DNA from: Brachypterus glaber
Taxonomy: Eukaryota; Arthropoda; Insecta; Coleoptera; Kateretidae
Assembly (NCBI GenBank): GCA_958510825.1
Contig: OY294049.1
Location: forward strand, 7,378,001-7,442,000
Length of the DNA: 64,000 nucleotides
Direction of reading: 5' to 3'
The notes beneath the pieces were generated by a model, which saw only the letters and a list, made by a program, of their open reading frames with translations, ran no database searches and had not been told where the DNA came from. Shown here piece by piece: positions 1 through 64,000 of this stretch. Position numbers and translations under genes: made by a program. Numbering within the stretch: the stretch's first letter is position 1; each line of letters starts with the position of its first letter.

Positions 1-1281
1 ACCGCCCACTGTAACCGTTACAAAATACTTTTGAAAATTCACAATACATAAAACTTATAGATAATTTCAAGTGTGCTACAAGTGTGCTACAAGTGTGCAT
101 AACCATAACCTTTTATCCTCCTATAAATAATTTGGCTGAAAAGTCGAAAAAAACAGTTTTACCCCCAACATTGTTATTTTAATAAAATATAATAAAAAAA
201 ATGATCCAAACAAAACTTGTTGGAAATTTTCTTCTTAACAAAATTAGTTATATTTATCGTAAGATGCATATTTAGCGAGATAACCTTACACACGCCTAAA
301 GTTTAAGATAGCGGACATCCCTTACGCAAATCAACCGGTAAAAACTAACAGGAGTGTTCTGTTACTATCCACTACTACTCTTTAAAATATCAGCCCATCG
401 TTGTAAAATAAAACAAAAGTCATATGATTTAAAAGAAAACTAATATGTTTTTGTTTCGACAGTACTTTTTGTTAATTCAAAAAGATATTTTTGAATTTTA
501 TAAGCCATTGTAAAAATAAAAATATTTATTATAATTCGAAAAATGTTTCCTCTTAAATAATTTAAACTTGTAAATGATTTGAATTTAAAAACTGGTTATT
601 TTCAAAAGAACTCTTTTAATATATTGATATTTTTCAACAATATAAAGGGAAATATTATAATTTTATTAAGAAAACATTAAAATAAGAAAGTAAGGGACAA
701 TACTTTTACTTTAAAGTGAAAAACGGTTTGTTGCAAAAATATTTTTTTTAAATTAATATTGTTCATAACTAAAACCTAAAGTTTTTACTTATAATATTTT
801 AAAAGGGAGTTTTTTTAAATTAAAATAATTTCTTATTGATTTTACAATATGGGGTTTTTCTGAGTGTACATTTATTGCAACTTAACACAGGAATTTTTCG
901 TTATTTGACTGGACTAGTATTACTTAAGAGAAATTAATATCCTATCTTGATGTATAATCGGATCTAAATTAAGTTTCTGGCAATAAATCTGAAAACTTAT
1001 TAAAGAAAAATACTCCACTGAAAATGCAACGGACAATAAGAAATAATAAAACAAAAAATTAACAGCCAGAAATTTAATATTCTGTACACTACTTTGATAA
1101 AGTAATTAACTGAAAAAACTTGTGAATTATGGCAAAAATTTTCAGCGCATCTGCTTAATATTAATATCAGTATATTATTCACAAATTATGATTTGTTAAT
1201 TTATCTCACACAGTTTTGATTTATCACAATAAATATTAATTTGACTCTACAGAGCAAAGTTATTTATAAATATAAAATAGA
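1..1281. other. AT-rich intergenic sequence, nothing recognised
   Basis: No coding region, RNA gene or structured repeat could be supported. Open frames here are short, low-complexity and full of Phe, Ile, Leu and Lys, as expected by chance in AT-rich DNA. Confidence 0.6.
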
Positions 1282-1283
1282 TA

Positions 1284-1748
1284 TACAGGGTGTATTTGAA
1301 ATAGTGTAGGAAATTTTAACAGGTGATTCTACATGATAAAATATGACAAAAAGTTCCTATAAACATATGTCTAAAAATGCGTTGAAAGGGAGCTACGCCC
1401 CTTTGAAATTGGCTAAAAAAATCGGTTTTTATTTAATAACTTAGGAACCCTTTGAGATATGTTAACGAGGTTTTGCACTTGAATTAATCCTAATAAGGCC
1501 CATCTACGTATGTCATTTTCACGTACTTATTTAAACCAAGGGTGTGCGAAACGGGGGGGGGGCTTATCAGTTTTTTGTCCCAAACTTTTTTCTGTGTAAC
1601 TTTTTTACAATTTTATTTTTGAAATATGATTCCTCAGGTTAAAATACATAAAAAAGGTACTCTTGTTGTAATACTGTAGGATTAACCGTTTCCGAGAAAA
1701 GTTTATTTGAAGGTGAAATTTCACGGTTCGAGGACGAAAAATTAAATA
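1284..1748 (+). repeat. Dispersed repeat family A, copy 1 (CAGGGTG-type terminus)
   Basis: The copy starts at TACAGGGTGTATTTGAAATA, preceded by TA. It matches 48424-48860 closely along its length, an inverted copy at 49130-49573, and a more diverged copy at 52440-53010. Shared landmarks include GGGAGCTACGCCCCTTTGAA and a G-run before CTTATCAG. No coding capacity is visible. It is probably a non-autonomous DNA element. TA flanks fit a Tc1/mariner-type mover, but no transposase was matched to it. Confidence 0.75.
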
Positions 1749-2039
1749 CATTTTTTAATTAATTTCTTTAAAAAACTATGAATTTTTTTAATAACATTAT
1801 TTTATCAAGAACTCCATTAATTTCACTTATTTTGATTACAGTATAGGGTTTCGCGAATTGAATATCAAAATTACAAATATCTGGTCGAATGTCATATAAA
1901 TTGTCAAAATTAAATAAACTTTAACTTAGGTAAAATGAGGTTAGGATTTAAACATTAAACAATTATAACGAACGGCTAACGTAAAAGTACCATACTTAGT
2001 ATTAAAAGAGGCCCAAATTAAATTTATTCAGATTAAAAA

Positions 2040-2181
2040 ATACAGTGGGTTCATCTAGTAGTAGTAGTAGTAGTAGTAGTAAAAAACTTTTGTTTTGCAC
2101 AGTTATAGCTTGTTGGGTGATAATTCCGTTAGCTTTAATAATAACGTCAAAAACGATTGATTTTAGCTGGGACACCCTGTA
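2040..2181 (-). repeat. Dispersed repeat family B terminus with (TAG)n
   Basis: Read on the minus strand, this begins with TACAGGGTGTCCCAGC and continues to a segment with TTATTATTAAAGCTA. The same arrangement recurs on the plus strand at 11889-12060, in diverged form. A TAG trinucleotide run lies at 2056-2080. Family B abuts family A copy 1, so 1284-2181 looks like one TA-flanked element, but its two ends belong to different families. Confidence 0.55.
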
Positions 2182-2188
2182 TAATCAT

Positions 2189-2225
2189 GCCAACGTTTCA
2201 CCTAATATTTAGGCTTCTTCAGGGC
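2189..2225 (-). ncRNA. Hammerhead-ribozyme-like motif, degenerate
   Basis: On the minus strand the order is GCC, CTGAAGA, a 16-base hairpin (A, bulged G, CCTAA, loop ATA, TTAGG, T), GAA, ACGT, T, GGC. CTGAAGA and GAAA are the two conserved hammerhead core boxes (CUGANGA and GAAA). GCC/GGC would form the base of stem I. Stem III is the loop-less palindrome ACGT, which could only pair between two RNAs. Very short stem III is typical of hammerheads in Penelope-like elements. One copy only, so activity is uncertain. Confidence 0.5.
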
Positions 2226-2436
2226 TAAATTATTAAATATGCATTAAAACAAAAAAATTAAACATTACATCAACAAACAAAATACACTGGACTTTTTTCA
2301 ACAGGAGAATACTCACTGTAGAACAATTAATTACTGTATAGATTTTCTATAAATTTAAAATGTTGAAATGATTAACTAATTTTTCTCTTAGGGGGGACAT
2401 TTGCAATTTTGGCGAAGGCGGTGATTATACAGTGCA

Positions 2437-2828
2437 TACACAGCGTGTCAAAAGTTTGCCCCCTCGTTAACATTTAAATGGCTTAAGATATCAACTTTTG
2501 GAACACTTAAATAACATAATCGATATAATTTTTTGGTGTATATTTTGTATCTTAGGGGGCACAATGGAGACAGGGGGGTAAAGGGGGAATTTTTTGAAAT
2601 AGAAAGGGGGTCCATGTGATACATAGTTTTAAAGCTTATGAAATTCTCTATCTGTTCACATACTTTTTTATTTTTTCGGAACAAGTTTTGGGAGTTTAAA
2701 ATAAGGTTAAAAATGGGAATTTTACCTCCCTTAGAGGTCATTTCCGGACCATATAGAAACTTTTTTTCACATTTTTGGATGTAAAACACCTCTTGAATTT
2801 TGGCATGGCAGTTACTGATCACCCTGTA
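2437..2828. mobile_element. MITE-like element, family C
   Basis: Starts TACACAGCGTGTCAAAAGTT and ends GATCACCCTGTA, so the outer bases are imperfectly inverted (TACACAGCG versus TACAGGGTG). About 390 bp. The right half (phrases around TAGAGGTCATTTCCGGACC and GTTACTGATCACCC) has a diverged relative at 8590-8695. The longest open frame, antisense at 2448-2822, ends inside the terminus and is not protein-like. Confidence 0.5.
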
Positions 2829-2832
2829 TAAG

Positions 2833-3994
2833 GACTATTTTTATATTTGACCTTGTTCTCGTTTTCTAATAAGCTTTAAGACAATATAGTGAGAGTTAGA
2901 CCTTTTTTGCAAAACTGATATTTTTTTAATCAAATTGTTGATTAGGCCAAATATCAGCTACGCAAAATAAATAAAAATAAATAAGTTTATATCTACTAAA
3001 TCGATGGATTATCAGTATAAAGTTAAAATTTACTTGCCTTAAATTATATTTATTTGGATTAAGATATTATTTTATCTGTATACACGAAACATCCAAGCTG
3101 TCACAATTTATAAAATCAATGAAGAAGCTCAGAGTTTCTAATTATTATTTGCATATATATAATTAATTTCCATCAATTCGACACATCATGGCTTCCAATT
3201 TAATTATAATCTGTTTCAAGATAAAACAATGAATGTAACCTACACAGCATGTACTCTTATAGTAGTATTCTGCCCTCCTAAAGAGGAACGCTGCATGTAC
3301 ACCTGACACATACGGTTTTCGAGCTTAGTATTATTTTACTACGAAGAATAACGTACCAATCCTAAGGAAATCTGCGGTAAGTACACCGAAGAAGTTACCT
3401 GCCTGTTTCTATGTAAAAGTTTGGCATGGATTTTAATTTTTTAATAAACGAAATTATTTCTAAAGTAACTATATGTATGCTTTTTGTTATTTAAAAAATC
3501 TGTTAATTTGTGGTATCTAGATTTAAAATAAAATTTAATTGAAAGTATAATTATTCTGTGCGTGCAAGTGAATTTTTGAAATAAATTATAACATCAAATA
3601 TTTTTTATGATTTTCTGTAACAATATAAATTTTTAATACCTTATATTATAACAAGCCGTAAAGATATGTAGTGCTACGCATTCCATTATATACTATTCAC
3701 AGTAAATGGTATACTGCATTTTCCCAAATACTTAAAAAAATAATAAGTAAATTAGCTAAGAAAAATAAATTATTTCTATACCCCCAATAAAAATTAAGCA
3801 TACACTGAACAAAAATATAAAAATAATTTAAAATCGATTTTATCAAAAACTGCTCTAAGGATTATTTTAATTTTAACCTTGTTTTACTCAGTCTGGCTAT
3901 GTCCTACAAAATTCATTATTAAAAAATAGGGTGCTTGATTTTAGATTTAATTTTTTTTCAAGGCCTGCCTTGGTCGTCGAGCTATAAGCATGTG
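2833..3994. other. AT-rich intergenic sequence with one dispersed repeat
   Basis: No gene recognised. A segment at about 3655-3720 (core GCTACGCATTCCATTATATA) recurs at 22676-22735 with only a few differences, so it is a dispersed repeat. A less AT-rich patch at 3265-3420 does not read as a protein in any frame I checked. Confidence 0.5.
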
Positions 3995-4342
3995 ACAGTG
4001 ACGTCATAAAATATTGTAGGTGAAGTGAACGGTTTTATTCAAACGAACTAATAACTCTTCTTTCTAGAATATGCATACCGTAGTACCATAAAGTATCGCC
4101 AACATCTCGGTTTGTTTGTAAACAAATAGTAGGTATATTCAGGCCTGAACAATAACAATTACCAGTAACTGGTATTGTTGTCTCTGTTAGAATAAAGATG
4201 TGCGAGTAAGACAGACGAATGTTTATGTTGCCGACGTTTGTGTCAGTTTTAACGAATGAAATGCCTATTCTAGAGAGAAGAGTTATTAGTTATTAACAAA
4301 CGACTGCACTACTGCACGTCATCTTTGATGTAATATTTTGAA
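3995..4342. repeat. Imperfect inverted repeat (hairpin element)
   Basis: The left arm (from GACGTCATAAAATATT through ACTAATAACTCTTC and CTAGAATATGCAT) is repeated in inverted form on the right (ATGCCTATTCTAG, GAAGAGTTATTAG, GTAATATTTTG). Arms are about 70-80 bp and the spacer about 180 bp. Probably a MITE. Confidence 0.55.
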
Positions 4343-4584
4343 AACGCTGGTATGCGACAAATGGAGTTACTGCTTTCTAGCGTAGTAGGGCAGTATAGCA
4401 AACAGAAAAACTAGATTTTTTGCAAAAGGCGTAATGCAGTATCACCGATGATATACTGTATGTTTAAAATTACAGAACTACCTAATTCTGTAATAGTATA
4501 TTGGGCACCGAGTACGCGTGCACTATTTTTTTACAAGGAGGAGTCAAGTAAAAAAAAATCGTAGTGCACTGAAATAGATTTGAG

Positions 4585-4612
4585 TCGAGGTGCGTATATA
4601 TACGCACCTCGA
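4585..4612. repeat. Perfect 28-bp palindrome
   Basis: TCGAGGTGCGTATA is followed immediately by its exact reverse complement. It is GC-rich compared with its surroundings. Function unknown. Confidence 0.8.
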
Positions 4613-5434
4613 GTATACACCTAAAACCTAAACATCCAAAAAACGCAAAATTCTTAAAATTAATTTTATTAATTTGATGTTTTGTGTTTGACGTTTTGTG
4701 TTTGACGTTCGCTTGTTTTCTGACAGCAGATATGTAAATTCAGCTAACTGTCACTTTCCGACCGCTGTCATGGCAACGGGTGGAAAATAATCACTAACTA
4801 CTAACTAGGTCGTAGGAAAAATAAATCACAGTAACAGGTTGGTTTACTAATTTTCTCGATTCCATTCGATAGTGTTAAATTGTGACAAAATACGATATCT
4901 ATAAAACACGACAACAAAAACGATACTATAATCTTCAATTTCGTTTATTTTCGTTTACTTAAAAGTAATCTTATTTAAGTTAAATAAAACAATAATATGA
5001 TCTTTTAAGATGCGAAAGAGAAATAATTAAGATTAGAGATCCGTTTAAATGATAATAAAACGATTATATTACGACTATTTCAAAACTTTATATAATCATA
5101 GAAATTGTAAAGTTTATTTGGTCGTAAACTAAATGATTTTATCATAGATAAACAAAGTAACAAACGTCTAGCAATTTGTATAAAAGTTGTATAAACTGAG
5201 TTGCAGGTTTTATTGAATTTCCAGTTTTTTTATATACTTAGTATAACTGCTGTAAAATTTATTTATTATATTTATTATATTTAAATAATACCTGTATATA
5301 ATTTATAACAAAATATTAATGTTTGTGTATGGCTTTTACCTTTACAGGTTAACGACCATGTGTACCATATGTGTACTTTTTTGATTTTTTTTTGCAAAAA
5401 ACGAAAAAAATTAGATTTTATTTAAAAAAAAAAG

Positions 5435-5775
5435 TTTAACCCCCCATAACTGTTTTGTTGTTGGGGGGATTACTTTCGAAATTGGTAGAATTGATCTTTA
5501 TTATAAAATTAATTTTTTCTGAAAAAGTTATTTTAATCGGAATTTTATTTCAGCTTTTTTTCGATTTTTTAAAAAGTTTGACCCACCATATTTTTTTTTT
5601 TGTTTTTGGGGGGATTACTTTTACAACTGGTAGAATTGATCCTTATAAAAATAGTAATTCTTCCTTAAAAAGTTACGTTAATCAGAATTTTCTTTCAGCT
5701 TTTTTCGATCTTTTTTTAAGTTTAACCCCCTATAACTTTTTTGTTTTGGGGGGGATTACTTTCAAAAACAATAGA
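5435..5775. repeat. Tandem repeat, about 143-bp unit, roughly 2.5 copies (family E)
   Basis: The phrase GGGGGGATTACTTT occurs at 5463, 5608 and 5748, each preceded by TTTAACCCCCTATAACTTTT-like sequence and followed by TAGAATTGATC or similar. An inverted, less regular copy lies at 45050-45275. An open frame across the array (5455-5808) is a by-product of the repeat. Confidence 0.75.
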
Positions 5776-6586
5776 GATCTTCCATTCAGAGAACTTGATT
5801 TTTTATGAAAATTTCAAGTCGAAAAAAAAGTTGCTTATTTTTTCATGAAACAAATTTATATTCAAGAATTTTTTGTCTAGGACGATTTTTGAAAATTTTT
5901 GAAAACTCGAAAGTATCTTATAATATTATTCTAGCACAGGCGCTGTGAATAATATAATAACAAACACAAGTGATACGTGCTCTAACAGCGCCCTTAAATG
6001 TGCCCTAAGTTTATACTTTTTTCCCCTTTTATTGTCTTCGCCAATTTTAAAGAATTGTTTTGAGCAGTGTATTTTTCCGATTTTTCTCACTTCAAGAGCA
6101 GCAGTTTAGACAAATGGTCCATTTCAAATGTAACTTGATAAAGGTGATTTTATACCTTATATTTTCAGTGAAAATATTATATTACTCTATAAGAAATTAT
6201 AAAGTTTTCACCAAAGTTTAGTTCCATTTACCAAATTAAATGATTTCAGCTAAGAAATACGGGTTTGCCAAAAAAGGTAATTTAACTTCTATTTATGAGA
6301 TAAGAAGCAAATATCTATGCCCTATAGGGGTTACATTTCTTTTCGAAATAAAAGGACCTTTCCCAGATTATTGACCACCTAAACTTGTAAGCGCTTATCA
6401 TTGGCTTTAAGGATTTTACTAGTCGTAAAGAAGGATTCATATATCAATATTGCAGTGATCCCTTTTTTCAAATGGCTACTGTGAGAAAAATTAACACTGA
6501 ATAGAGTTTACAGTGAGATTTTTTTTTACACCAGCAGGTCGCTGCTCCCAAAGATAAAATAGAAAAATAAAAATTTTTGGATAACT

Positions 6587-7870
6587 GTTTTACTTTTGAA
6601 TATTCTTTAACAATTTTTTTAGGGTTGTTTAAGAAAATTAATGCGCATCGAATGTTTTTAACAAAAGTTTCGAAAGTTATCAGAAAAGTCAGGGGCGGAC
6701 TTCCGTTATGGTCCCAAGCCCCTAGGTTTTTTAGGGTTGCAAATTTTAAATTTATTATTACTGTTTTTACATTCTGTAAGCAATTTTGATCAAAAAAAGC
6801 ACTTTTTTAATGTAGTAGTAGTAATGCAAACAAATATTTTTATATTATTTTAAAAATGCTATAAATATTTTAAAAATGTTTGTATCTGATCAAAATAAAA
6901 TAAAAATATCATATTCATTTTTTACTAGGGCCTCCTCCTTTGAGATATTCGCCCCTTAGATTTGATAAAAAATTTTCATGCCAATATTTTTAATATAATT
7001 TCAACGCTTTATTACAACAAAACGGTTAAATATATAAAAAAGGATTAAATAAGAATTATAGAAAATTTAATAAGCTCTATTTTGATAATAACAATATTTT
7101 TGATTTGGTAAGCCCTTACTGAGATACAAGCGTATAAGCTAATCGGAGTCGGTTTTTTTTTGAAATTTAATAGACATTTTGTCAAAAAATTAATTATTTA
7201 ATAAAAACAAAATAGAACGATAGAAGATTTAATTTTTTGTCATAAATTGTTAGTTTCAAACTTTTTAATAATTTTTTAGGGTTGTTTTGATAAAAAATTA
7301 ATCGAATGATTTCAACAAAAGTTTCGAAAGTTATCAGTTATGATCCCAAACCCCTAAGTTTTTTAGGGTTACAAATTTTAACCTTATTATTACTTTTCTT
7401 ACATTCTGTAAGCAATTTTGATCAAAAAAGTACTTTTTACGCAAAATTCGATAAAATGAAGTGTTTCCGATAAAAAGGCACTTTTTTAATCCAAAGGCAG
7501 GAGGAATGTAAACAAATATTTTTAAATTATTTTAGAAATTCTATAAACTATTTTAAAAATGTTTGTAGCTCATCAAAATGAAATAAAAAGATCATATGCA
7601 TTTTTTTTACTAGGGCCCCCTCCTTTGAGATATCCGCCCCTTAGATTAAAAATTTTCATGCCAATATTTTTAATATAATTTCAACGCTTTATTACAACAA
7701 AATGGTTAAAGATATAAAAAAAAGAACAAATAAAAATTATAGAAAATTTAATAAGCTCTATTTTTGATAATAACAATATTTTTGATTTGGTAAGCCGTTA
7801 CTGAGATACAAGAGTATAAGCTAATCGAAGTCGGTTTTTTTTTTAAATTTAATAGACCTTTTGACAATTA
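6587..7870. repeat. Diverged tandem duplication, about 680 bp x 2
   Basis: 6587-7190 and 7265-7870 align in order: TTTTTTAGGGTTGTTT, CAAAAGTTTCGAAAGTTATC, CATTCTGTAAGCAATTTTGA, CCTCCTTTGAGATAT, TTCAACGCTTTATTACAACA, GATACAAG and TATAAGCTAATCG. Copies differ by many substitutions and by indels; the right copy has an extra segment near 7437-7490. Non-coding. Probably an old tandem duplication of a dispersed repeat. Confidence 0.8.
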
Positions 7871-8319
7871 AAATAAATTAGCTCTATAGAAGATTTAATT
7901 TTTGGTCTTAACTTTTTAGTTTTACCATATATAAATAGAATATGAAAAAAAAAGTGAGTTTGTCAAAAGTCAAGGTTAAACCACCGAGCCACACACCGTG
8001 AATAATAATGAAGTGTGAATTGTTCTTTGTAAAAAAACGTGTTTATTATGAACATATGCCTACGCATTTTTATAGTGAAATAAAATAAATATAAAAGCAA
8101 TTTTCTATACAATTCAACTCACGTTTACCAGAATAATTCACTCGACACGTAGAATAATTCAATTATTGAACGCTTTTATTAGTTTAAGAGTAGTCCTTTT
8201 AAAACTCCATTTCATTTTATTGCTTGTTTAGAACCTAATGCACCCAAATTTAAATATATACACCTATACTATAGATTCTAAAGGCTACCTTTAATTGTAG
8301 TCTTGGTTTTAGAAATTTA

Positions 8320-9010
8320 TTTTCATTTAGTAGGCCAGGCACTGAAGTCATAAAAAGGGGCTTTGCTGCAAAAGGTACATGAGAGTTCTAATTTGGTAGA
8401 TTTGTACAGTTTGGTGTCCTCATTAATATTCCCAGTTTTTCTAGAATATATTCTCTCCAGTGCTACCTAGTTTAAAAATAGACAATACGAAAATTAAAGA
8501 GCATACAATTTCCTTTAACTTTTTTATGAAACATTTTTCAATCAGTTAAATAATTCACGAGTTACAGTCAAGATAGTGCAATTTTAAAGGGAGCTATCCC
8601 TTAGGTCTCATTTTCTGACCAACGCTTTATAGAAACTTTTTTTTTATATTTTTGAATGTAGAATCAGTTCTTAAATGTTGGCCCTGATCACCCTATATTT
8701 TCTCGATATTTCAGTAAATATTGTAGAAATTTTCTGAGCTTGAGTTCGCTGATCTGATTGAAAAATGGTTCTTACAAATGTTGCAGGAAATTTTATGCTA
8801 TATAATTTTTGTAATAACTAGGTGGCGCTGGAGAGCAGATATTCTCGACAAACTAATTTTCGGTACCATTTTTCCAATATGGTGGCGCGAGCGACAGTTG
8901 CTCAAGGTCGAAAACTCGGAATAATAATGAGGACACCAAACTGTACAAATCTACTAAATTATACACTGCTATACATTTTGCAAGTCTGAACCTACCCACT
9001 GCCTGGACTA
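8320..9010. mobile_element. Fold-back element, arms about 150 bp
   Basis: The left arm at 8330-8470 (GGCCAGGCACTG, TTTGTACAGTTTGGTGTCCT, TTCTCTCCAGTGCTACCTAG) is matched in inverted order on the right at 8820-9005 (CTAGGTGGCGCTGGAGAG, AGGACACCAAACTGTACAAA, CAGTGTATAATT-type sequence, CACTGCCTGGAC). The central part contains the family-C-like terminus at 8590-8695. No coding capacity. Confidence 0.7.
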
Positions 9011-9343
9011 TAGTGTATCTCAAGCAATAAAAAGTTTCGGTTTTCTTTATTACCACAACTATTCCAATTTTTTTTCAATGAACTTATTCTTTATTTAAAC
9101 GTATTTTACACGCCTAGTATGCAAACTAATTCTTTAGAAAGTCCACCGTGGCTTTGATTAATCTGCCCCCTATCGACAGCGTGCAATAGGTTCTTGAAAC
9201 CAATAACTGCTACCATTTTTGGACTGTCGATAGGTTTATCCAGTCTCTGATTTTAGCAGTAGATGTCGCTAGCTGTTTTTGCTTTTCCTTACAACGATTT
9301 TTAAACTCTATATAGAGATATATGGAAAGGATTTGATTTTCGT

Positions 9344-9422
9344 AGTTGTCCCTACTACCGATATGTGGCTCTGAAGAGTGCTAAAAAGCACGAAATCGAT
9401 CAGTCACTTCGGAGGGACGACT
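9344..9422 (+). ncRNA. Hammerhead ribozyme, type I, with long stem I
   Basis: All hammerhead core elements are present in order. Stem I 5' side is GTGGCT (9365-9370), then CTGAAGA (9371-9377). Stem II is GTGC (9378-9381), loop TAAAAA and GCAC (9388-9391), a perfect 4-bp helix with the G10.1-C11.1 pair. Then GAA, with stem III ATCGAT (9395-9400), then C9401 as the predicted cleavage base (AUC fits NUH). Stem I 3' side is AGTCAC (9402-9407), pairing with GTGGCT through 5 Watson-Crick pairs and 1 G-U. Stem I continues outward: CCGA/TCGG (9358-9361 with 9409-9412), then AGTTGTCCCT/AGGGACGACT (9344-9353 with 9413-9422), 10 pairs with one wobble. Stem III is a loop-less palindrome, as in ribozymes that act as dimers. 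The structure was worked out by hand; activity is inferred. Confidence 0.85.
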
Positions 9423-9544
9423 GCGTTAATCAAACAAAAGTCGTTTTAAGGAATAGTAAAATGTTTTATATAGATTTTTTAAATTTGTAAATATCAAACA
9501 ATTTAATTTAGTTTAATTCTTTAGTGTTTGAAACTGATCTCTGA

Positions 9545-10385
9545 CAGTTTAGAACTGAAAACGAATAAATGTTGCATCTTTTATTTTTTTACGATAACGC
9601 TTGAAGCTAGATACTTGAAATTGGCATACAGGTATGTTACCAAATTTTCTTGCTCGGGATTGTTTTTAGTAAACATTGGGTTGGGGCAAGGGGGCAAATG
9701 GGAAAAAATACATTTTTTTAAGGTTACTGAAATTGAACGTGATAATAAAAAAATTCTAACACTACCCGCGTGATAATATTGGTATCAATATGACAATTTA
9801 AAAAAAATACCCCACACCCCTCATGGATGAAGTTTGATTTTTTTAATTCTGATTTAATTTTAGAGACTTTAAAACCCCTATATACCAATTTTTACAAAAA
9901 CTACCCCCCACCCCGCAGGCGTAGAGTTACATTTTTGTTTTCCAATATTTATTTTTAGTAACTTTGTTTACCAAAAAATACTGTAAACATTTAAAAATAA
10001 TCACCCCCCACTCCCGGAGGTGTAGTAAAAAAAAATATTATTAGATTTAATTTCGTCGACCCCAAAAACCCCTATATACCAATTTTGACAAAAATATTAA
10101 AAATATTTAGAAATATTTACCCCCTTCCCCCCGCGGGGGTAGTTAGAATATTTTTATTACCAGATTCAATGTCAGCAACCTTAAAAACTACAGCAATTTT
10201 CAAATTTTTGTTAGAAAAATGTATTTTTTCTCATTTACCCCCTTGCCCCACACCAATGTTTACCAAAAACAATCCCGAGTAAGAACTTTTGATAACATAC
10301 ATGTATGACAAATTTTAAGCCTTTAGCTTAAAGCGTTATAGTATAAAATGCAACATTAATTCATTTTCAATCCGAAATTGTCGCA
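9545..10385. mobile_element. Fold-back element with C-rich internal repeats, family D
   Basis: The left arm (about 9545-9725) reappears inverted at about 10210-10380. Shared phrases are AATGTTGCAT, CTCGGGATTGTTTTT, GTAAACATTGG and GGGGCAAGGGGG. Between them lie four imperfect repeats of about 110-130 bp, each with a C-run such as TACCCCACACCCC, CTACCCCCCACCCC or TTACCCCCTTCCCC followed by a GTAG-type end. Another fragment is at 10490-10590, and a third copy at 40335-40680. Confidence 0.7.
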
Positions 10386-10389
10386 TCTC

Positions 10390-11459
10390 TCAACTGTCCC
10401 TATTTATCTATTTTATAAATAATCAAAAACATATAGTGATTTGTTTTCATGATAAACTCGTAGCCGGATAAATAGTTAACAGTTGTAAAAAAAATCAGAT
10501 TCAATTTCAGCAACCTTAAAAACCCTTATATAGCAATTTTCAAATTATTGTTAGAAAAATGTATTTTTTCCCATTTACCCCCTGCCCCTTACATGCACTT
10601 ATAGTTTAGTGTAGTATACTTTAACTGGTCCCTGGTCTCCCCTAGATATAGAGTGGTTAAATTACGACATTGTCAAATGCAAATCAAGAAACGTATTAAC
10701 ACAATTAAAGAAAAGCTTTGAAGGGACAGGAATAGCAAAAGAATATTTCTCCTGGAAATCTAGACTTACTTTGTGTTTTGTTAACTTGACATTTAGGATA
10801 AGAATTTGGAGATGCATCTAGATCCTGTTCGGAAACAGGACAAGCGCAAACTAAAATTAACTTGCTTCTAGTACCCTAACAATTAAGAAAAACCTAACAC
10901 AGGTAACATACTTTCATGTCAGGAACTTTGCTTTAAGGTGTATTTGTTTTCAACCCAAAGAAATTAATAGGTATTTTTAGACACATAAAAGATTTTTATT
11001 TAAGTGCCCAAAAAGACACCAAGAAATTGTTATTTTTACTATTTACATTCTTATATTAAAATAAATAAATAAAAGAATACTTGATTTTATAATTATCTTT
11101 GGTGGCGCAAAATCATACTAGTTATTTTTTTTAATTAGTTTTTCAGTGTGACTATTTTAGAACGCCTTATGATCAACACGTTGGCTGCCGCATGCACATA
11201 TTGACATTTGCTCACAGGCAGAAGCAAGATTCCTATGGGGAATCTAAAACAACATGAGTCGCTTGCTGTCAGGCAACGTTTTAAGTAAATTATAAAAATT
11301 AATTTGGAAAGGGGACTTTATCCTGTTAAATAAATAAATTAACAGCCGCAGGCGGCATGCAAGCTACAAGCGGCTGTCATCTTACAGAGAACGGTTGGCC
11401 CTACAACGCTACATAAAAATTATCTTTTTTTTTATATTTTTAATTTAAGAATTAAATTT
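10390..11459. other. Intergenic sequence, nothing recognised
   Basis: Apart from the family-D fragment at 10490-10590, I recognise no gene or element. The patch at 11165-11400 is less AT-rich (it has GGCTGCCGCATGC and GGCGGCATGC) but shows no protein-like frame. Confidence 0.45.
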
Positions 11460-12075
11460 TATTGAGAAAATGTCAAAAAAATCTACATAGAAAAAAGTTT
11501 GGGGCAAAAAAGTAGCAACACCCCCCATTTTGAACGTCTCTGGTTAAAATTACCAAATTAAAAATTACTTAAAGAATAGCCTTTATAAATTTTAAAGCAC
11601 GTGCAAAAAGTTGTTACTGTAGTTCATGGGGTTCCTATGATATTAAATAAAAACTACTTTTCAGTATACCCTTAGGAGGGTCGAGCTCCCTTACTCTATA
11701 TTTAAATTTAAATTTTAATTTTGACCAAAATTAGAGTTAGCCACTTTGCTGATAAAACCCTCTATTTGGAATTATTTTTTAAAAATTAGGTATTTTTAGT
11801 TACAAAATTTATGTTTATATGTATTAAACACAAACAAATTTTGTTTGTATGTTTTTTTTGGATATTTGTTGAGGAACTCTACCGGATGTCCCAGCCAAGA
11901 CGAACCAGGCGTTTTCTGGCATTATTATTAAAGCTATCAAAACAAAATTTATAGCAGTTAATAGGCACCCAGTAAGCTATTATTCCGTCCAAAGAAAACT
12001 GTTGGTCTTTTGTTTTTGAGTCACAGCGATTTCTAATCAATTTTTGTTGGCAACTGTAGGTTAGAAACAATTAAA
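11460..12075. repeat. Remnants of repeat families A and B
   Basis: 11460-11700 resembles an inverted, strongly diverged family A copy (AAAAAAGTTTGGGGCAAAAA, GGGTTCCTATGATATT, GAGCTCCCTTA). 11889-12060 is a diverged plus-strand family B copy (GGATGTCCCAGCCAAG, then CATTATTATTAAAGCTATCA). Confidence 0.5.
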
Positions 12076-12264
12076 TATAAAAATTTACGATTTTTTCTTA
12101 ATCGTGTAAAATTTGTTTACACCAAATAACTTATATTTTTTATCAAATTTAACTTTTAAAAATGACAAACAAACAAGTTATTTTAAAAAATACTAGATAC
12201 TATTAATAAGGTCTGATAAAAAGTTTACATAGGTGAAAATTTGACTTCAGTCAGTCATTTTGGC

Positions 12265-12308
12265 ATTTCCTTCTTATCTGTTAGCAATTTCCTTCTTATC
12301 TGTTAGCA
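12265..12308. repeat. 22-bp unit repeated twice
   Basis: ATTTCCTTCTTATCTGTTAG plus CA occurs twice in direct succession. Confidence 0.8.
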
Positions 12309-12701
12309 ATTTTATTCAAAAGAAAAAGATTTTTTTAGAACTTGAAAGGCAGAAGAAGTAGCCGTTATCTATTAGAACCTATTTTAAATGAAGGATATCC
12401 AGACGTCTATTGATATAAAACATTAAGAAGAGATATTAACAATTTTAAGAGTATAACAGCGTTTTATGGAAGTGTACGTTATTGCAAGAGTTCCAATAAC
12501 CGGAAATTCGAAAATAATAGTTAAATATGCCATTGAAGAAAATCCTTCTACAAGTGACTGTATCTTTGAGACGAAAGTGTTGTTAGAAAACATCTAACGG
12601 ACTGCAATTGGGAGAGGGATACGCTTTTGGCTTTAGAGCTGTGCTTTTAAAGTGTTTAGAATAAAATGTGAATACCTTTAAACTTTTAATGAACCATTTA
12701 A

Positions 12702-13127
12702 AAATCTCACCTTTGTTTATGTTTTTGTGATGGAAGACGCGTGGATGGAATTACCTTAGTTCCCTGGAGAGCAGGAAAGGCTTTATTGTGGGATGCTACG
12801 TGCAGGCACACTTTAGCCGATTCGTATGTTGATCAAACATCTAAATCGGTGGGTGGGGCTGCACGTATTGCAGAAAATAATAAACACAATAAGTACGAAG
12901 AGCTGAAAGAACGCTTTGTTTTTACTGTTTTTGCAGTAGAAACGTTTGGTCCTTGGGGTGATGAAGCCAAAAACCTTATTAGTGAAATAAGTAATAAAAT
13001 TCCTAATAAATCCGCGAAAAGCTTCATTACCCAAAGGATCAGCTTGGCAGTTCAAAGAGGAAATGCGGCTTGTGTGTTGGGGACCATTACTGATGAAGTG
13101 GGTTTGGAAGAAATCTTTTATATTTAG
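12702..13127 (+). pseudogene. 3' fragment of a retroposed coding sequence with a PD-(D/E)XK-like mobile-element-associated domain
   Basis: The frame is open from a stop at 12699 to a stop after 13127. The protein-like part begins near 12732 (GRRVDGITLVPWRAGKALLW) with no Met in a sensible place, so this is the C-terminal part of something longer. Visible motifs are VPWRAGKALLWDATC, a possible E/K pair in AENNKHNKY, VETFGPWGDEA, and QRISLAVQRGNAACVLGT near the end. From memory, this pattern (VPW..GK.LVWD.TC, then ET.GP.G, then QRIS.A.QRGNA) recurs in uncharacterised, often multi-copy proteins of insects and cnidarians. The D..ExK spacing is suggestive of a PD-(D/E)XK nuclease fold, which is inference. 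Downstream are AATAAA (13228-13233) and 17 A residues (13247-13263), so it looks retroposed. Family unsure. Confidence 0.6.
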
Positions 13128-13227
13128 TTTTTATATTTAGTTTTTATTATTATTTTATTTTATTTTCCTTTGTTTAATTTTATATTTCTTTTTTAATTTA
13201 GTGTTTATTTATACTTAGTAATAATTT

Positions 13228-13263
13228 AATAAACGAATTAAATTATAAAAAAAAAAAAAAAAA
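13228..13263 (+). terminator. Polyadenylation signal and genomic poly(A) run
   Basis: AATAAA is followed 13 bases later by 17 consecutive A. This marks the 3' end of the retroposed fragment just upstream. I found no convincing target-site duplication. Confidence 0.75.
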
Positions 13264-13554
13264 TTAAAATAATGTTTCTACTCTATTTTAATTTTTAAGT
13301 TTCAGCTTTAATTTTATATACTCTTTATTAAGAATTCCAATTCATTTGAACTTTTTTATCAGAGGAATTATTAGGTATAGTTATTAATTTATATTATTTA
13401 TTTGTAAAAGTCAAAAACGTATTTGTCAAATATGAGAAATGTCAATGCCAATTTTATTAATTTTTACCTAATATACTGCGAAAAATATATCAATTACATA
13501 AAGATTTATTTTCATAATTTTCGCACAAAAAAGTGGATTTTAATTTGGAAAAAG

Positions 13555-13767
13555 TAGTATACCATAAAAAAAAATATTTTTTTATAATTTAGTATTTTCA
13601 ATTTACCTTCGCTAATAAAATGTATCTATGAATAGTTGTAACTAAAAAACAAAAGATAGTGCAAAAGTTTTTTTTAGATAAATTAATAGCTTACCCAATT
13701 TAGTATACCATAAAAAAAATAATTTTTTATATTTTAGTATTTTCAATTTACCTTCGCTAATAAAATC
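13555..13767. repeat. Direct repeat, about 68 bp, two copies 146 bp apart
   Basis: 13555-13622 and 13701-13767 share TAGTATACCATAAAAAAA and TTTTCAATTTACCTTCGCTA. The spacer is AT-rich and unrelated. Non-coding. Confidence 0.75.
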
Positions 13768-14266
13768 CAAAAGTCCAAACCTAGGATCTTAAAATTTGTA
13801 TAACTTATATTCGGTGAAACTTTTTTTAGCATTTTCGTGTCTGCTCACCTTCCCCTTAAAGTCTCTGGATTCGCAACTGATCATTTGTTTACATATTTTT
13901 AAATGCCTGGGGTGATTTAGAACCATAAAATTTTATTTTAAAAGCTTTTTAAACGGATCAATAACAAAATGGAAGGGAAATATAAACTATAAAGAAAAAT
14001 AATAAAATACAAAAGTTGTTTTAAACTTCTTGTATTGCAAAAGGACATTTATTGTTGTATTCTATACAATAATTAATTATTTTACTCTATAATATAATTA
14101 AAACTTTTATGTGGCTGTTTAAAAAAGAAAAAAAAACTTAAAAATATAAACAAGCTGTGAAGATATGCCGGGTGTAGCAAGACCATGGTACACCCCCTTT
14201 TTTGTTGATTTTAAAATTCAGAGATTTCAAATTTGTAAAATCTCATATTGCTATAGTAAATTCCAA

Positions 14267-14385
14267 GGTGCAGTGGAAGTAAACAAAAGAATCACGCACG
14301 CGGCAGCTGACTCGTGGTTTCATTGGTTAAAACACTCGAATGTTGCGAGTGTAGGGATGTAGAAAATTAAACAGGTATAAGTGGC
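14267..14385 (+). repeat. Dispersed repeat family F, copy 1
   Basis: Closely matches 47349-47462. Shared phrases are GTGGTTTCATTGGTTAAAA, CTCGAATGTTGCGAGTGTAG and GAAAATTAAACAGGT. The short frame through it (ending FHWLKHSNVASVGM) is not shared in a way that shows coding. A (TTTG)n run follows at 14443-14463. Confidence 0.75.
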
Positions 14386-14800
14386 TCCCTAAGGTGGGGG
14401 GCCGTGAAATTTTTCTCACTGACTCACCTGTCCAGCCGACACTGTTTGTTTGTTTGTTTGTTTATATACCCTAATTTAATCTTATATTTTCTATGTTTTA
14501 ACAGAAAAAATTATAATTTATAGTTATATATTAATTACAAAAATTCCAAAGCACAGCGAAAATACGATATTTTAAATTGGGTTCTCCGATATATAAAGAT
14601 AGTGGACCGAAAAATGGATAAATAATCTTACTAATTTAATTTTTACAAAATATCTATTTTTGTCCTTAAAAATATATTATGAAAAAAAAACATACTTTGC
14701 TGTAAATTAAGTATGGGGACTCGCTTTTACAATTTATATTTTTATTAAAAAACGAGCATTTTTTTTCTTTTTTTTATTTGTGTAAAATTAGAAACATATA

Positions 14801-16045
14801 GGGTAGATACCCCAGTTATAGCCACCTTAAGAAAAATTCTGTTTTTATTTCTTTTTATTATGTTCCATTATAATGTTAAGGTTGCAAGTTTTGGTTTTTC
14901 TAAAACTTACAATATATCTCTACTATAAAATAAATGTTTAAACAATATAACTTCAGCTGATATGTTTTAAAATAAAAAAACAAACAAAATAATACTAATT
15001 ATCTAGTTTTAGCCACCCAAGCACCGGTTTTAGCCATAAAAATTCACCAGATATAGCCACCATTAAAAAAAACTAAAAAGATGTTAAAAATAAATTATTT
15101 ATATTTTTGTAACAGTTTTAGAATATTTAAAATTTATAGTTTTTTAAAAATATATACTTCTTAATCAATATTTAAAATAATTTCGTTTTTTTATTACATT
15201 TTTTCTTACATACATCTTTTCTTGGATAATTATCCGATAATTATAAATATTTATTAATTTTATTTATTTTTTATTTATTTGTTTAGAGTCTTTTTGGGAT
15301 CTGAACCAGCTGGTAGTTTATACCATATTTGACACTATAAGTTTTACAAAAAACTTTTTATGTATCTTACAATTTCACACTGTGACATGTTTAGTTTTCA
15401 GCTTCAGTCTTGAATCATTTGAGTCATTTTGATGGCCCGTTCTCGACTATATTTTGTATATTACTCCTCTTTTTTTAATTTAAATGTATTATTGGCTAAT
15501 ATTTAAAGGTGGTTTTCGCTAAAATCTTTATTATTTGTACAGTAATTTTGACATATTGATATTTTTTGACATTGGCTATAACTGGTACTTCTTAGGTTCC
15601 AGTTTTAGCCAATTCTGTGGCTATAGCTAGAAAGAGAAGCATATTAGTGTCCCAGTTATCGCCATGCAAATTTAAGAATAAATTCTGCAAAATATGTATT
15701 AAAATATTAATAAAGTAACTGTTTAATGACTTACCTTTAATTTGATATAAATGTTTTACGAATTTAATTTTACCTGAATTAGATATTTAAAATTATTTTT
15801 CTGGCGGTTTATTAAGAAAAGTCATAAGAAATTACATTTTTTTCAAAATCAAAATTTTAAATAGGCGCTGTATTCGTTTCGCTACAGTTAAAACTTATTT
15901 AACATATTTGTTGTCCCAACTTTTATCATTCAAATCGGATTTAAACGATAATTTTGATCTAAAGTCTCCTATTTCTTAGCCATACCCAAAAAACTACTCT
16001 GACTGGCTAAAACCGGTGAAGTGGCTAAAACCGGTGATCCTACCC
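14801..16045. mobile_element. TA-flanked TIR element with repeated TTTTAGCCA motifs (1245 bp)
   Basis: The left end GGGTAGATACCCCAGTTATA plus GCCAC is matched by the reverse complement of the right end (GGGTAGGATCACCGGTTTTA plus GCCAC), with TA on both outer sides (14799-14800, 16046-16047). The motif TWTAGCCA occurs at about 14817, 15009, 15027, 15055 and 15605 on the plus strand and 15977 in variant form, and inverted (TGGCTAWAA) at about 15575, 15618, 16003 and 16022. No transposase-like frame is visible, so it is non-autonomous. TA duplication fits the Tc1/mariner/pogo group. The repeated motif may be a transposase-binding site, which is inference. Confidence 0.75.
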
Positions 16046-16513
16046 TACATTCTCAAAATTTCAGAAAAAAATATTAATTATTAACCAACTTAGACACTGT
16101 AAAGGTTAAATTTTCCTCAATATCGCCAAAAAACATGCAATCATATTTTTATGAATAATAAATAAACGACTGTAAGAATTTTTTTGAAACTTTACAATAC
16201 TATGCAGGTGTAGCTAAATACCAAAAAATATTTTTTTAATTTTTTTTCAAGGGGTAGTTTTTTCGATTTTATCTGAAACACACGTGTGTAGTAGTGTTGG
16301 GAATCAATATTCGCGTTTTTTTATCAGACCTTTTGGATATCATCTACATCTTTTTGTAAAAATGAACTAAAGGAAAGTATGTTTTTGTTGGTAGGTACCA
16401 ATATTTTTTCCATAATGTAAAATTTCTTCATTTGTACTTAATCATCGAGCAATTCGTTCAAATGATTTTTTTTATTTAAATACATTTTTTCTTGAATTGA
16501 GAACATTTTTTTT

Positions 16514-16775
16514 TTCTATATTGACTGAGGTTGGAAAACCACTTACATCCAAAGCTGTCGTGTCTAAACTGTTCTAGATAAATGTATGTGCTAACGCTGG
16601 AAAAGGGCATTGTTTGGTTATTCTAGTTTTCCCCCTTTCCCTTTTTCTATATTGACTGAGGTTGGAAAACCACTTACATCTAAAGCTGTCGTGTCTAAAC
16701 TGTTCTAGATAAATGTATGTGCTAACGCTGAAAAAGGGCATTGTTTGGTAATTCTAGTTTTCCCCCTTTCCCTCC
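16514..16775. repeat. Recent 131-bp tandem duplication
   Basis: 16514-16644 and 16645-16775 differ at only a few bases (for example CATCCAAAGC versus CATCTAAAGC). Each holds TTGACTGAGGTTGGAAAACC and TTTTCCCCCTTTCCCT. Non-coding. Confidence 0.9.
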
Positions 16776-17107
16776 GGTATAGCGGAATATCGTACCATAT
16801 TGTACCCATGTTTTAAAACTGAAAAACTTTAAACAATTTGTATGGTTGCTGCAACCAGAAATCTGATTTGTGCTTAAAATATAAGTTTTGTTTTTGGTAA
16901 CCACAACAAGTTTTGTCGTTTTCAGATTTTTAGTTGCAGCCAGTATAATACAAAATTTATATAAATAAATATTTTGGATTTTAGTATAAAAATCTGGTAC
17001 TATAAAAAACATGTTGGGTATGTTTTTAAAGTTAACAATCACTTGCCTTAAATCATATTCATTTGAACTAGGTTATTATTTTTATTTGTGCTTGTGTATT
17101 AAAGTTC

Positions 17108-17345
17108 TCCGCATGAAAGAAAGTTTCCGACGAAAGCGGGAGGAATCACTCGCGCTCTCTTCTTTCCGTCAAAAGCATTATAAAGCGTGCGTGCCTACAT
17201 CGGGCCTCCCACTTGCTCAAACATTCCAAACATGATATTTTATTATAATATTGTATTTGTATTTGTATTTTTCTAATGACGTGATAGTAATTACTGTATA
17301 ATTTACTGTATAGTTTGCTTTCTAATAAATGAATTTGAATTTGAA
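17108..17345 (+). mobile_element. 3' end of a non-LTR retrotransposon (LINE), 5'-truncated
   Basis: The segment ends AATAAATGAATTTGAATTTG plus AAC, a polyadenylation-type hexamer running into a TTTGAA microsatellite tail, the usual LINE 3' end in insects. The upstream part (17108-17235) is unusually GC-rich for the window (CGAAAGCGGGAGGAATCACT) and its frame ends at 17235, but is too short to match a reverse transcriptase. The 5' boundary is a guess from base composition. Confidence 0.55.
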
Positions 17346-17528
17346 CATATTTCCCGTAGCCACAGATCCGTGCGTTAAAGTATAGTTTTCAGTACTTAGT
17401 GTTAGAATTAAGTATTTATAATTATTATTATTTATGTGATATAAACCATACATGAACACTATTGTGTGTTAATTTCTTTAGTGTTTGGATCATCGCTAAA
17501 AAAATAATGTAAAATATTATTGGTCAAA

Positions 17529-17911
17529 CCAGCGAGATGATTTCTTAAGGGGGGTTTCTGGTGGATTTCACCTTTTTTTTATTTTTTTTTTGTTCGTAGA
17601 AAAAATTATATTTTATTGTAGGGCTTTCTTATACATAAAATATAGTTTGAATTTGATGTAATTATTTTTTGTTTTCATTAGAACTTTTTTCAAAATGGCG
17701 GCGTGAACTTTTTTGTTGGCGCAGGTGATTTCTCGACTCTAGGTAATCTGAAAGCAAAAAAACGAAAACCAGCTAGATGATTTCTTAAGGGGGGTTTCTG
17801 GTTGATTTAACTTTTTTTTATTTTTTTTTGTTTGTAGAAAAAGTTATATTTTATTGTAGGGCTTTCTTATACATAAAATATGGTTTGAATTTGAAACAAT
17901 TTTTTTTTTGC
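17529..17911. repeat. 240-bp satellite, at least 1.6 units, running into a gap
   Basis: GATGATTTCTTAAGGGGGGT recurs with a 240-bp period (17535 and 17775), and the units are about 95% alike over the overlap, including TTATTGTAGGGCTTTCTTAT. The second unit is cut by the N run, so the array probably continues through the gap. Confidence 0.85.
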
Positions 17912-18111
17912 NNNNNNNNNNNNNNNNNNNNNNNNNNNNNNNNNNNNNNNNNNNNNNNNNNNNNNNNNNNNNNNNNNNNNNNNNNNNNNNNNNNNNNNNN
18001 NNNNNNNNNNNNNNNNNNNNNNNNNNNNNNNNNNNNNNNNNNNNNNNNNNNNNNNNNNNNNNNNNNNNNNNNNNNNNNNNNNNNNNNNNNNNNNNNNNNN
18101 NNNNNNNNNNN
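17912..18111. other. Assembly gap (200 N)
   Basis: Exactly 200 N, so the size is nominal. It follows a satellite array, a usual cause of a break. Any frame drawn across it is meaningless. Confidence 0.98.
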
Positions 18112-18276
18112 ATGCGGAAACAAGGTTTTTATTGCAAGAAAATTGAATAATTTCGTTTGACTTAGCAATGCGAATTATTTTCTTTTTTTTTCTCTAACTT
18201 TTTCGTTTGGGCCTAATCTAATATTCATTTGTCACCGTTCATTTGTCATTTGTTCATAAAACCACTACTTACTACG

Positions 18277-18444
18277 GTTAAATCGTGGATTGAAGATTAT
18301 TCAGAGCTAGAGTTCGACGGCAATATTTTACACTGCCCATTTTCTAAAAAAGACTTAACCTGGGAAAGAAAAACTAATATTTTAAGACATGTGAACACAA
18401 AAACCCATAAAGAAGATGAGGAGCAAGGACAATTTAATATTTAA
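18277..18444 (+). CDS. CGGBP1/BED-like zinc-finger fragment
   Basis: The frame encodes KSWIEDYSELEFDGNILHCP, then FSKKDLTWERKTNILRHVNT and KTHKE, then an acidic tail and a stop at 18442-18444. The pattern (W-x-aromatic region, DGxxLxC, about 20 residues, H-x4-H) is that of the hAT-derived BED-type finger of CGGBP1-like proteins, which bind DNA in the nucleus. The second Cys of the expected CxxC is Ser here (HCPFS), which should weaken zinc binding. No ATG lies in frame close upstream, so this is a fragment or an internal exon. GTAAGT just after the stop could be a splice donor by chance. Probably a decayed hAT or domesticated-type copy; role in the host unknown. Confidence 0.5.
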   Translation, partial: VKSWIEDYSELEFDGNILHCPFSKKDLTWERKTNILRHVNTKTHKEDEEQGQFNI

Positions 18445-18449
18445 AGTAA

Positions 18450-19440
18450 GTAAAAAAAAATTTAAATTAATTTTAATCACAAGTTATAAAAGTCACGTGA
18501 CCTTTTATTGCGAATAAAAAACGATTGGCCAGGTAGATTTTTTTTTACTTGGTAAAAGTAATATCCAGCCACTATGCCAGAATACTATAAAATTAAATTT
18601 GGATTATTAAAGAGCCCAACTAAATCGTAGTTTTCAGAATTGTTATTTTTTTTTTATTTTCTTTTACTTAAATAAAACGTTATAGGATTTTCATAATATT
18701 TATATAATTTTCTTTGGTAATATAGTAGTTTGGCAACATATTAAACATTTTTATAAAATTAATATGAATTTGTTAACTTATTGTATGTATTTTGACGTCA
18801 CGACTCCCTAAAATCCGATGTCTACTTATTATTCTTTTTAATTTATTTTCGTGCAGATTTAATAAAACCAGGCTACTCAATTACTTTGATAAATAATTCG
18901 AAGAATTTTAATTAAACAACATTAGCATTAAACTCTATTACACTACGGGTGCTTGTATAAAAGATAACGAAGTCTGTTTCTTTATTAACTTCAATAATGC
19001 ACTACCTTGCAGAATAATTAAACAGATGCATTAAAATTTGTAATTCACCAAGTTTTATCACCAGTTGACACTTTCATTACGACAACAGGGTCAGACAATA
19101 CGATAATTTTAAATTATTTAAAATTATTTAAAAAGCTTGTTTATTTAATATATACATACGCCGAATAAGATTAAACGTCCATATTACCTAATCCGTTAAA
19201 CAGGCCTGGACTGCGGAAATTTGGCCAAAACAGCAATTCTATAATTTAGTTACTAATTAGTTATAGATTAAATCAATTGTTAACTATTTCATATGATAAA
19301 ACTATATTAATTCTAATAAACAATATGCTTTCTTTTAAAAAAACAATAATAAAATATTATTTGTACAGATTGTTCTGAATTAAAATAGGCATTATTCCAA
19401 GTAAGAATTGCTTTTATAGATGTCTCTGTGCAGAGAAATG
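18450..19440. other. AT-rich intergenic sequence, nothing recognised
   Basis: No gene, element end or structured repeat seen. Confidence 0.5.
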
Positions 19441-19444
19441 ATTA

Positions 19445-19999
19445 TAGGAAAGACGCCTAATTTCGAACGGTTTCCTAATTTCGGATACTAGTGTATCTAA
19501 AATACTATCTGCAGAGGTTAACAGAAATCAACATTTATGTGAAGCCATAAGTCAAACTAAATATCCATCCTGTAATATGGTAACGGTAGAGCTTTATCCC
19601 GTTAAATGGCAGCACAAATTAAATTGCAAATGGCAAAATTATGGCTCCTATTGTATTCATAACAAATAGCTTAATGATTAAATTCGAGATTAAATTACTT
19701 CTTATTTGCATAACAAAATTTCAAGGAATAACAGGAAACATAAGCAATGGGATCCAGTTCTACTTAGAAATTTTTTATTTAGATATTTCCGAAATTAGGA
19801 ACCCTTTTTCAAATGCACAAAAAAATTTTAACCGTGTTTTTTTTGAAAAAATAAACTGAAATAAAATTGTTTTCATAATTATGATTATTATTGATATAAT
19901 AATTGTATGTTGTTATATAAAAAAAATATCAAATAATAATACTGCCTATTAAACATTGCATAAATTGTAAATAGTAACCGAAATTAGGCGACTTACCTA
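19445..19999. mobile_element. TA-flanked TIR element with CCTAATTTCGG motifs (555 bp)
   Basis: Left end TAGGAAAGACGCCTAATTTC plus G. The reverse complement of the right end is TAGGTAAGTCGCCTAATTTC plus G, so 19 of 21 match. TA lies outside each end (19443-19444, 20000-20001). The end motif recurs just inside the left end (TTCCTAATTTCGGATA at about 19471) and inverted at about 19789 (TTCCGAAATTAGGAA). The open frame 19641-19859 is not protein-like. The architecture is the same as 14801-16045 with a different motif. Confidence 0.75.
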
Positions 20000-22671
20000 T
20001 ACACTGAAACAAGTACGTAGTTTTCAGACTAGCGATTCATGTCTCATGTGATGTGATATTATGACCTTACTCGGTTGTCAAAATTGACAATTTGTTTAAA
20101 AATCCTAATAACTGCCCAACCTTGTAAAAACATGGTACGCGCAAAATTCCACGGCCTTCTAGTTTGCAATACTTATATCCTGCCTATTTGAATCAAATAT
20201 TTTGCTTGATTAAAGTTGAATACGTATCTTATTTAGAACAATAGGCTAAAAAATAAATCATATAAAAGTGGATGGTTTTAATAATAACGTTTCTTGTATT
20301 GAGTTTTAAAGAAATAAAAAATATACTAGTTTATTGGAAACAATTTCTAAATGAAATAAATTATTGAATTTCTTAAAATTAGGTAAATATGTTTATATCA
20401 AGTATTTTTACATTTGAAAAGTATCTAACACAACTACACTGATAGAAAAATACATAAATATTAATAAAAAACGTTGTTGTGTCAAGTTTTAGATACCCAT
20501 AGAAAACAAGTTTTATGATTATTCTAAAACATAACGTTATATTAATTACAATCAAACCATATATACCTACACTAAACAACTTCATAGTATTTAATTTTAC
20601 AACATTGTTATACCATAGTGCCGGTATATTATAAAGGATTATTAATAAATATAGCGGAAATCAGCTGCAGCATGATTTTACCAAAATTTTGAAAGTAAGC
20701 ATTTTGAGCTGAAATTTTCATGTGCATATACATATGTATATCGTTAGGTATACTTATGCATAAGTATGCCTAACGATAAACATGTACATGTAATTACATG
20801 TGATATGTTGGTTTAATATGCACAAACATAAAATGCGTAAAATTTATTGTTGTTATCTGAACAACTGCTCTCATTTAAAACACCGAACGCGTTTACTTGC
20901 TTGTTGTATTCTATGTAATATAATATACATGTATAGGTTTATTGTTGTATTCTATAACCTAATTGCGCTATTGATTACGAGAGTGTTTTATCAGTGTTAC
21001 ATTAATTTTACATTTTTTTTATCTGTTTATACTTCATAAAGCAGAAAACTGGTTTTAAAATATTGGTTAATTCAATATTGCTATAATCCTCAAATTCCAA
21101 TTGTACACTTCAGTTAAGGTATAGCCTGCAGTTAAATATGTGCATTAAAATAGAAAATAGCCAGTTTACTGGCTTAATTTAATTTGTAAATAAATAGTTG
21201 GATTACATTTGTTATTTTATTTGGTATTGTTAAAAAAAATTGTTTTGGAGATTTTGATTTTATGGACTGAAAAAATATGCATATAGAGAAATTATTATAT
21301 ACTAAAAACAAGTACTTATTACTTAGATGAAAAGTTTATATATCCGCAAACATGTTAAGTACTAAAATCAAACGTTTTATTATATTGAGTTTTAAAGAAA
21401 CTTAAATAAAAGATAGCAAGTAGATATTTATAATGAGTATATAAATTACTAAAAATAATGAAAATTAGTACTAATAATAAATTGGTTATTGGAAACAAGT
21501 AATAACTGAACTTTGTATCAAGTTTGTCATTCGAGCTGAAAGGCGAGTAAGACGGTCCCGCGGGGGCGGAATGACTACTCCATACATGTTGTAGACTATA
21601 CTTTTTCTTCGACTACAAATATGAAACACTGTATGGCTTTAAACTGCGGACAACGTTAAAAACAATATTTTTTGTGACTCGACATTGTAAATGTAACAAA
21701 ACATATTTTTAAATAAAAAACTTAATGTTATTTAATAATTTTAGCAAATCAGTAATAAAAAAAGATTTTTATTTAACTTTAGTACATATTTACAAATTAT
21801 AATGCAAAAATTGAAGGTTATGTCAGATTGTTGTGACATATATCAGGTTTAAATATTTAACAATAGATGGAGCAGTTTTATTTTTTTGAACTAAATTGAT
21901 AACAAGTGGCCAAACATTGAGAAAAACTAATAAACTTTATGTAATTTTAACGCAAATCTTTAAATTGCATTAAATTATTCAATATTTTATGGTAAAATAT
22001 ATATATTTTTGCTAATTTTGCTACAGTTTTCTTTAAGTTTATAAACAAGAGATGGCACTAAATGTGCTCATTCTAACACTTGATACCGAATATTCATACC
22101 GTATCTAGAGCTAGAATGGATTTCTGTGTTTGAAAAGTGTGTGTATTTGCTTACCTTCTAAAGCAGTCGTAGAAAAATTAATTACTTTCCTTATTGAAAT
22201 GATTAAAGAGGCCTATTTAAAAAAAAGCAAGGCTCAAACTAAAAAAAAAATATATAAAACTTTTGTCTAGGGAAAATTTAGTTATTTTTCTACCATGATA
22301 CACCCAATATTTAGCGGTCTCTTCAACAGAACTTTTCTTTGAAACCCTAAAATTCCTATTGTTGCAAATGTGAAATTCTACTTGTTTTGTAGAAAAGACA
22401 ATCAACCATGATTTATACCTCTTAGGAAAAATGATATAAAACGAACTAAATGATTGATTGCCCTAGGAGAAAATTTTAATTTAAATTTTAAATAGATATC
22501 AGTCCTCGAGTTATATAAAACTCGAGAACTGATAGATAATTTTATGTAATTTTTTGCTACAATGTTTCCTTTTAAATTGTTAAAAGAAAACAGTTTTAAG
22601 TGATTTATTGCAATATTTATTGCAATAACATAAAATTTTTCACATAAAAATGTAATTCGGATTAATAGATA
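20000..22671. other. Intergenic sequence with two short palindromes
   Basis: No gene recognised. A near-perfect 41-bp palindrome lies at 20737-20777 (arm TATCGTTAGGTATACTTA, one mismatch) and a hairpin at 22496-22533 (arm CTCGAGTT with TATCAGT outside). Confidence 0.55.
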
Positions 22672-22675
22672 TAAG

Positions 22676-22735
22676 AAGCCGTGAAAATACGTAATGCTAC
22701 GCATTCCATTATATACTATTCACAGTAAACGGTAT
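22676..22735. repeat. Dispersed repeat shared with 3655-3720, interrupted by a LINE
   Basis: About 60 bp match the copy at 3655 with few changes, and the match stops where the (TTTA)n tail of the minus-strand LINE starts. This suggests the LINE inserted at this point. Confidence 0.65.
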
Positions 22736-22737
22736 AT

Positions 22738-22781
<44 letters not shown>

Positions 22782-23560
22782 TACATAAATTACATATGGT
22801 ATTTTACAATTTGCTCACTGTAGGCAAAAGCCCGCGTAGTGAAAAAAAAAATAATAACAATAATAAATATCTAAATTAAGAACTATAACAATTATAGATA
22901 CTTAAATTACAGTATATAAAATCTTAACAAAATAGGAAATTAATGGAAATAAAAGAAAGAAATAATAAAGTGTGTGTGTGTGTGCGCGCGCAAAAATGGA
23001 GAAAAAAGAGAGAGAGCGAGAAAGAGAGATATGGAAAGAGAAGGAAATGTTTATTAGCTATTATTTTGAAATAAGGGTCTAATGCTATTTATATTTTTTT
23101 AACGTATTTTTTTAACTCACGCTTTAATCTAAAACAATAGGGAATAGTTATAATGCTAACTGGCAATAAGTTAAATAGTTTAGGTCCTAGATATAAAATA
23201 AACCTTTGGGAAAATGTCTTTGTACATAAAGGAACTGCTGACGACTGATTGGAAACTGATCTTGTTGTATGGGGTCTGGATCTTATATTGACAGTGTCGT
23301 TTTTAATAATAAAATTTAAGGTACTGTAGGCGTAAAGTTCAAGAATGTCAAACAGTTCCAGTTCCTCATACAACAAAGCAGTGGGATGCGTTCGCTCTTT
23401 ATTGAAAAAAATTTTTAAAAGGGTATTTTGTGCGACCTGTAGACTTTGTAGGGTTGTTTTACATAACCCGCCCCATGCTGGAATGCAATACTTTAGTATA
23501 GACTCAGCCAAGGCATAATACACGGTGGTTCTATTTTGAATGTTAAGAAATTACCGAATT
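22736..23560 (-). mobile_element. 5'-truncated non-LTR retrotransposon (LINE)
   Basis: On the minus strand, a reverse-transcriptase C-terminal frame is followed by about 310 bp of 3' UTR and a (TAAA)n microsatellite tail (plus-strand TTTA run at 22736-22780). A purine-rich simple region lies at 22975-23040 inside the UTR. The 5' limit coincides with the start of the 536-bp duplication at 23561. Confidence 0.75.
23089..23550 (-). pseudogene. LINE reverse transcriptase, C-terminal end
   Basis: The minus-strand frame reads ...IQNRTTVYYALAESILKYCI, then PAWGG, then LQSLQVAQNTLLKIFF, ending at a stop at 23089-23091 after RLKRELKKYVKKI. The Y-x-A-L-x-x-S-I-L-x-Y-x-I-x-x-W-G-G motif followed by the L-Q-x-x-Q-N helix and a final LFNLLP...LKRELKKY block is the thumb and C-terminal region of Jockey/CR1/I-like LINE polymerases. 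A stop codon sits upstream of the first shown residues and the palm domain (YxDD) is absent, so this is a dead 5'-truncated copy. The LINE clade is not resolved. Confidence 0.75.
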
Positions 23561-24636
23561 TGATAATAGGACAAAATTTTAACGTTTTTTATTGAAGTAA
23601 CCTATCCGTTAATATATATTAGAAAGAGAATTGGTCCTAAGACAGTTCCTGTCATAATATTCCTGTCATAATATTTAACGGATCACTTAATTCTCCCCCA
23701 ATTTTGACACGCTGCGATCTCTCTTTAATTGCATTGCAAATATGCTTAAAGATAGTTTAAGTTGTCTAATTTAAGATGGTTTTCGCAGAACTTGATTATC
23801 TTTTTTAGTTTTTGAGAAAATCGCTGGGTAAATAGAGTTGGGACACCCGGTACATATTTCATTGTCTCCTATATGCTTTTAATAACTTAAATAAACTGAC
23901 TGTGTATCCATAAACACAATACACGCCACAAAAATCAATTTAGATAAGTTAATTTTCGTCTGGCCAAAAGCCAAAATAGTTTTTTGTATATTTCTACGAA
24001 ATTAATAAACAAATTACCGTTGGCTATGCGGGGTTTAAGTTTCAAACTTTTTAAATTGTCGGTAAAGAAAATACTTATAAAAGGCGCCTTCTATAGTGAT
24101 AATAGGACAAAATTTTAACGTTTTTTATTGAAGTAACCTATCCGTTAATATATATTAGAAAGAGAATTGGTCCTAAGACAGTTCCTGTCATAATATTCCT
24201 GTCATAATATTTAACGGATCACTTAATTCTCCCCCAATTTTGACACGCTGCGATCTCTCTTTAATTGCATTGCAAATATGCTTAAAGATAGTTTAAGTTG
24301 TCTAATTTAAGATGGTTTTCGCAGAACTTGATTATCTTTTTTAGTTTTTGAGAAAATCGCTGGGTAAATAGAGTTGGGACACCCGGTACATATTTCATTG
24401 TCTCCTATATGCTTTTAATAACTTAAATAAACTGACTGTGTATCCATAAACACAATACACGCCACAAAAATCAATTTAGATAAGTTAATTTTCGTCTGGC
24501 CAAAAGCCAAAATAGTTTTTTGTATATTTCTACGAAATTAATAAACAAATTACCGTTGGCTATGCGGGGTTTAAGTTTCAAACTTTTTAAATTGTCGGTA
24601 AAGAAAATACTTATAAAAGGCGCCTTCTATAGTGAT
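23561..24636. repeat. Apparently identical tandem duplication, 536 bp x 2
   Basis: 23561-24096 and 24097-24632 look identical base for base wherever I compared them. Each contains CTCCCCCAATTTTGACACGC, a segment TATGCTTAAAGATAGTTTAA plus GTTGTCT that also occurs in the MITE at 55732-56089, and a family-B-like end GAGTTGGGACACCCGGTACA. No coding. Either a very recent duplication or an assembly duplicate. Confidence 0.95.
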
Positions 24637-24639
24637 GAA

Positions 24640-25105
24640 GAATTTCTTTTATCAAATTTTAATAACTTTTAAATTTAATTGTAACCTGTCTTGTATTGAA
24701 TTTTAGTCATTTTATCTTATTTTAATATTATATTACAAACAATATTACAGGTGTAAACTATTTTTTATAATGACACGTGTCCAAACCATATGGAAAATAT
24801 GAATTAACGTACTTACGTACTTACTATTAGTACCGAAAACAATAATCAATTTTTGTTTGTCCTGTTTTCACACCCAATAAAAAACTTTGTGTGTGCTAAT
24901 GGGGCCATACGCACACGGAAAATGCGTGGGAGTATGAGCTTTTAATGCAACTTTTAAGTTATTTGCTATACTTACAAATGAGTGGATAGTAATCCAACGC
25001 CTTCTTATTTAGCTAAAAATATATTTTCTAATGGATTTTACAACTGACATTCTAACGTCCTAGTTTGAAGTTTCTGAACAGAACGGTATAGTAACTTTTT
25101 ATATT
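24640..25105. other. AT-rich intergenic sequence, nothing recognised
   Basis: No feature supported. Confidence 0.5.
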
Positions 25106-25108
25106 TGA

Positions 25109-25261
25109 AGGGCTCAGGAGAAAAACGAGCATAGTCCATTTTTTGTCGAAAAATCGTTAGACTTTTTATTCTTGTAGTTCGAGACCCAAGATTTCAGGTG
25201 GCGTGTCTAACGAATTTTCGACAAAAAATGGACTCTGATCGTTTTTCCCCTGAGCCCTTTA
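25109..25261. repeat. Hairpin element, arms about 57 bp
   Basis: AAGGGCTCAGG, AAAAACGA and GTCCATTTTTTGTCGAAAA on the left are matched inverted by TTTTCGACAAAAAATGGAC, TCGTTTTT and CCTGAGCCCTT on the right, with a loop of about 38 bp. MITE-like. Confidence 0.8.
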
Positions 25262-25358
25262 TTTGTTTTCTTCAAAGAAATAAATAAACAACAAATATTT
25301 TAGGTTGTCCATAACAACCTGTGGTAAAGTAATAACAAAATATAAACAGTAGGCTAAA

Positions 25359-25491
25359 GGCCTATCCAGAAGCTTGCATAAGAACATAAAACATAAGAAT
25401 GCGATGCTTACAAGATACATGGCGGCACATCAAGTCAATCACAGCATAGCATTGTTATGTTTTATGTTCTTATGCGAGCCTGTGAATAGGC
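25359..25491. repeat. Imperfect inverted repeat
   Basis: TGCATAAGAACATAAAACAT near the left is matched by ATGTTTTATGTTCTTATGCG on the right. Outer parts (AGGCCTATCC / GAATAGGCACT) also match loosely. Confidence 0.65.
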
Positions 25492-26092
25492 ACTTACTTA
25501 ATTAAATATGGCTGCAGTTGAGTTAAGAATTACATTTTATCCACCCTTTAATTTTTAATAAAAATCTATAATTAGGTAAAAAAATATGACAAAAAGATTA
25601 GGTTTTCTTAATATACAAAAGAGCAAGCAAAACATTTTTTAGTCATTTGTGGAAAAAACTTTTGATATTTAAAATAGTGCTAAAAACGAGTGTTTCTATG
25701 AACGTGTTGGATAAACTTTATATATTTATCTATTAATAAAAAGTAGGTATTTTTCGCATAATTAACTCTCGTTTACAATGTAGTTTTTCTGTTTACTTTA
25801 ATATATAAAGTTATCAAAAATATTCAAAAGAATAATAAAAAGTGCTATAAAATGGCTATAGACACGTTTTTTTTACGAAGAATAATAAAAAGAATTCCAG
25901 ACTGAAATATTCAGACCCAAACGGCACATTAATATTAACGCTAGACTTCACATAACCTAGTAGTAGACTTTTGATGATTTTGCATTTTCCCTGATTCACT
26001 GGAATTTCTGAGTTTTATTATTATGAAGCTTTAGATTTATATGTATATTAAATATATACATATATTTTTATTAGTATATATATATTATACAT

Positions 26093-26927
26093 ATTCACAC
26101 CGCCAAAATTCTTGCCCCCCCCCTCCAGTTAATTTAAAAGGTAAAAAAAAATATTCTAAATACTTATGTGGGTTTAGTTCTACATTTTATTGGAATGCTT
26201 TATTACATTTATTTTAATGCATTGAGTACACCTCTAGAAATTAAATTAAAAAAATCGTATCAATAAATTTTTATTGAAAAAAATCGAAGCCGTCACAAAA
26301 TGTAAGAAACAAAGACGCCACCAACCAGTATATCCTCCTTTGTTCTCAAGCAAAACATTATCACGTTGTGCATGCCAATAAAAAGGTTGTTATAGGCTTC
26401 CTGCGATATGTTGTTCCATTCTTCTTGAGCAGCAACATTTAGCTCCTGAAGGGTGAACGGGGGATTATCTTTATTCAAAATAATCCTTTTTAGGATATCA
26501 CACACGTTCTCACAAGGATTTATGTCAGGTAAGTTTGCTGGCCAGTTCATTCTTTAAAAATTATCTTGCTATAGAAAATTGGTAACCCTTCTTGTGTGGT
26601 GGGGAGTGGCGTTATCATCCATAAAAATAAAATTATCTTCAATTTCGTTTCGTAATGGAACACGACTAGTTAAGTAATGTTTTGGGCGTAAATGTTTTGC
26701 TTGAGAACAGGGGAGGACATGTTGTTTTTTTTTGTGAAGACTTTGATTTTTTTCAATAAAAATTAATTGATACAATTTTTAAAATTTAATTTCTGGCTTT
26801 GACATGAAAAAAACCTTACATGCGATAAAGCATTTCAATAAAATGCAAAATTGAACCCAAATGTTTGATATAATATTTTTTTTAAGTTTAAAATTAATTG
26901 GGTCAAGAATTTTGGTGATAGGTGTAT
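26093..26927 (-). mobile_element. Tc1-like DNA transposon, internally deleted
   Basis: Terminal inverted repeats enclose a decayed transposase. The left end has CACCGCCAAAATTCTTGCCC, and the reverse complement of the right end has CACCTATCACCAAAATTCTT plus GACCC, both running on to TTAATTTAAA or TTAATTTTAAA. The left copy has an expanded C-run. At about 835 bp it is shorter than a typical 1.3-1.7 kb Tc1 element, and the N-terminal paired-like DNA-binding domain is not visible. Confidence 0.8.
26293..26775 (-). pseudogene. Tc1-family (DD34E) transposase remnant, catalytic C-terminal half
   Basis: Minus-strand frame. NFIFMDDNATPHHTRRVTNF carries the second catalytic Asp (DNA.PHH motif). WPANLPDINPCENVCDILKR carries the third acidic residue, Glu. 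Exactly 34 codons separate them, the Tc1 spacing. Two in-frame stops (TAG, TAA) lie in that interval at about 26554-26571. The first catalytic Asp and the DNA-binding domain are not seen. The last part (EEWNNISQEAYNNLFIGMHN) matches the usual Tc1 C-terminal helices. Non-functional. Confidence 0.85.
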
Positions 26928-27469
26928 ATTAAATGTTTAGTTTACGACAACAATTTAAATCCATATAACCTTTAAATAGATACAAAGATTTTGTATTATC
27001 TTGTCTAGGGTTTTTACTGGTAAACCTATGTTCAACTTTTGTCCCATATTTCGTTTTATATAAACCTAGTAGGGTCTAACAAAACAAAATAAACTGTCTA
27101 TTTGTAGTAAATAAATAATTGATTGTAAATAATAAAATTATTAAATACATATGCTACTAAAGTAGTCGTTGCATTTTCATCATTGGGATTAATATTCCTA
27201 AACTTTATATAAAAAGACCCAACCTTGTATCACTAATAATGTTACGCCTGAAAATACAATCACTGGTAATTTCACAGTAAAGTAATTTTTTTTGGTTTGG
27301 TAAAAATAATTTACAATTTCTACTAGATATAACTATTAGAGGAAATAATGAATGAAAAATTTAGGTTATTAGATTTAGTTAAAATCCTGAAACGTTCGTC
27401 ATTCAGTCAGCGGAAGATCCAATGAAAACAAGAAACAAGAAATTCGTTAGACTGCAAACTTGACTATAG

Positions 27470-27579
27470 CCGTAGAAATTGCTATTGACTATTGTGCCTC
27501 TCGCTTGCACGCATCCTGCGTTACAAATTTTAAAATAAAGTTGAGAGCGCACTCGCCTATAGTGAAAATATTACTATAG
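27470..27579. mobile_element. Short MITE, family G, copy 1
   Basis: About 110 bp. Starts CCGTAGAAATTG after CTATAG and ends ATTACTATAG. It contains ACTATTGTGCCTCTC and GTTGAGAGCGC. The paralogous stretch in the tandem copy (about 28299-28310) reads GACTATAGTAGTTTTG with no insertion. A second copy is at 46129-46241. Confidence 0.75.
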
Positions 27580-27914
27580 AGTAGTTTTGTTAATTAAATT
27601 AAAAAGGATTCAACATGGTTCCTTTCACCTAGCTTTAGGCTCTAACACTAAACTAAGAATGTATTGTTAATTATTAGGTAAATTATTTTTCAACTTTTTT
27701 CGCATGTTTGGTTTTATTTAAACCTAGTAGGGCCTGAAAAAACAAAATAAACTGTCTATTTGTAGTAAATAGATGATTAAATGTAAATAATACAACTACT
27801 AAATACATATGCTGCTAAAGCAGTCGTTGCATTTTCGTAATTGGGAATAATATTCGTAAAATTTATGCAAAAAAAACCTAACCTTGTAGATACATTAGTG
27901 ATATCCCTAATGAT

Positions 27915-28058
27915 AATAGGTCATCGTCGAGGTATTGATTGCATTGAAACCATCGCTTTTTGTAGAGTACCAGTCAAGTAGATGCCTCAAATACGTTACT
28001 GCAGTAACGTATCTACTAGACTGGTATACTAGAATTAATACTTTGGCGACGGCCTATA
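27915..28058. mobile_element. MITE with 8-bp target-site duplication
   Basis: Direct CTAATGAT flanks both sides (27907-27914, 28059-28066). The 26-bp ends AATAGGTCATCGTCGAGGTA... and TATAGGCCGTCGCCAAAGTA... are inverted repeats with about 19 matches. The middle is nearly palindromic around TACGTTACTGCAGTAACGTA. An 8-bp duplication fits the hAT or P groups. The other tandem copy (about 27230) lacks it. Confidence 0.75.
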
Positions 28059-28419
28059 CTAATGATGTTACCCCTGAAAATATAACCACTGGTAATTTCA
28101 CAATAAGGTAATTTTTCTTAGTGTGGTAGAAATAATGTACAATTATTTCTACTACAAATAACTAGTTTATTAGAGGAAATAATTCATGAAAATTTTACGG
28201 TATTAGATTTAGTGAAAAACCTGAATCGTTCGCCATTCAGTGAGTGGATAATCCAAATAAAGCAAGAAACAAGAAATTCGTTAGATTCACTGCAAAATCG
28301 ACTATAGTAGTTTTGTTAATAATGTAATTAAAAGGGAGTTGAAATAGTTCCTTTCATCTTCCTTAGGCTCTAACACTAAACTAAGATCTCTTTGTTAATT
28401 ATTAGACACACCAATCTTA

Positions 28420-29850
28420 AGAACCAAGTTTTATGCTACGCAAGGGCGAGTAACATGAAAAAATTTACCAATCCAATGCGCTAAAAATATCCACAGTTTA
28501 CTTATACCGAAATTTTAATAAGCAAAATACATATTTTACGAGGTCCGATTTTTTTTTTAGTTAATAAGGTGTACTTTATAATATGAAACCAATGTTGTGA
28601 AGTGGTTTTTTAATAATAAATATTTTTCCACTAATGTTGTGAAGTGGAAAATCCAATCTTCTATCGTATAGTTAAAGTATACCCGAGAGAAGAAAATACT
28701 TAACCACCAGTTACCACTTTCACCACTTTATTAGGAAGCCATAGGTTCTAGTGAGATGGTGCTTTGGAAACAGATTAAAACAATTGCTTCTTAACTTAAG
28801 AATAATATATTAAAAGTGATTCTTCAAGAACATAAAAGATCAATTCTTACTTCTAAGTTCTACTTCTATGCAAAGCCCCTAAATTCAAATTTTCATTATT
28901 TAGTAGTTTTCCATTAAATACTTCTAAATTAAATCATTTTATGTTTGAAATCTCAACTATTCACAATCATTTTCAAAGCCCAATTTATTGTCCATATTTT
29001 TCTCGGTGTAAATATTAAAACTGGTAAGTATAAGTCCTTTAAATAAGTTTACAGAATATTTTTCAAAGTTCATTATTATTCGTCAAATTTTCTATCAGTG
29101 TTCATACTAACAATATTTATAAGTGTCCAAAATTATTTTTAAGTCTGATATTACAAGTCCCAAAATCTTTCAAAGTTTAAAAACTTTTTTTAATTCAAGA
29201 ATAATTCTTAAAATTATTCTTAACAGGAACTACATTTTTACTCAGCACTTTTTAATGGACATGGAAACACTCTGAATGAAACTGAATAATCTCTGAATTT
29301 TTGCATGGCTTTATATAGGATTTTTTAAAACAATAAATTAAGATAATTACTATTCATTACATCTGAAATGATTCACACTTCAGCTACCTACTGAAACAGA
29401 GTGAGAATTTAACTGGGTCAGCCGAAATTGGTTTAAGTAAATCTATTTAAGCGATATTATTATTATTATTATATTACTACCATATAGTACTATTTTAAAT
29501 AATATGCTTATAGCAATAAAAGAAACGTATGTGCTTTAAAGTTAAATGCTTGCAATGTTGTGTCGCTGTTTCAGTTTTTGTTACATTTCAGTCAACGAAA
29601 TGGGTATATATTTTGAATACATATTGCTTACATTTCTCCAATATATTGCAACAGATTGATATTTTTTCGAAATGTACTCGGTGTCGATAAGGTCAGAGAG
29701 CTAGTTAACATTTTTAAGTTATTCTGTCCCGCTGAATTTTACATATGTCTTAAAGTAAATTTCAATTAATCTATTTTCACAACGTGGTGAAATAAGGTGC
29801 CTTAAAAAACTATTTTTAACTTAAATAGTTAACAAAGGCTAGTAGTAGGA
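28420..29850. other. AT-rich intergenic sequence, nothing recognised
   Basis: Only a short (ATT)n run at about 29456-29472 and local duplications such as CACTAATGTTGTGAAGTGG / ACCAATGTTGTGAAGTGG at 28591-28642. Confidence 0.5.
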
Positions 29851-29854
29851 AGAA

Positions 29855-30510
29855 TAATAGGAATATTACGTACATGTACATGTAATATTCCTAAAAAATT
29901 GTAAAATTACAAGTTAAATCTAGTAAATTTTACGTGAAACTGCTTGGCAACATATTACCTATGATTTAGCATGTAAATTGACACATTTTTTTTTGTAGTA
30001 TACACTGTAAATTATAATTGGAATAATAGGTAATTTATTACCATGCAGGTACAAGTAAAATTTACGAGATTTTACATGTAATTTTACAATTTTATATGAA
30101 TATTACATGTAATTTAGATGTAATATTGATATAAAATCGTAATTTTACAATTTTATATAAATATTACATGTAGTTTAGGTGTAATATTAATATAAAATTG
30201 TAAAATTATATGTAAAATCTCGTAACTTTTAACTTTTAAAAAGTCTCTGCATGGCAACACATTACCTATGATTCTACATGTAAATTTACATATTTATTTT
30301 TAACGGTGAACTCTGTAAAATTTACTAAATTTTACATATAATTTTACATGTAATTTGTATATACAATTGTAAAATTACATGTAAAGTAAAATTACATGTA
30401 AAATTTTAAAATTACATGTAAAATCTAGTAAATTTTACATGTATTTGCATTAAATCAAATTTACATGCAGAATCATGTATAATTACATATTTATTTTTTA
30501 CAGTGTAGTA
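29855..30510. repeat. Palindrome-rich element with ACATGTAA repeats
   Basis: TTACATGTAA-type words occur many times on both strands. A near-perfect palindrome opens it (29858-29891). Two copies of CTATGATT..ACATGTAAATT lie about 300 bp apart, and a third is partial. TACACTGTAAA (about 30000) and TTTACAGTGTA (about 30498) may be the inverted ends of a 505-bp element nested in the array. Confidence 0.6.
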
Positions 30511-31011
30511 CTGAAAAAGAAAAATATAAAATAAAACAACAGAGAGTATTCGTTGAGAATTCTTCCGGTTTTAAAAATTAAAAAAGAAAACTGAAGATCA
30601 TTTAGTGCTCTTTAATTTTTGTAATTTTAATTTGGAAAATAATTACCGTTACGCCAAAATTATCAAGAGTATGCAAAAAACAGGATTTTTTGGGATTTAC
30701 GATCTTTCTTGAGGTGTTAATAAAGCGGAATTTTGTTGAGTTATATACCACAACTTAAATAGTATATAAAGACTATATTCTGAAAATATTAGGTCATTTA
30801 AGGAAACGCTTAATTTTTTGATTCATAATTTAAAGTTTTTCTTTATTATTTCCCCACAAAAAGAATTTGTCAAGCGATTATATTTTTAGATTTTTACTAA
30901 CATTCGATCCCTTAATAGAGATTTTTAAGGTAGCGAGCATTTTAGTTAAAATCACTTCGAACCCACCCTGTCCAAAACTTGCACCCTCGTATGGGAGTGG
31001 TAAATATACTC

Positions 31012-31020
31012 CAATATATA

Positions 31021-31074
<54 letters not shown>
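31012..31074. repeat. (AT)n microsatellite
   Basis: About 60 bp of alternating AT. The IYIYIY frame through it is an artefact. Confidence 0.95.
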
Positions 31075-31081
<7 letters not shown>

Positions 31082-31793
31082 GGGATATTTAAATGAGCAT
31101 TATAGTCCATGAGCAGCAAAAAATTCCAACTTTTTTGTTTTGTACCACCCAAATGTGTACTTAAAATCTGGAGTAGGCTATTTTTATACATACTATAGTA
31201 CTAATACACAATTTCTTACAGTATATTAAATGTAACAAAACTTTTTTTTTGTGTGTTTCAGATATTATCTTATGCACAATATTAATAATTAATTAATTAA
31301 TTAATATTATCCCTAGTGATATATCACTGATACTATCTAACAGTGGTATGATAAAACAATTCCATTGAGAAATAAAAATAGCATGAACTGATAGAAATGA
31401 TTAACTAATGAAGATGAATAACATTAGCTTGACACAAGACGTGACAAAAATACGTCCTTTTATATGTAAAAAACGACACCTCTATTTCTATATATATACT
31501 ACAGTGACAATTTGTTACCATAATAAATACTGATACTCAATCAACGGAACAGTTAAATATAACGTTGTTGTACTGTAACAACTTGTATTCAATGACTAGC
31601 GTTGCTAGAGGTATAAAATACCCTAAATCGATCAGAATTGAATGCTGTAAATAATAGTATGGCAAGTATTTTTAAGAAGTTGCGTAACCTGGTCAAAATG
31701 AGCTTAAACAGAAAATTATCGTTTTTTTTTTAAATCTTAAAATTTATCAAGGAACTTAGTTTAATTATAATTAAATTAATTTTTTAACGCTTT

Positions 31794-31847
31794 GTTCTAG
31801 GAGCTTTTGTTCTAGAATAATTATTCTAGAACAAAAGCTCCTAGAAC
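31794..31847. repeat. Perfect 54-bp palindrome
   Basis: Two 27-bp arms, starting GTTCTAGGAGCTTTTGTTCT, meet with no spacer between 31820 and 31821. It lies at the left edge of the 451-bp duplication. Confidence 0.9.
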
Positions 31848-31859
31848 ACAAAAGCCCCA

Positions 31860-32595
31860 CTGTTTTATTTTAATTAATTTAATTATACGGGTTTTCTAAA
31901 GGTTGGTTTACCCAATAATTAGCACTAATCTAACTTTAACTTTGATCAATGAAATATTAGATATAATTGTCACATTCCATTTCATTAGTTATGGTTTTAG
32001 TTTAGTCCATTTCATTAGTTATGGTCCATTTCATTAGTTAAGGGCTCAGTCCATTTCATTAGTTACGGTCTTAGTTTAGTGTTAATTATTGGGAATCAGT
32101 ATTCTTTGCAAATAATATACAAATAATTTAGTAAAAAAACTTCAATAAAAAACTTGCAAACCATATCGGTAGCCTGTAATAGAAATTACTTTTTGTACGT
32201 AAATCAAATAGACTGTATAGGGTAATTAAACCTTATTTATTAATACTTAATAAATATTATTTTCTGTATAAAAAGTCTTAATAAACAATGTAAAAACGCT
32301 CCACATAGTGCTGTTTTATTTTAATTAATTTAATTATTCGGGTTTTCTAAAGGTTGGTTTACCCAATAATTAGCACTAATCTAAGTTTAACTTTGATTAA
32401 TGAAATATTAGATATATTTGTCACGTCCCATTTCATTAGTTATGGTTTTAGTTTAGTCCATTTCATTAGTTATGGCCCATATCATTAGTTATGGTCTTAG
32501 TCCATTTCATTAGTTATGGACTTAGTCCATTTCATTAGTTAGGGTCTTAGTTTAGAGTTAGTTATTGGGAATCAGTATTCTTTGCAAATATTGTG
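31860..32595. repeat. Tandem duplication (offset 451 bp) with internal minisatellite
   Basis: 31860-32110 and 32311-32590 align (GGGTTTTCTAAAGGTTGGTT, AATTAGCACTAATCTAA, ATTGGGAATCAGTATTCTTT). Each contains several copies of a degenerate unit CCATTTCATTAGTTATGG with TCTTAG linkers: about 4 in the first, about 5 in the second. Non-coding. Confidence 0.85.
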
Positions 32596-32599
32596 ATGA

Positions 32600-34010
32600 A
32601 TGTACAATAAAATACAATGTTTTTTATTCAAATGCATTAGAAATAATTACATTAGAGGTTAGAAGCAGTAGATAAACTTCCGCGCCTTATTAGAATAATT
32701 AATTTTTAAAATTAATTATATTAATGGGTCACTAGTACAATAAACGCACATTCATTATTTTTACGAACATGAAAATAACATTAATTTTGTTACTAATTAG
32801 CTAAACTTTTATAACTTTTATTATATAGCTACTCCTGCAAAAATTAATTAATTAAATTAATTATCATAATACATAATATATGATATTATCTAGGATAAAC
32901 TCGGCGCATTATCTATCAGAGTAACAAATTGGATCAATAAAGCTATGATTAGTGGTTTAAAAATGACTTTTAGTGATATTTTTATTACGCATTGTGCTTT
33001 TGATAATTTTTGACATTTAGATTAAAATAACTGTCATATTACGTCTTACAAATAATTATAGAAAGTTTTTAAAAAGTGGAAATTTGTTAAAAGTTAAAGT
33101 AAAAGTTTTTTTTATTTATAATATGCTATTAAAATAAAATTTTACCCTACCTGAGGTTAAATTATGTTTTTTAATTTTATACTTTTTCTCGAGAACTACT
33201 AACCCGATTTAAAAAAATAAACCTTTGTTATAACCAGAATTAAAGAAATATTTTCAATAATGTATTACATGACCCACATTCCCATTTAAGATTTTCGAAC
33301 TGGTAGCTCCTGAGTTGTAGGGGTATTTACGTCAATTATTGGTTACATGTCAAAAGATGTCCCCCTTAAAATAAAAATTGACCTGTTTCGGCGTTTTTTC
33401 GAAAACTCATTAGTTTCGATTTTATCCAAGGTTAAAGTTTTCGTTGGATCACCTGGTGTATACTGTTGCTTGGCTGTGAATCCCTTATTAGCAGGGGCCT
33501 ACCAAAGAAACATCGTTGAAGGGGGAAGACTAAAAAAAATCCGAACTAATAAAACTAAATTTTACAATTATCTCACCTATAAAAAAAGCTTTTCACTGGC
33601 GGAAATTTACAGATATCCCAACTATTCAAACAAAAATTCCCAACTTATAAATATAATCCATATTTCACAACTTTTCAAGAAAGGATAAGGGGAATACTCT
33701 CCCTGTCACCCCTGTCTTCGGTACGCTTCTGCTCATTAGGTAAATTACTCTATGTGTATAATTCTATATTATTTCTTTCAGAATTTAAACATATTTATAG
33801 CTATAAACAGTAAACTTAAAACAAAACGATTAAATCCAACAAAGAATTTCAATAAGTGTTTGTATTTCTCAGAAAACGTCTTATATATGAGACGTTTTCT
33901 ATAGAAGCTGTTTCATTGAAAATATTTTCCTACACTACTTTTGTGTACTTTGGAGATAAAATAAAATTTATCTCTTTAGTTGTAGAGTTAACTTCGAGTC
34001 CAGCAAATTG
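32600..34010. other. Intergenic sequence, probably partly repeat-derived
   Basis: No gene recognised. 33180-33465 has the feel of a CAGGGTG-type element (CTCGAGAACTACTAACCCGA, then GGATCACCTGGTGTATAC), so the open frame at 33347-33688 is not credited. A short hairpin lies at 33868-33900 (arm AGAAAACGTCT). Confidence 0.45.
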
Positions 34011-34011
34011 T

Positions 34012-34253
34012 TAAAAATTAATAGTAAAAAAACATTTTTAAGAACAAGCTTTTATTTAAGTGCACTAAAAAGAAGAAAATAAACTTTTAAGTAAAGCAAA
34101 CCCATAATTTTGTTACATTATACAATTTTATATCACATAAAATTGTATAATGTAACAAAATGATGGGTTTAATTTACTTGAAAGTTTATTTTCTTCTTTT
34201 TAGTGCCCTTAAACAAAAGCTTGTTCTTAAAAATGTTTTTTTACTATTAATTT
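34012..34253. mobile_element. Hairpin MITE, arms about 118 bp
   Basis: The left arm (TTAATAGTAAAAAAACATTT ... TTGTTACATTATACAATTTT) is followed after about 8 bp by its inverted copy (AAAATTGTATAATGTAACAA ... AAATGTTTTTTTACTATTAA) with a handful of mismatches. Confidence 0.85.
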
Positions 34254-34479
34254 ATTTTTCCTTATTTTAGTCGACAAAATTTTGTAGGATGAAATCTTTT
34301 TTTCAAATAGGGGCGCCGAACCAGAAGCTTGCTTCAGGGCGCCGAAATGCAAAGGCCGGCCTTGTGTATTATTCAATGCATGGTAATCCTTACATGTATA
34401 GGTTTGACTGACAGAAATTTTGATGGCTAAAGAAGAAGGTCTCACATCTAAAAAGATGTGGGTAAATAAAAAAGGGACT

Positions 34480-34865
34480 CTTTAAATTTTAGGAGTGGTG
34501 AGGTTGGGGGTAAATTTTATATAAAATTGTATTTTCATCAGAGATAGGCATGTGTACCGAATTTCAGCTCTCTACGTTTATTCTAAGCGAATGAAACAGA
34601 AAGAGGGTAAACTTAGCCTGATACACGTATAGGGGTGATGGGGAGATAAGGGGGTATGTAAAATTTATTTTAAAATTTTATTATCACTGGATTATCTCAT
34701 GTGGGTAAAAATATGATTTTTTTAATTTTAGGGATTTGGGGATTGGGGGGAAATTTTTATACAAAATTGTTTTGTCAACCGACTTAAGCATTTGTACTAA
34801 ATGTTAGCTTTCTAAATATATTCTAAGTGGTCGAAAAAGCCTTTGGCAAATTTGACCTAAACAAA
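34480..34865. repeat. Diverged direct repeat, about 240-bp period
   Basis: GGTTGGGGGTAAATTTTATA at about 34502 and GATTGGGGGGAAATTTTTAT at about 34741 start two similar segments sharing GTACYRAAT, AGCTYTCTA and TATTCTAAG phrases. Confidence 0.6.
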
Positions 34866-35306
34866 CATACATAACATTGCAAGTTAAATAAAACCTTGTA
34901 AAAATGATTTTTTCGATTTTTATACCCTTTGCAGTGTAAAGTTCGCAGGCATACTTACAGCTGTCTCAGAACTGAGAGCCGGAAAAAATATTTTATTCAC
35001 TAGCATACAGAAAAACGTCCTTTATATGTATTACAAAAAGTTGCAAAATCTATCATTTTTGTTTACTTCTTTTAAAGTTAAAAAAGTTTTTCATTTTTAA
35101 CCAAGGTTAGAAACGAATTCATATCTAACCTGTTTGTTGGCTTTTGGTTATACCTTATAGATGGCGAACTATCGCCTTGTCTGTAAACAGCTGTGGTTTG
35201 CGAATAAAATAACCTTAGATTTTTGTTTATTTCTAAAAAAAACAATTAGAAATAATATTTATTTATATATTATATGGTTCATACCGAGACTAATAATAGG
35301 AAATAA

Positions 35307-35320
35307 TAACAAGCCACTTA
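35307..35320 (+). repeat. Target-site duplication, left copy (14 bp)
   Basis: TAACAAGCCACTTA, identical to 37442-37455 at the other end of the ribozyme-repeat insertion. Confidence 0.85.
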
Positions 35321-35367
35321 ATTTATTATTCCATCAATCTATTTTCTAATCATCGTACAGAGTGATA

Positions 35368-35412
35368 TTGGTAGACTGACAGTTTCGGGCTGCTGGCCCT
35401 CTTCAGTACCAA
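35368..35412 (-). ncRNA. Hammerhead ribozyme in the inverted unit
   Basis: The reverse complement gives the same 45-nt core as the direct units (CTGAAGA, GGGC/GCCC, GAAAC, GTC, with TTGGTA/TACCAA as stem I). Confidence 0.85.
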
Positions 35413-35536
35413 GAGTCAACTCTGCACGCTGATTAAGAAAACGTTTTTAGACTTTACTCGCAAAAGGAATATAGCCATTAGATTGATGTAGACTTGTGCA
35501 AAAAACGTTTTCTTAATCAGCGTGCAGAGTTGACTC

Positions 35537-35581
35537 TTGGTACTGAAGAGGGCCAGCAGCCCGAAACTGTCAGTCTACCAA
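35537..35581 (+). ncRNA. Hammerhead ribozyme, unit 1
   Basis: Stem I TTGGTA (35537-35542) pairs with TACCAA (35576-35581), 6 of 6. Core box CTGAAGA (35543-35549). Stem II GGGC/GCCC with loop CAGCA. GAA (35563-35565), then minimal stem III AC/GT around loop TGTCA. C35575 is the predicted cleavage base (GUC). Cleavage at each unit would release 354-nt RNAs. Structure by hand; activity inferred. Confidence 0.9.
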
Positions 35582-35890
35582 TATCACTCTGTACGATGAT
35601 TAGAAAATAGATTGATGGAATAATAAATTAATATTTTTATAATTTTGTTTAAAATTAAAAATTTCTGTCCTTACTAATTTTACGTCTAACCACCCGTTAG
35701 TGGTACTATGTGCTTGAGACACACAAGTCTTCAACTTGCTACCATTCAAAGTCTCCAGATAAGGAGAGGTATGAGTAGTTGTCTACATCTAGAAATAGAT
35801 GGCGCACAAGTCTACATCAATCTAATGGCTATATTCCTTTTGCGAGTAAAGTCTAAAAACGTTTTCTTAATCAGCGTGCAGAGTTGACTC

Positions 35891-35935
35891 TTGGTACTGA
35901 AGAGGGCCAGCAGCCCGAAACTGTCAGTCTACCAA
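35891..35935 (+). ncRNA. Hammerhead ribozyme, unit 2
   Basis: Identical to unit 1, 354 bp downstream. Confidence 0.9.
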
Positions 35936-36244
35936 TATCACTCTGTACGATGATTAGAAAATAGATTGATGGAATAATAAATTAATATTTTTATAATTTT
36001 GTTTAAAATTAAAAATTTCTGTCCTTACTAATTTTACGTCTAACCACCCGTTAGTGGTACTATGTGCTTGAGACACACAAGTCTTCAACTTGCTACCATT
36101 CAAAGTCTCCAGATAAGGAGAGGTATGAGTAGTTGTCTACATCTAGAAATAGATGGCGCACAAGTCTACATCAATCTAATGGCTATATTCCTTTTGCGAG
36201 TAAAGTCTAAAAACGTTTTCTTAATCAGCGTGCAGAGTTGACTC

Positions 36245-36289
36245 TTGGTACTGAAGAGGGCCAGCAGCCCGAAACTGTCAGTCTACTAA
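36245..36289 (+). ncRNA. Hammerhead ribozyme, unit 3
   Basis: As unit 1, but stem I 3' side is TACTAA, so one G-C pair becomes G-U. The fold is kept. Confidence 0.88.
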
Positions 36290-36598
36290 TATCACTCTGT
36301 ACGATGATTAGAAAATAGATTGATGGAATAATAAATTAATATTTTTATAATTTTGTTTAAAATTAAAAATTTCTGTCCTTACTAATTTTACGTCTAACCA
36401 CCCGTTAGTGGTACTATGTGCTTGAGACACACAAGTCTTCAACTTGCTACCATTCAAAGTCTCCAGATAAGGAGAGGTATGAGTAGTTGTCTACATCTAG
36501 AAATAGATGGCGCACAAGTCTACATCAATCTAATGGCTATATTCCTTTTGCGAGTAAAGTCTAAAAACGTTTTCTTAATCAGCGTGCAGAGTTGACTC

Positions 36599-36643
36599 TT
36601 GGTACTGAAGAGGGCCAGCAGCCCGAAACTGTCAGTCTACCAA
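36599..36643 (+). ncRNA. Hammerhead ribozyme, unit 4
   Basis: Same sequence as unit 1. Confidence 0.9.
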
Positions 36644-36952
36644 TATCACTCTGTACGATGATTAGAAAATAGATTGATGGAATAATAAATTAATATTTTT
36701 ATAATTTTGTTTAAAATTAAAAATTTCTGTCCTTACTAATTTTACGTCTAACCACCCGTTAGTGGTACTATGTGCTTGAGACACACAAGTCTTCAACTTG
36801 CTACCATTCAAAGTCTCCAGATAAGGAGAGGTATGAGTAGTTGTCTACATCTAGAAATAGATGGCGCACAAGTCTACATCAATCTAATGGCTATATTCCT
36901 TTTGCGAGTAAAGTCTAAAAACGTTTTCTTAATCAGCGTGCAGAGTTGACTC

Positions 36953-36997
36953 TTGGTACTGAAGAGGGCCAGCAGCCCGAAACTGTCAGTCTACTAA
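36953..36997 (+). ncRNA. Hammerhead ribozyme, unit 5
   Basis: Same TACTAA variant as unit 3, with G-U in stem I. Confidence 0.88.
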
Positions 36998-37306
36998 TAT
37001 CACTCTGTACGATGATTAGAAAATAGATTGATGGAATAATAAATTAATATTTTTATAATTTTGTTTAAAATTAAAAATTTCTGTCCTTACTAATTTTACG
37101 TCTAACCACCCGTTAGTGGTACTATGTGCTTGAGACATACAAGTCTTCAACTTGCTACCATTCAAAGTCTCCAGATAAGGAGAGGTATGAGTAGTTGTCT
37201 ACATCTAGAAATAGATGGCGCACAAGTCTACATCAATCTAATGGCTATATTCCTTTTGCGAGTAAAGTCTAAAAACGTTTTCTTAATCAGCGTGCAGAGT
37301 TGACTC

Positions 37307-37351
37307 TTGGTACTGAAGAGGGCCAGCAGCCCGAAACTGTCAGTCTACCAA
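37307..37351 (+). ncRNA. Hammerhead ribozyme, unit 6 (partial unit)
   Basis: Same sequence as unit 1. The unit ends about 90 bp further on, at the target-site duplication. Confidence 0.9.
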
Positions 37352-37441
37352 TATCACTCTGTACGATGATTAGAAAATAGATTGATGGAATAATAAATTA
37401 ATATTTTTATAATTTTGTTTAAAATTAAAAATTTCTGTCCT

Positions 37442-37455
37442 TAACAAGCCACTTA
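37442..37455 (+). repeat. Target-site duplication, right copy (14 bp)
   Basis: TAACAAGCCACTTA, matching 35307-35320. The bases TTA at its left edge are also found in the repeat unit, so the boundary is uncertain by 1-3 bases. Confidence 0.85.
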
Positions 37456-37563
37456 TTTAAATTGTTATTTAGTTGAAATTTATAGTGACGTTAGAAATAT
37501 TACGAGGTAATGTGTTTTTTAGTAATGCTTGTGAATAAAATTCTGTTCTAACCACATAAAAAA

Positions 37564-37622
37564 ATGACATTTCCAACTCTCGAGATGCTAATTATAAATA
37601 GCACCTCTCGAGTTGGAAATGT
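37564..37622. repeat. Hairpin, arms about 23 bp
   Basis: ACATTTCCAACTCTCGAG and its inverted copy CTCGAGTTGGAAATGT, with a short AT-rich loop. Confidence 0.8.
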
Positions 37623-37829
37623 TTCATTTTATTATTAGGTTAGAAATATGCTATTTCCTACCACTATGAAAACGACAAATTTTACATGATTAGTAAGAAA
37701 GTGTCATATTTCATTCGCCTGCGAAATAATACATTTGTGAAAAAGCAAAGGTATCATGATTTTATTTTTAAAATATAAACCATTTGGACGCAATAATCTT
37801 CGAATGAGTGCATCGATTTGATTTTTTTG

Positions 37830-38150
37830 ATTAGAAATTTAAAATTCAAAATGGCGGATCCGATATGGAGGTAAAATTTGTTAAATTATGGATTTTATTG
37901 AAAATTAGTATTATAATACTAATTTTCATCAAAATCCAAAAAATATTGGTATTAGTATTAGGAGTTTAAGGGGATTTTGAAACTGAATCCATCATTGAAA
38001 ATTAAAAAAATCAAAATGGTGGATCCAATATGGTGGAAAAATTCGGTGAATTTTGATAAAAATTGATATCTAGCGTATTTGTAGAATACTAAAACCTAAT
38101 CCATTATTGAAAATACAAAATAAGAAATAGCTGATCTAATATTTCAGCAT
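37830..38150. repeat. Degenerate tandem repeat around CAAAATGGCGGATCC
   Basis: AAATTCAAAATGGCGGATCC, AAATCAAAATGGTGGATCC and a weaker AATAAGAAATAGCTGATC are spaced about 100-170 bp apart, each followed by an ATATGG-like word and a decaying shared flank. Non-coding. Confidence 0.55.
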
Positions 38151-38325
38151 AGTTTTATAATTTTATAATATTTACAGTCAATTTGTCAATTTTAATTAAT
38201 TTGAAGCATTGGAGAAGCATCTAACATGTTATGTATTACATTATATAATTTACATACTATGTACGTATTATGAGATGCCTTACCCACGTGGTGTTTTTTT
38301 ATCTCGTGAGCTGGCTAATTTCCTT

Positions 38326-39763
38326 GAATTATTGGGCACTAACTGACCCCAGTGACTTGTATAAGTCACGTTATAATAACGTCAGAAATATAACGTTAGA
38401 ATATCCTGTTCAACATTATACTTATATCTCTCCGATTAATAGTTATTTATAGTATGAAAGAGGAAACTAGAGTTTTGCCCATGAGAAAATTAACTCTTGC
38501 CCAGCCTTGTGCTGGAGGCGGGGTGGGTTAATTTTAGATAGGGTAATATTATAATATCAGGGTTTCATAAAACATTTCTTGCCATTACTCTCTCCATATA
38601 TCTGCTCTTGTCCAGTGAAAGGAATTTTCCACAGGCATACAAATCTATATTATTTCGATGATGTACATCAAATTAGCAGGCTAACTATAATCGCTATAAC
38701 GAGTGTACAGTACTGTTCAGTTTACATAATTTCAGAAAAATACTTTATAAAGTCATCAATCCTTAATCAATATATAAAATTTAAAACTTTTTTAGTGGCA
38801 GAAAACAATATGTGGCGCCACCTTTAGCCTCAGCATTAAATTGACATCCCAGTGATGAATAATTTTGATGGAGAGTAGATTTGACCAGAAACTGACGTCC
38901 TGTCGACGTTTGATATGCGTCGTATGTATGACGTCACAAATATGACCTAAAACTGACGTCGATAGTACGTCAAGGAGGTCATCTGGTTTCCTGGGTTACA
39001 CTGTCCTGCATTTGAAAGCTTTTTGCATTTCGTTAAGTGGTCTTATATGAATGCGTAGTGATAATTTCAAAACTCTGTCCTCAGGAAACCAGATGACATT
39101 CCCGACGTTCTATCGACGTCAGTTTTAGGTCATATTTGTGACGTCGAACATACGAGGAATATCAGTTTTTGATCAAATCTTGACGTCATCAAAATTTACG
39201 TCTCAATTTAATGGCTTTAGGTGGCGCCACATATTGTTTTCTACCACAAACAAAATAAAAGTTATATATTGAATAAATATTGATAATTTTATAGTCTTTT
39301 TTTTGAATTACGTAAACTGAACAGTACTGTTTAGTCGCTATAGCGCCTGCTAATTGGATGTACATCATCGGATTAGTATAGATTTTCTAAACCTGTTTAA
39401 AATTTCTTTCACTGGACAAGAGTGGACAGATATGTGGAGGGAGTAATGGCAAGAAATGTTCTATGAAATCATGTCATAGGATCTCATATGCCTTATCTAA
39501 AATTATAATATTGCCCTCTCTAAAATTAACCCACTTCGACTCCAGCCTTGTGGGAAAAATACTAGTTTTCTCTTTCATACCATAAATAACTATTAATTGG
39601 AGAGATATATAATGTTGAACACGTTATTTTAACGTCATATTTCTGACGTTATTATAACGTCAGTAATGTTACATCCCTGAGCTCTGACTTATACACGTCA
39701 CTGGGACGACAGCAAGACGCCATAATATGAAGTCATATAGGTCAGTTAGTACCCAATAATTGA
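38326..39763. mobile_element. Fold-back element, 1.44 kb, rich in TGACGTC
   Basis: The left arm (38326 to about 38995) is repeated inverted from about 39080 to 39763. Ends are AATTATTGGGCACTAACTGA and its inverted partner TCAGTTAGTACCCAATAATT. Further matching phrases are CCATTACTC with GAGTAATGG, ACTGAACAGTACTG, GTGGCGCCAC and GGTTTCCTG with CAGGAAACC. Arms are about 670 bp and roughly 75-80% alike; the loop is about 85 bp. Between 38890 and 39200 there are repeated TGACGTC/GACGTCA words. No transposase frame. The two open frames in the left arm are not protein-like. Confidence 0.85.
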
Positions 39764-40334
39764 CGTTTTGGTTTCCTCGGTCCTATCACGTAACGTTTTC
39801 AAACTACAATTTTGACAAAAAATTATATTAAGGGTTTTTGAGGTAGAAAATTAAAAATTCAAAATTTCATTTAAATTTGACAGAAAAAAAAATGGTCTGA
39901 CATTTTTAATTCGTTATTTAAGTTTAGTAAATGTAGGTATTGATCCACGTTCACAAAAAATGCCTGAATAGCAAATTTTAGCAAAAACGGACTATTGGTA
40001 AAAAGAGTATACTATGGAACACAAAGCAATACATTTACGGATTATTATACCTATATAGGTATAGCTATATATATATATACTTTGTATTTCTTTAAGATTG
40101 ATATATTAAATAAATTGACATTTATCTTTTTATCTAGCTTGATAGATGTTAAGATAAATTGTCCCCAAACAGATCTGTACGATCTCTAGGATTACAAAGA
40201 ATATATTTTTTATCAGATTTGCCTAATCAAAATATAATGAAAGTTTGAACCCCTGCGTAAAATCGACTTGATCTAATGCACTATGGGCAAGAATTATTTT
40301 AGCGGCCAAAATGAACGAAAATAGAATTTGGGCA

Positions 40335-40680
40335 CAATAACTGAAGAACATTTTAAGCTAGAGACTTGAAATTTGACATATAAGTATGTTGCCAAAAGTT
40401 GTCGCTCGGGATTGTTTTTGGTAAACATTGGAGTAGGGAAATATTTTTAAATGTTTTCAATATTTTCGTCAGGGTTGGTATGTAGGGGGTATTTGGAATC
40501 TACGAAACTAAATCTGATAATAAAAATTTTCTTACTCCATCCCTGGGGGGTGAATATTTTTTATGTTCGTTATAATCGGTTTATAGGGGATTTTGAGGTC
40601 GCTAAAACTGAATCTTAGAATAAAAAAGTTCTTACACTACCAACTGAGGGGCGGAGGGTAATTTTCCTGAAAATTGGTAT
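40335..40680. repeat. Family D repeat, partial copy
   Basis: Starts with the same run as 9590-9700 (TAAGCTAGAGACTTGAAATT, GCTCGGGATTGTTTTTGGTA, AACATTGG) and ends with C/G-rich repeat units (CCCTGGGGGGTGAATATT). A small hairpin, GAAATTTTCAC/GTGAAAATTTC, lies at about 40729-40751 just beyond. Confidence 0.65.
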
Positions 40681-41420
40681 ATTCATATGTAATGCACCGA
40701 CAGAGAGGTAAATTTTCATATATCCGAAATTTTCACGAAGTGAAAATTTCGGAGGCATCGAAAATATACCGAAACTGGAGGTGTATTTGCAGGAATATTT
40801 TTTGAAAAAACTTTTTAACAATTTAAATTTTCAAAGGTAATTTGAATGAAAAATTAATTATAATTAATTTGATGTTAATTTATTTTGACACAATAAATTC
40901 ATGTTTGACATTCCCAGAAAACCAGCTTAAGAATCTAGTATGTAGCATCCTAAACTTGCTTTCATATGGCAAAAAAAATGGAAGAAATTATTAAGACGTT
41001 CAAAATATTTATCAAAAGTTGAATGAAAAATGGAGGCTATAATTGTACGTCTAAAAGCACTCATAATTATATCGAAATATGTATGATATTTTATGTTACC
41101 AAGGTCTTATTATTATAGGTTCCATTTTTAATACTGAATGTTTTAAGATTGTTAATTATCTAAAAAACAAAATTTATTTTATTAATTTCTATTTATTATT
41201 CTATATTCAAAAAGCAACATTTATAACAAACTTCACTGCAACTAAACTTTTCAATATGGCGTCAAAATTCAAACAGTTTTTGTAGTGGGAAAGAAGGCAA
41301 ATGATTGTAAATAAAAAATTATATAAACCTCGGTTCAACATTTCATTTGTCCTTCGGGAAGTAGCCAACCTTGGAGCTACGCTTCTCGGTTTGGTAAATT
41401 TCCCTCAGTTTCCACCTCGG

Positions 41421-41660
41421 TATGTAATAGTAATAGTAATAGTAATAGTAATAGTAATAGTAATAGTAATAGTAATAGTAATATTTATTGACCACAAGTG
41501 ATACATTTAGTACATAATGGTATGTCAGTGATACATTAACCTAAATTAAAAACTTGCTTAAAATTAGAAGTATATTTTAAAAGCTAAACAAATACGTCTA
41601 AATAATCCTAACATGGCTTGGGTTTTATAGGCCTTTACAGTATAAAAAGCTCTTTCTATC
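41421..41660 (-). mobile_element. LINE 3' end with (TATTAC)n tail
   Basis: On the minus strand the sequence runs to CACTTGTGGTCAATAAATAT and then a TATTAC hexamer repeated about 9 times (plus-strand GTAATA run at 41426-41482). AATAAA next to a microsatellite tail is typical of insect LINEs. Only 3' UTR is left. Confidence 0.6.
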
Positions 41661-42060
41661 ATTATATACCATTGTTATGTTTATTATAATTATTAGGTAA
41701 ATCTTTTAAATTAAATAATTACTAAAATCAAAAAAAATTAAAAATACCGTAATGATAATTTTTGAGTTCGAATACAGTGCTTTCATATTTAATACATGTA
41801 CAGTTGAATCCGAAAAAAAAAACAAGATTGAAAATTTAGTTGCGTAAATTCAATAATTACAATACAAACAAAGCCGTTGTCATGTTGACAATATTTGTCA
41901 AAATTACTTTTAATAATTATAAAGTAATTAGAAATGCATTAAGAAATGTTAAGAAATCTCAGACTATTAGTATATTGGAAGCAGGATGTAAGGAAGTGAT
42001 TGTGGCAAGGTTATTAAATGTGTTTCGGAGAGTTGTGTTAAGATCATAGAAAAAAGAATA

Positions 42061-42282
42061 ATGGTTAAGATTGAAGAAAAAATAGATGGGGGAGGAAAGG
42101 GCGTGCAGACTCGGAAAGAAAAGATCTCAAATGAAATACAGGATGAGAATTTACTTAATTATTTGAGCGAATACCATTTACAAGAAGCGGTGCATGCTAT
42201 AAACAATACAAATTTTCCTGGGTCAAGATTAAAAAAGCGGAAAAAACCTCCGGAAAAACCTTTTTTTAAACGAAAACCATAA
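42061..42282 (+). CDS. Small basic ORF, 73 aa, unrecognised
   Basis: ATG to stop, with a more protein-like composition than other short frames here: an acidic/polar N-terminal part, LNYLSEYHLQEAVHAINNTN in the middle and a very basic tail (RLKKRKKPPEKPFFKRKP). The middle could be a short helix pair and the tail a nuclear-localisation-like cluster. No family recognised. A second frame ends at 42049, just upstream (ARLLNVFRRVVLRS). The pair could be a decayed exon or element ORF, or chance. Confidence 0.25.
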   Translation: MVKIEEKIDGGGKGVQTRKEKISNEIQDENLLNYLSEYHLQEAVHAINNTNFPGSRLKKRKKPPEKPFFKRKP

Positions 42283-42416
42283 TTTTCATAAATTATATGT
42301 TTGGTTAGTAGAGTTCAAATTTTTATTTTTTCATAAGATTTATTAAATATTGTGTTTTAATTTTTGATTTGATTAAATATTCTAAATATTTTTTCAGTTT
42401 ATTATTTATTATTATT

Positions 42417-43225
42417 ATTTTTTTAATATAATAATAATAATAATAATGTTTATTCAAAAAAGGTAATAAATACATAAGATTAGAAGATGAATTAAATAAA
42501 CCGACAAATCACAAGGTAAATTACCTGACCGTGATGTATATACATATATAAGAATACTTAAAGGTTACATAAACGTTACATACAATACAAATATTACTTA
42601 TAACTAACACTAAAAGGGTTAAAAAAAGGTTAAAGATAATCAATATATAAGAGAAGATGGAATATAGAAGAACCGTAATATTAAAATTAAAATAAATAAA
42701 CTAAAAAAAAAAAAACATTAAATGCCTAATCTTTTAAATAATTCACCTAATTATTTTTAATGTCAATCAAAGCACGCACCGCAGCTCGATCAGAATTTAA
42801 GATACATTGTTTAAGTTCATATCTAAATCTGTTTTTGCTAAGGGATTTTATTAGCTCTGGGAGGTGGTTAAAGCATCTAGAGCTTAGAAATACCCAACTT
42901 CGCTGACCTGAGGTAGTATTCATTTTTAAAGTTTTTAACAAATTGTTTTGACGCGTATGATAGTTATGACTTGTATGGGATTCTAACAAAAAAGATTCGT
43001 ATGCACATCTAAAAAAGAAAAGTTGCTTTACATCTAGTACTCTACATTCACTAAAAAGTAAGTTGGACGATTCCAGCGGACCAACACCAAGAATAATTTT
43101 TAAAAATTTCTTTTGAATAATTTCTAAGTCACCTATATGTGTATCCAAGGCACCACCCCAAGCAATGATTCCGTAGCTAATATTCGACATTATTCGCATG
43201 CATTTTCTGTAATAAACTTAAAAAA
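42417..43225 (-). mobile_element. 5'-truncated LINE with (ATT)n tail
   Basis: Minus strand: a polymerase C-terminal frame, about 320 bp of 3' UTR, then TTGAATAAACATT and an (ATT)n tail (plus-strand ATA run at 42425-42446). The coding match stops at a TAA at about 43216. It is a different family from 22736-23560, with another tail and a divergent protein. Confidence 0.75.
42747..43213 (-). pseudogene. LINE reverse transcriptase, C-terminal end
   Basis: Minus-strand frame VYYRKCMRIMSNISYGIIAW, then GGALDTHIGDLEIIQKKFLK, ending ...FRYELKQCIL and DIKNN. It has the same landmarks as the copy at 23.1-23.5 kb: Y-x-x-x-x-x-x-x-x-x-SYGIIAWGG, an LQ-like helix with IQKKFLKII, and a final HLPELIKSL..FRYELK block. 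The YxDD palm motif is missing because of 5' truncation. The remaining frame has no stops over about 150 codons, so the copy may be fairly young. Confidence 0.75.
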
Positions 43226-43384
43226 CTGACAATTAATTGTCAAATTAATCTAACCTATTTCTGAAAATCTTGCTTAAACTATAAAATAATTAGTAAAATT
43301 GACATTTTAGCATACTTAAAGAGAAAAATGTATTGTATACACTTGAGTTTAGTGAAAAAGTTGCTTTTTTGAAATAAAAAATGT

Positions 43385-44245
43385 TTGGGTCCGGAAAATG
43401 TTGTACATCTTGGTGTTCACAAAAAAATAAGCGTCCTGGCTCAACATTTTGTGCCCCCATAACTTTTTCAGAGTTGTGATTGTGAATATTGAGTTCCATG
43501 TAGACCTAGTTTGATCTATTTAAAACTGGTATTTATACATGTTTAAAATCACAAGTCTTATTTTTTTGTACATAAAACGACCGAAAAGTAAACTTTTGTT
43601 ACTGTGTAATTTTATCGATTTTCTGCGAATAAGCATTCAAATGAAATTATTTTTTAAAGCTTTGAATAATCCTCGATTAATTTTAAGTCAATTGCGTTAA
43701 TTTATAAATATTTATAAATTAATAAACTATAGTTATGTGTTAATTTATAAATGTAATTATTTGTATCTAAACAGGACGAATAAGTCACATTTAAAAGCTA
43801 ATCTTTTTAGAAAATTCGTCTAACTATCAGGTTTTAAATGTGACTTAATCGTTTTGACTTTTTTTGTTTGTTCAGGTGCAAATATTGAGATTTATGACTT
43901 GACACATATCTAAATGACAACTTAAATTAACGCAATTGGCTTAAAATTAACCCAGGATCATTCAAACCTTTAAAAAATAATTCCACGTTTTATTTCAATT
44001 TCGCAGAAAATCTATAAAATTACACAGTATCAAAATTGTCTTTTTCGGCCTTTTTTTATATACATACCGGTTTTGAATACACCAGTCTGGGTCCGCATGA
44101 ACCTCTCAGTAAATACATGGTATATTATGGAACTCAATATTTGACTCAAATCCCACAACTTTGAGAAAGGTAGGGGCACAAGATGTTGGGCCAGGATGTT
44201 CATTTTTTTTTGTAAATGGAGTACCACCAAAGTGTTTAACATTTT
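43385..44245. mobile_element. Fold-back element, about 860 bp
   Basis: Left-arm phrases CCTGGCTCAACATTTTGTGC, ATATTGAGTTCCAT, TTACTGTGTAATTTTAT, CAATTGCGTTAATTT and AAGTCACATTTAAAA recur inverted on the right (AAATTAACGCAATTG, ATAAAATTACACAGTA, ATGGAACTCAATAT, GCACAAGATGTTGGGCCAGG). The centre is near 43815. The open frames antisense to each other in the two arms are the same sequence read twice and are not protein-like. Confidence 0.8.
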
Positions 44246-44939
44246 CAAAAAAGTACCTTATTTACTACACCCTAGTATACACAATAGTGTGGATAACAAT
44301 TCATATAGAAAACACAAACAAATTTTATTATACAATAAAACTTTCTGATTTCAATTTGCCTTTCAGTATTAAACAAATAATTCAAAGAAATCAAGAAGAG
44401 AAATATTTAAAGAATAATAAAGACTTCACTTTATGAACATTGGCACGTTTTTATTCTTGAAATAATGGAAAAGATACGTGACGAAATTAAAAACATCCTT
44501 TGATTCGATTTGAGTTATTCTAAAATTAGTTATGGAATAAAGAAAATAGAGGTAGTTCTAATTTATCGTTGACCATCATCATATTTGCATATACAGATTG
44601 GTTATTTGAAAACGATTCACCCCTAAAAAACAGGTCAATTTGGTTTTTCGAAAGGAAAATTGGAATCTTCTGTTTATATTTGTTAATAGTGCAATGTCCT
44701 TTGCGTTAATTAGTTATGCTCTACAATGTAAAAAGTTTTCTCATATGTATCATATATCAAACTTCCTTAATGTTATTTTAAGTCTGTCGATGCTATTACT
44801 ATGATACTAGGAAAATCGCGGTCACAACCCTTATTTTAATTGTTTTTAAGAATAAAAAAAGTTAATTATTAGAGCTTTGTCTTTTATTTATGAATATTTT
44901 CCTATTATTTCAAAATATGCTAGGATAAAAATAAGAAAC

Positions 44940-45275
44940 TTTATTTTTGTCCGTCCGTATGTCCGTCCGATGTGACGATTTTTGTTAACACGAAACTCGA
45001 GAATGAATAATCCGATCGACTTGAAATTTTTAGAAAAAATCAAGTTCTATGAGGGGAAGATCCCTTTAGTTGTTTTTAAAAGTAATCCCCCCAAAAACAA
45101 AAAAGGGTTATAGGGGGTTAAGCTTTAAAAAAAAATCGAAAAAAGCTGAAAGAAAATCTCGAATAACGTAACTTTTTAACGAAAAATTATTTTTATTATA
45201 AGGATCGATTCTAACAATTTTGAAAGTAATCCTCCCAAAAACAAAAAAGTTATAAAGGGTTAAACTTTTTTAAAA
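44940..45275 (-). repeat. Family E repeat, inverted copy
   Basis: AAAGTAATCCCCCCAAAAAC at about 45080 and AAAGTAATCCTCCCAAAAAC at about 45222 give the same 143-bp period as 5435-5775, on the opposite strand. Just upstream lies GTCCGTCCG repeated with a short spacer (44949-44970) and a conserved-looking AACTCGAGAATGAATAATCC. Confidence 0.7.
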
Positions 45276-46120
45276 ACTGAAAAAACAGTAATATTACAAG
45301 AGGTAATGAAATTTTCGATAATTTTATTATGGTCCCATAAAATAATTTTTCTCAGTAATATTTCGTTATTAAAAGCTCGAGACCGAAATGAAAAAAATTA
45401 CTTTAGAGCAAAATTATTTTATGATGCCATAATAAAATTTTCTGAAAATTTCACTGCCTCAAGTGGACTTGACTATTTTACAAACCATCTAACAAAAAAA
45501 AGCATTTTTAAAACAAATGTTTATTACATGCAATTTTGTGTTAGTTAGTTATTTAGTTTTGCGTATCAAGCCAATCTTTTTAAATTTTCAAAAAACACGT
45601 GCTAAAAACAATTGCTATAAACTCAAACGAAAGAGTTGATATGTGGTTTTCAAGATAAATTACTGACAAAATAAGCTTATTAATTTTTTGCATTATCTAA
45701 TAAAAAATGGAAAAGTATGGATTTACACTTCTCAAATTCTTAGAGGAAGGTATTTTTTCCTAAATTAACTTGGCCTTTATATTTTTAAAAATTGATCAAG
45801 AAGTCCGTGATTTTGATAATTTTACACGTGAAAACATCAGTGTAATTCGAATCTGATTTGTTGAAAGTCAAAAAATAGAGGGATTGGATTGGTCTATTAT
45901 AAGTTGGTAAAATAGTCATTAAAAAAAAACAAAAATTCAAAAAAAAATCGTTTTTTGCAAAAAAATGTAATAAAAAAAATGAATTTTAAAAAAAGCTATC
46001 TCGATTTTTTATATTTTTTTTTTTTTGGAATTTTAAAGTGATACATTTATTCCTCTATCTCTTCAAAAGTAAAAATTCTTAAGTCTTCGAATGCATGTCA
46101 AGTTATTGTTGAATTTTTTG
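45276..46120. other. AT-rich intergenic sequence, nothing recognised
   Basis: No feature supported. Confidence 0.5.
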
Positions 46121-46128
46121 ATATATAG

Positions 46129-46241
46129 CCGTCGCAATTACTATAGACTATTGTGCCTCTCACTTGCTCGCATCCTGCCTTACGAAATTTAAGGCGTAAA
46201 GTTGAGAGCGCGCTCGTCTATAGTGAAAATTATTACTATAG
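46129..46241. mobile_element. Short MITE, family G, copy 2
   Basis: About 85% like 27470-27579 over its length, with the same flanks (TATAG before CCGT, ACTATAG at the end). Imperfect inverted ends: ACTATAGACTATTGTGCCTC against ACTATAGACGAGCGCGCTCT. Confidence 0.75.
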
Positions 46242-46249
46242 GACTTATA

Positions 46250-47340
46250 ATAACAGTTATTTACAGCTAATGTAAAACGTTGTAAAATATGACTGAATTT
46301 ACAACTAGGCTTTTAGGCGATTGGATCCTTTCCTGTCAAATATACGTGCATACATAGATGGTTCAATGAACACAACAAATAAACATCAGATTTATCAACA
46401 GATGCCGTGACGTTAACAACAATACCAGATATTAAACAAACGCTACATTATACAATTCAAAGTTACACTACACATAGAGGTATGATTGCTGAAAACAAAT
46501 AAGTAGGGAAGGTCGGGGACAGACAGATGTAACAAATTTTGCTTTAGAAGGCACTACAGCTTTAAAAATTATTCTTTGGATACCAAACTTGATACATGAA
46601 AGGATTAACATATCTTTTTTTTATTATACACTAGTATTTTAATTAAATTTATTTTAACAATAAACAAACAACTAGATCTGTTTGTTGTTGCTTTCGTCCC
46701 CGATAATGGGGCAATTGTAATAAGGGGTAGTGACAATTGTAACAATTTTTATAGCAAAATGTTTATAAGAAATTAAATAAAATATTTTTAACAGCTTTAT
46801 TATTATTAAAGATCTAAATTTTTAAATGCTTTATTATGTGTTATATTGAAAAAAAAATGAAAAAAAAAATGAAAAAAAAAATAAAAAAAAAATAAAAAAC
46901 TTACTTAAAACAAAAATAAATTAGGAACCAAGGGCATAATATTTAAAAAAAACACATTTTTCTGTAAGATAAAACATAAAAAAAAACACTTAATGAAAAT
47001 CCACCCCCACAAAGAGGGTTAAACTACCCCCCAAACACAAAAAAAAGTAGTAAATCATAAAGTATCTCAAGAAAAATCGAGTTAAAGGGATCCAGTAGGT
47101 TATGTTTAATAAAATGTGAGATAGTTTGGTATAAAATTCAATTCAAGTACCCCTAGTTAACCCTTTGTTTAAGCGGATGTTAGCGTCTAGAACAATAAAT
47201 CTTGCTTTTTGCACAACTTCATGACTAGACAAAAAATTTTAAGCACTTATACTTTACATTTTATCAATTCCAATCGAAGTTACAGATGTTAGAAAAAGAG
47301 GCTAAAAAACACTTTTTATATTTAGATTATAGTATATTCA
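46250..47340. other. Intergenic sequence, possible eroded element
   Basis: GGTCGGGGACAGACAGATGT at about 46510 and CGTCCCCGATAATGGGGCAA at about 46697 suggest parts of a TIR element with repeated AATTGTAAC-type words, but no end pair could be set. An A-rich run of GAAAAAAAAAT units lies at 46847-46900. Confidence 0.35.
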
Positions 47341-47348
47341 ACTTCAAG

Positions 47349-47462
47349 ATTCAGTAGAAGTAAATAAAAGAATCGCACACGCTGCAGCTGGAGCGTGGTT
47401 TCATTGGTTAAAAAACTCGAATGTTGCGAGTGTAGGGATGTTGAAAATTAAACAGGTCAGTA
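47349..47462 (+). repeat. Dispersed repeat family F, copy 2
   Basis: About 88% like 14267-14385. Confidence 0.75.
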
Positions 47463-47469
47463 CGTGAGC

Positions 47470-48420
47470 ACTTCCGATGAAGCGTGCGATGCATTGCAAT
47501 GGACCGTTATATAGAAATATTTTGTCCCACCCTGTCACTAAATCCGTTGTTTACACTTACTGTATTTTGAAGTTGAATATACTAAAGTAATCACTAATAG
47601 TATATTAAAGTACTAGTTTCATAACATACGTTTTTAGCGCACGAGTACAAGTTTAGAAAGTACTAGTACAATTTTTTCTATTTTGCTCTAAAATTTAAAA
47701 AACTTACATTTAAATTGATTTAGGGATTTTTGTTTTGGGTTGGCCTTACAGTTTACACTATGTTTAAAATTCTAAAAATAAATGATATTTTGATATATCA
47801 TCTCTTCTTTTTTCACTGCAATTAACCAGTCCACAATTGTAACACGGTAAAAAATAACCCAAACACAAAATTTTGTAAAAAATTAAACTTTAAATCGACA
47901 TTGACATTTGAGATAGGCTTTTGTATGTTGCCAACCCAACAGAAAAAAAAGTAGAGACCTCTTATGGGCCTATAAGAACAAGCAAAATGCGTGTGATTAT
48001 GAGCTTATAAGAGTCGCAAAATAGAACAAAAAAATATACAGTTTTGATATTCTGACAATAACTTTTCAAAACGTATCAAAGGTTCATGCTAAAATTGTTA
48101 ATTTTGACCTGACATATATTGTTAAGAAGACACATTTGTTATGGACGTTACAGAAATTATATTTACATTGTATAATCTTGATTTATCCTGCATATTCATA
48201 TTCTAAATGGTAAAGTTAATAAGCTATAACTTTACGCAGTTAAACAATGTTATACATAGTTGAATTTAATTTTATAATTTACATGTATCGCAGAGACCCA
48301 TCTCAAAATATTTAAGCTATTGCAAACTACCTTTTGCTTATAACTATAATTAGTTACCTACCTAACTGCTGCAATTTATTTCCAGTTTGGAATTCAAATT
48401 CTATGTAGGTACCTAGTCAA
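47470..48420. other. AT-rich intergenic sequence, nothing recognised
   Basis: No feature supported. Confidence 0.5.
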
Positions 48421-48423
48421 CAT

Positions 48424-49575
48424 ACAGGGTGTATTTGAAATAGAGTAGGAAATTTTAACAGGTGATTCTACATGATAAAATATGACAAAAAGTTCCTATA
48501 AACATATGTCTAAAAATGCGTCATAAGGGAGCTACGCCCCTTTGAAATTGGCTAAAAAATCGGTTTTTATTTAATAACTCAGGAACCCTTTGAGATATGT
48601 TAACGAGGTTTTGCACGTGAATTAATCCTAATAAGGCCCATCTTTGTATGTCATTTTTACGTACTTATTTAAACCAGGGGTGTGCGAAACGGGGGGGCCT
48701 TATCAGTTTTTTGTCCCAAACTTTTTTCTGTGTAACTTTTTTGCAATTTTATTTTTGAAATATGATTCCTCAGGTCAAAATACATAAAAAAAGGTACTCT
48801 TGTTGTATTACTGTAGGATTAAGGTGAAATTTCACGGTTCGAGGACGAAAAATTAAATACTAAAATGTCGAAAACCAAAATTTTAATGATGCAATGTTAT
48901 TCTACATCAAAAACTAAGAAAAAAAGTTTCCATACATGTAGGTCGAAAAAACGCTTTTAAAGCTACCATAGCCCTTTAAAAATGGTGCATATTTAGGAAA
49001 CCATAGCTCCATTAGGATTGATTTTTGCAAGTAACTGTATATGAGGTTTTTTTCTTAGTTTTTAATGTAAATTTGCCCTGCATCATTAAAATTTTAGTTT
49101 TTAACATTTTAGTATTTAATTTTTCGTCCTTGAACCGTGAAATTTCACCTTCAAATGAACTTTTCTCGAAAACGGTTAATCCTACAGTATTACAACAAGA
49201 GTACCTTTTTTTATGTATTTTGACCTGAGGAATCATATTTCAAAAATAAAATTGCAAAAAAGTTAGACAGAAAAAAGTTTGGGACAAAAAACTGATAAGC
49301 CCCCCCCCGTTTCGCACACCCCTGGTTGAAATAAGTACATGAAAATAACACACACAAACGGGCCTGGATAGGATCAGTTGACGTGCAAAACTTCGTTGAT
49401 ATATCTCAAAGGGTTCCTGAGTTATTAAATAAAATCCGATTTTTTTAGCCACTTTCAAAGGGGCGTAGCTCCCTTATGACGCATTTTTAGACAAATGTTT
49501 ATAGGAACTTTTTGTCATATTTTATGATGTAGAATCATTTGTTAAAATTTCCGACGCTATTTCAAATACACCGTG
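48424..49575. mobile_element. Family A fold-back element, about 1.15 kb
   Basis: The left arm (48424 to about 48935) begins TACAGGGTGTATTTGAAATA and is repeated inverted to 49573 (ending CTATTTCAAATACACCGTGA). The loop is about 100 bp. The outer right end has CACCGTGA in place of CACCCTGTA, so it is damaged. The paired open frames at 49012-49236 on both strands are shadows of the palindrome. The single-arm copies at 1284 and 52440 appear to be halves of this structure. Confidence 0.85.
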
Positions 49576-49631
49576 AGGAAACTAGAGGAAACGAATATCA
49601 AAATACACTACACAAATAAATATTTATTTAT

Positions 49632-49757
49632 AATACAAGGGCGAAAAGTTAAGGATTTCGATTGAGTAGGTTTTTAGAAGCCGAGGGCCGGCCGGTGGGG
49701 CCGGCCCGAGGGTAATAAACCTACTAAATCAAAATTTAACTTTTTGCCCGTGTATTA
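49632..49757. repeat. Hairpin with GC-rich loop
   Basis: Arms AATACAAGGGCGAAAAGTTA and TAACTTTTTGCCCGTGTATT, with inner GAGTAGGTTT/AAACCTACT, enclose GGGCCGGCCGGTGGGGCCGG plus CCCGAG. This loop is among the most GC-rich spots in the window. GGGCGAAAAGTT recurs inverted at 50267-50279. Confidence 0.75.
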
Positions 49758-49759
49758 TA

Positions 49760-51095
49760 CAATATTTGTTATTCGATTTATACTAAATTATTAAAATATA
49801 CTTAATTTTAAATTGCAAAGAATATTTCTTTTTACTGCCTTATTACTTATCTAGTTATCCATGACAAATGGCTATCCAATCAAATCGCTAAAAAAACAAT
49901 TGAATTGTTTCTTTTGGGTGCAGTTTCATTTTCAAACTAAAAAAGCTATAGCTTGGTGATTAATAGCTGTTAAAATGTCTCTGTTATGAAAATAATAATA
50001 CTTCTGAAACCGTTATATGAATATTATAAATATTGAAATTGATTTTACAATCAAAATTTGGTGTTTTTAATTTATTTTAGTGGGCGAATACAGATTAATC
50101 AGTTACCAGATATTTTGAAGTTATGTTATAAATGAAATTTTTATTTTGAATGAAATGATTATAATAACTGTATCTGGTAAAAAGAACAGTTAGTTTAAGA
50201 CCAAAAGTGACCAGAAGGTCATATTTCTTTATAAATATTACAGTAAAGGTCCTTGGCCCAAAGTTCAACTTTTCGCCCGTAAAACATGAACAAAAAGTGT
50301 CGCTTTTAGAATCAATCGAATAAAAAAGTTGTGTTCTTTTTCCACTTTAAATTTACTTACGGTTAGTAACTTTTTACACTATCATTACAACAAAAAAGTA
50401 CACGGTGTAATCTGCCTTCGACCCCTGATCAAATTAGGATTTTTTTTTTATATTATACTCAGTTTTAGCAACACTAAAAACTCCTACATTAATTTCACGA
50501 AAAAATTTATAATTAATTATAAATTATTGCCTACCGGAGTTGAATTGAAATATGTCCCCAAAAACAATGTTTAAGTAGTTCGTTAAAATACAAAGCTTAT
50601 TTTTTAAAAAGTAAAAAATAATATTTTAAAATATGTGTGTGACTATAAAATATTATTCTAGGTTAACAATGTTATTAAAGTTGTAAAAGCATATAATATA
50701 TCATATATTATTTTAATTTTATTTTTAAACTTTTTAAAATTTAACAAGCTATAGCTTCTAATGCTGGATTAGTTAATGTCCAGCAAAACTTTTCTTTATA
50801 GTTAATACTAAAATTTCTTAGACCTAAGTTTATTCACTGCAGCATAAGTACTTTAGAATTAGTTTTCATTTAAATCTCAACATTAACATAATTAAAACTT
50901 TTGGAAAACTAAAATTCTTTAAAAGTCAAAGAAGAAAATATCAAAAGTGGTTGATTTTTCTCATAATGGAATATAGCCTTAGTAATTGATAATTATAACA
51001 TATCCTTATTAGTAGATTTAAATGCAATGTGGATATATTTTCAATAGCTCAGTTAAATAATAAATATTTTTTAATAAATATAATTATTTTTATAA
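49760..51095. other. AT-rich intergenic sequence, nothing recognised
   Basis: No gene or element end, apart from the inverted partner of the hairpin arm near 50270. Confidence 0.5.
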
Positions 51096-51099
51096 TTAA

Positions 51100-52340
51100 T
51101 AGGTCTGCAAATTAATTCTCGGCCTTTTTCACCTTAATTAGTATTTTATTTATAAAAAAACAAATACAAACTCAATCAACAAAGTAATCTTCTTCACTTT
51201 CTAAACATTTTTGCTATCTTTCGGGCAGTTTTCGAATTCAGATCGAAAAAATTCTACCGGTTTTGACTCGATGAATTCATCTATGCTTTTCTAAAGTTCG
51301 TCGACTGTCTTAAATTGGGAATCCGCGAGATGGTACTGGAGAGATCGGAACATGTGAAAATCCGAAGGGGCCAAGTCTGGTGAATACGCCGCATGTGGGA
51401 GAATTTCCCAGCCTAACTCAGATCTCGGTATCTCGGGTATTCTTTGCGGTGTGAAGCCGTGCGTTATTTTGCAACAGAATTACCGTTCTCGTGCCACGGC
51501 CTGTAAAAGGTCTTTTATCCTCTAGCACTGTTCTCACACTCATCAGCTGATCACAGTAGCGCTCAGAATTTACAGTTTGACTAGATGGAAGCTACTCGTA
51601 GTAGATAAGGCATTTATAATCCCACCAAATGCACAGTAACACTTTTTTTGCGTGGGTGTTCGGTTTTGGAGTGCTTGTTGATGGTTCACCTGTACCCATG
51701 ATTTTCTCCTTTTAGGGTCATCCTAAAGAATCTAAGTGAAGATTTTATGCAAAAAATCCTTTCTCCTAAATCTCGAAAGCAAGGATAGTGATGTGTTATA
51801 GCGTCTGATTTTGTTATCGGCAGAGAGTTCATGGGGGATCCAACGAGACTCCTTGTGAATCATTCCAAGCTTCTTTAAAAGACAGGAAATAGCTTGGTGA
51901 GTCACTCCGAGTACATTAGCGAGTCCCTGTTGAGTTTGGCAAGGATTTTTGTTTAATAACTGCTCCAACTCCTCGTCTTCGACATTTTTTGGTTATCCAG
52001 GGCGCTCTTCATCTTTGAGGTTAAAATTTCCCTCTCGAAAGCGCTGGAACCACTTTGTGCACTTGTTGTACGATACAGCGTTTTGACCAATAGCAGAACA
52101 AATCATCTCTTTTGCTTCAGCCGCGTTTTTTTTTAATTAGAATGCAAACAGAAGGCAATGCCTTAAATGTTCGCGTACCGCTGATATCTTGGGTTCTGTG
52201 CGTAGTAGAAAAAAGTTTTATAGCTGGATTTAAAGCTTAAAGATGGCGTTACAGAATGCATGTGCCGCGGGAAAATTATTTAAATTTGAATCGCATTTAT
52301 GATCAGTAGAATTTAGGGTTGGAGAATTATTTTGAATTAA
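51100..52340 (-). mobile_element. Mariner transposon, full-length but dead
   Basis: About 1.24 kb, the normal mariner size. The left end is TAGGTCTGCAAATTAATTCT plus CGGCC. A degraded inverted partner, AGGGTTGGAGAATTATTTTG, lies at 52318-52337. Transposase remnants fill the element on the minus strand. Confidence 0.8.
51180..52204 (-). pseudogene. Mariner transposase pseudogene (DD34D type)
   Basis: On the minus strand the pieces run in normal mariner order. N-terminal HTH region: REHLRHCLLFAF, then LKKNAAEAKEMICSAIG, KWFQRFREGNFNLKDEERPG. Second helix-turn-helix and linker: TQQGLANVLGVTHQAISCLL, KESRWIPHELSADNK. Catalytic core: [10 protein letters not shown] with the first Asp, LLQNNARLHTAKNT where the second Asp is Asn, and YSPDLAPSDFHMFRSLQYHL with the third Asp. 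Several in-frame stops occur (after LLFAF, after ERPG, after HKIFT, after YYE, and near the C-terminus) plus at least one frame change around 51440-51470. The only long uninterrupted piece is 51732-51968. Cut-and-paste transposase in origin; clearly inactive. Confidence 0.9.
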
Positions 52341-52439
52341 AAAAAAAAATGGTAATGAATAAAGTTTGTTCAAATATTGAAGGGCAGTCTCTTTTTATGT
52401 GTTATTTCCTTACATTTTTGCAAATAATATTGTCTATGC

Positions 52440-53010
52440 ATACGCGGTGTATTTTTAATAGGGTCAATAATTTTTAGAGATGATTCTACATCAGAAAATA
52501 TGAAAAAGTTTCTATAAATATATGTCCAGAAATAAGTGATCTACGCCCATTTAAAAGAGACTAAAAAATCGGTTTTTATTTAATAATTTAGAAAGCTTTG
52601 AGCTATAGTAACAAGGTTTTCTATTAATATGGCCTATTATCTTATGTTATTTTCTTGTAGTTATTTTAATCAGGGGCGTACAAAACGAGGGGGCCTTATT
52701 AGTTTTTTACTCCAAAGTTTCTCCTGTATATCTTTTTGCGGATTAATTCTTAGAATAGTGTTCCTCAGGTAAAAATACATAAAAAAGGCACTCTTGTTGA
52801 AATACCGTAGGATAAACCGTTTTCGATAAAAATTCATTTGATGGTAAAATTTTACGTACCAACGAGCAAAAATTAAAAACTAAAATACTAAAAACTTAAA
52901 TATTAAATGCACATCAAAAACTAAAAAAAAAAGTTTCCATACATGTAGGTCGAAAAATCGCTTTTAAAGCTGCTATGACCCTTTAAAAATGATGCATGTT
53001 AGGAGAAAAT
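52440..53010 (+). repeat. Family A, diverged copy
   Basis: Follows family A in order from CGGTGTATTTTTAATAG through TCGGTTTTTATTTAATAA, GGGGGCCTTATTAGTTTTTT and ATACATAAAAAAGGCACTCT to TTTCCATACATGTAGGTCGA, at perhaps 75-80% identity with deletions. Confidence 0.75.
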
Positions 53011-53014
53011 AACT

Positions 53015-55085
53015 CCCCTGGGGTAGATTTTTGGAAGTACATTTATATAAAGTTATAAAAGTTTTTTTCTTAGTTAAAGCTCCTTCGTTATTTTTATAGA
53101 CTGTCAAACTAGACCCGAAACAGTCCTTTTATTAACCTACTAGCTCCAAATTGGCAACAGTCTTACTTCAGGTCCGGTTCGGTGGTTGCCAGAAGTGCTC
53201 TGCTTCAGGTCTAATTCAGGTTTTTTTGTATATATCTCAGTTGCGCTTCAAGCCTGCTCCTTATACGGCGAGAGACGATTTTCCACAACCGAATAACTTT
53301 TCTCGGAAAATAATATATTAATTTTAGTCATTGATAAAAAAGATTCCAATCAGTGTTTTAGTTTAAAACTTTTAAAGTTAGGCAAACGATATTTTATCTC
53401 TAATGGGACTCATTCTTTAGGGGCTTCTAAATGCATTAAGGCTAAGCAAAAGTACTGAAAATCCACTTATGCGAAATAAGATGCATTTATTCTGTAAAAC
53501 ACTATCTTTAAAATGCACATAATAGTAGGGTGAAGAGAAACAAAGCTCTTTTTCGAAAACGTAAAACGGGTAGGTAGCTCTAGGGGCTCGTTTATAAATG
53601 ATGTCACACTTTTAGAAGGGGGTTAGGGGTCCTAGAAGTTGAGACACTGTGACAGGGGGTGGGGGGGGGGGGAGAGTTGTAATCTGGTGTGACGTCACAA
53701 AATATATAAATAATATTCCCGGGGTTATTTAAATGGATGTTTAAATATTTATCCAAAAAAATTCTTCAGTAATCCTACATAAATGCCTTTATTTATTTTA
53801 AATTTCTTTGTGCAGGGTCACATATAGTATTTTCTTTTGTATCACAAAACAAAAAAAAAAGAAACTTGAAAATAAAAAGGTGCAGCCCAAAATTTTAAAT
53901 ATCTCGGAAACTAGTAAAGATAATAATTTTAGCCTAACTACAAAAAATGCTTAGACTTGGGCGTTCTGTTGGTAAAAAATACAACCTAGCGAGACATCTA
54001 GTTTGTGCCAAAAAAAGTGAAACGACTATTCTATGCTTTTTACAGATCTTTAAAATTTCTTTTAACATCCAAACCCATGGCATGGGTTTTTATATATAGT
54101 ATTTAACACTTTAACTGCCGTGTGATGTGTTTTTGATGTGTGCGCCGTGTGTGACAAAATGCAACACATGGCGTATATTAATTTATTTCATTCTCAGGCC
54201 GTATGTATTAATTTGTCACAAAACGTAATAAATAACGAATATGCATTATGTGACAGAAAATCGTTTGTTTTTTTTACGTTATTTAGTGGCTATTCGTTGA
54301 ATAACTTGTTTTGTCATAAAACATTAAAATTAAAAAATTACCTGGTTCAAATAGCAAAATTTCATAAAAATGGCACGCAGTTAAAGTGTTAACATTATAT
54401 CGTTTATGATTGAATCGTTTTTGAGCAACATTGAAGTTATGGTTGGGATTTAGTCAATTTTTAATATTTTTTGTTGAAAAAACATTTTTTCAATAAATGC
54501 ATCTACAATTTTTTCAATTTTTTTCAAAATGGTGGAAATATGTGGATCAAGTTTTTGCATCAGAAGCTAGATAAAAGTTCAGGCTTTCGTATTTGCATAG
54601 CTGAATTTAAATTGCCCTAAGTATATCAATCTTTTTTTTTTTTTTTTTTCATGAAAACATAGCATCTAGAACAAACATGAAGAATAACACTTAGTAATTA
54701 TTTTCAGGAAGAGGTTAAATTTTCAGCTTAAAAGTAGAGTATTTTTTGCTAGCCGATAAAACGAAGTTTAAGGTACAAGCAAATTAATTATGCCTTTAGG
54801 GAGACTAGAAACATGATTTCTACATGCATTGAAGTGTTATATAAACGATCTACTATTCGATTTTCGATTACAATAATTTTGTTTCCCCCTGTTTTGGCTA
54901 TTAATCTGGGAAATTCCAACACTGTGTGGCACCTTAAGATGAATTAATATGGAACCCAAATTTTGCAAACCTTATTTTTGTCTTAGATTGCATCCTAATA
55001 AACAGTGCATGGGGCTGTCATTTATTATGATTCTTCTCGTAAAATATTATTAAACTTTCTCCCAGATGGTCTTGAAATATTTCAT
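53015..55085. other. Intergenic sequence, nothing firmly recognised
   Basis: There is a poly(G) run of 14 at about 53658-53671 followed by GTGTGACGTCACAAAATAT, probably part of an eroded repeat, and a T-run at 54631-54649. The open frame 54138-54392 is not credited. No gene. Confidence 0.45.
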
Positions 55086-55297
55086 TAATACACTGATAAA
55101 AAGGATTTATTTGGATATGGCCAATTAAATTATTTGGTTGTGAGTAACAAATTTTACTTGAGTCAAATAAATATTTAGTTCATGTACACAAATATTTTAA
55201 TTTTAAAATGATTTATTAATCAGAACAAAATAGTTTATTTGACATAAATAAAATTTAATTGGCCATATTCAACCATATTTTTTTTTTACACAAATAA

Positions 55298-55422
55298 TAG
55301 TAATTATATACCAAGGTAGAAAAGACATTTTTTATAGCCGAGCGCATTAAATTTCGAGCTGCGTAGTAGCGAGGGATTTACGAGTGCGAGGCTATAATAG
55401 TCTTCTCCACCGTGGTTTATAT
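55298..55422. repeat. Hairpin with GC-richer loop
   Basis: ATACCAAGGTAGAAAAGACA with TATAGCCGAGCG, against inverted GCGAGGCTATAATAGTCTTC plus TCCACCGTGGTTTAT. The loop contains CGAGCTGCGTAGTAGCGAGG. Confidence 0.65.
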
Positions 55423-55731
55423 TATAGCTTTTTCACTACTAGCACTATTTAACTATTTTTATTCAATTAATAAATAACTTTTAAATAACAGAAATTATAT
55501 TTCTTTAAATTTTCATAAAAATCAAGTAGCATTGATCAATGACATTTGCTCAAATAAATACTTTGAACTGACGTTTAAAAATTTATTTTTTTTATTTTTT
55601 TTTTTTTTTTCATAATATTTAGCTAATTATTGATTGTATTAATTGGCAATAATTATAATTAATTATATTTAATAAATAAAAAGTTATTTTTTTGGATTTA
55701 GTTAGTAAAAGTTACACAAAGAACTGAGACA

Positions 55732-56089
55732 TACAGAGCGGTCCAAAAGTCACCCCCCCCCCTCTTAACTTTTGAACGAGTTTACATATCTACTTCAAAT
55801 TTAGAACCCATTTTCAACCCTATTTTAAACCCAAAAAAAAATGTTTAAAAAAAATAAAAAATATACAGTTAAATGGAGAATTTTATAAGCTTTAAAATGA
55901 TCTATCACACGATCCGCCTTTCCATTTAAAAAAATGTCGCCCCATGCCCACATTTTAAGAGCTAAAAGTATCAAATATATGCTTAAAGATAGTTTAAGTT
56001 GTCTTATTTAGGAGTTCTAAATTTGAAATCGATATCTCAACTCGTTCAAAAGTTAAGAGGGGGGGAGGTGACTTTTGGACCGCACTGTA
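55732..56089. mobile_element. MITE, TIR about 75 bp, TA-flanked
   Basis: Left CAGAGCGGTCCAAAAGTCAC, then a C-run, CTCTTAACTTTTGAACGAGT and TTCAAATTTAGAAC. The reverse complement of the right end is CAGTGCGGTCCAAAAGTCAC with the same continuation. Outer bases are TA on each side. It shares TATGCTTAAAGATAGTTTAA with the 536-bp duplication at 23.6-24.6 kb. No coding capacity. Confidence 0.9.
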
Positions 56090-56224
56090 TAAAATTTACT
56101 CCTACTAGGAGAGAATAAATTATCATTGCTATAGGAGAAGAAAATTGATTTCACAGTCTTAAAACATGATAAATAATGGTATGTTCTAAAGCTAGTAGTG
56201 AAAAATTGTTTTATCAGTGTCTTT

Positions 56225-57530
56225 GACAATTTTCAACAATAATAAAATTTTAAGTGTCTACCTTACTTTAAAATTTAAATTTAAAATTGCAATGTAATTC
56301 AAAAGCTATTGCCGATTTATGACTATTATTCGCAAAGTTTTCAACATTTTTATTAAAATTTATTAAAGGATTTGGATACTAAGTAAGGTGGGTAAGCCTA
56401 TTATTGCCATGTTAAGACATTTAGTTTTTTACTGCATTCAAATTTATTTGTAATAACCTGAAACTTTACTACATTAAACATAAACATATCTTTATTCTAA
56501 TGGGTAAAAAATAAACAATCTGTAGGAGCTTCAAAAAAATATATAATTGATTTTTAAAAAAGATTGTATACTGACAATATTAGGAACCCATGTCCCAAAT
56601 ATTACAAAAAATTAACACACTAATAAGAAAATATTGTGGCACAATAACAATTTCAGCTGTTTTTAGGTACAATTTGGGCACTTAAATAACAATTTGTCAT
56701 TTTTAATAAGCCTCACGTACTATCGATTACAATCTCATATGGCCCTGGGGATTCTCTTCGAATAAAAAGCAGAACTAAGATTAACCGAATTCTTCCTTAC
56801 TTTCCTTTCTTGTCCTTTTTTGTTTTTGCATTTTTTTTTGTCAACTACTTCGTATGGCAATATTAGGAAAACAGCTACTTGGACAAAATTACATTTGTCC
56901 TTCTTTATTGAGTGAAACGCAATATGGGCCAAAAAAAATGCCTACCTTATTACGTTTTTGCCCTCGATGCTACCTAGCTTGAGATAATCAGCACAATTTT
57001 GCAAGTTTTTATAGTGGAAGAGCACGAGATACGAACTGTTTTTTTGTGTACGCCTTAAGCAACTGGATACAAATGCATAATATTTACAGGCATCTTTTCG
57101 ATAAAATAGATATACTGGCAGTTTCATCTTTGACACAGAGGAAGAACTAACAAGTTTAAGAGGGGTTGGCAATATTAGGAACATAGCATTAATTGGCTAA
57201 CCTACCTTATAATGCATTAATATTACACAGTGCATGTCTAAAGGCCGACCCCTTTATATTTGAACTTTGCTTAAAAGATATTAACTTGAAATCTCGAAAT
57301 AACGTTAACAACCCATTCTGTACATTGTATTCTATGGCAAGCTAACATCCCTACTCTTAATTTCCCTACTCTATGACAACCCTACTCTGTAACATCTCTA
57401 CTCCACAATAACCCTTATTCGCACTATATGCACTGGATTAGCCACTTAATACTATATGAGTGGTTCGTGGAACAAAACTTTTTTCTTCTATTTAGTTTTA
57501 TATTTTTCCTTAGAAAGTGCTCGTCTATAT
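56225..57530. other. AT-rich intergenic sequence, nothing recognised
   Basis: Open frames at 56735-56932 and 56942-57184 show no recognisable domain, though both contain TTAGGAA-type words. A degenerate CCCTACTCT run lies at 57350-57400. Confidence 0.45.
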
Positions 57531-57532
57531 TA

Positions 57533-57850
57533 GGGTGGACCTTATATTTTTTTATTATTTAGAAAATTCCGAAAATATGAGTGATTAAATTTTTCTAAGG
57601 GTGCTAATGAGGGACCCTAAAATTCGTAAAATTACCATTAATCGAAAAAAATCGTTATCGTTGTCTGTCATTTTTGATTAAGTGAAAAAAAGGGCTTGAA
57701 ATCCTATTTTTTTTCCTTTGAGCATACAAAAGTATATGCTAAATTTCCAAATGATTAAAAGATTTTAACCTGGCCAAAAATCCTCTAAAATGGCCAAGTT
57801 GTTCCTAACACTAAAATTTACGAATTTCCACCATGAATGTTTTGAGTCAT
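57533..57850. repeat. Probable dispersed repeat starting TTAGGGTGGACCTTA
   Basis: The start word recurs at 61548 (TTAGGGTGGACTTAAATTA). The body (GTGATTAAATTTTTCTAAGG, GGTGCTAATGAGGGACC) looks like non-coding repeat, with no second copy in the window beyond the start. Confidence 0.4.
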
Positions 57851-59370
57851 GTATTGAGTCATGAGTCAAATGGTAAACAAATATTAAAATAAGATATTGT
57901 ATAATTTAATGCAATTTAAAGTTTTACATAAAGTTTATTAGCCTTTTCTAATATTTTACCAGTTTTTAATCAATTAGGTTGAAAGATAAAATAAAACTGC
58001 ATCTATTGTTAATTATAATTATTTAAACCATGAAAAAATCCGACATAACCTTTAGTTTTTGGATTATAATTTGTTAGGTGGTAAAATTCCATAAAAATCT
58101 TTTTTAAGTACTTATTTAATGAAATTATTAAATAATGTTAGGTGCTTTATTTAAAAATATGTGTTTTGTTGAATTTATTATGTCTAGTGATAAGTAACAT
58201 TGTCTTCAACCTTGTTCGCAGTTTAAAGCCATCCATTGTTTGATATTTGCAGGCGAAGAAATAGTATAGTCTATAACACGTATGAAATATTTATTTCGCG
58301 CTCGCGACGCCGGCATACTCTCCTGTAGGCCCGTATGACAAACTTTACGCTCGCTGGGAATATACTATTTTTATGCATGACCTTGAACTGTCATTTTGAC
58401 AGGCGGCTCGAGAGCTGTAAAAAGTATAATTACGCTAAATATTAAGAAAAGACTTTAGAAAACAAAAAGTTACTAAATATATTTATATATGAATATGAAT
58501 AAAATAGGACTTTATAACAAAGAACAGAGAAGTTGGTTGCTTTGCTGTAAAAGTTTTTGATGGTTCTATTCAATTCATGTTTAGATAAACATTGTCTAGT
58601 TGTACAAGACGCAGAAGTTAGTAAACATAAAGTTTATTAGGGTATATTTTAAGTACTTTTTATCTATTTGTGTTTCATAATTTTGTTTTTGTAGTTTTGA
58701 TTTGTGTGTTAAAAAATTAATTCGGCATTTTATAGCCAACGTAAAATTATATAAATCACCAAAGTTTCATTTTTATCGAATAAAGATTAATCTTAATTTT
58801 TGGGGTGGACATAAATAAAACTCACCCGTTATACCATATATGTTGGGTTTGACGATGATTTCTGGTGAGTAGCAAAGCATTAGAGTAAAACCGATAACGA
58901 TATTTTGCTTAAAAGTTATTTTCCATATTTCGAAAACGAATTTTGCGGTCATTGGCAATAATTTTTGCACGGTATTTTAAATAAATGGTCGAAAAAGCAA
59001 TATGTTATATTAGTCTGAGAGATCAACTGCAGTAAAAGTACATTAAATGAATTAAGTGCATTTAGGGATCAATACACGAATAGTATTTTAGACATCTAAG
59101 TGCTACTTTATCAAGTAACCAAGCGAAACCAGTTTTTTTTTAATTTTTCATGATTTTTGTTTTATTAAAAATTCCGTTTATGCGAAAGTTGAATTTGGGA
59201 ATGGTTTGATCCCAGGTTATTATAACCCGCCTAGCACAAAACAGTTCTTAAAATATTCTTAAAATAAATATTAAGAATGTTGTATGATTCTAAGAAAATG
59301 CGCTGTTTTACGTAGAACGTTCTTAGAATCATTTTAGACATTCAGTGTATACCGTTTTAATTATTCGAAA
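57851..59370. other. Intergenic sequence with one GC-richer imperfect hairpin
   Basis: At about 58265-58375, AATAGTATAG and TATACTATTTTT bracket a CG-containing stretch (TTCGCGCTCGCGACGCCGGC). It is similar in style to the hairpins at 49632 and 55298. Otherwise nothing recognised. Confidence 0.45.
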
Positions 59371-59375
59371 GCTTA

Positions 59376-60848
59376 TACAGGGTGGCCCAAAAAAACCGGA
59401 CACTTTTTAAACCGTTTTAACTTCTTTGCCTTTTGACCGATCTATACCAAATTTAAAATGAATATACTAAAAACATAAAGGATTTGGAAGATAATTTCAT
59501 TTACTTAAAATATTATTATATTGTTCAGTAATTAAGCTTTTTCGGAAGGGGTTGCTTTAACGCTTTGGGGATAGAGCAAAATGTATAATATGATAACTTT
59601 TCAATCTCACTATATTCAGTGATCTTTCTTGAATAGATGAGTAGGTTTAAATTTTAATTTAAAATAGTAGTTTATTTTTTATTCATATTTTTTCGAAAGG
59701 TTACAAATTGCAATAATTGATTTTATAACGTAAAAAAACTGATTCAGTAGGCGTGTTATTTATTTGACACCTTTCAAAAGATAATCTAAAAAGTATACCA
59801 AATGAACAAAAAGCTGAAAAAATGTCGAATTACTTAAAAAAAAAAACAAGAAAATTGTTTAAGCTGAATTCTAGATGGGTATTATAAGAAAAATGGGTAT
59901 TATAAGAAAAATGAGTATTAAATAACACAAAAATTGTAAATGACATAAGGAAATTCGAAAATTGTACTAGGTACATGTAACATGAGAAATAAGAAAACGC
60001 TAAAATAAAATAAGATTTAAGTATTTGCTAAATGAAGAAATAATTTAAAGAAGAAATATATTTTTATTACAAATTTATTAATTTATACAAATAAATTAAA
60101 TTATATTAAACACTGTCTTATTGTCTAACAATAATATATAACCATATTATGGTACAGGATCTTTGTTGGTTATTTGTAGTAATAATTCCATATTGATTTA
60201 ATAAAAATTTCCATCATCCTTTATTTTAAGTTAACATTTTTAACATAAAAGAACTTTTTTTCGTTTTGACAAAAACTATACTTATTTCTTATTTTTCTAC
60301 ACAATTTTTTTTTAAATATATTCATTCTTTATTGTTCATCTTCTTTAAAATATATATCCACCACAATTCAGTTTTATTACGTTTTTCTTAGTTTTTTCAA
60401 TAGCAATTTTTGATATTTTCAATTTGACATACAATTTTTTGAGACATGTCAAATCTACTTTTAGATAACCGCCTATTAAATCAATTTTTTCAAGCTAAAA
60501 TTCCATTTAACGCTATCTGTAGCCTTTCGGAATAATAATTATAAAAAATAAATTACAATTTTAAATTAAAAGGTAATCACATACAACTATTGAAGAAAGA
60601 CCATTTAACGTAATTCAGACGAAAAGTTATCATTTTGTACATTTTGCTCTAGTCCCATGGCCTTAAAATAACCCCTTTAGATAAAGGTTTCTTACTAACA
60701 AAATTGATAATAATTTAACTAAATAAAATTATCAACCAAATCTTACATGTTTTGAGCCTATTCATTTCAAAGTAAGTAAATATAGCTCAAAAGGCAAAAA
60801 AGTTATGAAGGTTTAAAAAGTGTCCGGTTTATTTTGGGCCACCCTGTA
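59376..60848. mobile_element. TA-flanked TIR element, 1473 bp
   Basis: Left TACAGGGTGGCCCAAAAAAA, then CCGGACACTTTTTAAACC. The reverse complement of the right end gives TACAGGGTGGCCCAAAATAA and then CCGGACACTTTTTAAACC, with similarity continuing to about 65 bp (AACTTNTTTGCCTTTTGA). TA on both sides (59374-59375, 60849-60850). Weaker inverted similarity extends inward (TTTTGCTCTA near 60644 against TAGAGCAAAA near 59573). No transposase frame, so non-autonomous. Confidence 0.9.
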
Positions 60849-60850
60849 TA

Positions 60851-61595
60851 ATCATTCTAAAAAAAATGCAGAATTCTTATAACTTGCAAAAATATATGAT
60901 ATTTTCTGTCAAATCTAGTCAATTTCCAGAATAGTGACATGTGTAATTTTGTGCCATACACAAAGCCGTAGCGAAGAAGATTTGGTGGGGGGGAGGTCAA
61001 AAATTACAACTTTTTTTAGACTAAAAATACAATTTTGCCCCAAAAATACAACTTTTTCCTTCAGAAAAAAAGCTTTGTCCCTGACGGTCCTGCCAAAATT
61101 TGGCGCCCCTCACAAAACAAAAAAAAAAACTAAAAAAGCTTTGTCTCTGACGGTGAACTATTCTGATTTAAAGATCTTTTAATTTCATAAATAAAAAGTC
61201 GTTTACCATGGGGAAACATATAGATTTCGCCACAGGGCCAACGAGTATTATTATGAAAACGTCATATGGTATTTTACTTGTAGTAAGACTATAAAACAAT
61301 GTTCCTGATTTGTTTTTAATATCCTTAGCATTTTCGAGAAGAATAACGAGGGCGGAAATTCTGGATCACCCTGTACGTTGAAATTTTATAGGTACACGTT
61401 TAAATTGCATAGAAATGTATGTATATAAATATATTAATACAACTATATTAAATTATTTATAATACATTTTGAATTTTTTACAATGGAAGTTAATTATTTG
61501 GTTAATAAATATTATTTTATAAAAATAAATAATGTTTACAGTATACATTAGGGTGGACTTAAATTAATTTTAGGGGGTCCTCTAAATTTGTTTCA
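60851..61595. other. Intergenic sequence with repeat fragments
   Basis: 60955-61170 repeats AATACAACTTTTT and AAAGCTTTGTCYCTGACGGT words. GGATCACCCTGTACG at 61363 is a lone family-C-type terminus. No gene. Confidence 0.45.
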
Positions 61596-61596
61596 A

Positions 61597-61599
<3 letters not shown>

Positions 61600-61638
<39 letters not shown>
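61600..61638. repeat. (AT)n microsatellite
   Basis: About 38 bp of alternating AT directly adjoining the inverted repeat. Confidence 0.95.
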
Positions 61639-61640
<2 letters not shown>

Positions 61641-61687
61641 TAAAGTAAAACGAATTTGTATTTCAGCATATATATGTATTTAAAATA

Positions 61688-61724
61688 GGCCTAGCTCTTT
61701 CGATCAAAAGATCATCTTCAGGGC
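61688..61724 (-). ncRNA. Hammerhead-like motif, left arm
   Basis: Minus strand: GCC, CTGAAGA, T, GATC-TTTT-GATC, GAA, AGAGCT, A, GGC. Core boxes are present. Stem III AG/CU has only a 2-nt spacer, and the cleavage triplet would be CUA. Stem II has one unpaired U at its base. Confidence 0.6.
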
Positions 61725-61955
61725 TTAGCTTCATCAGAGCTGATTAGAACAGAATGAGAGGTAGATTAAAAATATGGGAACATCACAGTTAAAAAGTTGC
61801 ACAGATTAAAATAATAAATATATAAATAAACAAAAATTTTTGACATAATGACAATTAAAAAGTATATATCAATATGTATATGTCATTATGTCAAAAATTT
61901 ATGTTTATTTATATATTTATTATTTTAATCTGTGCAACTTTTTAACTGTGATGAA

Positions 61956-61991
61956 GCCCTGAAGATGATCTTTTGATCGAAAGCGCTAGGC
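61956..61991 (+). ncRNA. Hammerhead-like motif, right arm
   Basis: Plus strand: GCC, CTGAAGA (61959-61965), GATC-TTTT-GATC, GAAA (61979-61982), stem III AGCGCT, A61988 as the predicted cleavage base, GGC. It differs from the left arm by one base in the stem III spacer. Confidence 0.6.
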
Positions 61992-62054
61992 CTATTTTAA
62001 ATACATATATATATATATATATGCTGAAATACAAATTCGTTTTACTTTATTCTA

Positions 62055-62620
62055 CACAGCATACAAGTCAAAAATTAAACATTTTATATATATCTTAACT
62101 CACTTCTTGGACATCCTATGAAACGCACTTTTCCTATACTTTCCTTTACCATAAATATTAAGGTAATGCTGGTGCGTTACGCAATACTTAAACGAACCCA
62201 AACTGTCGAAAAATTATGTGTAAAGTTTGGCACACGGATCTGAGACACTCACAGAATGCGCTAAAAAATTATACTTGAAAATACCACGTTGCCTTACTGA
62301 ACGTCCAAAAAGTATTTCAATCAATGGCGATTTCTCCCGTTAGATTAGACAGGGACAAAAGTTCTACCCAAAAAGGATAAAAGACATACATACACTCCCA
62401 CTTCCACCCAACCAAACAAATTCTGTATTTATTCTTTGTTGAACAAATACAATATTTACTTGGCCGGGCGAAGAGTATTATTTTTATTGAAGAAATTACT
62501 GGCGCCATCTAAATTTTAGTAGAATTATCTTATTCTACAGATCCACATTAGCTATGTTCGTTCGTGCCGCTTAGTGCTACACTTTCCGGCCAACCAAATA
62601 AATACTGTATTTGTTGTATG
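62055..62620. other. Intergenic sequence before the gap
   Basis: No gene. GGCGCCATCTA at about 62502-62512 is the inverse of the TAGATGGCGC word found upstream of the ribozymes, but no ribozyme core lies beside it. Confidence 0.4.
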
Positions 62621-62820
62621 NNNNNNNNNNNNNNNNNNNNNNNNNNNNNNNNNNNNNNNNNNNNNNNNNNNNNNNNNNNNNNNNNNNNNNNNNNNNNNNN
62701 NNNNNNNNNNNNNNNNNNNNNNNNNNNNNNNNNNNNNNNNNNNNNNNNNNNNNNNNNNNNNNNNNNNNNNNNNNNNNNNNNNNNNNNNNNNNNNNNNNNN
62801 NNNNNNNNNNNNNNNNNNNN
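62621..62820. other. Assembly gap (200 N)
   Basis: Exactly 200 N, a nominal size. Frames spanning it carry no information. Confidence 0.98.
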
Positions 62821-63139
62821 GTTTAAATGGAATCATTAAAAAAGATACAAAGAAATAAAAATGTAAATATTTAAAACTTTGCATCAAAGCTAGAGTCGAC
62901 GCGGCGCCTATGCGAGCACTGGAAATTCGACTACTGCTGACGACACGCAATAATTTTTTGAAAATAATATATCCAAATTTTGGTTAATTATTATGAATGT
63001 GTTCTGTTCTGCACAACTTATGGCTTTCGAATGCATAGAATTATAATCAAGTAAATTTTAAGAAGCAGAAGAAATATTGACAGCTGTGGAAGAAGAAGAA
63101 GATACCCGAAATTTTTACATTTTTTTAAATCAAATTTAA

Positions 63140-63201
63140 TGAAAAGCCCCTAGCACAAGGCTTAATTGGGGCTCTCCATGACACAGTATGTATTGTACGC
63201 A

Positions 63202-63232
<31 letters not shown>

Positions 63233-63234
63233 AT
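63140..63234 (+). mobile_element. LINE 3' end with (AAAT)n tail
   Basis: GGGGCTCTCCATGACACAGT, then ATGTATTGTACGCATAAATA and an AAAT run (63201-63234). This is the usual 3' UTR/tail layout of an insect LINE. A second copy (63821-63866) has a shorter tail and is part of the larger duplication. Confidence 0.6.
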
Positions 63235-64000
63235 GCTTTAAATAATGTTGTTGCTCAGAATGCTTTTGATATAGCGCATAAGTTAAGAATCACAGTGTTC
63301 TATTTTTAGATTTATTTCACCAAGAAGATATTAAAAATACTTATTTTAAACCATGAATAATTTCCATAATTGTTTCGGGTGAATAAAAAAATCCCTGATA
63401 TATTCTATGTTTTAAACATATTTGTATTAATTTGTTAAAGATTATCGCCAGTTTATTTTATTTTGTTTGATGTTATTGGAAATATCAGACCCGATATTCC
63501 CAATAACATTAAACAACATAAAATTTTAAAACATAGAAACCTTAGTAATTTCATTTTCTATGCCCCTTTATTAACTAGCGCACTAATTAGAAAACCCATA
63601 AAAAAGTCCTCCTGATAAATTTTAACCAGCTTTTATATAAGATATTTAAACTTTAATTAAGCTTAAAGTACTTTTAACATTTATGAGACAATGTTTTTTA
63701 TTTTGTCACTACTCATAGATTTAAGATGTAAACTAAGGTGTGAACCTTAGTTCAGCAATATATTAAACGAACTAGCTATTTAAACGTCCGAGGTAACATA
63801 ACCTAATTCTTTGGTTTGGTTCTCCATGACACAGTATGTATTGTACCCATGAATAAATAAATAAATACTTTAAATATTGTTGTTGCTCAGTATGCTTTTG
63901 TTATAGCGCATAAGTTAAGAATCACAGTGTTCTATTCTTAGATTTATTTCACCAAGAAGATATTAAAAATACTTATTTTAAACCATGAATAATTTCCATA
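63173..64000 (+). repeat. Direct duplication, offset 648 bp, running off the window
   Basis: 63173-63380 and 63821-64000 match through the LINE tail and on through TGTTGTTGCTCAG, AGCGCATAAGTTAAGAATCA, TTCACCAAGAAGATATTAAA and AACCATGAATAATTTCCATA, with a few substitutions and a different number of AAAT units. The copy in the window is incomplete. It is either a tandem array with a 648-bp unit or a duplicated segment. Confidence 0.85.

Follow-up and report, generated by a model that had tools for sequence, protein, structure and literature searches.

Metazoan non-LTR retrozymes are described as noncoding tandem units of 150–450 bp that carry a type I hammerhead ribozyme, have a GC content below 50%, occur as dimers to large multimers, are flanked by target-site duplications (TSDs) longer than 4 bp and lack the features of long terminal repeats (LTRs) (PMC7229834). 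Circular RNA has been demonstrated for them, and in animals their RNAs accumulate mainly as circles (PMC7229834). Penelope-like elements (PLEs) have been proposed as their movers, "a strong candidate" in view of the type I hammerheads and tandem copies of both and of their co-occurrence (PMC7229834), and are also named as likely partners elsewhere (PMC7761336). Plant LTR retrozymes, too, are hammerhead repeats that depend on another element for their movement, by way of circular RNA, and are characterized by a type III hammerhead, LTRs, a primer site, a polypurine tract, a 4-bp TSD and a length of 600–1000 bp (PMC7761336, PMC7229834). In the W-elements of Schistosoma, noncoding units are arranged in tandem, a type I hammerhead is present in some of them, and a possible TSD was noted once (PMC8490949).

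PLEs encode a reverse transcriptase (RT) with or without a GIY-YIG domain (PMC11167929, PMC3846280). In rotifer PLEs the pseudo-LTR (pLTR) occurs inverted, one end bears a 31-bp tail and TSDs measure 8–10 bp (PMC3846280). With a lizard PLE studied in vitro, both strands of an AT-rich DNA target are cut and extended, and reverse transcription begins at two neighbouring internal sites, which accounts for the known tail of 30–40 bp; the hammerhead cut and RT start of this PLE lie 26 nt and 111–118 nt into the ORF, respectively, it starts at sites without homology to the cut DNA, and the protein is a predicted dimer (PMC11167929).

Here we describe an insertion of about 2.1 kb in a 64,000-nt stretch of the genome of the beetle Brachypterus glaber (contig OY294049.1, positions 7,378,001–7,442,000 of the forward strand; hereafter the window). 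It shares the above sequence features of metazoan non-LTR retrozymes and departs from plant LTR retrozymes in its type I hammerhead, tandem units and 14-bp TSD. Judged by its sequence, the element belongs to the animal-type non-LTR retrozymes as a new family, known from DNA alone, in contrast to the metazoan retrozymes with demonstrated circular RNA. It additionally has an inverted arm and fixed start sites, neither of which appears in the available text of the metazoan account (PMC7229834); paired start sites are also not part of the W-element description in the corresponding portion of PMC8490949. Literature searches on retrozymes, hammerheads and Penelope, covering few subscription papers and no preprints, found no paired start sites in retrozyme insertions in the text available from these sources, and a search joining hammerhead ribozyme, retrotransposon and twin priming returned nothing. 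With PLEs the element shares head-to-head inverted and direct copies, TSDs, an AT-rich target, a hammerhead and two adjacent start sites, but its 354-bp unit is noncoding; since it contains no open frame of at least 75 amino acids, it is not itself a PLE and is PLE-like in its insertion only. The window copy is probably a non-autonomous, non-LTR retrozyme insertion moved in trans by a PLE reverse transcriptase/endonuclease.

Anatomy of the insertion and its predicted ribozyme

The insertion extends from 35318 or 35322 to 37443 and is flanked by identical copies of TAACAAGCCACTTA at 35307–35320 and 37442–37455 (14/14 matches); the last 2–3 nt at both array ends are compatible with the unit sequence as well as with TAACAAGCCACTTA. 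Both arms are composed of the 354-bp unit alone, numbered here with unit 1 at 35501. The long arm (35501–37443, plus strand) spans 1943 bp, or 5.49 laps with a period of exactly 354, and differs between laps by only three C-to-T substitutions (36287, 36995 and 37138). The short arm (35318–35499, minus strand) is a 182-nt inverted partial unit with one hammerhead, corresponding by exact match to unit 304–354 followed by unit 1–131, and is the perfect reverse complement of 35804–35985. A single extra A, at 35500, separates the arms where they join head to head. The short arm places the first start site (unit ~127) at 35322, and the cDNA start of the long arm corresponds to the second (unit ~173). 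The unit has a GC content of 35.9% against 28.8% for the window, and a single unit folds much more strongly than its shuffles (z −5.6). Immediately to the right of the insertion lies a palindrome with 28-nt arms (37567–37622) that may represent a small foldback element.

Unit 37–81 carries the residues conserved in type I hammerheads, recognized by motif against the hammerhead consensus, with core and stems present in all window laps. The core CUGAAGA lies at unit 43–49, followed by a 4-bp stem II (GGGC/GCCC) and GAA; stem III has 3 bp (ACU/AGU, loop GUC), with GUC at the predicted cut at unit 75, and the 6-bp stem I (UUGGUA/UACCAA) extends into a longer helix. The first plus-strand hammerhead, from stem I to stem I', spans 35537–35581 with its predicted cut after C35575. 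Cores recur every 354 bp on the plus strand at 35543, 35897, 36251, 36605, 36959 and 37313, and the short arm carries one at 35406 on the minus strand. A pattern scan recovered these six plus-strand cores and one minus-strand core in the element and none in 20 mononucleotide shuffles of the window. In these respects the initial annotation was borne out: the exact periodicity over about 5.5 direct units, the inverted partial unit at the left, the absence of an open frame, the identical 14-bp flanks and a complete core in every unit were all recovered, including the core of the inverted arm, and the predicted cut falls at the nucleotide that it had named. What it had recorded as an inverted partial unit is, beyond that account, to be read as the second of two arms in a two-ended insertion.

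Rfam returned nothing for the window at gathering cut-offs, and no hammerhead model even at E ≤ 10. The sole weak match at that level, MIR2599, fell below its own cut-off on both strands and was set aside because the 131-bp inverted repeat on which it lies is the foldback formed by both arms. When drawn with the outermost pairs omitted, the catalytic fold has a predicted energy of −28.2 kcal/mol, compared with −40.1 kcal/mol for the minimum-energy fold. Stem III with its loop, ACUGUCAGU, is nearly its own reverse complement, so that a duplex of two copies, with a single mismatch, has a predicted energy of −8.3 kcal/mol; action of the ribozyme as a dimer is therefore plausible on these models.

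Other hammerhead-like motifs occur in the window. The same pattern scan found one further core at 9371 on the plus strand, of the form CTGAAGA ... GAAA with a 5-bp stem II and an ill-defined stem III. A minus-strand core near 2222, reading GCC CTGAAGA AGCCTAAATATTAGGT GAAACGTTGGC, resembles the minimal hammerheads of PLEs. A search of viral and prokaryote contigs for the hammerhead pattern gave no exact match.

A dispersed family with two outer start sites

The 354-bp unit is dispersed through the 648-Mb host assembly. A genome search gave at least 197 unit matches, with 39 candidates scored among 381 at first look; the matches listed, a subset of the 197, resolve into at least 39 loci on nine contigs, comprising the window copy and 38 further mapped loci (L031–L068). 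Neither an absence of other copies nor one giant satellite block, two of the outcomes that the initial annotation had named as contrary to its reading, was found. As the search favours full-length, near-identical units, the mapped loci are the most similar copies rather than a random sample. Two head-to-head arms with both outer ends assigned are present in 28 of the 39. Twelve loci depart from a clean two-armed structure: five are single-armed (L034, L037, L051, L057 and L058), six are irregular (L035, L041, L045, L054, L065 and L043), and L061 is truncated in the sequence analysed.

Arms were defined by outward extension of exact matches, which yielded 71 arms of at least 40 nt. Their outer ends fall into two 25-nt bins in 66 of 71 cases, with 36 at unit 115–139, 30 at unit 159–183 and 5 elsewhere; the modes are unit 127 (10 arms) and unit 173 (14 arms). 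The distance between these two start sites is 46 nt; measured from the predicted ribozyme cut, the first lies 52 nt and the second 98 nt further on. Each arm uses a different one of them in 27 of the 28 two-armed loci with assigned ends, an outcome whose chance at even odds would be about 1e-7 for at least 27 of 28 and 7e-9 for 27 of 27. The exception, L043, is same-site by the bins; it is rearranged, diverged at its left end, and holds a remnant of the second site at its right end, and it is still counted against the rule. The longer arm may start at either site (the first in 17 of 27 loci). Seven variants are common to at least three loci, and six of them lie at unit 128, 131, 174 or 177. 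These six sit mainly in the outermost lap, as expected if copying ends just before these positions.

Target-site duplications were scored as exact direct repeats, each end being free to shift by as much as 4 nt, and mismatched left and right flank pairs were handled alike. At the 27 loci with one site per arm, duplications measure 0, 7, 9 and 11–16 bp (median 13), reaching at least 9 bp in 25 loci and at least 11 bp in 24. Among 702 mismatched flank pairs, 2.3% reached 9 bp and none reached 11 bp, which places the 14-bp duplication in the window beyond chance. The single-armed loci L051 and L058 also bear repeats of 12–13 bp. Targets are AT-rich, with 17–18% GC in the first 13 nt versus 30% in the flanks. 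They match the RNA beyond the first start site over a mean run of 1.6 nt (background 0.6) and beyond the second over 1.0 nt (background 0.2), a slight match that may reflect primer pairing or a start slipping by a few nucleotides.

Template, partner enzyme and alternative explanations

The predicted cut site is crossed by 59 of 71 arms, with 173 crossings in total, and the longest arm reaches 5016 nt; arms run for up to 14 laps. Inner ends are spread across the unit (KS p 0.18) and show no excess at the 5' end of a cut monomer, with 1 end within 2 nt of unit 76 where 1.0 was expected. Because arms pass through ribozyme sites that stayed uncut, the template, as read from the arms, is uncut at the crossed sites and is either a closed circle or an uncut multimer. 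At the head-to-head junction the arms overlap by 0–5 nt in 20 of 29 two-armed loci; an overlap of exactly 2 nt is seen in 11 of the 29.

A multimeric transcript as template, with the ribozyme dispensable for movement, is a substantial if less favoured possibility. Lap variants recur in L048, L056 and L038 (gapped arms and arms below 97% identity excluded), which is unexpected from a single-unit circle without later exchange. In L043 (850–3405), an 856-nt super-period of unit 162, 16 nt of filler and unit 30 is repeated within one arm. Both patterns would fit a template longer than the unit or a later exchange or duplication, and the lap variants can equally come from exchange after insertion. 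Inactivating the hammerhead does not impair use of the RNA by the lizard PLE in vitro (PMC11167929), in keeping with a multimer, but a multimeric transcript would be cut if its predicted ribozyme is active, and animal retrozyme RNAs occur mainly as circles (PMC7229834). Since the 5' end of a cut monomer is 52 and 98 nt away from the start sites, we further suggest that only closure would permit copying of a whole monomer.

Candidate partner genes were sought in the host genome, where at least 31 GIY-YIG matches at E ≤ 0.001 were identified (150 scored of 419 first-look candidates), with listed open frames of up to 716 amino acids. Pfam assigned RVT_1 and GIY-YIG to one of two PLE-type frames (L079) and GIY-YIG alone to the other (L070). 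A partner of the right predicted enzyme type is thus present in the genome. Within the window, no PLE gene was seen among 39 listed stop-to-stop frames of at least 75 amino acids, and Pfam gave no match for six of the eight frames of at least 110 amino acids, the other two consisting mostly of N. A minus-strand frame at 26296–26553 resembles, by eye, the end of a Tc1/mariner-type transposase. A foldback of about 410 bp at 61641–62049, with opposed arms that each carry a hammerhead-like core (GCC CTGAAGA ... GATC GAAA GCGCTA GGC), was first read as a solo PLE and then dropped as evidence, because related loci share the opposed arms and it is possibly a foldback/TIR element. Its relatives comprise at least 84 matches (40 scored of 230 candidates); the arms lie about 1.9 kb apart in two or more of the related loci, and the window locus may be a PLE relic or a foldback/TIR element.

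That the 354-bp unit is itself the pLTR of an autonomous PLE, its copies being internally deleted PLEs, is unlikely. PLE pLTRs do carry type I hammerheads and insert in inverted and direct orientation (PMC3846280, PMC11167929), and unit 71–107 (37 nt) matches positions 325–361 of L072, whose 3.2 kb include a PLE-type GIY-YIG frame, at 86% identity. This match is oriented opposite to the GIY-YIG frame, no full-length relative of the unit occurs in 12 PLE-type loci (L069–L080, 3.1–3.3 kb each, with partial PLE flanks), and the 3-bp stem III differs from the minimal PLE-type hammerhead as described in PMC7761336. Positions 310–400 of L072 form a diverged relative of unit 69–125, possibly from an older family or a pLTR fragment.

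Improbable, too, is a LINE-type insertion. In twin priming, known from L1 5' inversions, the first strand is primed at one nick and the other strand on the same RNA, leaving TSDs, an inverted 5' piece and a joint with microhomology. All three features are observed here. Both arms start at fixed sites, however, with two different sites in 27 of 28 pairs; no A-tail was found at either end of the listed loci, so the one-sided A-rich or fixed 3' end of an L1-type insertion is lacking; and inverted arms are the rule among the 39 loci rather than a minority.

An ordinary satellite spread by DNA circles or unequal exchange, with the 14-bp match arising by chance or assembly artefact, can be dismissed despite the tandem near-identical units and the later expansion that some arrays (such as L048) may have undergone, since insertions are dispersed, their outer ends are fixed and their duplications are locus-specific, the comparison with mismatched flanks refuting it for the 27 clean loci; the initial view of an integrated element, not an ordinary satellite, gains support from the same observations.

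A proposed PLE-type cycle and its meaning

Mobilization by a PLE-type enzyme matches these data best in its signature: two start sites used one per arm, duplications, and an inverted copy with a 'tail' correspond to what is described for PLEs of other animals, none from the host genome having been mapped end to end. Reverse transcription by another element's enzyme, proposed in the initial annotation, is supported by the dispersal of the copies, their target duplications and the two fixed start sites, while the ribozyme-processed multimeric or circular RNA that it took as the template is putative. By analogy the enzyme type can now be named as PLE-type, a step beyond that proposal; we infer the PLE identity from these shared features. 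Differences in detail remain. The cut-to-start distance of the lizard PLE is 85–92 nt by subtraction of published values (PMC11167929) versus 98 and 52 nt here, and our start sites are set apart by 46 nt against a published tail of 30–40 bp (PMC11167929), which is optional in PLEs according to the literature available, whereas one site per arm is found in nearly all two-armed copies here. TSDs of mostly 11–16 bp exceed the 8–10 bp of rotifer PLEs (PMC3846280). These larger tail and TSD lengths count against the PLE reading, as do the 12 of 39 loci that are not clean, the violation by L043, the two of 27 loci without a 9-bp duplication, the lack of a hammerhead match in Rfam and the slight target–RNA match, which differs from the homology-free starts reported for the lizard PLE (PMC11167929).

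In the proposed cycle, in which ribozyme activity, a circular template and an enzyme dimer are putative, tandem copies would be transcribed, the predicted hammerhead would cut after unit 75, and a host ligase would close the 354-nt monomers into circles. A PLE protein, perhaps as a dimer, would start near unit ~127 and ~173 and cut AT-rich DNA with a stagger of about 13 nt. Synthesis would then extend both target strands, each from its own site, over repeated laps of the circle; the resulting pair of cDNAs would end at random points and join head to head, often with a few nucleotides of microhomology, and fill-in of the stagger would yield the target duplication. A fuller version, to which we give slightly less than an even chance, is a symmetric two-stranded rolling circle, in which a dimeric PLE sits on the RNA circle at sites 46 nt apart with one subunit per cut strand, copies multiple laps and joins them head to head, the one-site-per-arm rule being general for PLEs. 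If true, this rule would account for the 'optional tail' of PLEs, and the RNAs would have to be closed, as otherwise no whole-unit copy could arise from a cut monomer.

On the question of how retrozymes move in animals, the ends of the young copies described here bring direct footprint evidence; PLE-type mobilization had previously been a proposal in the available account (PMC7229834), and the footprint evidence for it is new. Paired start sites offer a simple rule to seek in other retrozyme and PLE genomes, and the mechanism of retrozyme movement can now be put to the test with purified PLE protein and a circular or linear template. Furthermore, the footprint suggests why a circle-making ribozyme would help the element.
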